From Thiotrichales bacterium (GTDB lineage Bacteria; Pseudomonadota; Gammaproteobacteria; SZUA-229): a stretch of DNA of 54,218 nucleotides. Numbering within the stretch: the stretch's first letter is position 1; each line of letters starts with the position of its first letter. The stretch is from positions 2,524,611-2,578,828 of the forward strand of contig CP070838.1 of NCBI GenBank assembly GCA_020341835.1, read 5' to 3'. A model generated the notes under the pieces. The model was given only the letters and a program-made list of their open reading frames with translations. It searched no databases and was not told the DNA's origin. Shown here piece by piece: positions 1-54,218 of the stretch. A program made the position numbers and the translations under genes.

Positions 1-1248
1 GATGTGCTTTTGCTGAATACCTGTTCGATACGCGAAAAGGCTCAGGAAAAAGTCTTCTCTCAGCTCGGTCGCTGGAAAACCTGGAAGCAGGACAAACCGG
101 ATCTTGTGATTGGCGTGGGTGGCTGCGTTGCCAGCCAGGAAGGTGCGGCGATTCAACAACGCGCGCCGTATGTTGATATGGTGTTCGGTCCGCAAACGAT
201 TCACCGCCTGCCACAGATGCTGGACAGTATTGGTGGTCAGCATCAACATATCGTCGACATCAGTTTTCCCGAAATCGAGAAATTTGATCATCTGCCCGAA
301 CCCCGGGCGGAAGGGCCGACCGCATTTGTTTCAATCATGGAAGGTTGCAGCAAATACTGCAGCTTTTGTGTCGTGCCCTATACCCGTGGTGAAGAAGTCA
401 GCCGTCCGTTCGATGACATACTGGCTGAAGTGGTCGGGCTGGCGGAGCAGGGCGTGCGCGAAGTCAATCTGCTTGGACAGAACGTGAACGCATATCGTGG
501 CGTGATGGATGATGTCAGCGGCGAGCAGGTCGAAGCTGATCTGGCCTTGCTGATCAACTACGTCGCGGCCATCGACGGCATCGATCGTGTTCGCTTTACC
601 ACGTCGCATCCGCTGGAGTTTTCCGACCGCCTGATCCAGGCCTACGCAGAGGTACCTGAACTGGTCAGTTTCCTGCACCTGCCGGTGCAGTGCGGTTCCG
701 ATCGAGTGCTGGCCGCGATGAAACGTGGACATACTGCGCTCGAATACAAACACATCATCCGCAGGCTGCGTGAAGTCCGTCCGGATATCGCGATATCCTC
801 CGATTTCATCGTCGGTTTCCCGGGTGAAACCGCTGAGGATTTCGAGGCAACCATGCAACTGATTGAAGATGTCGATTTCGATCAGTCTTTCAGTTTTATC
901 TACAGTGCGCGTCCCGGAACACCGGCGGCGGCACTACCCGATCAGACACCGCTGGCTGTGAAGAAGCAGCGCCTGGCGCATCTGCAGCAGGACATTGCTG
1001 CACGCGCTGAAAACTTCAGCCGCGCGATGATCGGAAGCGTGCAGCGCGTACTGGTCGAAGGCCCGTCGAGAAAAAGCGACAGGCAGGTGTCGGGTCGCAC
1101 CGAGAACAATCGTGTTGTTAACTTCGATGGCGACGGCGAACTGGCGGGCAGTTTTGTCGATGTCAGAATCACTGAAGCCTTCCCCAACTCCCTGCAGGGT
1201 GAACTCGTTGCCTGCCCCGAAGAACATGCCGTACGAAAAAGCGCCTGA
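1..1248 (+). CDS. miaB: tRNA-2-methylthio-N6-dimethylallyladenosine synthase MiaB (5' truncated)
   Basis: Radical SAM methylthiotransferase that adds a methylthio group to i6A37 of tRNAs. The reading frame is open from base 1 (DVLLLNTCS), so the true start lies upstream; about 30 residues are missing compared with the usual ~445. Counting from the valine codon at 4, the SAM cluster cysteines are C115, C119 and C122 (CSKYCSFC). Two of the three N-terminal UPF0004 cluster cysteines are visible (C7 in NTCS and C41 in GGC); the third lies before the window. The C-terminal ~65 residues fit a TRAM RNA-binding domain. It is followed 24 bases later by phoH, the usual gammaproteobacterial order. Confidence 0.96.
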
Positions 1249-1272
1249 CTCCGTACTTAAACAGAATCACTC

Positions 1273-2247
1273 ATGCCAGTAAAAATCGTTAAGACCCTGG
1301 ATTTCGAACTCGAACCCACCGACAACAGCCGCCTCGCCAACCTGTGCGGCCAGTTCAATGAACACCTGCATCAGCTGGAATCGCATTTCGATGTCGGTAT
1401 CGCCTGTCGCAGCAATCACTTCCAGATCGAAGGCCGTGATGAAAACCAGCGCGCGGCGATGGCTGCGATCAAGAATCTGTACGATGTCGCGGACAGCGAA
1501 ATGCTGACACCGTCGACCGTGCAGCTGTACCTGAACGAATCGAATGGTGGTAATACCGTGGATATGCTGCAAAAAGACGAGCAACACCGCTGGAGCATGA
1601 AAACCAGCAAGGCGACGATCAAGGGTCGGGGCAAGAACCAGGTTGAATACCTGAAACAGATCAAAACCTTTGATCTCACCCTGGGGGTCGGGCCGGCAGG
1701 TACCGGCAAGACTTACCTGGCTGTCGCCAGCGCGGTCAATTCGCTTGAAAATGATGAAGTGCAACGCCTGGTGCTGGTGCGTCCTGCTGTTGAAGCCGGT
1801 GAGCGGCTTGGCTTCCTGCCGGGCGATCTGGCGCAGAAGATCGATCCGTACCTGCGCCCGATGTATGACGCCCTGTATGAAATGATGGGTTTTCAGAAAG
1901 TGGCCAAACTGATTGAACGCAATGTCATAGAAATCGCGCCGCTGGCCTACATGCGTGGCCGCACGCTGAACGACTCTTTCATCATTCTTGATGAAGCGCA
2001 GAACACCACGATCGATCAGATGAAAATGTTCCTCACGCGCATCGGCTTCGGTTCCAAAGCTGTGGTTACCGGTGACGTAACCCAGGTAGACCTGCCGCGC
2101 GACAAGATGTCCGGATTACGCCACAGTATGCTGCTGCTGAAAGATGTTGAAGGTATTGGCATCACCCACTTCGTGGCTGCCGACGTGGTGCGCCATCCGC
2201 TGGTGAAGAAAATCGTGGATGTTTACGAGAAGGATGATCCCAACTGA
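1273..2247 (+). CDS. ybeZ: PhoH-family ATPase (PhoH-like, YbeZ)
   Basis: 324-residue PhoH-like P-loop ATPase, the usual partner of YbeY in ribosome and RNA metabolism. Walker A is GPAGTGKT at about 140-147 and the Walker B region is FIILDEAQN at about 236-244. The N-terminal ~120 residues form the family's KH-like region. The ATG at 1273 is the first in-frame start after miaB. The stop overlaps the ybeY start as TGATG, pointing to translational coupling within miaB-ybeZ-ybeY-ybeX-lnt. Its precise biochemical role is not settled in the family. Confidence 0.95.
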   Translation: MPVKIVKTLDFELEPTDNSRLANLCGQFNEHLHQLESHFDVGIACRSNHFQIEGRDENQRAAMAAIKNLYDVADSEMLTPSTVQLYLNESNGGNTVDMLQKDEQHRWSMKTSKATIKGRGKNQVEYLKQIKTFDLTLGVGPAGTGKTYLAVASAVNSLENDEVQRLVLVRPAVEAGERLGFLPGDLAQKIDPYLRPMYDALYEMMGFQKVAKLIERNVIEIAPLAYMRGRTLNDSFIILDEAQNTTIDQMKMFLTRIGFGSKAVVTGDVTQVDLPRDKMSGLRHSMLLLKDVEGIGITHFVAADVVRHPLVKKIVDVYEKDDPN

Positions 2248-2714
2248 TGCCGGTCAGCATAGAAATGTCAGTTTCCGACAGCCTCGAATCAGAGGACGAG
2301 GACATACCGGATACGGCAAGCGTACAACACTGGGCCGAACGAGCCTGCCCCTGTGAGGAACAGGTCGTTGTCGGTGTACAGGTTGTCGGCAACGCAGAAA
2401 TGCAGGAGCTCAATCACCGATGGCGCGGCAAGGACAGGCCGACGAATGTGCTGTCATTCCCGATGCAATCCCCCGCTGAAGTCGATCTGAAAATACTCGG
2501 CGATCTCGCCCTGTGTGCAAACGTGATCAATGCCGAGGCCGCGCAGCAGCACAAACCCGCAGAAGCCCACTGGGCACACATGGTTGTGCACGGTATGTTG
2601 CATTTGCAGGGTTATGACCATATTGATGAACAGCAGGCTGAGGAGATGGAGGCGCTGGAGATCCGGATTCTCGAGCAGCTTGGATACAACAATCCTTACC
2701 TGGAACCTGCATAG
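2247..2714 (+). CDS. ybeY: Endoribonuclease YbeY (rRNA maturation factor)
   Basis: 155-residue metal-dependent RNase needed for 16S rRNA 3'-end maturation and ribosome quality control. The signature HGMLHLQGYDH at 115-125 supplies the three zinc-binding histidines H115, H119 and H125. The upstream segment GKDRPTNVLSFP (61-72) is the other conserved YbeY stretch. The start overlaps the phoH stop by one base, and ybeX follows after 32 bases. Confidence 0.96.
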   Translation: MPVSIEMSVSDSLESEDEDIPDTASVQHWAERACPCEEQVVVGVQVVGNAEMQELNHRWRGKDRPTNVLSFPMQSPAEVDLKILGDLALCANVINAEAAQQHKPAEAHWAHMVVHGMLHLQGYDHIDEQQAEEMEALEIRILEQLGYNNPYLEPA

Positions 2715-2746
2715 CAGAAATCAGTTGAAAAAAAACAATAACAGTT

Positions 2747-3604
2747 ATGAACGTTCAATATCAAAAACCCTCATTAATGAAACGACTGTTGTCCACGATC
2801 TTCAAGACGAAGGATGCGCGTACGCGTTTGCTGGAGTCGCTCAGGGACAGTCAGCAGCAGGGACTGATCGACATGGATGCGCTGATCATGATCGAGGGCG
2901 TGTTTCAGGTTTCTGAAATGCGGGTCAGGGATATCATGGTGCCGCGTTCGCACATGGTCGTGATCCAGAAGGACCAGAGCATCGAAAAGATGCTGTCGAT
3001 TGTTGCCTCATCCGGCCATTCGCGTTTTCCGGTCATCGATGAAAGCCTGGATGAAATCGTCGGTATCCTGCTGGCCAAGGATCTGTCGCATTACAGCGAT
3101 GAAGCCAGTCGAGCCTCATTCGAACTCAAGGACATCCTGCGCCCCGCTGTATTCGTACCGGAGAGCAAACGCCTGAATGTTCTGCTGAAAGACTTCCGCA
3201 CCAGTCGTAACCATATGGCGGTGGTGATTGACGAGTACAGCGGTGTGGCCGGCCTGGTGACCATTGAAGACGTGCTCGAGCAGATCGTCGGGGAAATCGA
3301 TGATGAACACGATGCCGCCGATGCGATCAATATTCATCGCCATGGTTACAATCGTTATACCCTGAAAGGGGTCACGCCGATTAGCGAGTTCAACTCGTTT
3401 TTCGGTACACAGTTCAGCAATGAGCAATTCGATACCGTTGCGGGTCTGATCCTGAATGAACTGGGCCATATGCCCGAACGCGGTGAAGAAGTCATCATCG
3501 ACAATTACCAGTTCAAGATCGTCAGTTCGAGTTCAAGGCGTATCAACAACCTGCAAGTTACTTTATTACGCGAAGCCAAATCCGTCACCTCCGGCGCTGC
3601 CTGA
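2747..3604 (+). CDS. ybeX: CBS-pair/CorC_HlyC domain protein YbeX (CorC)
   Basis: 285 residues. Two CBS domains lie at about 65-185 (IMVPRSHMVVI and AVVIDEYSGVAGLVTIEDVLEQIVGEI are the recognisable pieces) and a CorC_HlyC domain is C-terminal. There is no DUF21 membrane region, which separates it from the larger HlyC/CorC membrane proteins. The family has been tied to magnesium/cobalt efflux and, more recently, to ribosome metabolism with YbeY. The stop overlaps the lnt start by one base (TGATG). Confidence 0.93.
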   Translation: MNVQYQKPSLMKRLLSTIFKTKDARTRLLESLRDSQQQGLIDMDALIMIEGVFQVSEMRVRDIMVPRSHMVVIQKDQSIEKMLSIVASSGHSRFPVIDESLDEIVGILLAKDLSHYSDEASRASFELKDILRPAVFVPESKRLNVLLKDFRTSRNHMAVVIDEYSGVAGLVTIEDVLEQIVGEIDDEHDAADAINIHRHGYNRYTLKGVTPISEFNSFFGTQFSNEQFDTVAGLILNELGHMPERGEEVIIDNYQFKIVSSSSRRINNLQVTLLREAKSVTSGAA

Positions 3605-5118
3605 TGCCGCTGTCTGCCGTGTTCGCACCGATGTTCGACACGCATCGCTGGCCGGCGATGCTGTTCAGCCTGCTGGCGGGCGCTTCGATGACGCTGGCCT
3701 ACGAACCCTTTGGTGCCAGTCTGCTGGTTTATCCATTGCTGGCCTATATGCTGTTTCACTGGCTGAACGCGGATGCAAAGCATGCCTTCATCCATGTCGG
3801 GCTGTTTGCGTTCGGTGCCAGGTTGACGGGCAATAGCTGGATCTTCTGGAGCCTCTACTTCCATGGTGCCAGCCCGGCGGCACTGGCAATACTGATCATT
3901 GTCTTACTGTCAATACTGCTTGCCTCTTTCCCGGCAACGGCGGCCTGGTTTGTTAACCGTTATTGCCGTGCAAAAGATTCGATCCGATTGCTGGTCGTGT
4001 TTCCCGCAGCCTGGCTGCTGGCTGAATGGTTCAGGGGTTACCTGTGGACCGGTTATGCCTGGATGCAGCCCGGATACACGCAAATCGATCTGCCATTGTC
4101 AGGTTACGCGCCACTGGTTGGTAACCATGCGGTCGGCGCCCTGGCGCTCGTGACTTCGGCAGCACTGCTTGCTGCGTTGCTGAAAAAACTGTCATGGCGG
4201 ACAGCGATCACGCTGGTGGTGCTGATATGGGGCGCCGGTTTTGCATTGAAGCAGCTCAGCTGGACGCAGCCGGCCGGGGATGAAATCGAGGTGGCATTGA
4301 TACAGGGCAATATACCGCAGGAGCTGAAATGGAAGCGCCACATGCACCGCAAGACCCTGGAGATGTATCGTGACCTGTCGCTGGAACACAAGGACGCTGA
4401 TGCGATCATCTGGCCCGAGACCGCGATACCGGATTACCAGCACCGCGTACCTGCCTACATCATCGATATGCGCCAGAAAATGGAGCAGAGTGATACCGAT
4501 CTGCTGATGGGGCTGTTCATCAAGAACCTTGAGACCGGGCGCTATTACAACAGCGTGATCAATCCGCGCGGCGGAGAATACCGCAAGCGTCACCTGGTGC
4601 CGCTGGGCGAATATGTACCTTTTCGACCGCTGATCGGATTCTTCAATCGCTGGATCAATATACCGATGTCGGATATCGAATCCGGGCCGGATGACCAGGT
4701 GTTGATGCAGCTTGCCGGCCAGCCTGTCGGCATCAGTATCTGTTTTGAAGACGCCTTTTCGCGCGACGTGCGCCGGGATTTGCCGGAAGCGACCTTGCTG
4801 GTGAACGTGAGCAACGATGCCTGGTTTGATGGTTCGCACGAAACCTATTTGCATCATGCCATTGCGCGTATGCGTGCACTCGAAACAGGGCGTTACCTGC
4901 TGCGCGCGACCAACACCGGCATCTCGTCGGTGATCGGAGCGCACGGGCAGGAACTGGCAGTTGCCCCGGTCTTTGAGCGCACGGTGCTCAGGGCCAGCGT
5001 CACGCCCCTGAGCGGGCAGACGCCGTATGTGTTCTGGGGGGATGCCTTCAGTGTGATACTGGCTATTGTGTTGATTGGTGCAGCCTGCTTCTTGCCGGGC
5101 AGTCGCAAGACACTATAA
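3604..5118 (+). CDS. lnt: Apolipoprotein N-acyltransferase
   Basis: 504-residue inner-membrane enzyme that transfers the third acyl chain onto the N-terminal cysteine of lipoproteins. About six hydrophobic helices occupy residues 15-215, followed by a periplasmic carbon-nitrogen hydrolase domain. The catalytic triad is visible as E272 (WPETAIP), K328 (EYRKRHLVPLGEY) and C380 (GISICFEDAF). The start overlaps the ybeX stop. It is the last gene of the miaB-lnt operon, and the gap after it carries repeats. Confidence 0.96.
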   Translation: MPLSAVFAPMFDTHRWPAMLFSLLAGASMTLAYEPFGASLLVYPLLAYMLFHWLNADAKHAFIHVGLFAFGARLTGNSWIFWSLYFHGASPAALAILIIVLLSILLASFPATAAWFVNRYCRAKDSIRLLVVFPAAWLLAEWFRGYLWTGYAWMQPGYTQIDLPLSGYAPLVGNHAVGALALVTSAALLAALLKKLSWRTAITLVVLIWGAGFALKQLSWTQPAGDEIEVALIQGNIPQELKWKRHMHRKTLEMYRDLSLEHKDADAIIWPETAIPDYQHRVPAYIIDMRQKMEQSDTDLLMGLFIKNLETGRYYNSVINPRGGEYRKRHLVPLGEYVPFRPLIGFFNRWINIPMSDIESGPDDQVLMQLAGQPVGISICFEDAFSRDVRRDLPEATLLVNVSNDAWFDGSHETYLHHAIARMRALETGRYLLRATNTGISSVIGAHGQELAVAPVFERTVLRASVTPLSGQTPYVFWGDAFSVILAIVLIGAACFLPGSRKTL

Positions 5119-5144
5119 ACCGTCACCGGTAGATGGTGATATTA

Positions 5145-5170
5145 GCCACAGAGACACAGAGAGCACAGAG
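5145..5170. repeat. Short purine-rich CACAGAG repeat
   Basis: A run of near-identical units (CACAGAGA/CACAGAG, three to four copies) lies just after lnt. The motif resembles the CCACAGA... arms of the composite repeat near 44090, so it may be a degenerate relative. It is not coding. Confidence 0.45.
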
Positions 5171-5184
5171 TTTTTTGTGTGTGC

Positions 5185-5254
5185 GCAGGAGCGGCTTTAG
5201 CCGTGAATTGCTCGCGTTAATGCAGAGATTGTTCGCGGCTGAAACCGCTCCTAC
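5185..5254. repeat. REP/BIME-like inverted repeat pair, copy 1
   Basis: The left arm 5185-5207 contains AGCGGCTTTAGCCGTGAA. The right arm 5232-5254 is its near reverse complement (TTCGCGGCTGAAACCGCT). The arms are separated by 24 bases, and each is itself partly palindromic (GCGGCTttAGCCG). It lies between the convergent genes lnt and the zinc-ribbon gene, a typical REP location, and may stabilise the RNA or end transcription. Further copies lie at 27290-27357 and 44031-44264. Confidence 0.75.
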
Positions 5255-5295
5255 GGTTGTTCCAATCCGTATGAACCGTAAAGAGCGGAATCTAT

Positions 5296-5808
5296 CTAGT
5301 TTTTGAACTCGGCCCGCTTGAAGGTGTTGTGCCCGCACTCTGGACAAACCTCGATTTGCGAGGTCGTTTTGAACTGAACCTGGTGGCCGCATTCATTACA
5401 TTGCAATGTGCCCGGGCCTGTGATTTCACCTGAATAATACAGGCTAAGTTCCCGGTTCTGAACGCCAAACTGCTCCAGTTCGACGCGCGTCTTATCGGCA
5501 ACCGAAAGGAACAGATCGATCAGCTTGCGCTCGATTACTTCGATGTCCAGCATCAGCCAGTCGCTGAATTCCGAGCTGGTTTCCATCATGTACTCGGCGG
5601 CGTCATTGATGTCGCGCTTGATGAAATTACTGATTTCCTCGGCTTCGTCCTGGGTGACGTCACTGATATGGGTGATCTCATCCCGGGCCATGGACATGGC
5701 CTTGCTCAATGACATTTCCTCATCGTCCGAACGTTCAAATGCCGATCGGATGGAGGCCATCATCTGGTTATACGCATCAATCAGGCGGTTCGATGGTTGC
5801 TGGCTCAT
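5296..5808 (-). CDS. Zinc ribbon-containing protein (DUF1451 family)
   Basis: About 170 residues from the chosen ATG (MSQQPSNRL). The C-terminal ~45 residues hold a two-knuckle zinc ribbon, CNECG then CPECG, about 20 residues apart. The N-terminal two thirds is acidic and helical. I recognise it as the DUF1451/YbeL-like family, whose function is unknown. In-frame starts at 5820 and 5859 would add 4 and 17 residues; the start used here has GGTG six bases upstream and matches the family N-terminus better. It is transcribed away from leuS, so their promoters lie in 5809-5965. Confidence 0.8.
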   Translation of the reverse strand: MSQQPSNRLIDAYNQMMASIRSAFERSDDEEMSLSKAMSMARDEITHISDVTQDEAEEISNFIKRDINDAAEYMMETSSEFSDWLMLDIEVIERKLIDLFLSVADKTRVELEQFGVQNRELSLYYSGEITGPGTLQCNECGHQVQFKTTSQIEVCPECGHNTFKRAEFKN

Positions 5809-5959
5809 TTGAATCACCATACTCCGTACAAAAGTGTTTTCCGGTTTCTTTGCTAGCACCTGTAGTGTATCCTTTCAGCCGCCTGAGTTTCATTAATATT
5901 GATCAATTTTATAGACCACATAATTTTTCGCGACAGAGTCATCCGACGAACTGTAGTAA

Positions 5960-8412
<2,453 letters not shown>

Positions 8413-8413
<1 letters not shown>

Positions 8414-8901
8414 TGCGCGCGTTACGTCTATTCAGCCTGGTACTGATCGCCTGTACCGTTGTTGCCTGCGGATTTCAATTGCGTGGCGCCTACGATCTGC
8501 CCGAACACCTGTCACCGCTGTATCTCGACAAAGACTCGATGAGCCTTTTGCTTTACAAGGAACTGCGCTCGACCCTGAAAGCCAGTGGCGCCGAGCTGAC
8601 CGAAGATTCGACCATAGCCGCATCGGTACTGAAGGTTACCCAGGAGCAACAGACCCGTGATGTTATTTCGGTCGATACACTGGGGCGCGCCCGCGAATAC
8701 CGTCTGATCTACCGGCTTGTTTTCTCAGTGACTGCGTCTGGCGAAGCGGTCATCGATCAAAGCAACATTCAGCTGACACGTAACCTGCTGTTCAATCCTG
8801 AAGCGGTACTCGGGGTCGCCGAGGAAACACAGAACATTTACCGGGATATGATCAGGGACAGTACCGGCCAGATTTTGCTGAGACTGCAGGCGCTGCAGTA
8901 A
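8413..8901 (+). CDS. lptE: LPS-assembly lipoprotein LptE
   Basis: 162-residue outer-membrane lipoprotein that plugs the LptD barrel during lipopolysaccharide insertion. The signal peptide ends in a lipobox with the acylated cysteine at C19 (TVVACG). The following GFQLRG is the family hallmark just after the cysteine. It sits between leuS and holA, the canonical position. Confidence 0.93.
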
Positions 8902-8912
8902 CAGCTTCACAC

Positions 8913-9911
8913 ATGAACGTTCGTCCTGACCAGTTAGCCGGCATTCTCAACAGGCAGCTGCACCCGCTGTACCTGATCAGCGGTGATGAACCCCTGCAGG
9001 TAATGGAATCGTCCGATGCTGTGCGCGCAGCCTGTCGTCAGCAGGATTATTCAGAGCGTGAAGTTTTTGATGTCGATACCAGTTTCGACTGGCAGCTGTT
9101 AAGAGATGAAGCCAACAGCCTGTCGCTGTTCAGCAGCCGGCGGATTCTGGAACTGCGCATACCGTCGGCGAAACCTGGCAGGGAAGGCGGGCAGGCATTG
9201 AAAGACTATGCCGCAAACCCGCCCGAGGATACGGTATTACTGATTACGACCGGCAAGCTGGACGCGGCGCAGAAAAAAACGGCCTGGTTCAAGGCGCTGG
9301 ATCAGGTTGGCGTGGTGATGCAGTGCTGGCCAGTCGGTGCCGACAGGCTGCCGGCATGGATCAAGCAGCGATTCCAGAGCAAGGGCATGCAGGCCAGCAG
9401 GGAAGTCGTCGATTATGTCTGTCAACGCGTCGAGGGTAACCTGCTCGCTGCCGCACAGGAAATCGACAAACTGCATCTACTGGTCGGACCGGGCGCGGTC
9501 GACCTCGACAGCGTGCGTGACGCCGTCGCCGACAGTTCGCGCTTCAGCGTGTTCGAACTCGCCGACAGTGCACTGGCCGGTGACCAGGCACGCGTGATCC
9601 GGATCCTGCACGGTCTGCGTGCTGAAGGTGTTGAGCCCGTACTGGTTACCTGGGCGCTGGCCAAGGAGGTTAGGCTGCTTGCTGCGGTTTCGGCGAATCG
9701 TGCCTCAGCCGACTATGCCTTGAAGCAGGCCGGTGTCTGGCAGAACCGGATGGCCTTGTTCAAATCCTGTCTCGCGCGACATACCGCCGCCAGCTTCAAC
9801 CATTGCCTGCAGCGCTGTGCCCGGATCGACGGCATCACCAAGGGCCAGCAAACCGGGAACGTCTGGGATGAGCTGCAGACCCTGGGCTATCAGCTGGCGG
9901 GTAGCCGGTAA
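8913..9911 (+). CDS. holA: DNA polymerase III delta subunit
   Basis: 332-residue clamp-loader subunit that opens the beta sliding clamp. The N-terminus LYLISGDEPLQVMES is the typical start of the delta AAA+ fold, and the order after lptE is conserved. The C-terminal ~120 residues (ALAKEVRLLAAV onward) match the collar region. It begins 11 bases after lptE and is the last gene of the leuS operon. A stem structure follows at 9951-9997. Confidence 0.94.
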   Translation: MNVRPDQLAGILNRQLHPLYLISGDEPLQVMESSDAVRAACRQQDYSEREVFDVDTSFDWQLLRDEANSLSLFSSRRILELRIPSAKPGREGGQALKDYAANPPEDTVLLITTGKLDAAQKKTAWFKALDQVGVVMQCWPVGADRLPAWIKQRFQSKGMQASREVVDYVCQRVEGNLLAAAQEIDKLHLLVGPGAVDLDSVRDAVADSSRFSVFELADSALAGDQARVIRILHGLRAEGVEPVLVTWALAKEVRLLAAVSANRASADYALKQAGVWQNRMALFKSCLARHTAASFNHCLQRCARIDGITKGQQTGNVWDELQTLGYQLAGSR

Positions 9912-9950
9912 CAAGGTTCTGGAGTCTGGAGTTTGCTGGCTGGAACAAAG

Positions 9951-9997
9951 AATATTGCGGCGGCGCCTCATAGCTAAAAAAACGCCGCCACAATATT
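9951..9997. repeat. 15-base inverted repeat after holA
   Basis: The left arm 9951-9965 (AATATTGCGGCGGCG) and right arm 9983-9997 (CGCCGCCACAATATT) pair at 14 of 15 positions around a 17-base loop rich in A. There is no T-run after the stem, so it is not a textbook intrinsic terminator, but it could still end or stabilise the leuS-lptE-holA transcript. Confidence 0.6.
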
Positions 9998-10320
9998 ACT
10001 GCCTGAAATAAAGAGGGGTTTCGTTCAGAAATCCCCGACCCGATATGATGCTCCTCTTGGATCAAGACTCCTGTGGGGAAGCAGCGTTAGAATATTATTG
10101 AAAGCTAATGTAGGTGTCAACTGTGTTTCGCACGTAAAGCAGGTTTGCGGTTGTCGGGTGTTTTTACAGTTGGGTATTCGATAAGTGTATGTTTTCTTGA
10201 GGATCGGGGGGACGGCCTGGCGTTATCCTCTGCACATGTTAGGCGAGAGGAAGACAGTAGCAAATGTACTGTAGGAGATCGGATCCTGTAACTATATGAA
10301 ATAAAAGGAAAGGTCCATAT

Positions 10321-10363
10321 AGGGTTTTTGTTACCAACTTCTAGGGTTTTTGTTACCAACTTC
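10321..10363. repeat. 22-base tandem duplication
   Basis: AGGGTTTTTGTTACCAACTT begins at 10321 and again at 10343. The second copy is complete except for its final base, so the period is 22. The nine bases GGAAAGGTC occur on both flanks (about 10307 and 10364). It lies 128 bases before the sigma-54 promoter, within enhancer range, though the spacing alone does not prove a regulatory role. Confidence 0.8.
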
Positions 10364-10491
10364 GGAAAGGTCGAAAAATTTTACAGGTGGATAAATATAG
10401 CTGTTAACACTGCTCCTGTCAGTTCATTTACCCCATTTTCGACAGCAGGAACAGAGTTAAGTCTCTGATAATCTAGTCCTCTTCGGGGAAA

Positions 10492-10507
10492 TGGCATGAA
10501 GTTTGCT
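10492..10507 (+). promoter_or_regulatory. Sigma-54 (RpoN) promoter
   Basis: TGGCATGAAGTTTGCT matches the -24/-12 consensus TGGCACG-N4-TTGCW at all but one defined base. GG (10493-10494) and GC (10505-10506) are separated by exactly 10 bases, as required. The predicted start, about 12 bases downstream, leaves a ~60-base leader to the ATG at 10577. RpoN control of PEP-CTERM genes with the PrsK/PrsR two-component system is known in other bacteria, so the location is sensible. No rpoN or prsKR gene is in the window. Confidence 0.8.
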
Positions 10508-10576
10508 TCGGTTTGCAATAGTGTTCGTCGCAAGTTCTGATGTGCGACTTTTTAATTGTTGAATATGGAGATAAGA

Positions 10577-11266
10577 ATGTATTCACCCAAAGGCTTAATT
10601 CTCGGAACATGTGTTACTGCTGCGTTCGGGCTATTTTCACTTCAGGCGTCTGCTGCAACATTAACGCTGGATTTTGACGTGAGTTTCGGTGATCCGACCG
10701 ATCCTGATACTGCAGCACCCGATGGTCCGACACCATGGATGACGGCGTTTTTTGATGATGGCGGTAGTGCTGGTTCTGTCGATTTGGTCCTGACTGTTTC
10801 TCCCGGCGTTGGTAATGCCGCAGTGACAGGTGTATATCTCAATGTAGATGATGCAATCGGTGCGGAGAGCTTGGCGATTACGCCGAGTGTTTCTAACAGC
10901 AGCGTCGTTTCAAGCGAAACCATCAATCGGAATACAAATACACACAAGGCTGGTAATGACGGTTTGTTTGATATTTTGATCGAACTCCCACCGCCGGGTG
11001 ATGACAGGTTTACAGCCGGGGAATCGTTGAATTACAGCATTACTGCCGCAGGCTTGCTGGCTTCTTCGTTTAACTTCTTTTCTGCACCTGACCCATCCGA
11101 GTTGGATCCCAGTGGTCCATTCCTTGGTGCTGCGAAGTTCCAGACAACGGGTGATGGCTTGCAGTCTGACTGGGTTGGTGCTGTTCCAGTTCCTGCTGCA
11201 GTCTGGTTATTTGGCTCCGGCCTGTTGGGCCTGGTTGGCATAGCACGCAGAAAACACCGCGTATAG
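10577..11266 (+). CDS. PEP-CTERM/VPLPA-type sorted exported protein, paralogue 1
   Basis: 229 residues with an N-terminal signal peptide (GLILGTCVTAAFGLF..ASA) and a C-terminal tripartite sorting signal: VPVPAAVWLF, a hydrophobic helix SGLLGLVGIA, then RRKHR. This is the exosortase/archaeosortase-type signal of proteins processed at the envelope and often linked to extracellular matrix. The ATG at 10577 was chosen for its GGAG six bases upstream; a TTG at 10556 is also in frame. The middle is acidic and beta-rich with GPTPWMTAFFDD, shared with the next gene. Its ligand is unknown. It is preceded by a sigma-54 promoter and followed by a terminator. Confidence 0.88.
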   Translation: MYSPKGLILGTCVTAAFGLFSLQASAATLTLDFDVSFGDPTDPDTAAPDGPTPWMTAFFDDGGSAGSVDLVLTVSPGVGNAAVTGVYLNVDDAIGAESLAITPSVSNSSVVSSETINRNTNTHKAGNDGLFDILIELPPPGDDRFTAGESLNYSITAAGLLASSFNFFSAPDPSELDPSGPFLGAAKFQTTGDGLQSDWVGAVPVPAAVWLFGSGLLGLVGIARRKHRV

Positions 11267-11286
11267 CTACAAAGCTGAAAGTATAT

Positions 11287-11318
11287 AAAAATAGCCCTTG
11301 ATTGAAGGGCTATTTTTT
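11287..11318 (+). terminator. Intrinsic terminator after sorted protein 1
   Basis: AAAATAGCCCTT, a five-base loop, then AAGGGCTATTTTTT: a perfect stem of about 12 pairs ending in a run of six T. It should separate transcription of the two paralogues or attenuate read-through. Confidence 0.92.
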
Positions 11319-11415
11319 CGAAAGGGTTTAATGTTTTACGCAATCAGCAACAGAAATTCGGATTACGTAAGACGTTGTTATTTTGAATTGATTCAAATTT
11401 AATAGGGAGCACACT

Positions 11416-12135
11416 ATGGATGTGAGGAGTATCATTTATAAGACATGCACGATGGCTGCATGCGGGTTTTTATCAGGATATGCATCGGCTGCAAGTGTTA
11501 CTTTTAACCTGGATATTGAATTCGGCGGCGCACAGCAGCCACAGGGACCGACACCCTGGATAACAGCGGTCGTCGACGACAGTTTCGGGGATGCCAATAC
11601 AGTCAGGTTGACCATGAACGCTACCAACCTGGTGGGTTCCGAGTCGATCGCTAACTGGTTCTTTAACTTCTCGGGTGATGCTACCCAGCTGACCTTCACT
11701 GGTGTGGATACGGCAGACGCCACTGTGAATGAAATCCTGACGGACAATACCGGTTCTGATGCGAATCTGAAACCTGCAGGTGACGGTTTTTTCGATTTCG
11801 GTTTCGATTTTGCGCCACCGCCGGGAACTTCTCCAGCGCGTTTCACAGCGGGTGAAACGATGGTCTACGATATCAGCTACATAGCAGCGATAACTGCAGC
11901 GGACTTCGATCTGTTTAGTACACCGGGGCCCGGTCAGGCAGAAAAACAACCGTATCTGAGCGCCGCTCATATCCTGCAAATCACCGATCCGGTGTATTGT
12001 GATGGCTCAACACCTGATCTTACCGGTGACTGTGGCAGTGGCTGGATTGGTGCCGTACCGGTGCCGGCTGCCGTCTGGCTGTTCGGCTCTGGCTTGCTTG
12101 GCCTTGTTGCTGTGGCCAGAAGGCGTCGTTCCTGA
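11416..12135 (+). CDS. PEP-CTERM/VPLPA-type sorted exported protein, paralogue 2
   Basis: 239 residues, with the same architecture as its upstream neighbour: signal peptide ending near SGYASAA, shared motif GPTPWITAVVDD, and C-terminal VPVPAAVWLFGSGLLGLVAV followed by RRRRS. The C-terminal 20 residues are almost identical to paralogue 1 while the body has diverged, fitting an old tandem duplication with selection on the sorting signal. It has a loop with paired cysteines (YCDG..GDCGSG) that paralogue 1 lacks. GGGAG lies six bases before the ATG. No sigma-54 site is visible before it. Confidence 0.88.
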   Translation: MDVRSIIYKTCTMAACGFLSGYASAASVTFNLDIEFGGAQQPQGPTPWITAVVDDSFGDANTVRLTMNATNLVGSESIANWFFNFSGDATQLTFTGVDTADATVNEILTDNTGSDANLKPAGDGFFDFGFDFAPPPGTSPARFTAGETMVYDISYIAAITAADFDLFSTPGPGQAEKQPYLSAAHILQITDPVYCDGSTPDLTGDCGSGWIGAVPVPAAVWLFGSGLLGLVAVARRRRS

Positions 12136-12162
12136 CCAGTTTATAGAAAAACAACTATCTAG

Positions 12163-12190
12163 AACGGCCCTGTAAGGGCCGTTTTTTTTT
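12163..12190 (+). terminator. Intrinsic terminator after sorted protein 2
   Basis: AACGGCCC-TGTAA-GGGCCGTT followed by a run of T to 12190. It is an eight-pair GC-rich stem and a textbook terminator. Confidence 0.95.
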
Positions 12191-12217
12191 ACCTCGAAAT
12201 AGGTGTCACTGATCCGA

Positions 12218-12223
12218 TATAAT
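12218..12223 (+). promoter_or_regulatory. Possible -10 element for proA
   Basis: A perfect TATAAT lies 54 bases before the GTG start of proA and just after the preceding terminator. The -35 region at the right distance is poor, so this is only a candidate. Confidence 0.35.
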
Positions 12224-12271
12224 GGCGCAATCTAACGAGTTGTTTATCATGACATTGTATGAGTATCGACT

Positions 12272-13555
12272 GTGAGTGCCGAGGCTGAACTGATAGAGAT
12301 GAATGTCACGGCTTACATGAAAGACGTGGGCCAGCGCGCGCGTGCGGCCGCGCGCGACATCGGCAAGGCCGATACCGGTGCCAAGAATACCGCGCTGAAG
12401 GCAATCGCGGATTTGATCGATGCCGGGGCTGAAACGCTGAAGCAGGAAAACCGCAAGGACCTGGAGGCGGGCAGGGCCAATGGTCTCGATGCAGCCCTGC
12501 TGGACCGGCTCGAGCTCACCGATGCGCGCATTGCGGCGATGTCCGAGGGTTTGCGCCAGATTGCGGCGTTGGCGGATCCGATCGGCGAGATCACCGATCT
12601 GGCCTACCGGCCTTCCGGCATACAGGTGGGACGCATGCGTGTGCCGCTGGGTGTGATCGGCATCATTTATGAATCGCGGCCCAACGTAACCGCGGATGCC
12701 GCCGGCCTGTGCCTGAAAGCAGGTAACGCCGCCGTGCTGCGCGGCGGGTCCGAGGCGATTCATTCCAATCAGGCAATCGCCGCCTGCATTCGCTCCGGCC
12801 TGGCCGAGGCGGGTCTGTCGCAGGATGCGGTTCAGGTGATCGAGACCACGGACCGGGCAGCGGTCGGCGAAATGCTGAAAATGAAAGATAACATCGATGT
12901 GATCATACCGCGTGGCGGCAAGGGTTTGATCGAGCGTATATCCCGTGAATCCGAAGTGCCGGTGATAAAGCACCTCGATGGCATCTGCCATGTGTATATC
13001 GATGATGATGCCGATTACAGGAAAGCGGTCAAGGTCGCATTCAACGCCAAGACCCAGCGCTACGGTACCTGCAATACCATGGAAACCCTGCTGGTGTCCG
13101 AATCTGTTGCGACCGATATCCTGCCGGACTTATGTGCGCATTTCGAAAACGAAGGTGTCGAGTTGCGCGGCTGCGCAAAAACCCGGGCGCTGATCGAGGG
13201 TGTCAATGCAGCGACCGATGAGGACTGGGATACTGAATACCTGGCGCCGATCCTGTCGATTCGCGTGGTCGATGATGTCGATGCGGCGATCGATCACATC
13301 AACAGCCACAGTTCGCAGCACACCGAGTCGATCATTACCGAGAATTATTCAACGGCGCGGCGCTTTCTGCGTGAGGTGGACTCGAGTTCGGTGATGGTGA
13401 ACGCCTCGACCCGTTTTGCTGACGGTTTCGAATATGGTCTGGGTGCAGAAATCGGTATCAGCACCGACAAACTGCATGCGCGGGGACCGGTTGGCCTGGA
13501 AGGCCTGACCAGCCAGAAGTTTGTCGTGCTGGGCGATGGGCACATTAGAAAGTGA
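12272..13555 (+). CDS. proA: Gamma-glutamyl phosphate reductase
   Basis: Second step of proline synthesis: NADPH-dependent reduction of gamma-glutamyl phosphate to the semialdehyde. It is 427 residues from the GTG; an ATG at 12299 would give 418 residues, starting [11 protein letters not shown] and closer to the family length, so the true start is uncertain. Recognisable segments are [34 protein letters not shown], the catalytic-cysteine segment [13 protein letters not shown], and [20 protein letters not shown] near the C-terminus. proB is not adjacent. Confidence 0.95.
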
Positions 13556-13590
13556 AAGGTTTTCAGTTAACAGTTAAAAGTGAATGGTAC

Positions 13591-13622
13591 GTAGCCTGGA
13601 TCAGCGCAGCGTAATCCGGGTT
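13591..13622. repeat. Short palindromic intergenic repeat
   Basis: GTAGCCTGGAT-CAGCGCAGCGTA-ATCCGGGTT resembles a small repeat common between genes of many proteobacteria, with arms CCTGGAT/ATCCGGG around AGCGCAGCG. One copy is seen here, in the 173-base gap between proA and nadD. Confidence 0.5.
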
Positions 13623-13728
13623 GATATAGCAGAGTGTTTTGAATAGTGAACGGTGTGTTTGTGCTAAAGGTTGCCTTGTATAGGTTCTCGCCGCTGCTCC
13701 CTCGTCGTGCACACCGCCTGCCGATGCG

Positions 13729-14346
13729 ATGATCGGCATTCTGGGCGGCACCTTCGATCCGGTTCATTTCGGGCATCTTCGGCCCGCGCTCGAGGTGATG
13801 CAGGCGATCGGGCTCGAGCAGGTGCGTTTTCTGCCCAACCGCATCCCGCCGCATCGTGAAACACCGTGGCTGGATGTCGACAACCGGCTCGAATTGCTCA
13901 ATATCGCCATCGATGACCAGCCTGGCTTTATACTCGACGAGCGTGAACTCCAGCGAGAAGGCCATTCCTACATGGTCGATACGCTGGAATCACTGCGTGA
14001 GGATTTTCCCGAGCAGTCTGTTTGCCTGATTCTGGGTATGGATGCGTTCCTCGGTCTACAGCAATGGCATCAATGGCAGCGCCTGCCGGGCTTATGCAAC
14101 ATCGTTGTTACCCGGCGGCCGGGCTTCGAACTGGACGATGCCTTTATCGGTAAACAACCTTTTGCACCCGCCACGACAGTATCTGAGCTAACTCAAGAGG
14201 GCAACGGGCGATTCCTGTTACAATCAGTCACACAACTGGACATATCAGCAAGCACAATCAGGGCGTTACTGGTCAAAGGTCAAAGCGTACGGTATCTGCT
14301 TCCTGATGAGGTAAACAATCGATTAATGAAGATGGTGAAAAACTGA
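13729..14346 (+). CDS. nadD: Nicotinate-nucleotide adenylyltransferase
   Basis: 205 residues. It makes deamido-NAD from nicotinate mononucleotide and ATP. The nucleotidyl-transferase motif GGTFDPVHFGHL is at 6-17 and the ISASTIR motif near the C-terminus corresponds to the family ISSTxIR. The ATG at 13729 places the first strand (IGILGGTFD) at the N-terminus, as in the family. rsfS follows after 3 bases, in the conserved nadD-rsfS-rlmH order. Confidence 0.96.
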   Translation: MIGILGGTFDPVHFGHLRPALEVMQAIGLEQVRFLPNRIPPHRETPWLDVDNRLELLNIAIDDQPGFILDERELQREGHSYMVDTLESLREDFPEQSVCLILGMDAFLGLQQWHQWQRLPGLCNIVVTRRPGFELDDAFIGKQPFAPATTVSELTQEGNGRFLLQSVTQLDISASTIRALLVKGQSVRYLLPDEVNNRLMKMVKN

Positions 14347-14349
14347 AAT

Positions 14350-14697
14350 ATGAGTGCTGATGAAATCAGAGCGCTGGTGGTCAATGCACTCGAAGACCTG
14401 AAAGCAGAGAATATCGTTGAACTGGATGTGCGCGAAAAGACGGATGTAACCGACTACATCATCGTCGCCAGTGGAAATTCCAACCGTCACGTCAAGGCCA
14501 TCGCCAATAACGTGGTGATGGAAGCGAAAAAGTCAGGGCATCCCCCGCTGGGTGTTGAAGGCGAGGCCGAAGGCGAGTGGATGCTGGTCGATCTCGCCGA
14601 TGTTGTGGTGCATGTGATGCAGCCACAGATACGGGATTTTTATGACCTTGAAAACCTGTGGCAGGTGGACCTCTCCAGACAGCAGGAATCCCTGTAA
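14350..14697 (+). CDS. rsfS: Ribosomal silencing factor RsfS
   Basis: 115-residue protein that binds uL14 and blocks joining of the ribosomal subunits under nutrient stress. Typical segments are DVREKTDVTDYIIVASG (about 25-41) and GEAEGEWMLVDLADVVVHVM (about 75-94). It is followed by rlmH after three bases. Confidence 0.95.
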   Translation: MSADEIRALVVNALEDLKAENIVELDVREKTDVTDYIIVASGNSNRHVKAIANNVVMEAKKSGHPPLGVEGEAEGEWMLVDLADVVVHVMQPQIRDFYDLENLWQVDLSRQQESL

Positions 14698-14700
14698 TCA

Positions 14701-15171
14701 GTGCATATCTATCTGATTGCGGTTGGCCAGAAAATGCCTGCATGGGTCGTACAGGCCTGTGACGATTTCCAGAAACGCCTGCCGCGTGAGATGCAGTTCA
14801 GCGCGATTGAAGTGCCGTTGATGAAGCGCGGTAAGAACGCGGATGTGCAGCGGATTGTTCGCGATGAAAGCCGGAGTATTTTGCAGGCCATGCCGGCTGG
14901 ATGCCGGCTGGTGGTGCTGGACGTTAACGGCAGGAAAATGACGACGCAAGTCCTAGCGAAAACATTGGACGGCTGGATGCAGCAGGGGCAGGATATTGCC
15001 ATCGTTGTTGGCGGGCCCGACGGGCTTTCGGATGAGTTGCTGCAGCAGGCCGATCAGACCCTGTCGTTGTCGGATATGACATTTCCCCATCCGCTGGTGC
15101 GGGTCATTATCATCGAACAGCTGTACCGGGCCTGGAGCATCCTCGCTAATCACCCCTATCACCGGGCTTGA
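14701..15171 (+). CDS. rlmH: 23S rRNA (pseudouridine1915-N3)-methyltransferase RlmH
   Basis: 156-residue SPOUT methyltransferase that modifies position 1915 in helix 69. The knot region IVVGGPDGLSDELLQQAD and the C-terminal RVIIIEQLYRAW..HPYHR are diagnostic. It starts with GTG three bases after the rsfS stop; length and first strand (IYLIAVGQKMPAW) agree with the family. Confidence 0.96.
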   Translation: MHIYLIAVGQKMPAWVVQACDDFQKRLPREMQFSAIEVPLMKRGKNADVQRIVRDESRSILQAMPAGCRLVVLDVNGRKMTTQVLAKTLDGWMQQGQDIAIVVGGPDGLSDELLQQADQTLSLSDMTFPHPLVRVIIIEQLYRAWSILANHPYHRA

Positions 15172-15186
15172 GCAGGGCTATCCGGT

Positions 15187-15780
15187 ATGAGTACGAAACT
15201 GGTTCTGGCCTCTGCATCGCCACGCCGCAAAGAGCTGCTGGAACAGATCGGTATCGAGTTTCAGGTTTTTCAGGTTGATCTGGATGAATCCATGCGTCCG
15301 GGCGAAGCGGTACTGGCACATGTCGAAAGGCTGGCGCTGGAAAAAGCGCAGCTGGGGTACAGCCGGCTTTCGGCGCAGCAATCCGGCCTTGCCGTACTTG
15401 CAGCCGACACCGTGGTCGAAATCGACGGGCAGGTTCTCGGCAAGCCGGCAAGCACGCAGCAGGCCGCGGCTTTTTTGGCTAGACTTTCAGGAAAGAAACA
15501 CAAGGTCCACACTGCGGTCGCGGTGGTCACACGCGCGAAGGCGCTGCATGCAGTCAGCAGCAGTGAAGTCGAGTTCATGGAACTCTCGGAACAACAGATT
15601 GCAGCTTACGTCGAAACCGGCGAACCGATGGACAAGGCGGGCGCCTATGCCATCCAGGGTATCGCCGCGCAGTTCGTGGTGAATCTGAACGGCAGTTACT
15701 CGGGTGTGATGGGGCTGCCGCTGCATGAAACCGCCAGGTTGTTGTCCGCTTGTGATATTTCTTCAATGATTTCGATTTAG
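15187..15780 (+). CDS. maf: Maf-family nucleoside triphosphate pyrophosphatase (YhdE type)
   Basis: 197 residues. House-cleaning hydrolase acting on non-canonical or excess (d)NTPs, with dTTP/UTP as the usual substrates of this subfamily. The N-terminal SASPRRKELL (9-18) and AADTVVEIDGQVLGKP are the catalytic signatures; KAGAYAIQG follows. It lies between rlmH and rng, as in other gammaproteobacteria. Confidence 0.93.
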   Translation: MSTKLVLASASPRRKELLEQIGIEFQVFQVDLDESMRPGEAVLAHVERLALEKAQLGYSRLSAQQSGLAVLAADTVVEIDGQVLGKPASTQQAAAFLARLSGKKHKVHTAVAVVTRAKALHAVSSSEVEFMELSEQQIAAYVETGEPMDKAGAYAIQGIAAQFVVNLNGSYSGVMGLPLHETARLLSACDISSMISI

Positions 15781-15798
15781 ATTCAAGGAATATTTGCA

Positions 15799-17262
15799 AT
15801 GACTATCAGTAAGGAAATCCTGGTCAACATAACGCCACAGGAAACCCGTGTCGCGATTCTCGAAAACGGCATGGTGCACGAGATTTACATCGAGCGACGT
15901 CGCAGCAAGGGGCTGGTTGGCAATGTTTACAAGGGCAGGGTGGCTCGTGTCCTGCCGGGCATGGAAGCGGCGTTTGTCGAAATCGGGCTGGAGCGCGCGG
16001 CCTTTTTGCACGTTTCCGATGTCGCACAGGCACGCCAGACTGGCAACGGCGGTATACCGCATATCAACCAGGTGTTGCGTGAGGGCCAGGAATTGCTGGT
16101 ACAGGTGATCAAGGATCCCCTCGGCACCAAGGGTGCACGCCTGACAACGAATATAACCATTCCTTCGCGCTATCTGGTATTCATGCCCAACTCGGAAAAT
16201 GTCGGTGTTTCGTCGCGGATCGACAGTGAAGAAGAGCGCGACCGGTTGCGCCACATGCTGATATCACAGGATGAACGAGACGAAAACTCCGGTTATATCA
16301 TTCGCACTGCCGCCGAGGTGGCGACCACGGAATCGATCACCAGTGACGTGAACTATCTGAACCGGGTGTGGGAGGCGGTCAATCAGAAGGCCAAGCAAGT
16401 ATCGCCGGGCTCAGTGGTGCATAAAGACCTGCCGCTGTATCTACGGGTGCTGCGCGATATGGTCGATGAGGACCTGGAGAAAATCCGGGTTGATTCGAGG
16501 GAAACCAATACGATCATGAAGGAATTTGCGCAGACCTATGTTCCCGAGGTGGCAAATGTTATCGAGCATTATCCCGGCGAGCGCCCGATATTTGACCTGC
16601 ACGGCGTAGAGGACGAGATCCACAAGGGCCTCGAGCGCAAGGTCCATCTCAAGTCCGGTGGCCATCTGATTCTCGACCAGACCGAGGCAATGACGACCAT
16701 CGATGTCAATACCGGCGCCTTTGTCGGTAACAGGAATCTTGAAGAGACGATTTTCAAGACCAACCTGGAAGCGGCCCAGGCGATTGCGCGGCAATTACGC
16801 CTGCGAAACCTGGGCGGTATCGTTATTCTCGATTTCATCGATATGGCTGAGGAAGAACACAAGCGGCAGGTCATGCGCGCGCTCGAAAAAGCCCTGGAGA
16901 AGGATCATGCGCGCACACAGGTGTGCGAGGTGTCAACGCTAGGACTCGTTGAAATGACACGAAAAAGAACCCGTGAAAGCCTGGAACATGTATTGTGTAC
17001 TGTCTGTCCAACATGCGAGGGGCGCGGTACGGTCAAATCAGCAGAAACCGTTTGCTATGAGATATTCCGCGAGATACTGCGCGAAGCAAGGCAGTTTGAC
17101 GCAAAGGAACTGCTGGTGCTGGCATCACAGGATGTTGTTGACCTCCTGGTCGATGAAGAATCCGGCAGCCTCGCTGAACTCGAAGATTTTATCGCCATAC
17201 CGATCAAGTTTCAGGTCGAGGCGATGTTTACACAAGAACAGTATGATGTCGTAATCATGTGA
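15799..17262 (+). CDS. rng: Ribonuclease G
   Basis: 487-residue endoribonuclease for 16S rRNA 5' maturation and mRNA decay; E. coli RNase G has 489 residues. An S1-like domain sits in the first ~120 residues. The catalytic DNase I-like region carries the metal aspartates in TTIDVNTGAFVG and VILDFIDMAEEEH. The zinc-link is CTVCPTCEGRG. It lacks the long C-terminal scaffold of RNase E. Confidence 0.97.
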   Translation: MTISKEILVNITPQETRVAILENGMVHEIYIERRRSKGLVGNVYKGRVARVLPGMEAAFVEIGLERAAFLHVSDVAQARQTGNGGIPHINQVLREGQELLVQVIKDPLGTKGARLTTNITIPSRYLVFMPNSENVGVSSRIDSEEERDRLRHMLISQDERDENSGYIIRTAAEVATTESITSDVNYLNRVWEAVNQKAKQVSPGSVVHKDLPLYLRVLRDMVDEDLEKIRVDSRETNTIMKEFAQTYVPEVANVIEHYPGERPIFDLHGVEDEIHKGLERKVHLKSGGHLILDQTEAMTTIDVNTGAFVGNRNLEETIFKTNLEAAQAIARQLRLRNLGGIVILDFIDMAEEEHKRQVMRALEKALEKDHARTQVCEVSTLGLVEMTRKRTRESLEHVLCTVCPTCEGRGTVKSAETVCYEIFREILREARQFDAKELLVLASQDVVDLLVDEESGSLAELEDFIAIPIKFQVEAMFTQEQYDVVIM

Positions 17263-17302
17263 CGCGACATCGCCTGTCATTACTTTTGAATACGTTCCGC
17301 TA

Positions 17303-20300
17303 ATGGGCTGGATAAGAAAAATCCGTATCTGCCTGATTTCATCAGTCGCAGTCGCGCTGATCGTTCTGGCTGTCGTCTTTACTGTGCTGCGGACGTTCCT
17401 GCCTCATGCAACCGGGTATATCGAGGAAATTGAAAAGGGCATCAGCTCTCAGATCGGACTGCCTGTCAGTATCGGTTCGCTGGACGCTGATATGCACTGG
17501 TTTACGCCGAGACTCAAGGTGATCGACCTGGTCATCTTCAAGGAAGATGGCGAGGAGACGCTGTTTACCCTGTCTGAGGCCAATTTCTCACTGGCTTACC
17601 TCGATTCGATCAGGTTCATGATGCCGATGGTCGGAGAGATCAGCTTGCATGGGGCAGAGGTCTTTATCGAGCGGCATCCAAACGGCAAATGGGTGATTCA
17701 GGGCTTCGAAGTCTATGAAAGAGAATCGACCAGAGATTCTGAAGAACTGATCGAGCTCATCCTGAGTGCCGACATTGCGCTGATCGACAGTCAGATTCAC
17801 TGGCGTGATTTTACCGGCCGCAGCCGCAATATGGATTTTGATGGCGCCAGTATCCTGCTGGAGAATTACCTGGGCACGCAGTTTGTTGAAATAGACGTCG
17901 GTTTGCCGCCTGATATGGGTGAGCGCTTCAGGATCATTGCCGAGATGGACGGTGATCTACGGGATCTTCTCGGTCTTGAAGCGAAATTACATGTCAGTGG
18001 CACAGGCCTGATATTTGCCAACTGGATCGACACAACACGGATCAAGGAATTCGTGCGTGGCAGCGGCAGGCTGGATACCGATTTCTGGGTTCATATCAAC
18101 AAGGCGAAGATCATAAGTTTTGCCAGCAATATCAAGGCTACGGATCTGAAACTTGTCAATGTCAGTAACAGCAACAGGACGTGGTTTGCCAACAGACTGG
18201 AAACCAGCATATTCTGGCGCGACCTGAACGAAGGCTGGCGGCTTGATGTGCGTGATCTGAATTTGCAGATCGGCAACACTTTCTGGAATCCGAATACCGA
18301 TATTGTTGTGGCCAATCATGAAAATGACTGGAGGGTGCTCGCCAGTTATCTCAAACCGGCCGATTTCATGCCTTTAATAAACGTCCTTCCGGAAGTTGTT
18401 GATGTGTCCGCGATCGATAAATACATCGGTTACCTGCCAGCGGGTGAGTTTTACAATTTTGAAGCCGTATTCAGTGACGATGTAGTCCCGGATCTTCAGT
18501 TAAGTACCGGGTTCAGCGACCTGGACATCGATATAGCCGAGAAAGGTATATCGGTTAAAGGGCTGGACGGTGAGTTACACGTTGACAGTAATGAGGTTGA
18601 ATTCCTGATCGACTCGAAGGACGTGATCGCGAATACCGGGAACCTGCTGCGCTGGCCACTGGAACTTGATACAGTCAACGGCAAGGTCGCAGTGCATATC
18701 GTCGACGACACCTTCAAGATCAAATCGGATGCACTCTACGCCAGTAATCAGCATATAGAAACAGTGTCGCGTGCGAATGTCGATGTGTCATCCGATGGTA
18801 AGGTCTTTATCGACCTGCACAGCAATCTTGCCAACGGTGTTGGCGAGTATGCGTACAGGTATGTACCTGCGTCAATAATGGCGGACGGGCTCGTAAACTG
18901 GCTCGATAATGCCATTGTCGAAGGGTATGCGCCATCGGGCAGTTTCATATTTCACGGTTCGCCCAATGACTTTCCCTTTGATGATAATACGGGAATCATG
19001 CTGGTGGAGTTTGACGTCGAAGATGGGCGGCTGCATTTTCTCGATGGCTGGCCTGATGTTGTTAACTCGTCAGCACGAGTGCGATTTCAGAATGCGTCGC
19101 TGGTTGTAGAGAATGCCCGCAGCCGCGAGAAGACCGGCAGCGAGGCCGTGTTCAATGCAAGCATTCCTGATTTCAGGGAGGGTCTGCTGCTGGTTTCGGG
19201 AACCGTCAGGGCGCAGTCAGATGAGGTGCAGCAGTATGTCTGGAACAGTGGCCTGGACGCGGTGCTCGGGCGTGCACTGGAGCACTTCCAGACCAGTGGC
19301 GAGGCAGAGCTGGATATCAATCTTGATATACCGCTGAGTAAGCGTAGACAAGAGATCCAGGAGCTTGCGGTCAACGGAAACATTTCCTTCGCCGACAACG
19401 AATTGTTTTTTCCGATAACGGATTATCTGGTGACAGGCCTTAACGGAAGACTATCCTTTACCACGACAAGTTTAAATGGTGAAAATATCCGGGGTTATTT
19501 TTATGGTCAGCCGATCAGCATCAATGTAACAACGGTTGACGATGAATATCCTGTGACCCGGTTTCATGCCAGTGGTGACTGGGAAGTTGAGTCCTTGTTG
19601 AAAAAATTCAACTGGGATTTTCCTTCGATCGTCGATGGGAGTTCGCACTGGGATGTTGTCATGCATGTTCCTCACAAGGCGAGAGATTACAATGTTATGT
19701 TTGAGGCATCATCAGATCTGCAGGGGGTCAAGGTCGGGCTGTCGGATATTATCAGTAAGTCGGCCGCGCAAAGTTTTCCTGTCGAAACGAATTTAAAGAT
19801 ACTCGATGACGCACGCCAGTTAAAAGTGACATCCGGAGACCGCGTGGATCTGGTCGCGTCTTTTGATGATGACAATAACTGGCAATTTGATGTGAGCTCT
19901 CCGGTCGTCACCGGTAAGGGGAAAATCAACGCCGATTTTGATATCGATACGACGGGTGAGTTTGATCTGGACCACTTGAATTTGACGGCGTTTATGAGCG
20001 CTGATGGGGGCACGGCGCAATTATGGAGGCTTAAAGCTGCGGCTATCCCGTCTTTACGTTTGGATGCGAAAAAATTCGAATGGAGAGACTGGCGGCTGGA
20101 CAATGTTGCTTTTGAAGCCGATCATCATCCGCGAGGCATGGTCATCAACAGTATTACCGTCAAAGACCCTCATGTGACGGTAACCGGCAAGGGGAGCTGG
20201 TTACGGCGTTCCTGGCGCCTCGACGAGGAGACAACCTTCAGCTTCAAGATTGCCAGCCCGAATATCGGCAATACCTTGCAGCGTCTGGGCTATTCCCGTT

Positions 20301-20887
20301 ATGTAGACAAGAGCGAGATGGTGGCGACGCTCCATTGGCAATGGCCTGGTGCGCCGTACCGGTTTAACTGGCGTACGATGTCGGGTAATGCCAGTGTCAA
20401 TTTCGGGGAAGGCATCGTTACCGAAATTGACCCCGGGGCGGGTGGTCGTTTTCTGGGCCTGTTCAATCTGGTGCACTTGCCCAAGCGACTCGGGCTGGAC
20501 TTTGAGGATGTCTACAAGAAAGGCTTCGTGTTCGATTCGATCGCCGGAAATTATGTTTTTGCTGACGGGGAAGCCGTCACCCAGGACACGGAAATCAGCG
20601 CGTCAGCTGCAGATCTGACCATGATGGGCAGGATAGGGGTGGAGAATGAAGACTATGATATGGTTGCTATCGTGAGGCCGCATTCTTCAGTCGCCTCCTT
20701 TGCCGGTGGCACTCTGATTGGTGGGCCGACAATCGGTGTCGGTCTGATGGTGCTGCAGGAGATTTTCGGATTAGATATTCTGGGCAAGAATTTTCACAGG
20801 ATCCAGGGTCCGTGGAGTGATCCGGTGATAACAAATATTTCCCAGACCCAGGATGACGAGCCAGAGGACCTGTTTGATGAGTTTTAA
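17303..20887 (+). CDS. yhdP: YhdP-family AsmA-like envelope protein (TIGR02099)
   Basis: 1194 residues. One N-terminal membrane anchor (about 8-32) is followed by a very long periplasmic beta-rich region and a conserved C-terminus (GGRFLGLFNLVHLPKRLGLDF..). AsmA-like proteins of this family are implicated in moving phospholipids between the membranes. The gene begins 40 bases after rng, the usual neighbour. The distinctly lower GC in the middle third is typical of long, fast-evolving envelope proteins. Confidence 0.93.
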   Translation: MGWIRKIRICLISSVAVALIVLAVVFTVLRTFLPHATGYIEEIEKGISSQIGLPVSIGSLDADMHWFTPRLKVIDLVIFKEDGEETLFTLSEANFSLAYLDSIRFMMPMVGEISLHGAEVFIERHPNGKWVIQGFEVYERESTRDSEELIELILSADIALIDSQIHWRDFTGRSRNMDFDGASILLENYLGTQFVEIDVGLPPDMGERFRIIAEMDGDLRDLLGLEAKLHVSGTGLIFANWIDTTRIKEFVRGSGRLDTDFWVHINKAKIISFASNIKATDLKLVNVSNSNRTWFANRLETSIFWRDLNEGWRLDVRDLNLQIGNTFWNPNTDIVVANHENDWRVLASYLKPADFMPLINVLPEVVDVSAIDKYIGYLPAGEFYNFEAVFSDDVVPDLQLSTGFSDLDIDIAEKGISVKGLDGELHVDSNEVEFLIDSKDVIANTGNLLRWPLELDTVNGKVAVHIVDDTFKIKSDALYASNQHIETVSRANVDVSSDGKVFIDLHSNLANGVGEYAYRYVPASIMADGLVNWLDNAIVEGYAPSGSFIFHGSPNDFPFDDNTGIMLVEFDVEDGRLHFLDGWPDVVNSSARVRFQNASLVVENARSREKTGSEAVFNASIPDFREGLLLVSGTVRAQSDEVQQYVWNSGLDAVLGRALEHFQTSGEAELDINLDIPLSKRRQEIQELAVNGNISFADNELFFPITDYLVTGLNGRLSFTTTSLNGENIRGYFYGQPISINVTTVDDEYPVTRFHASGDWEVESLLKKFNWDFPSIVDGSSHWDVVMHVPHKARDYNVMFEASSDLQGVKVGLSDIISKSAAQSFPVETNLKILDDARQLKVTSGDRVDLVASFDDDNNWQFDVSSPVVTGKGKINADFDIDTTGEFDLDHLNLTAFMSADGGTAQLWRLKAAAIPSLRLDAKKFEWRDWRLDNVAFEADHHPRGMVINSITVKDPHVTVTGKGSWLRRSWRLDEETTFSFKIASPNIGNTLQRLGYSRYVDKSEMVATLHWQWPGAPYRFNWRTMSGNASVNFGEGIVTEIDPGAGGRFLGLFNLVHLPKRLGLDFEDVYKKGFVFDSIAGNYVFADGEAVTQDTEISASAADLTMMGRIGVENEDYDMVAIVRPHSSVASFAGGTLIGGPTIGVGLMVLQEIFGLDILGKNFHRIQGPWSDPVITNISQTQDDEPEDLFDEF

Positions 20888-21260
20888 CTGTAATCGAAAA
20901 TCTGTTTCGATGCTTGTAACACAATTTGTTATGATTGCAATGTTAGCTACTGATATTGCGCAAGCTGCTCCCGTCGAGACAGAGTTGCACGCCGAACAGT
21001 GGGAGCTTTCCAGGAATGGCGAGCGTTTGTTGCGTATTGGTGGAATCGCCGAGGTTGTCAACGAGTGGTCCAAAGACCAGAGGCAGCTAATCGAACTGCA
21101 GTACCCGGGAGGCGAGGAAGGCGAACTCTGGGTGTATCAGCTGATGGACTGGCTGGTGGCGCTGGGCATACCGTCAGCGAATCTCGCGGCTGTGCCTGGC
21201 AGTGGTCAGGGTGATGTTATACGTTTGCGAGTGATTAGATCAGGAGAAAATTTGAGGTGA
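20877..21260 (+). CDS. Small exported hypothetical protein
   Basis: About 127 residues from the ATG at 20877, which overlaps the last 11 bases of yhdP; a start at 20910 would give 116 residues beginning with the hydrophobic segment. A signal peptide (MLVTQFVMIAMLATDIAQA) precedes a mature domain of about 95 residues with SRNGERLLRIGG and a C-terminal part resembling a compact alpha/beta fold. I do not recognise the family. Its stop overlaps the start of the nitrilase gene (GTGA), so translation is probably coupled to both neighbours. Confidence 0.7.
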   Translation: MSFNCNRKSVSMLVTQFVMIAMLATDIAQAAPVETELHAEQWELSRNGERLLRIGGIAEVVNEWSKDQRQLIELQYPGGEEGELWVYQLMDWLVALGIPSANLAAVPGSGQGDVIRLRVIRSGENLR

Positions 21261-22090
21261 GTGTCGTTGCTGCAATACAAATGGCGTCAGGCCCGAATGT
21301 AACGGCCAATCTGGAAGAAGCGGAAAAGCTTATAAAAACCGCTGTTCAGCAGGATGCCGAACTTGTTGTGTTGCCGGAGAATTTTGCGATTATGGGTCTG
21401 ACCGAAGTCGACAAGGTTGCAATTGCAGAAACAGCAGGCGACGGACCCATTCAGCAGTTTCTGTCACAACAGGCAGAAAAGCATGGAGTCTGGATTGTGG
21501 GCGGCACCGTGCCGATCGAGTCCAATGTCACGGGCAAGGTGTTCGGTACTTCGCTGCTTTACAACAGTAGCGGTGAAATGGTGGCGCGTTACGACAAGAT
21601 ACACCTTTTCGATGTCGTCCTCGAAGACAGCAGTGAGAGCTACAATGAATCCGAAACGATCGAGCCGGGCGATGAAGTTGTTGTGGTCGATACGCCTTTC
21701 GGCAAGCTGGGCATGGCTGTTTGCTACGATCTTCGATTTCCTGAACTGTTCAGGGCGATGGCTGATCTGGGCATGGAGATCTGTGTGCTGCCCTCTGCGT
21801 TTACCAACCTGACAGGACGTGCGCATTGGGAGTCGCTGCTACGTGCACGTGCGATCGAGAACCTGTGTTACATGGTCGCGCCTGACCAGGGTGGCTATCA
21901 CAAGAATGGTCGTGAGACGTACGGTGACAGTATGATCATCGACCCATGGGGCGTAGTGCTGAATCGCCTGCCGCACGGTACCGGTGTGGTCGTTTCCAAC
22001 ATCGACCTGGAAAAACTGCGTAGAACCCGACAGAATTTCCCCGCGTTGCAGCACAAGCGCTTGAGTGCGGGCTCGGTTATTCAGGCTTGA
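21257..22090 (+). CDS. Nitrilase-family amidase (deaminated glutathione amidase type)
   Basis: 277 residues with the carbon-nitrogen hydrolase triad at E41 (VLPENFAIMG), K114 (YDKIHLFDV) and C156 (GMAVCYDLRFPELFR). The C-terminal RAIENLCYMVAPDQGG is typical of the Nit1/YbeM branch, which repairs deaminated glutathione; this substrate is inferred from family resemblance. GTG start with AGGAG ten bases upstream. It is the end of the plus-strand run and converges with yjgA. Confidence 0.9.
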   Translation: MSVVAAIQMASGPNVTANLEEAEKLIKTAVQQDAELVVLPENFAIMGLTEVDKVAIAETAGDGPIQQFLSQQAEKHGVWIVGGTVPIESNVTGKVFGTSLLYNSSGEMVARYDKIHLFDVVLEDSSESYNESETIEPGDEVVVVDTPFGKLGMAVCYDLRFPELFRAMADLGMEICVLPSAFTNLTGRAHWESLLRARAIENLCYMVAPDQGGYHKNGRETYGDSMIIDPWGVVLNRLPHGTGVVVSNIDLEKLRRTRQNFPALQHKRLSAGSVIQA

Positions 22091-22179
22091 GAGCGTACAA
22101 GACCTGAAATGGCTTGCGCAGATCGTTCTCATATCCGCACGCAGATAATGCGCTTCATATCGTAGTTTCATCAAAATTG

Positions 22180-22230
22180 CTCTCGCAGAGGCGCAGTGCC
22201 CCCCCTGCGAGCACTGCGCCTCTGCGAGAG
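22180..22230. repeat. Perfect 20-base inverted repeat
   Basis: Arms 22180-22199 (CTCTCGCAGAGGCGCAGTGC) and 22211-22230 are exact reverse complements around an 11-base C-rich loop. It lies between the convergent genes nit and yjgA. There is no T-run on either side, so it could act as a bidirectional transcript end or be a mobile palindromic repeat. Confidence 0.8.
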
Positions 22231-22269
22231 GCCTGATCTGGAAACTTGTTGCCGGGGGGCGAAATTGGT

Positions 22270-22779
22270 TTATCCGGTGCTCGCTTCCAGCAGCTCACGC
22301 AGATATTTGAACAGTTTTCTTGAAGCTGCCGGAGGTTTGTCAGCGGATGCTTCTCTGGCGGCCTGTCGCACCAGGTTGTGGACATGGTGCCGGTCAAGAT
22401 GCGGAAATTGTCTGATAATCTCACCCAGCACCTGCTTGTCGTTTTCAATCAACCGGTCGCGCCACTTCTCCAGTTTTTTGAACTGTGCGGTATTGGTGTC
22501 GTGTCTGTGCAGGACCTGGTTGAGTTGTTGCTCGATTTTTGCGCTGTCACAGGTGCGCATAATCTTGCCCAGGTACTGACGCTGACGTTTGAGCGCACTG
22601 TTGGAGCGCAGGCGATGTGCTTCTTTAAGAGCATCTTCGAGTTCAACCGGCATCTCGATCAGAGCCAGTTGCTCGGGGCTCAGTTTCAGCAGCTTGTCAC
22701 TGATTTTCTGCCGGGCGTCGCAATCGCGTTTTTTCTGCGATTTGCTGATCCATTCTTCCTCGGTCCCGTCATCACTCAT
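22270..22779 (-). CDS. yjgA: DUF615 ribosome-associated protein YjgA (DarP)
   Basis: 169-residue highly charged helical protein of the YjgA/DarP family, associated with the 50S subunit during assembly. The N-terminal segment EEWISKSQKKRD is characteristic. The start overlaps the DUF3108 stop by eight bases, and it is the last gene of the purM-purN operon. Confidence 0.93.
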   Translation of the reverse strand: MSDDGTEEEWISKSQKKRDCDARQKISDKLLKLSPEQLALIEMPVELEDALKEAHRLRSNSALKRQRQYLGKIMRTCDSAKIEQQLNQVLHRHDTNTAQFKKLEKWRDRLIENDKQVLGEIIRQFPHLDRHHVHNLVRQAAREASADKPPAASRKLFKYLRELLEASTG

Positions 22780-23587
22780 AGTCTTCAGGGCTGTCCGTCA
22801 GGTTCAGGGTCCGGGTCCTGCCGTCCTCTTCGAAGCTGACGCTTTCGAGAAAAACCGTCGACTTGTGTTCGCCGTTTTTCCATTGTTCGATCTTCACCGG
22901 AATGTTGTGAAGCTCGGGTAACAACCAGACATACATCGCCCGGTCTCTTTTGGTTTCCCTGCCGACGATTTTTACCGCGGCGAACGCTGTGCCGTTGTAT
23001 CTGAAAGTTTCATTACCATGGTTTTCGAACAGGTAGTGCTTGAACTCGCCTTTCATAAACAGGCCGTGCTCGTGCGGTGGCAGTTTCTTGTTTGCATCCA
23101 GCATGATCGGGACCTGGATCGAGAGTGGATCCCAGACCGGATTCTGAAGGTCAATGTCGACCGCCTTGCCTTCGTAGATACCGGTTGCCTTGCCGGCCAG
23201 TTCCTGTTTGTTATTGGCCTTCCAGTCAATATTGAAGCGGATATTGCGGTCCTTTTCATCACCGGTATGGGTGTAACTGTAGTTAACAAGCAATACCCGG
23301 CCATTATCGACGATCATGTCACTGCGCACATCGATTTTGTCGTTCCTGAGCATTGCGATCAGGCCGGCTGGCCGTGTTGACTGTGTCATGGTCAGCCCGT
23401 CTTCGGTATGTTCCAGGGTGTAGGTGGCCCTTGCCAGAACCGTGCCAAACATTTCCAGCGCATAGTTCGCAGAAAATTCATGGGGCAGTTCTTTTGCAGA
23501 TGACACCGCCGGCATAAAAACGAATGCCAGTATAGATATAAACGCGGTTAATGCTGCTCTGAAATAACTAATTGATCTGCTTTCCAC
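22772..23587 (-). CDS. DUF3108 exported protein
   Basis: 271 residues. A signal peptide (AALTAFISILAFVFMPAVSSA, about 11-31) is followed by the DUF3108 beta-rich domain, with pieces such as YALEMFGTVLARATYTLE and WDPLSIQVPIMLD. The function is unknown. It overlaps the 3' end of purN by 40 bases in another frame and overlaps yjgA by eight bases, a tight arrangement usual in gammaproteobacteria. Confidence 0.9.
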   Translation of the reverse strand: MESRSISYFRAALTAFISILAFVFMPAVSSAKELPHEFSANYALEMFGTVLARATYTLEHTEDGLTMTQSTRPAGLIAMLRNDKIDVRSDMIVDNGRVLLVNYSYTHTGDEKDRNIRFNIDWKANNKQELAGKATGIYEGKAVDIDLQNPVWDPLSIQVPIMLDANKKLPPHEHGLFMKGEFKHYLFENHGNETFRYNGTAFAAVKIVGRETKRDRAMYVWLLPELHNIPVKIEQWKNGEHKSTVFLESVSFEEDGRTRTLNLTDSPEDYE

Positions 23588-24219
23588 AATGCAGGCCTGT
23601 TTAACACCTTGCCGTCCAGCAGGACGTCGTTACCGTTTATTTTCAGTCTACCATCAACGAACCAGGCGATTGCCATCGGGTAGATGTTATGTTCCTGCTG
23701 CAATACGCGGTCTGCCAGGGAGGCTTCTGTGTCATCTTGAAGTACAGGAACTTCTGCCTGTATGACCACGGGGCCGCTGTCAAGTTCATTGCTGACGAAG
23801 TGCACACTGGCGCCGTGGACCTGAAGTGCGGCTTCAAGTGCCCTGCGGTGCGTGTGCAGGCCTTTCAATGCCGGCAGTAATGATGGATGGATGTTCAGGA
23901 TCGCATCCTGATAATGATTGATAAACTGATCGCTGAGGATGCGCATAAAACCCGCAAGCACGATCAGGTCCGGTTGAAATCTGTCGACTTCCGCGATCAG
24001 TACCTGGTCGTATGACTCACGGTCGGGATGGTCACCCTGTTCGACAACGATCGTGTTGATGTGCGCACGCTGAGCACGCTGCAGGCCTTTTGCATCGGCA
24101 CGGTTGCTGATGACGGCTGTAATGCTTGCATTGATGTCGCCGCGTTCGACTGCATCAATAATGGCCTGCAGGTTCGTGCCGCTGCCGGATATCAGGATAA
24201 CGATCGATTTTTTTGTCAC
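23548..24219 (-). CDS. purN: Phosphoribosylglycinamide formyltransferase
   Basis: 223 residues. It transfers a formyl group from 10-formyl-THF to GAR in purine synthesis. Motifs are GSGTNLQAIIDA near the N-terminus, ILNIHPSLLPALKG with the catalytic histidine, and VHFVSNELDSGPVVIQ. It lies 21 bases after purM, in the same operon. Confidence 0.97.
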   Translation of the reverse strand: MTKKSIVILISGSGTNLQAIIDAVERGDINASITAVISNRADAKGLQRAQRAHINTIVVEQGDHPDRESYDQVLIAEVDRFQPDLIVLAGFMRILSDQFINHYQDAILNIHPSLLPALKGLHTHRRALEAALQVHGASVHFVSNELDSGPVVIQAEVPVLQDDTEASLADRVLQQEHNIYPMAIAWFVDGRLKINGNDVLLDGKVLNRPALWKADQLVISEQH

Positions 24220-24240
24220 TTATGCAGAATATAATTCTTT

Positions 24241-25287
24241 TTATTCAAACCTGACGGATGCGCGGCCGTCAGAGGTCTCGACATGGCCAAGCTGCCATGC
24301 GTCGGTGCCATTATTTGCCAGCGTCTCCAGTATTGATCCGGCTTCGTTTTCAGCCACGACCGCGACCATTCCAATCCCGCAGTTGAAAGTGCGGTACATT
24401 TCCATCGGCTCCACGTTACCCTCGTGTTGCAGCCACTGGAATACCGCCGGCATGCGCCAGCTGCCGGAATCGATCACAGCACAGGTGTTGTCGGGCAGTA
24501 CACGGGGCAGATTTTCCAGCAGACCGCCACCGGTAATATGCGCGAGTGCATGCAGGTTGCTGTTGCTGATGATGCTGTTCAATGCAGATACATAAATCTT
24601 CGTCGGGGCAAGCAAGGCTTCGGCGAGCGGTACACCATCACAGTCCCTGCCCAGATCACCGCCGCTGATCTCAATGATTTTACGTATCAGCGAATAGCCA
24701 TTGGAGTGCGGGCCGCTGGAGCCGAGCGCGATCAGCACATCGCCCGGTCTGACCTTGCTGCCGTCGATGACGCTGTCTTTTTCCACAATGCCAACGCAGA
24801 AACCGGCCAGGTCATAATCTCCGGCCTCGTACATGCCCGGCATTTCAGCGGTTTCGCCGCCGATCAGCGCCGCGCCTGACTGTCTGCAACCTTCTGCAAT
24901 GCCCTCGACGACATCAGCTGCAACATCGATATCGAGTGCGCCGGTGGCATAGTAGTCGAGAAAAAACAGGGGTTCAGCACCCAGTACCAGTATGTCGTTG
25001 ACACACATTGCGACCAGGTCGATGCCGATGGTGTCATGCTTGCCAAGTTCAATTGCCAGCTTCAACTTGGTGCCGACACCGTCGGTGCCGGACACCAGCA
25101 GCGGATGCCGGTAGCGGTCAAGCGGCAGTTCGAACAGACCGCCGAACCCGCCCAGGCTGCCGACGACGCCAGGACGCTTCGTGCTGGCGACGCTGCGCTT
25201 TATTTTTTCCACGAGTGCGTTGCCGGCATCGATATCAACACCGGCATCACGGTAACTGAGCGGTTTTTGTTGTTTCTGTTCGGGCAT
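24241..25287 (-). CDS. purM: Phosphoribosylformylglycinamidine cyclo-ligase
   Basis: 348-residue AIR synthetase that closes the imidazole ring in purine synthesis. It begins [14 protein letters not shown], with [35 protein letters not shown] and [11 protein letters not shown] as diagnostic segments. It is the first gene of the minus-strand purM-purN-DUF3108-yjgA operon, divergent from the DUF2066 gene. The shared promoter region is only about 85 bases. Confidence 0.98.
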
Positions 25288-25372
25288 AACTTTTTCAGAG
25301 GGTGTTCAGGTGTGGTATTGTACACGCTCCTGAAGGTCCAACAGAGCATTTTCCGGATTATTGTCGTTCAGA

Positions 25373-26503
25373 ATGAAAACCGTTAACCGCGCCTCCAGTG
25401 CGATACACTTCCTTGTTGCAGCGTGCCTGCTGGTATTGATGTTGGTGAGCGTGCCTGAAGCGCACGCTGTCGTCGTCAAGAACCTGTTTAATGTTGAATA
25501 CCCCGTGCCGGAACAGAGCAAGCACATCCGTGCAGCCGTATTCAAAAAGGGGCTCGAGGAAGTCCTGATCAGGGTCTCTGGCAGCCGGTCGATTTTGCAG
25601 GAGATCATTCCCGGCAATGCGGCCGCCTATGTGCAGCAATTCAGTTATGTCGAGAATGAGCCCGATGATGAGTCCGCCAGCGGTTCAGGCGCGACAGCGG
25701 CAGACTCGGTATATCTTTCGTATATATTGAAGGTTCAGTACAACGCAGACAAGATAATCAACCTGTTGCGCGAAAATGGTCAGCCGGTATGGGGTGAGCA
25801 TCGCAGTGAAACCATGATGTGGCTGGCGGTGCGTGATGGTAACAACCGGTATGTACTCAAGGACAGCGATTCCTCGCTGCTCAAGGATTCAGTGGAGTCG
25901 TCCGTGAACAGGCGCGGTGTACCCGTGATCTGGCCGGTTTACGATCGCAAGGACAGGCAGAAGCTGGGTTTTACCGACGTCTGGGCGGCTTTCGGTGATC
26001 CGGTCAAAGCGGCATCGAAACGTTACACCAGAGGGCCGTCGATTGTCGGGCGTTTATCCTGGGTCGGTAGCGAATGGAAGGGTGACTGGTCATTGTTCAT
26101 CGAAAATTCAGCTTATGGCTGGTCGACGAGTGGCAGCGATTACAACTCGGTCATCGCCGAGGGCATTGATCTGTCGGCTGACAAGATCGGTAAACATTAT
26201 GCCGTGCTTGAGCGTAAGGGTATCAACGAGCCCGGTCTTCTGGTCGAGATCAATAACGTCAATTCGGTGCAGAGTTATCGCAAGATCCAGGCGTTCCTCG
26301 ATGGCCTGACCGCAGTACGACAAACGCGAATCGCGCGTGTCGATGAAGGAAAAGTATTGTTCAGAGTTGATCTGCGTGGCGATGTCGACGATTTTGTTCG
26401 ACTGGTTTCCACAGACCGCACACTGGAATCAGTGGATGAACCGATCCAGCCGCAAGGTATCCCGGATCAGCAAACAGTATTACGCTACAGCTACCGCAAT
26501 TAG
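25373..26503 (+). CDS. DUF2066 exported protein
   Basis: 376 residues from the ATG (MKTVNRASSAIHF); a TTG four codons earlier is possible. The signal peptide ends near VPEAHA. The mature part starts VVVKNLFNVEYPVPEQSK, the recognisable DUF2066 beginning. The family is periplasmic and uncharacterised. It sits between purM (divergent) and hda (10 bases downstream), an order conserved in gammaproteobacteria. Confidence 0.9.
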   Translation: MKTVNRASSAIHFLVAACLLVLMLVSVPEAHAVVVKNLFNVEYPVPEQSKHIRAAVFKKGLEEVLIRVSGSRSILQEIIPGNAAAYVQQFSYVENEPDDESASGSGATAADSVYLSYILKVQYNADKIINLLRENGQPVWGEHRSETMMWLAVRDGNNRYVLKDSDSSLLKDSVESSVNRRGVPVIWPVYDRKDRQKLGFTDVWAAFGDPVKAASKRYTRGPSIVGRLSWVGSEWKGDWSLFIENSAYGWSTSGSDYNSVIAEGIDLSADKIGKHYAVLERKGINEPGLLVEINNVNSVQSYRKIQAFLDGLTAVRQTRIARVDEGKVLFRVDLRGDVDDFVRLVSTDRTLESVDEPIQPQGIPDQQTVLRYSYRN

Positions 26504-26513
26504 ATAAGCCAGA

Positions 26514-27236
26514 ATGATGCAGCAACCGTTCCAGCAGCTGCCGCTCACGTTTGAGCCTCGAGAACGTTTTACCTTTGATGCGTTCATACCCGGCAACAAT
26601 CAGCTGGCCATCGATCTCGTCAGACAAATGGCGCGTGGTGAAGGGGAATACCAGATACTGGTCTGGGCTGACAGGGGAAACGGCAAGAGCCATTTACTGC
26701 AGGCCGCCTGCAACCAGGCGTCGCAGTTCCACAGGACCGTGTGTTACCTGCCGGCCCTGGAAATAGTCTCCGGTTCTACCCGCATATTCGAAGGTCTGGA
26801 GCAGCTCGACATGGTCTGTATCGATGATATCGACGCGATGATGCAGTCGACGCAATGGGAAGAAGCATTGTTCGATCTGATAAATCGCATCAGGGAGGCC
26901 GGAAAACGGTTGCTAATGGCGGCCGGCGGCTCACCGGAATCCTGCAGCATCAAGCTGGCTGATCTTCGTTCGCGACTTGGCTGGGGGCCGGTCTTTCATC
27001 TGCATGAACTCGGCGATGAGGACAAGATCAAGGCATTGCAGAAACGTGCCCGGCAGTCTGGCCTGGAGATGACCGATCATGTCGCTAACTACCTGTTGAC
27101 GCACTATCCCAGAGATATGTTTGATCTGCTCGAACGCCTCGACCGCCTCGACAAGGCTTCCATGGCAATGCAGCGCAGGTTGACCATTCCGTTCATCAAA
27201 TCCGTACTTGAGCCAGTCGCTGGTCCGGCAGAATGA
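26514..27236 (+). CDS. hda: DnaA regulatory inactivator Hda
   Basis: 240-residue AAA+ protein related to DnaA. With the DNA-loaded clamp it stimulates hydrolysis of DnaA-bound ATP to prevent re-initiation. The N-terminus MQQPFQQLPLTFEP contains the QLPL clamp-binding motif. Walker A is DRGNGKSH and Walker B is MVCIDDIDAM. There is no DnaA DNA-binding domain IV, as expected. Confidence 0.94.
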   Translation: MMQQPFQQLPLTFEPRERFTFDAFIPGNNQLAIDLVRQMARGEGEYQILVWADRGNGKSHLLQAACNQASQFHRTVCYLPALEIVSGSTRIFEGLEQLDMVCIDDIDAMMQSTQWEEALFDLINRIREAGKRLLMAAGGSPESCSIKLADLRSRLGWGPVFHLHELGDEDKIKALQKRARQSGLEMTDHVANYLLTHYPRDMFDLLERLDRLDKASMAMQRRLTIPFIKSVLEPVAGPAE

Positions 27237-27289
27237 TTCAACGCATCGGACGCAAAGCTATATCAGTCTATAGCTGAATCGAAGCTTCC

Positions 27290-27357
27290 GTAGCAGCGGC
27301 TTTAGCCGCGAACGATCTGTGAGACCACCGGTAATTCGCGGCTAAAGCTGCTCCTGC
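27290..27357. repeat. REP/BIME-like inverted repeat pair, copy 2
   Basis: The left arm 27290-27312 (core AGCGGCTTTAGCCGCGAA) and right arm 27335-27357 (TTCGCGGCTAAAGCTGCT..) are near-perfect reverse complements with a 22-base spacer. It lies between the convergent hda and DUF2069 genes, as copy 1 lies between two convergent genes. Confidence 0.8.
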
Positions 27358-27434
27358 GATCGTTCCTGTACCAGGTACAAGGTATCGAGAAAACAACAAT
27401 ACAACCAAACGCTCTGCGTTAAAAAAAAGCTGTT

Positions 27435-27812
27435 TTATGAATCCGCCCCGGATTGGCCGGCAGACTGCCTGCTGGCGTAACGGGTATAGAACAGCGTGCC
27501 GGCAAAAAACAGCATACTGCAGGCGATGATGTACATGCCGTAGCCCATGTCCTCATCCGCGCCTGCGTACCATACGCCGACCACAAAGTAGAAGATGGCC
27601 AGGTACATCGACCAGGCGTGTGTGTATATTTTTCCCGCGAGCAGGCCGCGCAACGGAAACATCAAAGGTCCCAGTTGTACGATCAGCATGATCGAAATGG
27701 CATGATCCGGCGTTTGTTTGATCCACATGTGCCAGACGTAGATACCAATCACCAGGCCAAAATAACCGGTGAGTGCGATCCAGTGCGAAATTGTGACGCT
27801 GTTAAGTTGCAC
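27435..27812 (-). CDS. DUF2069 four-helix membrane protein
   Basis: 125 residues with four predicted membrane segments (about 13-30, 38-55, 66-83, 90-108). The pattern fits the DUF2069 family, which often lies next to wrbA/arsC-like genes in gammaproteobacteria. The function is unknown. It starts 15 bases after the stop of the wrbA-like gene. Confidence 0.85.
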   Translation of the reverse strand: MQLNSVTISHWIALTGYFGLVIGIYVWHMWIKQTPDHAISIMLIVQLGPLMFPLRGLLAGKIYTHAWSMYLAIFYFVVGVWYAGADEDMGYGMYIIACSMLFFAGTLFYTRYASRQSAGQSGADS

Positions 27813-27827
27813 GATCCGGGGATTAGG

Positions 27828-28424
27828 TTAATCGCTGGAAAGTTTCCGTGCGACTTCAGCGACACGCTGGCCTAGCGTGATGCACAGGCTGCGTTCTTCG
27901 TCGCTCAAAGGCAGGGTTTCGAGGTCGTCCGTCAGGCGGCTGGCGCCGTAGGGTGTGCCACCGGTTCGGGTGCGAAAGAGCTCGACCTGGGTATAGGGAA
28001 GGCCAACAATCAGCATGCCATGATGCAGCAAAGGCAGCATCATCGTCAGCAAGGTGGTCTCCTGTCCGCCGTGCAGGCTCGTGCTTGCGGTAAATACACC
28101 GGCGGGTTTTCCTGCCAGTGCGCCGGACATCCACAACGGGCTGGTGTTATCGATGAAGTGTTTCAGGGCTGCCGGCATATTGCCAAAGTGGGTCGGCGCA
28201 CCCAGTACCAGGCCGTCACATTGTTCGAGGTCATCATTGCTTGCATACAGCGCACCGCTGTTCGGAATCGTATCCTCGACCTGTTCGGTGAGCGGTGATA
28301 CCGGCGGAACGGTACGAAGTCGCGCCTGCATGCCGTCAACCTGTTCGATACCGCGGGCGATAACGTTCGCCATTTCGGCTGTTGTGCCACCTGGGCTGAA
28401 GTAAAGTACCAGAATTTCGGCCAT
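27828..28424 (-). CDS. wrbA: WrbA-family NAD(P)H:quinone oxidoreductase
   Basis: 198-residue flavodoxin-fold protein. The FMN phosphate loop is YFSPGGTTAEMANVIARG at 7-24, followed by GLVLGAPTHFGNMP and GVFTASTSLHGGQETT. The family reduces quinones with two electrons, limiting semiquinone stress. The start overlaps the arsC-like stop by one base. Confidence 0.92.
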   Translation of the reverse strand: MAEILVLYFSPGGTTAEMANVIARGIEQVDGMQARLRTVPPVSPLTEQVEDTIPNSGALYASNDDLEQCDGLVLGAPTHFGNMPAALKHFIDNTSPLWMSGALAGKPAGVFTASTSLHGGQETTLLTMMLPLLHHGMLIVGLPYTQVELFRTRTGGTPYGASRLTDDLETLPLSDEERSLCITLGQRVAEVARKLSSD

Positions 28425-28777
28425 TATAGTATTTCCAGCACTTTTTCGGGTGGTCGGCCGATCACGGCCTTGCCGTTATGTATCACAATCGGGCGTTCGA
28501 TCAGTATCGGATTGTCTATCATTGCCCTGATCAGGTCTTCACGACTCAGATTCGGATCGTCCAGATTGTTGTCCTTGTACGCCTTTTCCCTGGTACGCAT
28601 CAGTTGACGTGGCTCAAGACCGAGAAGTTCAAGCGTCGCATCGAGTTGCTGATAGTCGGGCGGTTGTTTGAGGTATTCGACAACCTCGGGTGAAATACCC
28701 TTGGATTCAATTACTTGCATCGTTTCTCGAGACTTGCTGCAGCGCGGGTTATGAAAGATTGTCACGGCCGATGTCAT
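28424..28777 (-). CDS. arsC: Arsenate reductase-like protein (ArsC/YfgD family)
   Basis: 117 residues, glutaredoxin-dependent ArsC fold. The catalytic cysteine is C13 in NPRCSKSRE. The later arginines in NPILIERPIV and GRPPE match the arsenate-binding positions. No arsR or arsB is nearby, and the arsC-wrbA-DUF2069 order is a conserved housekeeping group, so it may be a YfgD-type oxidoreductase rather than a dedicated resistance gene. Confidence 0.88.
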   Translation of the reverse strand: MTSAVTIFHNPRCSKSRETMQVIESKGISPEVVEYLKQPPDYQQLDATLELLGLEPRQLMRTREKAYKDNNLDDPNLSREDLIRAMIDNPILIERPIVIHNGKAVIGRPPEKVLEIL

Positions 28778-28892
28778 GTCTTGTCCTCTCGAAATCTGGC
28801 AAGCATACTGGATGTATCCATTGTGTAAAAGGGTTATCTAATATACCGGATTGTTCTTGACAGTATTGGCACACATTGATAGCGTTTGCAGC

Positions 28893-28898
28893 TATAAT
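28893..28898 (+). promoter_or_regulatory. Possible -10 element for the LysM lipoprotein gene
   Basis: TATAAT is 61 bases before the ATG at 28959. The -35 region at 16-18 bases is weak, so only the -10 is supported. Confidence 0.35.
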
Positions 28899-28958
28899 CA
28901 GCCGAACAAAAATAACTAATTCTAATCAACTGAAATTCCCGAATCTGGAGAGAGTTTT

Positions 28959-29594
28959 ATGACTATGCGAACTACTGCGCGTTTTTCTGCTGCCGTTGCC
29001 CTGAGCCTGGGACTGCTGGCAGGTTGTGCCACCACAGGAGAGGATGACGCATGTACAAACGCCGAACAGGCAATAGCCAATGCCAAGGCAACCAATGCTG
29101 AAGCGGCTGCACTGGGCAACGAATGGCGTGATACCGGCAAGATCATCAAGAACGCCGAGAAAGCACTGGCAGAGGATGATTGCGACAAGGCTTTAGCGCT
29201 TGCAAACCAGGCACTGGCACAGGCCGAGAATGCGAAGGCGCAGGCTGCAGCTGAAAGCCAGAAATTCCTCGATCGCACCGCCAGTGATATTGATGACTCG
29301 GCGGCAGCAGGTGCTGGCGGTATGGACAACTACACCGTTGTTGGCGGTGACAACCTGTGGAACATCTCTGGCAAGAGTTCGATCTACGGCGATCCGTACC
29401 AGTGGCCGCTGATCTTCAAGGCGAACCGCAGCCAGATCAAGGATCCTGACCTGATCTATCCGGGACAGAATTTTGCGATCGACCGTAATGCGTCATCTTC
29501 TGAAATCGACGCGGCGATCAACCACGCCAGAACACGTGGCGCCTGGTCGGTCGGTGATGTTGAGCAGTCTGACCTGGATTTCCTGGCCAGGTAA
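28959..29594 (+). CDS. LysM-domain lipoprotein
   Basis: 211 residues. The lipobox is GLLAGC with C23 as the lipidated residue. An alanine- and lysine-rich helical region (30-105, with repeated EAxxALA-like stretches) is followed by a LysM domain at about 121-170 (NYTVVGGDNLWNISGKS... ending LIYPGQNFAI). LysM binds peptidoglycan, so this probably ties a membrane to the wall. GGAGAG lies about nine bases before the ATG. A strong terminator follows, so it is monocistronic. Confidence 0.88.
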   Translation: MTMRTTARFSAAVALSLGLLAGCATTGEDDACTNAEQAIANAKATNAEAAALGNEWRDTGKIIKNAEKALAEDDCDKALALANQALAQAENAKAQAAAESQKFLDRTASDIDDSAAAGAGGMDNYTVVGGDNLWNISGKSSIYGDPYQWPLIFKANRSQIKDPDLIYPGQNFAIDRNASSSEIDAAINHARTRGAWSVGDVEQSDLDFLAR

Positions 29595-29610
29595 TTCAAC
29601 AGAAATGCTG

Positions 29611-29640
29611 AAAAAAGGCCCGTTTTCGGGCCTTTTTTTT
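29611..29640 (+). terminator. Intrinsic terminator after the LysM gene
   Basis: AAAAAAGGCCCG, a short T loop, then CGGGCCTTTTTTTT. It is a strong stem with a T-run, 16 bases after the stop. Confidence 0.95.
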
Positions 29641-29706
29641 GTCCGCCTGTTATAGGTTGTTCAGCCTGAACCCGAGGCCTGGAAGCATTGTCTATCCTGT
29701 AATAAG

Positions 29707-30267
29707 GTGTTCTGGATCATGCGCAGGTTAATCCGTAACTGTTATCTGACCGCTGTCACGCTCGTGGGTACAGCCCTGTGTCAGCACGCGTTCGCTGAAC
29801 TCCGTGATCCCCAGTCGTATTTTTTCAACGAAAGCTTCGGCGACTTTGCTGAAGAGCTGGACAACGCAAGGGACGAGGGTAAAAACGGTGTGCTAATAAT
29901 GTTTCAGCAGGCCGACTGTCCCTACTGTGAGCGCATGCGCAAGACCGTTCTGAACCACTCCAGCGTGCAGGAATTCTTTCGCAGGCATTTTCTGATCTTT
30001 CATGTCGACATCGAAGGCGATCTCGAAATCACCGATTTCAACGGCATGGAGACCGTCGAAAAAGATTTTGCATTCTGGCAGAACCGCGTACGTGCCACGC
30101 CCGTATTCGCGTTCTTCGATCTGGAGGGTACGCGCGTTGCGCGTTATACCGGCGCAACCACAGATATCGAAGAATTTATGTTGCTGGGAAGATACGTGGT
30201 GGATGAAATATACCAATCGATGAGCTTTAATCGTTATAAACGAGAACAACAAACCAAACAGCCCTAG
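29707..30267 (+). CDS. Exported thioredoxin-fold protein (SoxW/DsbE-like)
   Basis: 186 residues from GTG (182 from an ATG at 29719). A signal peptide (to about residue 30) precedes a thioredoxin fold with CPYC at 71-74 and the cis-proline in RATPVFAFFD. The layout resembles SoxW-like periplasmic thioredoxins that act as reductants in sulfur oxidation or metal handling, but this assignment is inference. It heads a tight run with the TolC-like, membrane-fusion, acylphosphatase and GspE-type genes (gaps of one base, two bases and two four-base overlaps). Confidence 0.82.
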   Translation: MFWIMRRLIRNCYLTAVTLVGTALCQHAFAELRDPQSYFFNESFGDFAEELDNARDEGKNGVLIMFQQADCPYCERMRKTVLNHSSVQEFFRRHFLIFHVDIEGDLEITDFNGMETVEKDFAFWQNRVRATPVFAFFDLEGTRVARYTGATTDIEEFMLLGRYVVDEIYQSMSFNRYKREQQTKQP

Positions 30268-30268
30268 A

Positions 30269-31609
30269 TTGCTTCAGTACAATCAGCATTACTATCGAAA
30301 AGTGGTCTTCAGGCCTGTCTGCCTGTTGCTGCTTGTGTGCCTGTTTTCACCGCAGGCAAAAACCGGGTCGGAACAGCAGCCGCTGCCGGTGCCACTGACG
30401 CTCGAATTTGCCATTTCAGAAGGCACCGGCAGTAGCCATCCGGCATTGATGGCGGCACAGGCCGAAGAACGCGTTGCCGAGGCGGAACTCGAGGATGCTG
30501 AGAGCAATTATGCGCTGGAGTCGTCGGTGCGCCTGACCGCAGGCTGGGTACAACCGAATGAACTTGCGCTGGATCAGACACATGATGACCACAGCGCCCA
30601 GCTCAACGTACGCAAGGTACTCTATGATTTTGGCGTTACCGGTAAAAGAGTGGGTGCTGCCGAAAGTCTGATCTTTGCGAGTAAACTCGAATACGAATAT
30701 ACGCGTCAGCAGCAGGTGGTCGATATTGCCAGGCACTATTTTGATGTGCTGCTCGCCGACCTGAAGTATGCCTGGGATAACGAAACGATGGCGATGCATT
30801 ATGTGCGCTATGATCGCATCCGCGAACGGCACGGGCTGCAACAGGTGTCCGATGTCGAGTTGCTGCAAAGCGAAAACAGCTACCAGACAGCGCTGACGCA
30901 ACGTCGGGCCAGTGAAAACAGGCAGCGCACCAGCAGGGCGTTACTCGCAGTTGCGATCAATCGTCCGGGTGAATTGTCGATCGATCTTGTTCGGCCCGAG
31001 CTGAATGTAACAGGCTTGAAGCTGGAAGAACTGGATGCCCTGGTATCGGCCGCGGTACGTAACAACCTTGAAATGCAGTCGAGCAGGCACAGGGAGAATG
31101 CGGCACGTCTGGATCTGAACGCCGCACAAAAACGAGTACGTCCAACTCTGGATGCAACACTGCAATTATCCGAATACAGTCGTTTGACGCCGAATCGTGA
31201 CGACGCACGCGCTCGGCTCAACCTGGTGATTCCGTTGAATGAAAATGGTCTTCAGCGTTCCGAGATTGCAGAGAAAAGAGCCGAATGGCTGCAGGCCAGT
31301 GCCGATCTTATGCAACTGGAGACCGAGCTGCGCCGGCGGGTGGCCGAGACCTGGCAGTCGATTCTGCAGTTACAGGTCAGGCAGCAGGAACTCGATGTCG
31401 CTGCAGCGCGAACCGAGCTGGAGCTTGACAAGGCACGTGGAGAGTACGAACTGGAAATCCGCACCCATCTGGGTGATGCCATGGTGAATACATCCAGGGT
31501 TCGATATGAAAAAGCCAGAACGCACTATGAGCTGGCGCTGGCGTGGATGCAATTGTATTTAATGACGGGTAAGAATCCTGAACAACTGTTAACTCGGGAT
31601 GGTGCGTAA
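30269..31609 (+). CDS. TolC-family outer-membrane efflux protein
   Basis: 446 residues with two OEP repeats: long helices rich in E, R and Q (LEDAESNYALESSVRL.., RVRPTLDATLQLSEYSRL..), as in TolC channels. A signal-like hydrophobic stretch is near residue 15-28. There is no ATG near the start; the frame opens with TTG at 30269, one base after the previous stop, with a GTG at 30302 as alternative. The partner is the membrane-fusion protein that follows; no inner-membrane pump is encoded nearby. Confidence 0.85.
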   Translation: MLQYNQHYYRKVVFRPVCLLLLVCLFSPQAKTGSEQQPLPVPLTLEFAISEGTGSSHPALMAAQAEERVAEAELEDAESNYALESSVRLTAGWVQPNELALDQTHDDHSAQLNVRKVLYDFGVTGKRVGAAESLIFASKLEYEYTRQQQVVDIARHYFDVLLADLKYAWDNETMAMHYVRYDRIRERHGLQQVSDVELLQSENSYQTALTQRRASENRQRTSRALLAVAINRPGELSIDLVRPELNVTGLKLEELDALVSAAVRNNLEMQSSRHRENAARLDLNAAQKRVRPTLDATLQLSEYSRLTPNRDDARARLNLVIPLNENGLQRSEIAEKRAEWLQASADLMQLETELRRRVAETWQSILQLQVRQQELDVAAARTELELDKARGEYELEIRTHLGDAMVNTSRVRYEKARTHYELALAWMQLYLMTGKNPEQLLTRDGA

Positions 31610-31611
31610 CA

Positions 31612-32391
31612 ATGAGGTTATCGTTCAAAACATTACTGCAGCTGACGGCCTTGCTGGTACTGGCAACGGTAGCATGCCGGTCTGTTGCCGGCGACCACGA
31701 TGCAGTGCTCGACTGGTCCGGTTTGCATATCGTCAGTTTTCCGCTGGACGGCGGCGTCACCAGTGTCCATGTCAGGGCGGGGGACCGGGTTGCCCGCGGT
31801 GACAAACTGGTTGAGCTGAACACGGAGCCGATTGAGATCAGGATCGATCAGTACGAGGCGGAGCTGGCTGCGCGGAAACCGGTACTGGCCGATGCCAAAC
31901 GTGATTTCGAACATGCGAAATCCCTCTACGAACAAACGGTACTGTCGGATGTTGAATTACAGCAAGCGCAGCATACCTATGAACAGGCCACGGCCGAGCT
32001 GGCCGCTTCGCGTGCCCGATTGAAGTATGTTTACTGGCAAAAGCGGCAGGCAAGCCTGGTGGCGCCGTTTGATGCCCGGGTCGTAGCGCGCGAGGTTGAA
32101 CCGGGACAGATGCTGGTGGCAGAGCAGCGCTCGAGGCCGTTGCTGCTGCTGGCGAAAGTTGGCTACATGGCCGCGAGGGCCACATTGCCGTTGGCTGTTG
32201 TCCAGACGCTGGAGACCGGACAGCCGGCAACCGTCGTGATTGATGACCGCTCCTACCCGGCGAGGCTGTCATCACTCGGCATGAAACCGGAGTCGGGCGC
32301 TGATGCAGGCTACCAGGTGGAAGCAGAGTTTGAAGTGGATCCGAAAGCCGATTACATGGCCGGGCAGGCCGCGACCCTTCGATTGCGATGA
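31612..32391 (+). CDS. Periplasmic adaptor (membrane fusion) protein
   Basis: 259 residues. A signal peptide (about 1-26) precedes a lipoyl-like half motif (VTSVHVRAGDRVARGDKLVELNTE), a coiled-coil hairpin (about 80-140) and a second half motif (LVAPFDARVVAREVEPGQMLV). This is the HlyD/RND adaptor fold. It is short and seems to end soon after the beta-barrel domain. The stop overlaps the acylphosphatase start by four bases (ATGA). Confidence 0.85.
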   Translation: MRLSFKTLLQLTALLVLATVACRSVAGDHDAVLDWSGLHIVSFPLDGGVTSVHVRAGDRVARGDKLVELNTEPIEIRIDQYEAELAARKPVLADAKRDFEHAKSLYEQTVLSDVELQQAQHTYEQATAELAASRARLKYVYWQKRQASLVAPFDARVVAREVEPGQMLVAEQRSRPLLLLAKVGYMAARATLPLAVVQTLETGQPATVVIDDRSYPARLSSLGMKPESGADAGYQVEAEFEVDPKADYMAGQAATLRLR

Positions 32392-32666
32392 TTTGCAGGC
32401 GTTTTCTGGTTTCCGGTCGGGTCCAGGGCGTGTTCTACCGCGACAGTACCCGTCGACAGGCAAGCACACTGGGCATTTCCGGCTGGGTGCGCAACCTTGT
32501 CGATGGCCGGGTCGAGGTTCTTGCCTGTGGCGACGAAAGGCAGCTCGATGTCTTCTCAAAATGGCTGGAAATCGGCCCGGAATACGCAAAAGTGACTAAT
32601 ATAGAGGTAATAACAGAAAATCCGTCGCCTGTTCCGCACAGCTTTGATGTGCTCCCGACGGCATGA
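32388..32666 (+). CDS. acyP: Acylphosphatase
   Basis: 92 residues. It hydrolyses acyl phosphates such as carbamoyl phosphate. R18 (GVFYRDS) and N36 (WVRNLVDG) are the catalytic pair. This is a stand-alone enzyme, separate from the acylphosphatase domain of HypF near the window end. It overlaps both neighbours by four bases, so translation is likely coupled to the adaptor and to the ATPase. Confidence 0.93.
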   Translation: MICRRFLVSGRVQGVFYRDSTRRQASTLGISGWVRNLVDGRVEVLACGDERQLDVFSKWLEIGPEYAKVTNIEVITENPSPVPHSFDVLPTA

Positions 32667-34477
32667 CGACATCGGTTACCTGTGAGACCCTCCTTATGAA
32701 TGCAGTTATGGACAAACGCCGGCAGGGCAAGCTGGATCTACATGAAATCCTGACCTGGATGGAGCAGGATGGTCTCGTTGACGCTGACAGTGCACACATG
32801 CTCCGCACCATCGCGATCGGGGCTGAGTACGATAAACAGCATCCATTAGAGATTATCGCGGAGCGCAACTGGAAACATCCGGAGCATACGACCCTGCTTT
32901 CCCTGGAAGTGCTGACAGAGTGGTTTGCACAACGTGTCGGGCTTCCGTACGAACGTATTGATCCATTGAAAATCGACGTCAAGACCGTGACAGAAGTCAT
33001 GTCTTACGCCTACGCGGCACGTTTCAATGTGTTGCCGGTCCGGGTCGATGCGACCAGCATAACCGTTGCGACCTCGCAGCCCTATGACCGCGAGTGGATG
33101 GATGAGCTCAGCCGCATCCATCGCAAGGACTTCGAAATTGTCATATCGAATCCGGATGACATCAGCCGTTATCTGCTCGAGTTTTACACAGTATCCAGGT
33201 CGGTCGTTGGGGCGCAGACCTCGGGTCATCCGGCGGCCGGTAATATCCAGAACCTGGAACAGCTCATGGAGCTGGGGCGTACCGGCAAGCTCGATGCCAA
33301 TGACCAGCACGTGGTCAATATCGTTGACTGGTTGCTGCAATATGCGTTTGATCAGCGTGCCAGCGACATTCATCTGGAACCACGCCGTGATATGAGCAAT
33401 GTCCGTTTTCGTATCGACGGAGTGATGCACGATGTCTACCAGATTCCAACCAACGTGATGGCAGCGGTTTCCAGCCGTATCAAGATTATCGGGCGTATGG
33501 ACGTGGCTGAGAAACGCAGGCCGCAGGATGGGCGTCTTAAGACCCGGACACCCGAAGGCCAGGAAGTTGAATTGCGCCTGTCCACGATGCCAACAGCATT
33601 TGGTGAAAAGCTGGTGATGCGTATTTTCGATCCCGAGGTGCTGGTGAGGAATTATCGCGAGCTGGGATTCAGCGAGCGCGATGACGAAGTCTGGCAATCC
33701 ATGATCAGTCAGCCGAACGGCATCATCCTGGTTACCGGGCCCACCGGCTCCGGTAAAACCACAACACTGTATTCAACCCTGAAACAGCTGGCGAAACCCG
33801 AAGTCAACGTTTGCACCGTTGAAGATCCGATCGAGCTGGTTGAACCCAGCTTTAACCAGATGCAGGTGCAGCGTAATATTGATCTCGATTTTTCGACCGG
33901 TGTCAGAACCCTGATGCGGCAGGACCCGGACATTATCATGATCGGTGAGATTCGTGACATGGAAACGGCAGAGATGGCCATCCAGGCCGCGCTCACCGGT
34001 CACCTTGTTCTGTCCACGCTGCACACCAACGACGCGCCATCGGCGATTACCCGAATGCTGGACATCGGTGTACCACCGTACCTTCTGCAGACGTCCATTC
34101 TGGGTGTTATGGCCCAGCGCCTGGTGCGGACGCTGTGCCCGCACTGCAAGCAACCGAGAGACATCAGTGACGAGGAGTGGAATGCGCTGGTGAAACCCTG
34201 GCGTTCGAAAAAGCCCGATCAGGTGATGACACCCGTTGGTTGCCTGGAATGCCGCAATACCGGGTATCTCGGACGCATGGGTATTTATGAAATGTTTACT
34301 TTTAGCGGCAAGGTCAGAAAGGTGGTCAATGCGTCATGTGATATTTCCGAGCTGCGCCAGCAAACCTTGAAGGACGGCCTGAAACCGTTACGTATCAGCG
34401 GTGCCAGCAAGGTTGCCAAAGGTATAACGACCATCGAGGAAGTGATGCGGGTAGCACCGCCTCCGCTGGCACAATAG
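32663..34477 (+). CDS. GspE/PilB-type secretion or pilus assembly ATPase
   Basis: 604 residues. N-terminal GspE/MshE-type nucleotide-binding domains (about 1-180) are followed by a core ATPase. Walker A is GPTGSGKTT at about 358-366, and LRQDPDIIMIGEIRD is the Walker B/Asp-box region. The zinc tetra-cysteine is CPHC (about 492-495) with CLEC (about 526-529). No platform (PilC/GspF) or pilin gene is adjacent, so the system it serves is unclear: type IV pili, MSHA-like pili, or a type II secretion complex elsewhere. Confidence 0.88.
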   Translation: MTTSVTCETLLMNAVMDKRRQGKLDLHEILTWMEQDGLVDADSAHMLRTIAIGAEYDKQHPLEIIAERNWKHPEHTTLLSLEVLTEWFAQRVGLPYERIDPLKIDVKTVTEVMSYAYAARFNVLPVRVDATSITVATSQPYDREWMDELSRIHRKDFEIVISNPDDISRYLLEFYTVSRSVVGAQTSGHPAAGNIQNLEQLMELGRTGKLDANDQHVVNIVDWLLQYAFDQRASDIHLEPRRDMSNVRFRIDGVMHDVYQIPTNVMAAVSSRIKIIGRMDVAEKRRPQDGRLKTRTPEGQEVELRLSTMPTAFGEKLVMRIFDPEVLVRNYRELGFSERDDEVWQSMISQPNGIILVTGPTGSGKTTTLYSTLKQLAKPEVNVCTVEDPIELVEPSFNQMQVQRNIDLDFSTGVRTLMRQDPDIIMIGEIRDMETAEMAIQAALTGHLVLSTLHTNDAPSAITRMLDIGVPPYLLQTSILGVMAQRLVRTLCPHCKQPRDISDEEWNALVKPWRSKKPDQVMTPVGCLECRNTGYLGRMGIYEMFTFSGKVRKVVNASCDISELRQQTLKDGLKPLRISGASKVAKGITTIEEVMRVAPPPLAQ

Positions 34478-34483
34478 TTCTCA

Positions 34484-34512
34484 TTCTCAAGGCATGCCTG
34501 ATTGAGTATAAT
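34484..34512 (+). promoter_or_regulatory. Sigma-70-like promoter upstream of glutaredoxin
   Basis: TTCTCA (34484-34489), a 17-base spacer and TATAAT (34507-34512). The -10 is perfect and the -35 matches four of six. The predicted start near 34519 leaves a 128-base leader before the grx ATG. Confidence 0.5.
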
Positions 34513-34646
34513 ACGTGGCCAGGTTCAAGGGCTTGCATACAATAACAAGACTGCTGAAGCGGCGGATGCAACGCAGCAGAATAGCAGCTTTCCGTTCCGG
34601 CAGATTCTAGGGTGACTGATTTTGTAACAGGAGTTGGTACAGGTAT

Positions 34647-34910
34647 ATGACGGCTAATTTGATCAAGGTTTACTCAACGCGTTTATGCGGTTATTGCCGT
34701 GCTGCCGAGCGCTTATTGAACAGTAAGGGCGTCAGCTACGAAGTCATCAAGGTCGACGAAGATCCGGCCTTGTACGAGCACATGAAAGAAATCTCCGGAA
34801 GGCATACGGTGCCGCAGATTTTTATCGGTGAACATCATGTTGGCGGTTTTGATGATCTTTCAGCAATCAACCAGAGCGGTGAACTGGACGAGTTACTCGC
34901 AAGCATCTGA
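34647..34910 (+). CDS. grxC: Glutaredoxin (GrxC type)
   Basis: 87 residues. The active site is C14-G-Y-C17, with TVPQIFIGEHHVGGFDDL as the glutathione-binding part (cis-proline in TVPQ). The usual motif is CPYC; here glycine replaces proline. The partner is glutathione. It could support the ArsC-like protein nearby. A terminator follows. Confidence 0.93.
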   Translation: MTANLIKVYSTRLCGYCRAAERLLNSKGVSYEVIKVDEDPALYEHMKEISGRHTVPQIFIGEHHVGGFDDLSAINQSGELDELLASI

Positions 34911-34941
34911 TCCGCTCTGAATTGTTAAACTTGAATAATCA

Positions 34942-34970
34942 ACGCTGACCCTTTCAGGGTCAGCGTTTTC
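34942..34970 (+). terminator. Intrinsic terminator after glutaredoxin
   Basis: ACGCTGACCCT, a TTC loop, then AGGGTCAGCGTTTTC: an 11-pair stem with a short T tail. Confidence 0.88.
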
Positions 34971-34985
34971 ATAAGTGGAGACCAA

Positions 34986-36413
34986 GTGGACTATCTGCCG
35001 ATTTTTTACCAGATCAGACAACGCAACTGTCTGGTTGCTGGCGGAGGTGCTGTTGCAGCCCGCAAGGTCAGCCTGCTTCGCAAGGCCGGCGCAACGGTGG
35101 TCGTCGTCTCACCCCGGCTGTGTGACGAGCTCGAGCAGTTAAAGTCTGCGGGCAAGATTCAGCATCGGGACCGTGAATATACCAGTGGCGATCTGGATGA
35201 TTGCGTCCTGGTCATCGCGGCAACCGATCAGCGTGATGTCAATGAACAGATTTCGGCTGAGGCAAAATTGCGTAATCTTCCGGTCAATGTTGTCGATAAT
35301 CCGCCCCTGTGCAGCTTTATCATGCCTTCGATCGTCGATCGTTCACCGGTGCAGATCGCGGTTTCGACCGGGGGTGCGTCCCCGGTACTGGCAAGGCTGA
35401 TACGTACCCGTCTGGAAGGCCTGATTCCTGCTGCCTACGGTAAACTGGGCGCACTGGTTGACGGTTTCCGCGACCAGGTCAAAGCGGCCTTTCCGAATGT
35501 TGAACAACGTCGTCATTTCTGGGAAACGGTGCTGGAGGGTACCATCGCCGAGCAGGTTTTTACCGGCCACGATGCCGATGCCCGCAAGATGCTGGAATCA
35601 GCGATTGATCAGCGTTCGGCTTCACCGCAACTGGTTGGTGAGGTCTTCCTCGTAGGAGCCGGTCCCGGTGATCCCGATCTGTTGACCTTTCGTGCCTTGC
35701 GATTGATGCAGAAGGCAGACGTGGTTGTATACGACCGGCTGGTTTCGCCGGCGATTATGGACCTCGTCCGGCGTGATGCCGAGATCGTCTATGTCGGCAA
35801 GGAACGAGACCGGCATACGATGAAGCAGGAGAATATCAATCAACTGCTGGTTCGGCTGGCGAAAGAAGGCAGGCGTGTGTTGCGGTTGAAAGGCGGTGAC
35901 CCGTTTATATTCGGTCGGGGTGGGGAAGAGATAGAAACGCTTGCCCAGGAAAAGGTACCGTTTCAGATCGTGCCCGGCATCACCGCAGCCAGCGGCTGTT
36001 CGAGCTATGCAGGCATCCCGTTGACGCATCGCGATTACGCACAGTCCTGCGTGTTTGTCACCGGTCATCTCAAGGACGGTTCAGTGGATCTTAACTGGAA
36101 AGCGCTGGCCCAGCCTGACCAGACGGTGGTGTTCTACATGGGGCTGCACGGTGCACCAACTCTGTGCAAGGAACTGGTCGCCCATGGTTTGCCGGCCGCG
36201 ACACCGGTGGCGCTGGTCGAGCAGGGTACGACACCGCAGCAAAGGGTCATTACCGCGACACTGGATACCTTGCTGGATGTGATTGCAGATGAAGATATCA
36301 AACCGCCAACGCTGATTATTGTAGGCGAAGTTGTTACACTTCATGACAAGCTCAAATGGGTCGAGGAACATCACGTCGATGATGTTGAAGGTGTATTTGC
36401 CTATAAAAACTGA
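34986..36413 (+). CDS. cysG: Siroheme synthase CysG
   Basis: 475-residue bifunctional enzyme. The N-terminal half is precorrin-2 dehydrogenase/ferrochelatase with the NAD loop GGGAVAARK. The C-terminal half is uroporphyrinogen III methyltransferase with [19 protein letters not shown] and [16 protein letters not shown]. It makes siroheme for sulfite and nitrite reductases. The GTG start follows GTGGAGACCAA, which includes GGAG. In a sulfur oxidiser, siroheme would serve the reverse sulfite reductase (dsr), which is not in this window. Confidence 0.96.
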
Positions 36414-36506
36414 TACTGTCGATTCGATAACAGGAGTCGGCAACTGAAATGTGCAAAAACAGTCTTGTCTGCAAATTAAATAAAGCAAAATACTGAAATA
36501 CGCATT

Positions 36507-37202
36507 ATGAAAAACTCAAATTCACACAAACATTCCCTCAGGCTGTTTCTGCTCGTTCCGGTTTTCCTGTTACCGGCTACCCAGGTGTGGGCAGAAACGC
36601 GTTATGTCAGTGATCAGCTCAGTATTCCGATGCGCACAGGCGCGTCGAACAAGCATCGTATCGTCAGCTTTCCCAAGAGCGGAGCCCCGCTGGAAATCAA
36701 GGAAACCAGTGACGACGGTAACTATGTGCGGGTAAGCACGCGTGATGGCAAGGAAGGCTGGGTGGAGACACAGTATCTAATGAATCAGGCCAGCGCTCGT
36801 GCTCGCATCGTGACGGTCAGCAAGCAGCTGGAGAAATCCAGGGCACAGGTGAAGGATTACAGGCAGAAAATCGCGGAACTGGAGTCTGAAAACAGGGAAT
36901 TGAATTCACAGCTGAAGACGTCACAAAGGGAAATCAAATCGCAGGAAAGCAGTATGGAAAAGCTTAAGCGCATCTCCGCCAACCCGGTTGCACTGGCCAA
37001 CAAGAACAAGGCGCTGGAGTCGCAGGTCAGCCAGTTAACCGCGTCGAATACCATGCTCACGCAGGAAAATGAGCAACTGGCCGATCAGAGCACGCAGGAC
37101 TGGTTTATCCTCGGGGCGGCCGTGTCAATGGGTAGTTTGCTGTTCGGTCTGCTGATCACCCGCATCAACTGGAGACGCAAAAAAAGCTGGGGTGATTTCT
37201 AG
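36507..37202 (+). CDS. SH3-domain membrane protein (TIGR04211, YgiM-like)
   Basis: 231 residues. A signal/anchor at about 9-28 is followed by a bacterial SH3 domain (RYVSDQLSIPMRTG..., about 30-95), a coiled coil (about 95-195, rich in E, Q and K) and a C-terminal membrane helix (about 200-220) before RRKK. The layout is that of the YgiM-like family, whose role is unknown. A bulged stem at 37238-37266 probably ends this transcript. Confidence 0.88.
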   Translation: MKNSNSHKHSLRLFLLVPVFLLPATQVWAETRYVSDQLSIPMRTGASNKHRIVSFPKSGAPLEIKETSDDGNYVRVSTRDGKEGWVETQYLMNQASARARIVTVSKQLEKSRAQVKDYRQKIAELESENRELNSQLKTSQREIKSQESSMEKLKRISANPVALANKNKALESQVSQLTASNTMLTQENEQLADQSTQDWFILGAAVSMGSLLFGLLITRINWRRKKSWGDF

Positions 37203-37237
37203 TTCGAAGGATCCTGGATCAGGGATCCGGATGTTAT

Positions 37238-37266
37238 GCGCAAGCCGGTTCTCACCGGCTTTGCGC
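37238..37266 (+). terminator. Probable terminator stem after the SH3 gene
   Basis: GCGCAAGCCGGT, a TCTC loop, then ACCGGCTTTGCGC with one bulged T. The stem is strong but the T-run is short. Confidence 0.6.
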
Positions 37267-37286
37267 GTTTGATATGCATAATAAAA

Positions 37287-37304
37287 TTCTATAAATATAT
37301 AGAA
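37287..37304. promoter_or_regulatory. AT-rich palindrome upstream of qmoA (possible operator)
   Basis: TTCTATAAATATATAGAA is an 18-base palindrome with eight of nine symmetric pairs. Its size and AT-richness suit an ArsR-family or similar dimeric regulator. It lies about 175 bases before qmoA. The regulator's identity is a guess. Confidence 0.4.
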
Positions 37305-37341
37305 ATTCTCTTTATATCCCCGCACCTGGCATATGGAGAAA

Positions 37342-37362
37342 ATACCCTGAAACGGGTATAGT
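37342..37362 (+). promoter_or_regulatory. Inverted repeat overlapping a possible -10 of qmoA
   Basis: ATACCC-N6-GGGTAT (37342-37359) is a perfect six-base inverted repeat. The hexamer TATAGT (37357-37362) at its end resembles a -10, with TGGAGA (37334-37339) 17 bases upstream as a weak -35. An operator overlapping the promoter would fit repression or MerR-like control. Confidence 0.4.
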
Positions 37363-37478
37363 ATGCCTCCCTGCGCACGGGCTAAACTTCTGGCGCACGA
37401 AACAGAATTCACAAACTTATCTATCTAGTTGATTAGACAGGTTTTTCCAAAACTGACACGTCCCTTTGGAGGAAAAAG

Positions 37479-38765
37479 ATGTCGGATATAGTTGCAACCA
37501 ATCAGACGATTCTGGTTGTTGGCGGTGGCATCAGCGGCATGACTGCCGCTCTCGAGGCTGCTGAAGTCGGCAAGCAGGTTATCCTGATTGAAAAAAGGCC
37601 ATTCATTGGCGGCCGGGTTTCCCAGCTCTATAAATATTTCCCCAAACTTTGTTTTCCGACATGTGGACTGGAAATCAACCAGCGTCGCATGAATGCAAAC
37701 AGAAACATCACCGTGTTGACCATGTCGGAAGTGACCAACCTGCAGGGTGAAGCCGGCAACTATACCGCGACAGTCAAGATCAGTCCCCGCTATGTCAATG
37801 CGAACTGTACAGCCTGTGGTGCCTGCGCCGATGCTGTTGAAGCTGAGTTCGATAATGAGTTCAACTACAACATGGATAAACATAAAGGCGCTTACCTGCC
37901 GTACAACATGGCACAGCCGCAGCGCTACGTTATCGATCCTCGCATGATTGGTACAGACGATGCTCAAAAGGCCAGGGATGCCTGCAAGTTTGATGCTGTC
38001 GACCTGGATATGCAGGAAGAAACGGTCGAGTTAAAAGCGGGTGCCGTTGTCTGGGCTACCGGCTGGCGCCCTTACGATGCCAACAAGATACAGCCCTACG
38101 GCTACGACCGCATAGACAATGTCATCACCAGCGTCGAGTTCGAGCGCATGATGGATCCATTCGGTCCCACCGGCGGTAAACTGGTACGTCCATCTGACGG
38201 TAAGGAGGCAAAGAACGTTGCCTTCATCCAGTGTGCCGGTTCACGTGATCGCAACTATCTCAAGCATTGCTCACGCATCTGCTGCATGGCGTCGCTGAAA
38301 CAGAGTACCTATGTATCCGAGAAGTACGGTGATGAAGCTGATGTATCGATCTATTACATCGACATCCGGGCCATCGACCGTTTCGATGATTTTCACCAGC
38401 GTGTGAAAGATGATCCGAACGTCAAGTTTATCAAGTCGAAAGTTGCCAACATTGTCGAAAACAAGGAAAACGGCAACCCGACCCTGAATGGTGTCGATAC
38501 GGAAGGTTACAACCGCTATGCCAACGAACATGACCTGGTTGTGCTCGCCATCGGTATGGAGCCGAGCGTTGATAAGGACACATTCCCGATCGAAATCAAG
38601 GTAAACGATGAAGGCTTCATCGAACAGGATGAAGCAAACGGTGGTGTATTTGCCGCCGGATGTTCATCTGATGCGCTGGACGTGAACCGCGCAGTACAAA
38701 GTGCAACAGCATCCGCATTACGTGCCATTCAGGTCGTTAATCGCGTAGCTCAGGCGGAGGGTTAA
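37479..38765 (+). CDS. qmoA: QmoA-like/HdrA-type FAD-iron-sulfur subunit
   Basis: 428 residues, the length of QmoA rather than the longer methanogen HdrA. The FAD-binding ILVVGGGISGMTAALEAA is at 11-28, followed by the HdrA signature FPKLCFPTCGLEIN and a CTACGAC cysteine cluster near 107-113; CSRICCMASLKQS lies near 265-277. In the Qmo complex this subunit links APS reductase to the membrane pool. GGAGG precedes the ATG at a good distance. It leads qmoA-qmoB-hdrC-hdrB, with a three-base gap to qmoB. aprAB and qmoC are absent from the window. Confidence 0.87.
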   Translation: MSDIVATNQTILVVGGGISGMTAALEAAEVGKQVILIEKRPFIGGRVSQLYKYFPKLCFPTCGLEINQRRMNANRNITVLTMSEVTNLQGEAGNYTATVKISPRYVNANCTACGACADAVEAEFDNEFNYNMDKHKGAYLPYNMAQPQRYVIDPRMIGTDDAQKARDACKFDAVDLDMQEETVELKAGAVVWATGWRPYDANKIQPYGYDRIDNVITSVEFERMMDPFGPTGGKLVRPSDGKEAKNVAFIQCAGSRDRNYLKHCSRICCMASLKQSTYVSEKYGDEADVSIYYIDIRAIDRFDDFHQRVKDDPNVKFIKSKVANIVENKENGNPTLNGVDTEGYNRYANEHDLVVLAIGMEPSVDKDTFPIEIKVNDEGFIEQDEANGGVFAAGCSSDALDVNRAVQSATASALRAIQVVNRVAQAEG

Positions 38766-38768
38766 TAC

Positions 38769-41021
38769 ATGTCTGATGAAATGAAGATTGGCGCATATAT
38801 CTGCAACGGTTGTGGTCTGGGCGAGCGCCTGGATTCAGGCCAGCTGGAGACAACAGCAACACGTGACGGCAAGGCGCAGGTTTGTCAGCAGCATGACTTC
38901 CTCTGCAGCGAGGCCGGTGTAAAAATGATCCAGGATGACATTGATAACGAAGGTGTTAACCGGGTTGTCATCGCGGCCTGTTCACGTCGTGCAAAGACCG
39001 ATGCATTCAATTTTGAAAATGTTTCCATCCATCGCGCGAACCTGCGTGAAGGTGTGATCTGGGTTCGTCCTGATACGGACGAGATGACCGAGACGACACA
39101 GGAGATGGCGGATGACTACATTCGTATGGCCTGCGCTGAAGCCAAGTTCAGCAAGATTCCGGAAAAGAGCGGCGAGCAGGGCATCAACAAGAACATCCTG
39201 ATCGTCGGTGGCGGTGTCGCTGGTATGAATGCTGCTCTGGAGGCTTCCAAAGCCGGTTATCCGTGTACCATCGTCGAAAAGAGCGCTGCTCTCGGTGGTG
39301 CGACAGCTCAGCTGTACAAGAAGATTCCGACGAAGGCGCCGTATGCTGATCCGGAGGATACCGGCGTTGATGAAATGATTGCCGCGGTTGAGGCCGACAG
39401 CAACATCACGGTTCATCTCAATTCAACGACAACCAACATCTCCGGCGCGCCCGGTCGTTTTGCTGCTGACATCAGTGCAGAAAGCGGCAGTACTGAAACC
39501 AGGGATTTCGGTGCGATCGTACAGGCCAGTGGTTTCACACCGTACGATGCCAACCAACTGCCTGAATTTGCCTATGGCAAGAACAAGGATGTTGTTACCC
39601 AGATGGAACTTGAAGCGCTGGCCAAAGAAGCCAACGGCGGCGCCATCAAGCGTCCGTCCGACGGCAAGGAAGTATCCAGTGTCCTGTTCATCCAGTGTGC
39701 CGGGCAGCGCAGCAAGAAAGAAGGTCATCTCGAGCATTGCTCCGGTTACTGCTGCAGCGCCAGCATCAAGCAGGCGATGTACTTCAAGGACCAGAATCCT
39801 GCAATCGATACCACCGTGCTTTACACTGACCTGCGCACCCCGGGTGCCGGCGGTGAGAACTTCTACCGCAGCGGCCAGCAGAAAGGCGTGATCTTTACCA
39901 AGGGGATCGCATCCGAAGTCGTCGATGGCGCCAACCCAACCGTCAAGTTCAAGGACCTGATCCTGGATGAAGACAACGACCTCGAAGTCGATATGGTCGT
40001 GCTGGCGACCGGTATGGTGCCGAATTCCGGCCAGCCAACCCGTGCCGAGCTGACCGATATGGACAGTGAAGATGCAGAGGCAGAGAAGGCGGGCGAAGAA
40101 GTCGAAATCAGGGTCGATGTCGAGTCTATTCTGAACCTGGATTATCGCCAGGGCAAAGACGTACCGCACATGGCCAACGGTTTTGCCGATTCGCACTTCA
40201 TCTGCTTCCCGTACGAAACCCAGCGTACCGGTATCTACACCGCCGGACCGACACGCCGCCCGATGGACTCCTACCAGGCGAGGGAAGATGCTGTTGGTGC
40301 CGCGATGCGTGCTATCTCGGAAGCTGAAAATGCCGGCCTCGGCCGCGCCGCGCACCCGCGCGTCGGTGACCTCAGCTTCCCGACCTTCCGCAAGGAAGGC
40401 TGTACCCAGTGCAAACGCTGTACCGTGGAATGCCCGTTCGGTGCCATCAACGAGGATGAAGAAGGCTATCCAATTTATAACGAGTCACGCTGCCGCCGAT
40501 GTGGTACCTGCATGGGTGCCTGTCCGGTACGTGTTATTTCGTTCGAGAACTACTCGGTCGACACCGTCGGTCAGCAGCTCAAGAACGTCGATATTCCCGA
40601 CGAGTTTGATGAAAAGCCACGCATCCTGGTTCTGGCCTGCGAAAACGATGCCTATCCGGCACTCGATATGGCGGCCCAGAACAGGCTCGAATACAGTGCG
40701 TTTGCCCGCATCATTCCGGTACGCTGTCTCGGCTCGACCAGCCTGAGCTGGATCACGGACTCGCTGAACAGCGGTTTTGACGGCATTGTCCTGATGGGTT
40801 GTCCGAGTGGTGATAACTATCAGTGTCACTTCGTCAAAGGTTCATTGATGGCGCAGGAGCGTATGTCCAAGGTCGGTGACACACTGGAGACGCTGAACCT
40901 TGAAAAAGAACGTGTGCAGACATTTGAAATATCGATAACTGATATTCATCGCGTACCGCAGATTATTAACGAAATGGCCGAAACGATCGAACAGATCGGC
41001 ATGAGCCCCTTCAAGTTCTAA
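38769..41021 (+). CDS. qmoB: QmoB-like/HdrA-MvhD-type FAD-iron-sulfur subunit
   Basis: 750 residues in three parts. An N-terminal HdrA-like region starts with YICNGCGLGERLDSG. An FAD domain opens with NILIVGGGVAGMNAAL (about 143-158). Two ferredoxin [4Fe-4S] motifs follow, CTQCKRCTVECPFGA and CRRCGTCMGACPVRV (about 546-595). The C-terminal ~130 residues form an MvhD domain with conserved cysteines in VLACEND, PVRCLGS and MGCPSGDNYQC. In Hdr/Mvh systems, MvhD domains pass electrons between a donor and HdrA-type flavins. The direction here is inferred. Confidence 0.9.
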   Translation: MSDEMKIGAYICNGCGLGERLDSGQLETTATRDGKAQVCQQHDFLCSEAGVKMIQDDIDNEGVNRVVIAACSRRAKTDAFNFENVSIHRANLREGVIWVRPDTDEMTETTQEMADDYIRMACAEAKFSKIPEKSGEQGINKNILIVGGGVAGMNAALEASKAGYPCTIVEKSAALGGATAQLYKKIPTKAPYADPEDTGVDEMIAAVEADSNITVHLNSTTTNISGAPGRFAADISAESGSTETRDFGAIVQASGFTPYDANQLPEFAYGKNKDVVTQMELEALAKEANGGAIKRPSDGKEVSSVLFIQCAGQRSKKEGHLEHCSGYCCSASIKQAMYFKDQNPAIDTTVLYTDLRTPGAGGENFYRSGQQKGVIFTKGIASEVVDGANPTVKFKDLILDEDNDLEVDMVVLATGMVPNSGQPTRAELTDMDSEDAEAEKAGEEVEIRVDVESILNLDYRQGKDVPHMANGFADSHFICFPYETQRTGIYTAGPTRRPMDSYQAREDAVGAAMRAISEAENAGLGRAAHPRVGDLSFPTFRKEGCTQCKRCTVECPFGAINEDEEGYPIYNESRCRRCGTCMGACPVRVISFENYSVDTVGQQLKNVDIPDEFDEKPRILVLACENDAYPALDMAAQNRLEYSAFARIIPVRCLGSTSLSWITDSLNSGFDGIVLMGCPSGDNYQCHFVKGSLMAQERMSKVGDTLETLNLEKERVQTFEISITDIHRVPQIINEMAETIEQIGMSPFKF

Positions 41022-41046
41022 GAGGACAGTTTGAGGAATAGTTACC

Positions 41047-41664
41047 ATGAGTGATACGAATACAAGTATGGTAGAAAAATACCGCAATAACTTCCTCAAG
41101 GAAGTTGAAGCCAATGTCGAAGAAGGCGAATGGGTGAAAATGTGCATGCAGTGCGGTGTCTGCTCCGGTTCATGCCCGCTGGGTCCGCACTGGGATCACC
41201 CGCCGCAGGAACTGTTCATGATGATTCGCGCCGGCAAGCGCGATGAAGTGCTGGAGTCGACGTCCATGTGGATGTGTACTTCCTGCTACAACTGCATTGT
41301 GCGCTGCCCGCGTGAACTGCCGATAACGCATATCATGCACGGACTCGCACACTACGCTACACGTCTTGGCATCGAGCCCAAGAACCAGCCGACACGCAAG
41401 TTTGCCCAGTTGTTCTGGGACAACCTGGCCAGGAACGGCCGCGTCAACGAGCTCAAGCTGGGTATCAGTCTTTACTTCATGAACGGTATTGTCGAAGGTA
41501 TCAAGACAGCACTGGGCATGGCCGGCATCGGCATGGGCATGGTCAAGACCAAGCGAATGAACCCGATGGAAATCCTCGGCGGTCACACCGTCAAGGACAA
41601 GAAAGGCTTCCAGGCAATGATCAAGAAAGCCCAGGAACTCGAAGCGGCGCGCGTCGATAACTAG
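41047..41664 (+). CDS. hdrC: HdrC-like iron-sulfur subunit
   Basis: 205 residues with two [4Fe-4S] ferredoxin motifs: CMQCGVCSGSCPLG (about 34-47) and CTSCYNCIVRCPREL (about 76-90). The rest is mostly helical, with no clear membrane helix, so this is a soluble HdrC and not the heme b membrane fusion QmoC. It starts 25 bases after qmoB and is followed by hdrB after 17 bases. Confidence 0.92.
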   Translation: MSDTNTSMVEKYRNNFLKEVEANVEEGEWVKMCMQCGVCSGSCPLGPHWDHPPQELFMMIRAGKRDEVLESTSMWMCTSCYNCIVRCPRELPITHIMHGLAHYATRLGIEPKNQPTRKFAQLFWDNLARNGRVNELKLGISLYFMNGIVEGIKTALGMAGIGMGMVKTKRMNPMEILGGHTVKDKKGFQAMIKKAQELEAARVDN

Positions 41665-41681
41665 AGGCAGGTATTAACATA

Positions 41682-42581
41682 ATGGCTACTAAAGAATATT
41701 CATTTTATCCGGGTTGTTCATCTCAGGAAGGTGCTTCATCTTCGAACTACCTGAAGTCAGTTAACACGATGTGTGAAGTGCTTGATATCAAGCTCAATAC
41801 CATCCCTGACTGGAACTGCTGCTCGGCCTCTATCGGCTACTGCGGTGGTGGCGAACTGCCTCGTCTGGCGCTGTCGGCACGTAATATCGCCCTGTCAGAA
41901 CAGCACAATGCCGGCCAGGACATTGTCGCTACCTGTGCTGCCTGCTGGCTCGCGACCAAGGAAACGCAGGAACGTCTTGAAATGGATGGCGACCTGATGG
42001 CTGAGACCAACCAGGCCCTGTCAGAAGCAGGTCTGACGCTGAAAAACGAAAACAAGATTCGTCACATGGTTGAAGTGCTGATCGAAGACCTCGGTTATGA
42101 TGAACTGGGCAAGCACGTAACCAAACCGCTCGAAGGCATCAAGATTGCCGGTTACGTCGGTTGCCAGACCAACCGTCCTTTCGGTATCGAAGGCGAGTCG
42201 TTTGAAAATCCAAAGTACCTGGACAAGTTTATCGAAACCATGGGCGCAGAGCCTGTTGAGAAGTATGACAAGAAGGTTTCATGCTGTGGCGGTGCGCTGG
42301 CATTCTCCGAGCCCGAGAAGTCACAGGCATTGATCAAGGACATCATCGAGGCGGCTTACGATGGCGGTGCAGACATGATTGTGACACCGTGCCCGGTTTG
42401 CCAGATGAATGTTGAAGTTTACCAGGACAAGATCAATGCCAAGTATGGTACCAAGTTCAGTATTCCGGTGACCTATTACAGTACCTTGATGTCGGTTGCT
42501 TATGGCAAGAGCGGCAAGGAGGCCGGTCTCGACGGTCAGATTATTCCAGCGAAGAAGCTGGAAGATATCGCCGGCAAGTAA
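41682..42581 (+). CDS. hdrB: HdrB-like catalytic subunit with two CCG domains
   Basis: 299 residues with two complete cysteine-rich (CCG) domains. The first has C11 in YPGCSSQEG, the pair in NCCSASIGYCGG, and CAAC. The second has YVGCQTN, SCCGGALAFSEPEK and CPVC. In methanogen HdrB these bind two noncubane [4Fe-4S] clusters that cleave the heterodisulfide, so the catalytic residues are retained here. The physiological disulfide or polysulfide substrate is unknown. A terminator follows at 42643. Confidence 0.92.
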   Translation: MATKEYSFYPGCSSQEGASSSNYLKSVNTMCEVLDIKLNTIPDWNCCSASIGYCGGGELPRLALSARNIALSEQHNAGQDIVATCAACWLATKETQERLEMDGDLMAETNQALSEAGLTLKNENKIRHMVEVLIEDLGYDELGKHVTKPLEGIKIAGYVGCQTNRPFGIEGESFENPKYLDKFIETMGAEPVEKYDKKVSCCGGALAFSEPEKSQALIKDIIEAAYDGGADMIVTPCPVCQMNVEVYQDKINAKYGTKFSIPVTYYSTLMSVAYGKSGKEAGLDGQIIPAKKLEDIAGK

Positions 42582-42642
42582 AAACCGGAAAATAGGCTAT
42601 AGTCAGTTTATTAATAATAATAATTTTTAACAATAATAACTG

Positions 42643-42669
42643 AAGCCCGGCTTGTCCGGGCTTTTTATT
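42643..42669 (+). terminator. Intrinsic terminator after hdrB
   Basis: AAGCCCGG-CTTGT-CCGGGCTT followed by TTTATTT. It closes the qmoAB-hdrCB transcript and separates it from nnrS. Confidence 0.92.
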
Positions 42670-42714
42670 TGGCCGGATTCAGCCAGATGCCATCAATCAT
42701 CCAGGCTTACTGTC

Positions 42715-42728
42715 TTGATAAAGGTCAA
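42715..42728 (+). promoter_or_regulatory. FNR/Dnr-type box upstream of nnrS
   Basis: TTGATAAAGGTCAA matches the FNR consensus TTGAT-N4-ATCAA at nine of ten defined bases. It lies 74 bases before the ATG at 42789. CRP/FNR-family NO or oxygen sensors commonly control nnrS genes. A precise -10 at the expected spacing is not clear here. Confidence 0.7.
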
Positions 42729-42788
42729 AGAGTATTGCGGAAATTCATGTAAAAGTGCACTCCGGCTTGAGTGGCTTTTCGATATTCG

Positions 42789-43982
42789 ATGATCAATCTT
42801 GAACCAGAAGTTGTGACCGGCGTACCGTTGTTCCGGCTGGCCTTCCGGCCGTTTTTTCTCGGTGCCGGCATCTTTGCCGTGCTGTCTGTTTCTGTCTGGA
42901 CGGCTGTTTATTTCCATGGCATGAACACCAGCTTTTCGGGGATGGATGCGGTCACCTGGCACGCGCATGAAATGATTTTCGGTTATGCCATGGCGGTGAT
43001 CGCAGGTTTCCTGTTGACAGCCATCAAGAACTGGACGGGACAGCAAACCCTGCGAGGTCCAGGACTGGCCGTACTGTTTGTTCTCTGGCTGCTGGCCCGT
43101 ATCATCCCTCTGAGCGGTGTAGCCGTGCCACTGGTTGTACTGGCCATCATTGATTTACTGTTCATGCTGATGCTTGTCTGGGCAGCCACTATGCCGGTAC
43201 TGAAAGTCAAACAGTACAAGCAGATGGGTGTAGTCTCGAAAATCGTTCTGCTGATGTTGAGTAATCTGCTGTTCTACCTGGGTGCCGGCGGTGTTATCGA
43301 GGATGGTGAACGCATGGGTCTGTACTCGGGCCTTTACATGGTAATCGCCCTGTTACTCGTCATGGCAAGGCGCGTCATACCTTTTTTTATAGAAAAGGGT
43401 ATCGATCACAAGGCCGAGATCAAGAACCGGCTCTGGGTGGATATGGCCAGCCTGGTCTTTCTGATCCTGTTGTGGCTCCTGGATGTGTTTACGACCCTGA
43501 CCACCGCCGTTTCGGTTGCGGCCGGTGTACTGGCGGGACTGCACCTGATACGTATGGCAGGCTGGTACACGAACCAGATCTGGCGCAAGCCGCTGTTATG
43601 GGTGCTTTATATCGCCTACGCCTCGCTGGTGGCGGGTTTTGCACTGAAGTGTGTCGAGCCATGGCTGGAGGTCTCTCCCTTTCTCGCGGTGCACGCATTC
43701 GCCTATGGCGGCATCGGCGTGATGACCCTTGGTATGATGTCACGCGTGATACTTGGTCATACCGGTAGAAATGTGTTCGAACCGCCACCGGTCCTTTTCT
43801 GGTGTTTTGCCCTGCTGATAGGCGGGGCCGTGATCAGGATCTTCTTCCCGTTAATCAGTATGGACCACTACAGCTACTGGATCGGACTGTCACAGCTGTT
43901 GTGGATTGCCTCGTTTCTGCTGTTCCTGGTCGTCTATGCGCCGATGCTGGTAAAGACGAGGGTCGATGGCAGGGACGGGTGA
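42789..43982 (+). CDS. nnrS: NnrS-family heme/copper membrane protein
   Basis: 397 residues with about 12 membrane helices. It begins EPEVVTGVPLFRLAFRPFF, the typical NnrS start, and carries histidines in HAHEMIFGYAMAV. NnrS proteins protect against nitrosative stress during denitrification. The ATG at 42789 is preferred; a GTG at 42771 would add six residues but leaves little room after the FNR-like box. It stands alone between the hdrB terminator and a repeat region. Confidence 0.9.
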   Translation: MINLEPEVVTGVPLFRLAFRPFFLGAGIFAVLSVSVWTAVYFHGMNTSFSGMDAVTWHAHEMIFGYAMAVIAGFLLTAIKNWTGQQTLRGPGLAVLFVLWLLARIIPLSGVAVPLVVLAIIDLLFMLMLVWAATMPVLKVKQYKQMGVVSKIVLLMLSNLLFYLGAGGVIEDGERMGLYSGLYMVIALLLVMARRVIPFFIEKGIDHKAEIKNRLWVDMASLVFLILLWLLDVFTTLTTAVSVAAGVLAGLHLIRMAGWYTNQIWRKPLLWVLYIAYASLVAGFALKCVEPWLEVSPFLAVHAFAYGGIGVMTLGMMSRVILGHTGRNVFEPPPVLFWCFALLIGGAVIRIFFPLISMDHYSYWIGLSQLLWIASFLLFLVVYAPMLVKTRVDGRDG

Positions 43983-44298
43983 GCTTCAGTATCAAGCAGG
44001 GGGGTGATGCACAGATTTCTTTTCATGGCTGTAGGAGCGGCTTCAGCCGCGAATCAACCCTGATTAGCGGAAAATTTACTCAGACTTTTAGTCCACAGAT
44101 GAACGCAGATAAACGCGGATGTATTTTGCATTCACCGCATTACGAAACAGAAATGCGCCTGATTCGAAATAAGATCAAAAACATCTGTGTTTATCTGTGT
44201 TCATCTGTGGACCAAATATAAGTCTATGCGCCTGAATGTCGTTCGCGGTTGAAGCCGCTCCTGCGAAATGTCCCGCAGGGCAGGCGATACGCCAGCAT
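43983..44298. other. Intergenic region filled by a composite repeat
   Basis: The 316 bases between nnrS and the convergent hydrogenase operon contain no plausible gene. Most of the span is the composite inverted repeat listed at 44031-44264. No promoter is expected because both flanking genes end here. Confidence 0.8.
44031..44264. repeat. REP/BIME-like pair, copy 3, enclosing a second inverted repeat
   Basis: The outer arms 44031-44053 (core GGAGCGGCTTCAGCCGCGAA) and 44242-44264 are reverse complements at 21 of 23 positions. Inside, 44082-44122 (AGTCCACAGATGAACGCAGA...) and 44181-44225 (...TGTTCATCTGTGGAC) form another inverted repeat built from ACAGATGAACNCAGATAAAC units. A direct repeat ATGCGCCTGA also occurs at 44153 and 44226. 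The nested symmetry looks like an insertion of one small palindromic element into another, or a MITE-like unit. Confidence 0.8.
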
Positions 44299-44493
44299 TT
44301 ATTTTTTACGTAGCGCGTATACCGTGTATGCCACAGCGCCAACAGCAAGCAACGCGATGATATGCTCGACATGCAGCAGGCCGTGGACAGATTCTTCTGC
44401 GATATGTCCGGGGTGTGCATAGACAGCGGGGCAGCCCGCTGCAGAAGCAAAGATCAGCGCAGACAGTTGTTTGAAAGGTTTCGCGAATTTCAT
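44299..44493 (-). CDS. HupE-like histidine-containing microprotein
   Basis: 64 residues. An N-terminal signal peptide (to about ...AVYA) precedes HPGHIAEESVHGLLHVEHIIALLAVG, a short membrane helix and a C-terminal RKK. The HPGH start and the LLHxxHIxALLAVG helix resemble the first helix of HupE/UreJ nickel transporters (HPLSGLDHLLAMLAVG), but the remaining helices are missing. It is the last gene of the hydrogenase operon, 19 bases after hydL, so a role in nickel supply or hydrogenase assembly is inferred from position and histidines. Confidence 0.7.
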   Translation of the reverse strand: MKFAKPFKQLSALIFASAAGCPAVYAHPGHIAEESVHGLLHVEHIIALLAVGAVAYTVYALRKK

Positions 44494-44512
44494 TAATCGG
44501 CTCCGGTATCTG

Positions 44513-46243
44513 TTAACGCACTTTAACGGTTGTCAGTTCTTCACCATCAGGGTCGGTCAAGTGTACGGCACAGGCAATACACGGATCGAAACTGTGGATG
44601 GTGCGCAAGATTTCAACAGGCTGTTCGGGATCATGCAGGGTGTGATTGTCCTGCAGTGCAGCTTCATACGCCCCCGGTTGTCCGCTTGCATCTCTGGGTC
44701 CGGCATTCCATGTGCTCGGTACCACGGCCTGGTAATTCTTGATCTTCTGATTTTCTATCACGATCCAGTGAGCCAGTGCCCCTCGGGGTGCCTCCATGTA
44801 ACCAACACCGCGCGCACTCGTCGGCCAGCTTGATGGTTCCCACAGGTCCTGGTTGAAGGTCCGGGTATCACCGGCTTTGATGTTGGCGATAAGATCGTCA
44901 TACCAGGTCTGCATGGTGTCAGCAAAGATCTTGGTTTCAAGGCCGCGTGCCGCCGTCCGACCCAGTGTAGAGAACAGTGCGGTCACCGGTACGTCCAGAG
45001 TATTCAGCGTCAGGTTGACCAGTTCCTTGGCCTGTTCATTACCGGTGGCGTACAGCATCAACACACGAGAGAGCGGCCCGACTTCCATCGCATTACCTTT
45101 CCAGCGCGGTGACTTGAGCCATGAATAGGATTCTTCCACGTTCAGATGTGAATACGGCGGTTTTGGTCCGGTGTAGTTCAGGTTGGTTTCACCGTCATAG
45201 GGATGCAGCGGCTGGTTTTTGCCGCCGTTATAGTCGTACCAGGAATGGGCCACGTATTCCTGAATCTGGCTGGGATCGTTCATATCGACTTCGTGTACCG
45301 TTGTGATATCACGGTTCAGGATAGCGCCTGGCGGAACCAGGTAGGATGAAGTATCAGCCATACCCTTGCCGGCCTGGGGGAAGTCGCCATAGGTCAGGAA
45401 GTTACCGAGTCCTTCACCGCGTGAGCCCCAGTCCTTGTAAAAGCCCGCGATCGCCAGCAGGTCAGGGATATAGACCTGGTCAACGAAGGTCCTCATCTGG
45501 TTGATGATGTCCTGGACCTGCGACAGGCGTTTGGAATTGATTGCCGAATCAGAGTTCAGGTCGATCGGCGACGCAACACCGCCGACAAGGAAGTTCGGAT
45601 GCGGGTTCTTGCCGCCGAATATGGTGTGCAGTTGGGCGACATCACGTTGCCAGCTGAGGGCTTCAAGGTAATGGGCAACCGCCATCAGGTTGGCTTCGGG
45701 CGGCAGCTTGTAGGCCGGGTGTCCCCAGTAAGCCTTGGCAAAGATGCCGAGCTGCCCGGCTTCGACGAAGTCTTTCAGCTTCTTCTTCATGTCCGAAAAG
45801 TAGCCCGGTGAAGACTTCGGATAGTTGCTCAATGACTGTGCCAGGTCCGATGTTGCCTTGGGGTCGGCACTCAGGGCCGATACCACGTCCACCCAGTCCA
45901 GTGCATGCAGGTGATAGAAATGCATGACATGGTCATGAATGTACTGTGCCCCGTTCATCAGGTTGCGGATCAGTTCTGCATTGGGCGGAATAGGATACTT
46001 CAGTGCATCTTCAACCGAACGGATGGAGGCCAGGCCATGTACCAGTGTGCAGACACCGCAGATACGCTGCGCAAAGGCCCATGCGTCTCTGGGATCCCGG
46101 CCTTGTAGAATGACTTCGATACCACGCACCATCGTGCCTGACGAATAGGCGCTCTCAATCTTGTCGCCGTTCATTTGCGCTTCGATACGAAGGTGACCCT
46201 CGATGCGGGTTATCGGGTCAACTACAACTCTTTCATTGGACAT
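44513..46243 (-). CDS. hydL: [NiFe] hydrogenase large subunit (group 1, Isp type)
   Basis: 576 residues carrying the NiFe(CN)2CO active site. The N-terminal nickel-ligand motif is RICGVC with C62 and C65. The C-terminal motif is DPCIACAVH at 553-561 with C555 and C558. A 15-residue tail after H561 (LTDPDGEELTTVKVR) is the maturation extension removed by the HyaD-type protease. It begins DPITRIEGHLRIEAQ. The order hydS-isp1-isp2-hydL matches the Allochromatium/Thiocapsa-type membrane hydrogenases (group 1e). Electrons are expected to go to Isp1/Isp2 and on to quinone or Hdr-type acceptors. Confidence 0.96.
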   Translation of the reverse strand: MSNERVVVDPITRIEGHLRIEAQMNGDKIESAYSSGTMVRGIEVILQGRDPRDAWAFAQRICGVCTLVHGLASIRSVEDALKYPIPPNAELIRNLMNGAQYIHDHVMHFYHLHALDWVDVVSALSADPKATSDLAQSLSNYPKSSPGYFSDMKKKLKDFVEAGQLGIFAKAYWGHPAYKLPPEANLMAVAHYLEALSWQRDVAQLHTIFGGKNPHPNFLVGGVASPIDLNSDSAINSKRLSQVQDIINQMRTFVDQVYIPDLLAIAGFYKDWGSRGEGLGNFLTYGDFPQAGKGMADTSSYLVPPGAILNRDITTVHEVDMNDPSQIQEYVAHSWYDYNGGKNQPLHPYDGETNLNYTGPKPPYSHLNVEESYSWLKSPRWKGNAMEVGPLSRVLMLYATGNEQAKELVNLTLNTLDVPVTALFSTLGRTAARGLETKIFADTMQTWYDDLIANIKAGDTRTFNQDLWEPSSWPTSARGVGYMEAPRGALAHWIVIENQKIKNYQAVVPSTWNAGPRDASGQPGAYEAALQDNHTLHDPEQPVEILRTIHSFDPCIACAVHLTDPDGEELTTVKVR

Positions 46244-46297
46244 GTTTGTGATCTCTCTTTATGAATTCAGATAATCAAGCTGGATCGGGCAGCTTTG

Positions 46298-47557
46298 CTA
46301 GCTTTCATCCAGGTTTTCGGCCAGTGTTTCAGTCAGGCTGAGTACCGGCAGTTCCATGTGATATTCCTCGAGACCATCTTCGAGATGAATGCGGCAATTC
46401 GAACAGGCCGAAATCATGCCATCGACATGGATTGCATCTAGCTGATCTTTCTTGCGCTGGAACACCCGCAGTCGTATTTCATCGGCGCGTTCATTGGAGC
46501 TGACGCCGCCGCCGGCACCGCAGCACCAGTTCATCTTGCCGGGGTCCGGCATTTCGACGAAATTGTCCGCAAACATGCCGATCAGGTTCCTCGGTTCGTC
46601 GATTACACCGCCGCGCCGTGAGATCTGGCAGGGATCGTGGTAGGTCAGGCGATCCTTTAACCGGCCCTTCACCCGCAGACGGTCCTTTTTTCGCAGGTCG
46701 TCGAGCAACTCGAGTATGTGTACGACCTTGAAGTCATAGGACTTGCCGATCAGGTTCGGCCCTTCCCAGCGGATCGCCATGTAGGCGTGGCCGCATTCAG
46801 GACTGATGACGTTCTTGACCTTGAGTTTCGCCGCGGCATCGACGATGCGCTGCACCAGTTCGGCTGCGATATCCGAGGAGCCGATCTGGATGCCGCTGTT
46901 GGTAGCCTCGAACGCATCTGACGAGATGGTCCAGCTGACGCCGGCATGCTTGAAAATCTTCGCCACCGCTTCGATGAACTCCGGGAAATTCATGATTTCC
47001 ATCGATGACAGCAGCAGCATGTAATCGGCACCTTCAACATCGACCGGGATCGTCATGCCGGTATCATTTTCAACATGTGCAATCTGGGCCTGCAGCGCCG
47101 GCAGCTTCACACCCATCGGGCTGCCGATGGTAACCGCGCGCTTGGTGGCGCCGATCAGCCCCGGTGGCGCGTGCCCGGAGGCGGCCATGCCTTCGCGCGT
47201 TTTGCGGATCATATCGGTGATGTCGTTGCCGACCGGGCAGACCATGGAACAGCGGCCGCACAGGGTGCAGCTGTCGTAGATCAGCGTTTCCCATTCAGCC
47301 AGCATGTCGTCGGTCACTTTTTTACCGAAGCCGAATATCTTGCCCAGTCGTCCCAGCAGTGTGTATTCCTGTCGCCAGACGCGGCGCAGCGGTTCGGTTT
47401 TATTGATCGGTGTACGTTCCGGCGCACCGGTCTCGGTGAAGAACAGGCAGGCTTCGGAACACATGCCGCAGTGGACACAACTGCTGAAGAAGGAAGCGAC
47501 CGAGGCGTCGACCTGTTCCTTCAGTGCGTTGTAGCCTTTTTCAAAGGACGCGCTCAT
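46298..47557 (-). CDS. isp2: Isp2, HdrD-like iron-sulfur protein of the hydrogenase
   Basis: 419 residues. Two ferredoxin motifs near the N-terminus (CVHCGMCSEAC, about 27-37, and CTLCGRCSMVCPVG, about 96-109) are followed by CCG-type cysteine domains, the second complete with DPCQ, WCCGAGGG and CSNC. The layout is HdrC plus HdrB fused, as in Isp2. It overlaps isp1 by four bases and lies 54 bases before hydL. It presumably receives electrons from hydrogenase through Isp1, or passes them to a disulfide-like acceptor. Confidence 0.9.
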   Translation of the reverse strand: MSASFEKGYNALKEQVDASVASFFSSCVHCGMCSEACLFFTETGAPERTPINKTEPLRRVWRQEYTLLGRLGKIFGFGKKVTDDMLAEWETLIYDSCTLCGRCSMVCPVGNDITDMIRKTREGMAASGHAPPGLIGATKRAVTIGSPMGVKLPALQAQIAHVENDTGMTIPVDVEGADYMLLLSSMEIMNFPEFIEAVAKIFKHAGVSWTISSDAFEATNSGIQIGSSDIAAELVQRIVDAAAKLKVKNVISPECGHAYMAIRWEGPNLIGKSYDFKVVHILELLDDLRKKDRLRVKGRLKDRLTYHDPCQISRRGGVIDEPRNLIGMFADNFVEMPDPGKMNWCCGAGGGVSSNERADEIRLRVFQRKKDQLDAIHVDGMISACSNCRIHLEDGLEEYHMELPVLSLTETLAENLDES

Positions 47558-48216
47558 GACTGTACCCCTCTGTAACCGGAAATGGCGCCGTTGTACCAGC
47601 GTGCCAGGAAGATCGTAAATGCATGCATCAGCTTGGTGAACGGAAACACGACCATCAGCAGTTGCACGCTCAGGAGATGAATCGCAATCAGGCTCGGCGC
47701 CGTCATGCCGACGCGATGGAAAGCGATATAGCCGGTAATCAATGGCAGGATGGTGACGAACCAGCCGAGGTAGTCATCATAATTGCTGAGAAAGCGTTTT
47801 ACCGGATCCCTCAGGCGGTGCACCAGTACGATGACCAGGGTAATGATGGTGATCACCGAGGTGGCATCGATCACGGGTGAGGGCAGCGCCGGCCAGCTCA
47901 CATGCAGCAGGTCCTTGAAAAACAGGATATGGGGTGCGAACAGGAAAATCACCACGAACAGGCCGATGTGAAAGATATAACCGGCGGTGACGGTAAACGC
48001 AGAGCGTTTGAAAGTAGCGGCATCGGGCACCGTCCGAGAAAACACGGTGCGCAGGCCGCTGCTCATTGCAGAGCCCTTGGCTTCGGCCAGGTTGGCCTTG
48101 CGCCCGAGCATCAGAATTTCGCCCAGCCGCAGCATAATACCGAGTGCAAAAATGATGGAGGCTATCTGGAATCCGGGGCCCCGCGCCCAGGTCAATAATT
48201 CGGTTTCAGTCATCAT
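47554..48216 (-). CDS. isp1: Isp1, NarI-like cytochrome b subunit
   Basis: 220 residues with five predicted membrane helices and histidines suited to two b hemes (IFHIGLF, FAPHIL, IHLLSVQL, KLMHAFT). Isp1 is the membrane anchor that links the periplasmic HydSL dimer to the cytoplasmic Isp2. It follows hydS after six bases and overlaps isp2 by four. Confidence 0.9.
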   Translation of the reverse strand: MMTETELLTWARGPGFQIASIIFALGIMLRLGEILMLGRKANLAEAKGSAMSSGLRTVFSRTVPDAATFKRSAFTVTAGYIFHIGLFVVIFLFAPHILFFKDLLHVSWPALPSPVIDATSVITIITLVIVLVHRLRDPVKRFLSNYDDYLGWFVTILPLITGYIAFHRVGMTAPSLIAIHLLSVQLLMVVFPFTKLMHAFTIFLARWYNGAISGYRGVQS

Positions 48217-48222
48217 TCATCC

Positions 48223-49323
48223 TCATTTTTCAAGATCATCGATAGTGACTTTCTGGTGCGCCTTGCCGGCAGCCGATTTTTTCATCCGGCCTGTTGCGCC
48301 AATAGCGACACCGGCAGCAACACCTGCGGCCGCGGCATACATGGTCGTCTTGGTGATGTTTTCGGTGGGTATGGAAATGGCCTTGTAGAAGCCGCCGCCA
48401 TCCCAGAAGTTGGGTTCGGAACAGCCGATGCAGGGATGGCCTGCTTCGATCGGAAAGCTGACACCGCCATTCCATTTTGTTGTAGCGCAGGCGTTGTATG
48501 TCGTTGGACCCTTGCAGCCGAGCTTGTACAGGCACCAGCCCTGGCGCGCGCCTTCATCATCGAAGGTTTCTGCAAACAGGCCTTTGTCATAAAACGGACG
48601 GCGGTAGCAACGATCATGAATGCTCTGACCAAAGAAGGTTTTCGGGCGCCCGAGGTTGTCCAGATCCGGAATCGTGCCGAAGGTCAGGAAATGCGTCAGC
48701 ACACCGGTGATAACCACCGGGATCGGCGGGCAGCCGGGTACGTTAATAATCGGTTTGTCCTTGATGATGTCACTAACGGAAACAGCACCGGTCGGGTTTG
48801 GCTTCGCATGCGGAATACCGCCGAACGCAGCACAGGTGCCGACGGTCACGATGGCGGCAGCGCCTTTCGCTGTTTCGATCAGCATGTCGTAATTGCTGAT
48901 ACCGGCTATGGTCGAGTAGCCGTTATTGCCATTCGGTATCGAGCCGTCGACCACCACCAGGTACTTGCCATGGTTTTCTTCCATCGCGGCTTCACGCGCC
49001 GCTTCGGCGGCATGACCGGCGGCGGCCTGCAGTGTATGGTGATAGTCCAGTGAAATCGAATCAAAGATCAGGCTTTCGACACTTGCGGTATGCGCACGCG
49101 TCAGCGATTCGGTGCAACCGGTGCACTCCTGGAAAGAGAGCCAGATCACCGAAGGTCGTCTGGCTTTTTCCAGCGCATTGGCGATCGTAGGAATCATCGA
49201 GGGTGGTAGCGCCATCATCGAAGCCGTTGCGGCACAGAACTTCAGGAAACTGCGTCGTGATACACCCTGGCTGCGTAGTGTTTCTCCCAGTGTTCTGTCT
49301 TTTCGGGATAAATCCTTCGTCAT
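48223..49323 (-). CDS. hydS: [NiFe] hydrogenase small subunit with Tat signal
   Basis: 366 residues. The twin-arginine signal VSRRSFLKF at 21-29 sends the folded dimer across the membrane, and a C-terminal helix (about 328-345) anchors it. Cysteine motifs for three clusters are present: ECTGC (C67, C70), GTCAAFGG and PGCPP for the proximal; HDRC and WCLYKLGC for the distal; CATTKWNGG and HPCIGCSEP for the medial. Position 69 is glycine where oxygen-tolerant enzymes have an extra cysteine (ECTCC), so this is a standard, oxygen-sensitive type. It overlaps hupH by four bases. Confidence 0.95.
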   Translation of the reverse strand: MTKDLSRKDRTLGETLRSQGVSRRSFLKFCAATASMMALPPSMIPTIANALEKARRPSVIWLSFQECTGCTESLTRAHTASVESLIFDSISLDYHHTLQAAAGHAAEAAREAAMEENHGKYLVVVDGSIPNGNNGYSTIAGISNYDMLIETAKGAAAIVTVGTCAAFGGIPHAKPNPTGAVSVSDIIKDKPIINVPGCPPIPVVITGVLTHFLTFGTIPDLDNLGRPKTFFGQSIHDRCYRRPFYDKGLFAETFDDEGARQGWCLYKLGCKGPTTYNACATTKWNGGVSFPIEAGHPCIGCSEPNFWDGGGFYKAISIPTENITKTTMYAAAAGVAAGVAIGATGRMKKSAAGKAHQKVTIDDLEK

Positions 49324-49772
49324 GTGTTGGTCTCCGCATCTGTTTCGGGTTTGTTTGATTCAGCCGCTTCGCTGAGCTCGTTCTCGAGCTGGTGCACTGC
49401 GATTGACATATCTTCATGCTGCGACTTGAGAATATCGGGAATTCGGGTGATTTCGATAAAGCGGCCAATGATGTCGTTTTCTTCGTTGTGGTGTGTAACC
49501 AGCCAGACGCCGGCAAAACGGGTTTCATAGATTTCGCTGGGGCCGAGCGCATTCAGCTTGGCATGGACCTCGCCACAACACAGTGTATCGATAATCCTGT
49601 CTTCTTCGCCGGGAGCCAGCGGGATGCTGCGCAGGTCGATCACCCGGGTTTCACCGGTTTCGAGCAGCTTGTCGAGCGCATGACGTATTTCATGCAGGAT
49701 CGGTTGAACGTTCCAGGTCAAATCGTTGCCGATCTGAATGTTGAACTGGGGTATGGCAGCTTCTTCTGACAT
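49320..49772 (-). CDS. hupH: HupH/HyaF-family hydrogenase expression/formation protein
   Basis: 150 residues. A conserved HupH C-terminal domain contains DLRSIPLAPGEEDRIIDTL, GEVHAKLNALGPSEI and GVWLVTHHNEEND. The protein is implicated in maturing or loading the small subunit clusters. It is shorter than HyaF of E. coli and seems to be a single domain. It sits just before hydS and overlaps it by four bases. Confidence 0.9.
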   Translation of the reverse strand: MSEEAAIPQFNIQIGNDLTWNVQPILHEIRHALDKLLETGETRVIDLRSIPLAPGEEDRIIDTLCCGEVHAKLNALGPSEIYETRFAGVWLVTHHNEENDIIGRFIEITRIPDILKSQHEDMSIAVHQLENELSEAAESNKPETDAETNT

Positions 49773-49779
49773 GGAGGGC

Positions 49780-50631
49780 TTATTCCTTGACCGTCGGGCA
49801 CTGCGGCTCTGCAGACCAGACCAGCAGCGGACAGTTGGAATGGCGTATCACTTCTGCAGTCACGGATTCATCCATCGCGATCTTGCCACCACCGGTGCCG
49901 TGTGTTGCCATCGATACCAGATCGATTCCGTGGCTGTCGACTCTTTCCAGGATCTCCCGGATCGGTCGTTTATACGTGGTCATGTCGAGCGACACCCTCA
50001 GGCCAGCATTGGCCAGGGCAACGCTGTGTTGCTGCAGTTTCGCCTTGATGGCCGCTTTCTCTTCAGCGTATTCTGCGTGTTCGAGTTCATCGTGAAATAG
50101 CACGATTTCCGAATCGTGCATTTTCGCAAAGCGCTCGACACAACTGAGAATGGCCGAGGATGCGTCAGAGCCGTCGAGTGGCACCAGAATACGTTTGAAC
50201 AGGTCTTCGGTACGCTGGTCTGAAGGTTCCGGCTTGGCGCTGTGCAGAATGAACATTGGGCAGGGTGACTGCTTCAGTACCTGTTCGGTGACGCTGCCCT
50301 CGCGGATGCGTTCCAGCCCGGTGCGGCCATGCGTTGACATCAGTATCATCGTTGCAGGCAGCAATATGGCCATTTTGATGATTTCACGCACCGGGTCGCC
50401 CATCCGGGTTTCGCGATCAACCGCCCAATCCTCGTATTGCAGTGCGTCGTAGATCGCATTGACATTGGGATGGATCTGAACGGCTGCGTTGGCTGCATCG
50501 ACACTTGGCGTCACATGCATCAGTATAATCCGGGTTTCATCTTTGGCTTTGGGCGCTATCGACCTTACATAAAGCAGGGTCTCTTCAACGGATTCAGTAC
50601 CATCGATTGGAATAAGTATTGTTTGTTCCAT
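49780..50631 (-). CDS. Tandem universal stress protein
   Basis: 283 residues made of two UspA domains (about 1-140 and 145-283). The first has the ATP motif MSTHGRTGLERIREGS, nearly canonical; the second (SMATHGTGGGKIAMDES) is degenerate at the glycine-serine end. It is embedded between hydD and hupH with gaps of 5-7 bases, so it is part of the hydrogenase operon. A stress or adenine-nucleotide sensor acting on the hydrogenase is a guess based on position. Confidence 0.88.
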   Translation of the reverse strand: MEQTILIPIDGTESVEETLLYVRSIAPKAKDETRIILMHVTPSVDAANAAVQIHPNVNAIYDALQYEDWAVDRETRMGDPVREIIKMAILLPATMILMSTHGRTGLERIREGSVTEQVLKQSPCPMFILHSAKPEPSDQRTEDLFKRILVPLDGSDASSAILSCVERFAKMHDSEIVLFHDELEHAEYAEEKAAIKAKLQQHSVALANAGLRVSLDMTTYKRPIREILERVDSHGIDLVSMATHGTGGGKIAMDESVTAEVIRHSNCPLLVWSAEPQCPTVKE

Positions 50632-50636
50632 CGTCT

Positions 50637-51191
50637 TTATGCCCTCGTATCAGGTAATTCTGCACTGGTTTTATTGCGGTTTTGTTTCGAATCCGTCTTG
50701 CCATTGCGCAACTGTTCATTATTCCATGTCTGTATCAGTTTTACTGCTTCGTTGACAGCGATTGGTAATGCACGATGCACCGCCCGGGTGGGCTGCATGC
50801 CCCAGTCCATGTATTCCGGTTGAATACCGATGATCGCACGGTTGACCGGCAAGTGATCGGTGATGCGAGCGATATCCATCAGGTCTATCAGGCCGACTTC
50901 GTGCGCGCTTCGTTTGCTAGCGCCGAGAAAATTGTCCATCTCGGCCCCGGCAAAGGTCCTTACAGAGCCGGGCGGCATGTTTAATTCAGCAGCATCGAAT
51001 ACGACCAGGTTATCGCAATCCTCGATCCAGCTCGCCAGGGTAAAACTCAGTGTACCACCATCGAGAAAGGTCAGGTTTGGTATATCAGTATATTCTGATC
51101 GGATTAGATTTAGCGCGTGAATGCCTGCGCCTTCATCTGACAGCAAGGAATTGCCGATGCCGAGGATTAAAGTTTCGTTTTGGGTTATCAT
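50637..51191 (-). CDS. hydD: Hydrogenase maturation protease (HyaD/HybD/HupD family)
   Basis: 184 residues. It cuts the C-terminal tail of the large subunit after nickel insertion. The nickel-sensing ligands are visible as E20 (GIGNSLLSDEGAG), D66 (VVFDAAEL) and H97 (SAHEVGL). It is the first gene of the minus-strand hydrogenase operon, starting at an ATG with AGGG five to six bases upstream. It should act on HydL after H561. Confidence 0.93.
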   Translation of the reverse strand: MITQNETLILGIGNSLLSDEGAGIHALNLIRSEYTDIPNLTFLDGGTLSFTLASWIEDCDNLVVFDAAELNMPPGSVRTFAGAEMDNFLGASKRSAHEVGLIDLMDIARITDHLPVNRAIIGIQPEYMDWGMQPTRAVHRALPIAVNEAVKLIQTWNNEQLRNGKTDSKQNRNKTSAELPDTRA

Positions 51192-51243
51192 TTGAGCCCT
51201 GTATGTTATTGAAACTTTTTACCAGCGAAGCATATTCGGTATA

Positions 51244-51257
51244 TTGATACAGGTCAA
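51244..51257. promoter_or_regulatory. FNR box shared by the divergent hyd and hyp operons
   Basis: TTGATACAGGTCAA matches TTGAT-N4-ATCAA at nine of ten defined bases. Its centre (51250.5) is at -41.5 from a predicted start at 51292 on the plus strand and from one at 51209 on the minus strand. The plus -10 at the implied place is TTTAAT (51280-51285) and the minus -10 is TAAAAA (complement of 51216-51221). This class II spacing supports anaerobic activation of hypCABDF and hydD-hydL together. Confidence 0.75.
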
Positions 51258-51331
51258 TTCATTAACTTATTTTTCACTGTTTAATGATTCGTATTAATAT
51301 TGTCTTAAATATTTGAACAGAAGAAGTGCCT

Positions 51332-51559
51332 ATGTGTTTGGGAATTCCCATGCAGATAAAATCGATCGAAGGCTACACAGCACGCTGTGAAGCAAAAGGT
51401 GTCGAACGTGATGTCAGCCTGTTCATGATGCAGGATGAAGGCCTGGCGGTTGACGATTTTATTGTCGTACATGTCGGTTATGCGATACAGAAAATCACAG
51501 CCGAGGAAGCACAGACTGCCTGGGAAATCTATGACCAGATGCTGGAAGCCGGAGTCTGA
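51332..51559 (+). CDS. hypC: Hydrogenase maturation chaperone HypC
   Basis: 75 residues. The N-terminus MCLGIPMQI puts the essential Cys2 exactly at position 2 when the ATG at 51332 is used; a GTG at 51326 would break this rule. HypC carries the Fe(CN)2CO unit with HypD and delivers it to the large subunit. hypA starts one base after the stop. Confidence 0.95.
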   Translation: MCLGIPMQIKSIEGYTARCEAKGVERDVSLFMMQDEGLAVDDFIVVHVGYAIQKITAEEAQTAWEIYDQMLEAGV

Positions 51560-51560
51560 G

Positions 51561-51953
51561 ATGCATGAGCTCGCGATCTGTCAGGCGTTGATGAATCAGG
51601 TAGAAGGCATTGCCGCCGAACGAAATGCGCGCAGTGTGATTTCGATTGTTGTCGGTATGGGACCATTGTCAGGCGTTGAAGCACAGTTGCTGAAGCATGC
51701 CTACCCGGTGGCCAGTGCCGGGACTGTGGCGGAAGGTGCTGAACTGGTTATCGAAAACCTGCCTGTTCGTATCAAGTGCAGCCAGTGCGGCGAAGAATCG
51801 GAAGTGCGGCCGAACAAGCTGGTGTGTAAAACCTGTGGTGACTGGCGCACGACCGTAATCAGTGGCGATGAATTGTTGCTGATGAGCGTTGAGCTGGAGA
51901 AGGCTTCCACTAATCAAACCGGTGGTAATGGTAGCGCTACCACACTGCACTAG
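51561..51953 (+). CDS. hypA: Nickel chaperone HypA
   Basis: 130 residues starting MHELAIC, with the conserved His2-Glu3 nickel site. The zinc-binding motif is CSQC...CKTC (about 72-75 and 89-92). It works with HypB to insert nickel. The frame is open for another 42 codons upstream, but the family always begins at MHE and that position directly follows hypC. Confidence 0.95.
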   Translation: MHELAICQALMNQVEGIAAERNARSVISIVVGMGPLSGVEAQLLKHAYPVASAGTVAEGAELVIENLPVRIKCSQCGEESEVRPNKLVCKTCGDWRTTVISGDELLLMSVELEKASTNQTGGNGSATTLH

Positions 51954-51991
51954 CGTGGACGATGTAATGCAAAAGCAAGTGGAGATAAATT

Positions 51992-52840
51992 ATGTGTGAT
52001 ACCTGTGGCTGTAACATTACGCACGGTAATGAAGCTCTGATCAGGCCGGGTGGCAAGCTCGCTAAAACTGACAGTGGCAGGGAAGCGGTGACCGTACTGC
52101 ACAGCCTGCTGGATGAAAACGACCACACGGCGAAACATAATCGCGAACATTTTGACAGCCACGGTGTGCTTGCGATCAACCTGATGTCATCGCCCGGGGC
52201 GGGTAAGACGGCTCTGCTCGAAGCAACGATACAGGCACTGCAGGCGCAGACTGACCGTGATCTATCGATCGCAGTGATCGAAGGCGATCTCGAAACCGAG
52301 AATGATGCCGAGCGCATACGCAAGCATGGTGTCGAAGCCATACAGATTGCAACAGGCAGTGCCTGCCACCTCGATGCGCACATGATCCACCAGGCCTTGC
52401 ATAACCTCAAGCTTGATGGCCTTGACGTCGTGTTTATCGAAAATGTCGGTAACCTGGTCTGTCCCGCCAGTTTCGACCTGGGGCAGCATCTGAATGTGAC
52501 GCTACTGTCCGTCCCCGAAGGCGACGACAAACCGGCAAAATACCCGGTGATGTTTCGTGCGGCAGATCTGGTTCTGATCAGTAAAAGTGATCTGTTGTCG
52601 GTGCTGGATGATTTCAAGCCGGAAAATGCAAAAAGCTATTTGCATGATATTGCATCGGATGCGCCGGTCTATGAACTGTCTTCCAAAAACAGCGCCGGCA
52701 TGCAACAGTGGTTTGACTGGCTGTTTGCTCAAATCGACGAGCAGAAATCACGCCTTGCCGAACATCCACCGGTAAGTGGTCACCACCACCATCATCATGA
52801 ACATCACCACGCGCATGCAGAGGACAAACCGCTGAAATGA
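51992..52840 (+). CDS. hypB: Nickel-insertion GTPase HypB with C-terminal histidine tail
   Basis: 282 residues. The N-terminal CDTCGC (2-7) is the high-affinity nickel motif. The P-loop is SSPGAGKT at 66-73, and VIEGDLET and NVGNLVCPA are other G-domain pieces. The usual histidine-rich stretch of HypB is near the N-terminus; here that region is short, and a run of 11 histidines among 14 residues sits at the C-terminus (about 264-276) instead. It overlaps hypD by four bases. Confidence 0.95.
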   Translation: MCDTCGCNITHGNEALIRPGGKLAKTDSGREAVTVLHSLLDENDHTAKHNREHFDSHGVLAINLMSSPGAGKTALLEATIQALQAQTDRDLSIAVIEGDLETENDAERIRKHGVEAIQIATGSACHLDAHMIHQALHNLKLDGLDVVFIENVGNLVCPASFDLGQHLNVTLLSVPEGDDKPAKYPVMFRAADLVLISKSDLLSVLDDFKPENAKSYLHDIASDAPVYELSSKNSAGMQQWFDWLFAQIDEQKSRLAEHPPVSGHHHHHHEHHHAHAEDKPLK

Positions 52841-53961
52841 AGACGTCAGCCGCTGAGTGGCTCGAACGTATTCATGCGTTGCCCGAAACAGCGCGCGTCA
52901 AAATCATGAACGTTTGTGGCGGTCATGAACGTTCGATTACCATGGCGGGACTGCGCAAGGCGCTGCCGGACTATATCGAACTGGTGCCCGGTCCGGGTTG
53001 CCCGGTTTGTATCTGTCCCGAAGAAGACATATTCGAAGCCATTCAGCTGGCGCTGAACGAAGACATCATACTGGTCGCCTTTGGTGACATGCTGCGTGTG
53101 CCGGTCAATGTCAGCAAGGCGCGGGCCCGCACGATGGAGCAGGCGAAGGCGCAGGGTGCGGATATCCGACCGATCGCCTCACCCACCGAAGCTGTCACCA
53201 TCGCCAGGGCGAATCCTGACAAACCGGTCGTCTTCTTTGCGGCAGGCTTCGAGACGACGACAGCGCCGGTAGCGGCGATGCTGGTTGAGGGTGTGCCGGA
53301 TAACCTGTCGGTGTTGCTGTCCGGAAGGCTGACCTGGCCTGCGGTGGCCATGCTGCTCGAGTCCGGAACACCGGGTTTCGATGCGCTGATTGCCCCCGGC
53401 CATGTATCAACGGTGATGGGGCCGGAGGAGTGGGAGTTCGTTGTCGACAGGCACAACATTCCGGCAGCGATCGCCGGTTTCGACCCCGACAGCCTGCTGG
53501 CGGCAATGTATTCCACCCTGAGACAGATCCACGAGGATCGTCGGTTTCTCGATAACTGTTATCCGCAGCTGGTGCGCCCTGGCGGCAACCCATCGGCACA
53601 GGCACAGTTGAAGCAGGCGATGAACGTGGTCGATGCCAACTGGCGCGGTGTTGGTGTGATACCGTCATCCGGCTATGTGCTCGACAGGGCCTACCACCAG
53701 CACGATGCCAGGCAGCTGTTCCCGTCTTACGCGGAGGAGGCGCGCAAACGCGCCGGTGAAATGCCGCCCGGCTGTGACTGTGCGCAGGTCGTGCTCGGCA
53801 GGATTTATCCCGATCAGTGCAAGCTGTTCGGTACGGCCTGCAAGCCCAGAACGCCGATCGGGCCCTGCATGGTTTCCGATGAAGGCGCCTGTCGCATCTG
53901 GTGGTCCGGTGGTATCCGCGAGCCCAGGCATGCGACCGAGCAGGAGACTGCCATTGGGTAG
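52837..53961 (+). CDS. hypD: Hydrogenase maturation iron-sulfur protein HypD
   Basis: 374 residues. It assembles the Fe(CN)2CO moiety with HypC. Motifs are NVCGGHERSI (C27), PGPGCPVCIC (C55, C58, C60) and the C-terminal CDCAQVVLGRIYPDQC with GTACKP. The [4Fe-4S] and cyanide-handling cysteines are all present. It overlaps hypB by four bases and hypF starts seven bases after its stop. Confidence 0.96.
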   Translation: MKTSAAEWLERIHALPETARVKIMNVCGGHERSITMAGLRKALPDYIELVPGPGCPVCICPEEDIFEAIQLALNEDIILVAFGDMLRVPVNVSKARARTMEQAKAQGADIRPIASPTEAVTIARANPDKPVVFFAAGFETTTAPVAAMLVEGVPDNLSVLLSGRLTWPAVAMLLESGTPGFDALIAPGHVSTVMGPEEWEFVVDRHNIPAAIAGFDPDSLLAAMYSTLRQIHEDRRFLDNCYPQLVRPGGNPSAQAQLKQAMNVVDANWRGVGVIPSSGYVLDRAYHQHDARQLFPSYAEEARKRAGEMPPGCDCAQVVLGRIYPDQCKLFGTACKPRTPIGPCMVSDEGACRIWWSGGIREPRHATEQETAIG

Positions 53962-53968
53962 TTCGCCA

Positions 53969-54218
53969 ATGTCCAGCGGCGAGCACAATCAAAACAAAGC
54001 GACCCCCAGTGCCAGGCGTATCGTGTTATCGGGCAATGTGCAGGGGGTTGGCTTCAGGCCGTTTATCTACCGCACGGCAACCCGGCACCGCCTGAGCGGT
54101 TGGGTCAGAAACCGGGTCGGCCTGGTGGAGATGCATGTTCAGGGCCAGACCGATGCACTCGAACAGTTTGTGCAGGCGGTTTTCTCATCGGCGCCCCCGC
54201 TGGCTCGTCCCGAACTGC
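53969..54218 (+). CDS. hypF: Carbamoyltransferase HypF, N-terminal fragment
   Basis: Only the first 83 codons are present; the gene runs off the window. The translated start (MSSGEHNQNKATPSARR) leads into the acylphosphatase-like domain VLSGNVQGVGFRPFIYR with the catalytic arginine, then SGWVRNRVGLVEM. The full protein makes the cyanide ligands from carbamoyl phosphate. An in-frame TTG at 53954 overlapping hypD is a less likely start. Confidence 0.92.
   Translation, partial: MSSGEHNQNKATPSARRIVLSGNVQGVGFRPFIYRTATRHRLSGWVRNRVGLVEMHVQGQTDALEQFVQAVFSSAPPLARPEL

Follow-up and report, generated by a model that had tools for sequence, protein, structure and literature searches.

In Escherichia coli, the FNR site lies at −41.5 ± 4 in 19 of 23 FNR-activated promoters, and dmsA, narG, nirB, nrfA and narK exemplify the class II promoters with the site at −41.5 (PMC3688515). 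Such promoters combine a TTGAT-N4-ATCAA-type box at −41.5 with a σ70 −10 element, an arrangement that recurs in the divergent hyaD–hypC spacer considered here, with the difference that a −10-like hexamer lies at that distance on both sides of one box. The use of one activator site by two promoters has its own precedents, as 11 natural cases of a single CRP site serving divergent promoters are recorded in E. coli, where such sharing has been called rare (PMC3105977). The present spacer resembles these cases in placing one Crp/Fnr-family dimer between two promoters, and differs from them in its FNR-type box, its presumed oxygen signal, and a natural, symmetric −41.5/−41.5 geometry conserved across genera. 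Activation of divergent promoters from a single CRP site was reportedly also described by El-Robh and Busby in 2002. The opposite outcome is exemplified by the E. coli nrf/acsP1 region, in which FNR at −41.5 of one promoter likewise faces a divergent promoter, and the site that activates nrf represses acsP1 (PMC5434802). In the hyaD–hypC spacer, by contrast, the second −10 has a position suited to activation. Among hydrogenases, the Hyn enzyme of Thiocapsa roseopersicina (HydSL, with isp1-isp2), likewise of the Isp type, is controlled by the FNR-type regulator FnrT; the box described below, however, lies ahead of hyaD, which shares it with hypC, whereas the Chromatiaceae loci in our set have no box there. 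Maturation genes are also under FNR or FnrN control in E. coli (hyp) and Rhizobium leguminosarum (hypBFCDEX), and we know of no sharing of those promoters with a divergent structural operon. All components of the arrangement are already known, while the symmetric layout at hydrogenase genes seems to be undescribed: no account of one symmetric FNR box common to hypC and hyaD was found in the literature searched, which comprised openly licensed papers only and is weak evidence of absence.

The spacer is located in a 54,218-nucleotide stretch of DNA from a Thiotrichales bacterium (hereafter, the window), and spans the 140 nt between the start codons of hyaD (ATG at 51191, minus strand) and hypC (ATG at 51332, plus strand). 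On the minus strand, a nearly gapless series of genes begins with the hyaD-type hydrogenase maturation protease (50637–51191; TIGR00072 at 124 bits, over its cut-off, and TIGR00140 at 120 bits, below it), the first gene of the structural operon; a search of viral contigs for this protease returned no match. The protease gene is followed by a universal stress protein gene (usp, 49780–50631; PF00582), a HupH C-terminal-domain hydrogenase expression protein (49320–49772; PF04809), the [NiFe]-hydrogenase small subunit HydS with its Tat signal (48223–49323; TIGR00391 over cut-off), an isp1-like, TmcC/HmcE-like membrane cytochrome b subunit (47554–48216), an isp2-like DsrK/HdrD-type iron–sulfur protein (46298–47557), and the large subunit HydL (44513–46243). 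The stress protein gene, situated within the operon between the protease and hupH, is kept in some relatives and missing in many. The hydS-isp1-isp2-hydL order and the Dsr/Hmc-like Isp subunits mark the locus as an Isp-type (group 1e) [NiFe]-hydrogenase, and the nearest solved structure to HydS is 3myr, which we take to be the Isp-type hydrogenase of Allochromatium vinosum. Oxygen-tolerant small subunits carry two extra cysteines near the proximal cluster. HydS reads ECTGCTE and GTCAAFGG, with glycine at both of those positions, and this upholds the earlier assignment, made from the sequence alone, of a standard rather than oxygen-tolerant proximal pattern; a hydrogenase without the oxygen-tolerant cluster fits control by oxygen. 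On the plus strand lie hypC (51332–51559; TIGR00074 over cut-off), hypA (51561–51953; translation beginning MHELAICQALMNQVEG, with CxxC zinc motifs), hypB (51992–52840; TIGR00073 over cut-off) and hypD (52837–53961; TIGR00075 over cut-off), after which hypF starts. A run of Qmo/Hdr-like genes at 37479–42581, classed by eye from their translations as QmoA, QmoB, HdrC and HdrB types, lies ahead of nnrS and the hydrogenase cluster and fits a sulfur-metabolising host.

Read directly in the window, the FNR-type box TTGATACAGGTCAA occupies 51244–51257, centred at 51250.5, and departs from the FNR consensus TTGATNNNNATCAA by a single mismatch. It is the only site in the spacer that scores at least 14, the runner-up reaching 13.5. 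The −10-like hexamer TAAAAA faces hyaD at 51221–51216 on the minus strand, where a preceding TGG gives it an extended −10-like character, and the hexamer TTTAAT faces hypC at 51280–51285 on the plus strand; each covers 29.5–34.5 nt from the box centre. With the −10 taken as −12 to −7, the implied starts fall at 51209 (minus) and 51292 (plus), each 41.5 nt from the box centre, and would produce leaders of 18 nt for hyaD and 40 nt for hypC. The hexamers, the implied starts and the 41.5-nt spacing in both directions are exactly those given by the sequence-only reading. A lone one-mismatch site in 54 kb is nonetheless weak evidence (the window contains 50 FNR-like sites at up to two mismatches, against 26 expected), and its significance derives from its conservation and from the recurrence of the same −10 offset at the host's other FNR boxes.

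Relatives were collected by HydS searches of the host family (29 of 54 genomes), of named contigs, and of the class as a whole (76 of 369), and every divergent hypC/hyaD spacer from those hits and from follow-up stretches was taken, yielding 73 distinct spacers with the window included. A near-consensus FNR site, defined as a score of at least 15 of 17, is found in 42 of the 73, where first-order resampling predicts 1.0; of these, 26 score at least 16 (0.14 expected), and 13 bear the perfect TTGATNNNNATCAA, scoring 17 (0.02 expected). Most closer relatives possess exactly one site, 55–64 nt from the hyaD start. The start of hypC lies anywhere between about 61 and 132 nt from the box, yet both hexamers hold near ±29.5 nt, a conserved spacing which suggests that the shared box turns on both gene sets when oxygen is absent. 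The divergent layout extends more widely than the box, being present without it in many relatives (Chromatiaceae, Thiodiazotropha, tubeworm symbionts), so that the layout does not require shared FNR control.

The positions of the hexamers were evaluated on the arms of 40 box-bearing spacers, aligned ungapped from the box centre outward, with weights according to 24 clusters (60% arm identity); since shared descent makes the clusters less than fully independent, the resulting P values serve as guides. Of all offsets in the minus arm, 29.5 nt gives the closest match to TATAAT: 3.33 of 6 positions, where permutations average 1.85 (sd 0.21) and none of 2000 reaches 3.33 at any offset. This peak makes the minus side a clear class II arrangement, and class II FNR control of the hyaD-hydS-isp1-isp2-hydL operon from the predicted start is very likely. 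Another candidate minus promoter, TTGACC-17-TATGCT, which FNR would block, was rejected as not conserved: its offset of 16.5 nt shows no peak, while 29.5 nt does. The plus arm is less tidy. A GTTWAAW-like element is conserved at 29.5–34.5 nt, where the 29.5-nt offset scores 2.85 against a permutation value of 2.01 (sd 0.22; P = 0.0005 for that offset and 0.0035 over all offsets), but TTTAAT, which reads TTAAAT in close relatives, presents a T at −11, a position where A is near-invariant. In several relatives a better hexamer, TACAAT, begins 30.5 nt out; shifting the plus −10 outward by one base helps some of these relatives and not the window sequence, and was not adopted. The claim that the box sits “exactly” at −41.5 is consequently firm for the minus promoter, and for the plus promoter becomes −41.5 or −42.5.

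The host genome offers an independent view of the offset. The box is one of 59 exact TTGAYNNNNRTCAA sites, compared with 6 for the reversed pattern, a comparison weakened by the unusual dinucleotides of that pattern, owing to which a genome-wide reversed-pattern control was not relied on either. By a simple open-reading-frame rule, 35 of the 59 fall outside long frames, 13 of these between divergent frames. In the stretches around the exact sites, with the window boxes and one crowded locus (L261) set aside, the match of 30 other gene-directed box arms to TATAAT peaks exactly 29.5 nt out, at 2.60 where the mean is 1.80 (P = 0.002 with all offsets considered), which indicates that FNR boxes of this host generally lie at −41.5, as in E. 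coli. A suitable regulator is also encoded. Among seven Crp-type HTH proteins, L001 is FNR, scoring 267.6 bits against a curated cut-off of 228 and aligning with a solved FNR at the cluster cysteines, both the N-terminal ones and the later one, with a recognition helix reading ETVSR.

Together, these observations favor, with a probability of about two in three, a reading of the 140-nt spacer as a bidirectional anaerobic control region in which one FNR box at −41.5 activates both operons. At low oxygen, an FNR dimer with its [4Fe-4S] cluster would bind the box at 51244–51257 and, from −41.5, contact σ70-RNA polymerase in the class II manner at the minus promoter (start near 51209), driving hyaD-usp-hupH-hydS-isp1-isp2-hydL. 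The same dimer would be equally placed at the plus promoter (start near 51292) to drive hypCABDF, and this equal placing would induce the enzyme and its maturation genes together. Polymerases at the two promoters would have overlapping footprints on the box, so that alternating rather than simultaneous firing is expected, each FNR-bound template probably firing in one direction at a time. The proposal that one dimer serves both operons, already made from the sequence alone, fares unevenly: activation of hyaD-hydL is well supported by the conserved box, the hexamers at ±29.5 nt and the host FNR, while class II activation of hypCABDF, though likely, is on less sure ground, given its atypical −10 and a second conserved element that could form an FNR-blocked promoter. 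A further step, that one-direction recruitment through two equal class II faces fixes the proportion of structural to maturation products, and that the geometry has been kept across gammaproteobacterial groups as a selected symmetric switch for that purpose, is speculative and appears unlikely. If correct, the bidirectional reading provides a testable, sequence-based account of how uncultured sulfur-cycle Gammaproteobacteria would co-induce an Isp-type hydrogenase and the machinery that matures it as oxygen falls, as well as a natural, widely conserved test case of one Crp/Fnr-family dimer serving two equidistant class II promoters.

The class II reading does not account for the second conserved element in the plus arm, TATTTT at 51268–51273, which begins 17.5 nt from the box centre and may serve as a nested promoter or as the upstream α-CTD contact of the minus promoter. 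At 17.5 nt the arm attains its highest peak (3.25 matches over the 24 clusters, reached by none of 2000 permutations), and a promoter scan joins TATTTT to TTGATA, the left half of the box, across an 18-nt spacer as a candidate σ70 promoter at 51244–51273. Accordingly, FNR might activate hyaD-hydL alone, with hypC transcribed from this promoter (start near 51280) and the box's left half acting as its −35, in which case FNR would repress or retune hypC, either by repression as at nrf/acsP1, the E. coli precedent, or by a gal-like switch between two nested starts. That the left half reads TTGACA, a perfect −35, in several relatives lends itself to the same interpretation. Such a promoter would, however, have a spacer of 18 rather than 17 nt, its T-rich −10 could equally be the α-CTD contact just mentioned, and it leaves aside the 29.5-nt element, which is also conserved and shares its offset with the genome's other FNR boxes. 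In three loci, L070, L080 and L221, the hexamer at 29.5 nt is promoter-like and that at 17.5 nt is not (AAAAAC, AGTTGT); in L070 and L080, whose arms otherwise differ, both 29.5-nt hexamers are canonical at −11 and −7 (TAAGAT and TAGGAT). This pattern and the class II offset favor TTTAAT over TATTTT as the hypC −10, against which stands the missing A at −11, and an FNR-blocked hypC promoter is judged unlikely.

The identity of the protein on the box calls for similar weighing. Besides L001, the proteins L002 (ETFSR), L005 (ETVSR), L003 and L007 have an E-x-x-S-R helix without the complete N-terminal cysteine set, which leaves FNR the presumed rather than the proven occupant. FNR and Dnr sites are alike, and a second FNR/Dnr-type box, TTGATAAAGGTCAA, lies at 42715–42728 in the window, about 50 nt upstream of nnrS (42771–43982; PF05940), a typical nitric-oxide-regulon gene. 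The box might then be read mainly by another Crp/Fnr protein, such as an NO-responsive Dnr-like one, and answer to nitrogen oxides or some other cue instead of oxygen. The bona fide FNR of the host, the occurrence of an above-cut-off FNR in 46 of the family's 54 genomes, and the suitability of a hydrogenase without an oxygen-tolerant cluster for oxygen control all argue for FNR, and a different reader is quite unlikely. Least credible of all is that an AT-rich spacer holds an FNR-like sequence and a pair of AT-rich hexamers by coincidence. FNR-like matches are common enough, with 653 strand-wise at up to one mismatch genome-wide and 24 of the 59 exact boxes within coding sequence, but conservation over 24 diverged clusters and the positional peaks refute chance, which is left with a negligible probability.

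Among the spacers surrounding the 59 exact sites, only one other, L271 (G000:C1:1907105-1909118), flanks its box with two class II-like hexamers: TATTTT and TAGATT lie 29.5 nt to either side of the box at 1001, which is situated between a metallophosphoesterase-like gene and a rightward gene. The window also holds an exact TTGAYNNNNRTCAA match, TTGACAGCCATCAA, at 43014–43027; it falls inside the nnrS reading frame and is probably incidental.
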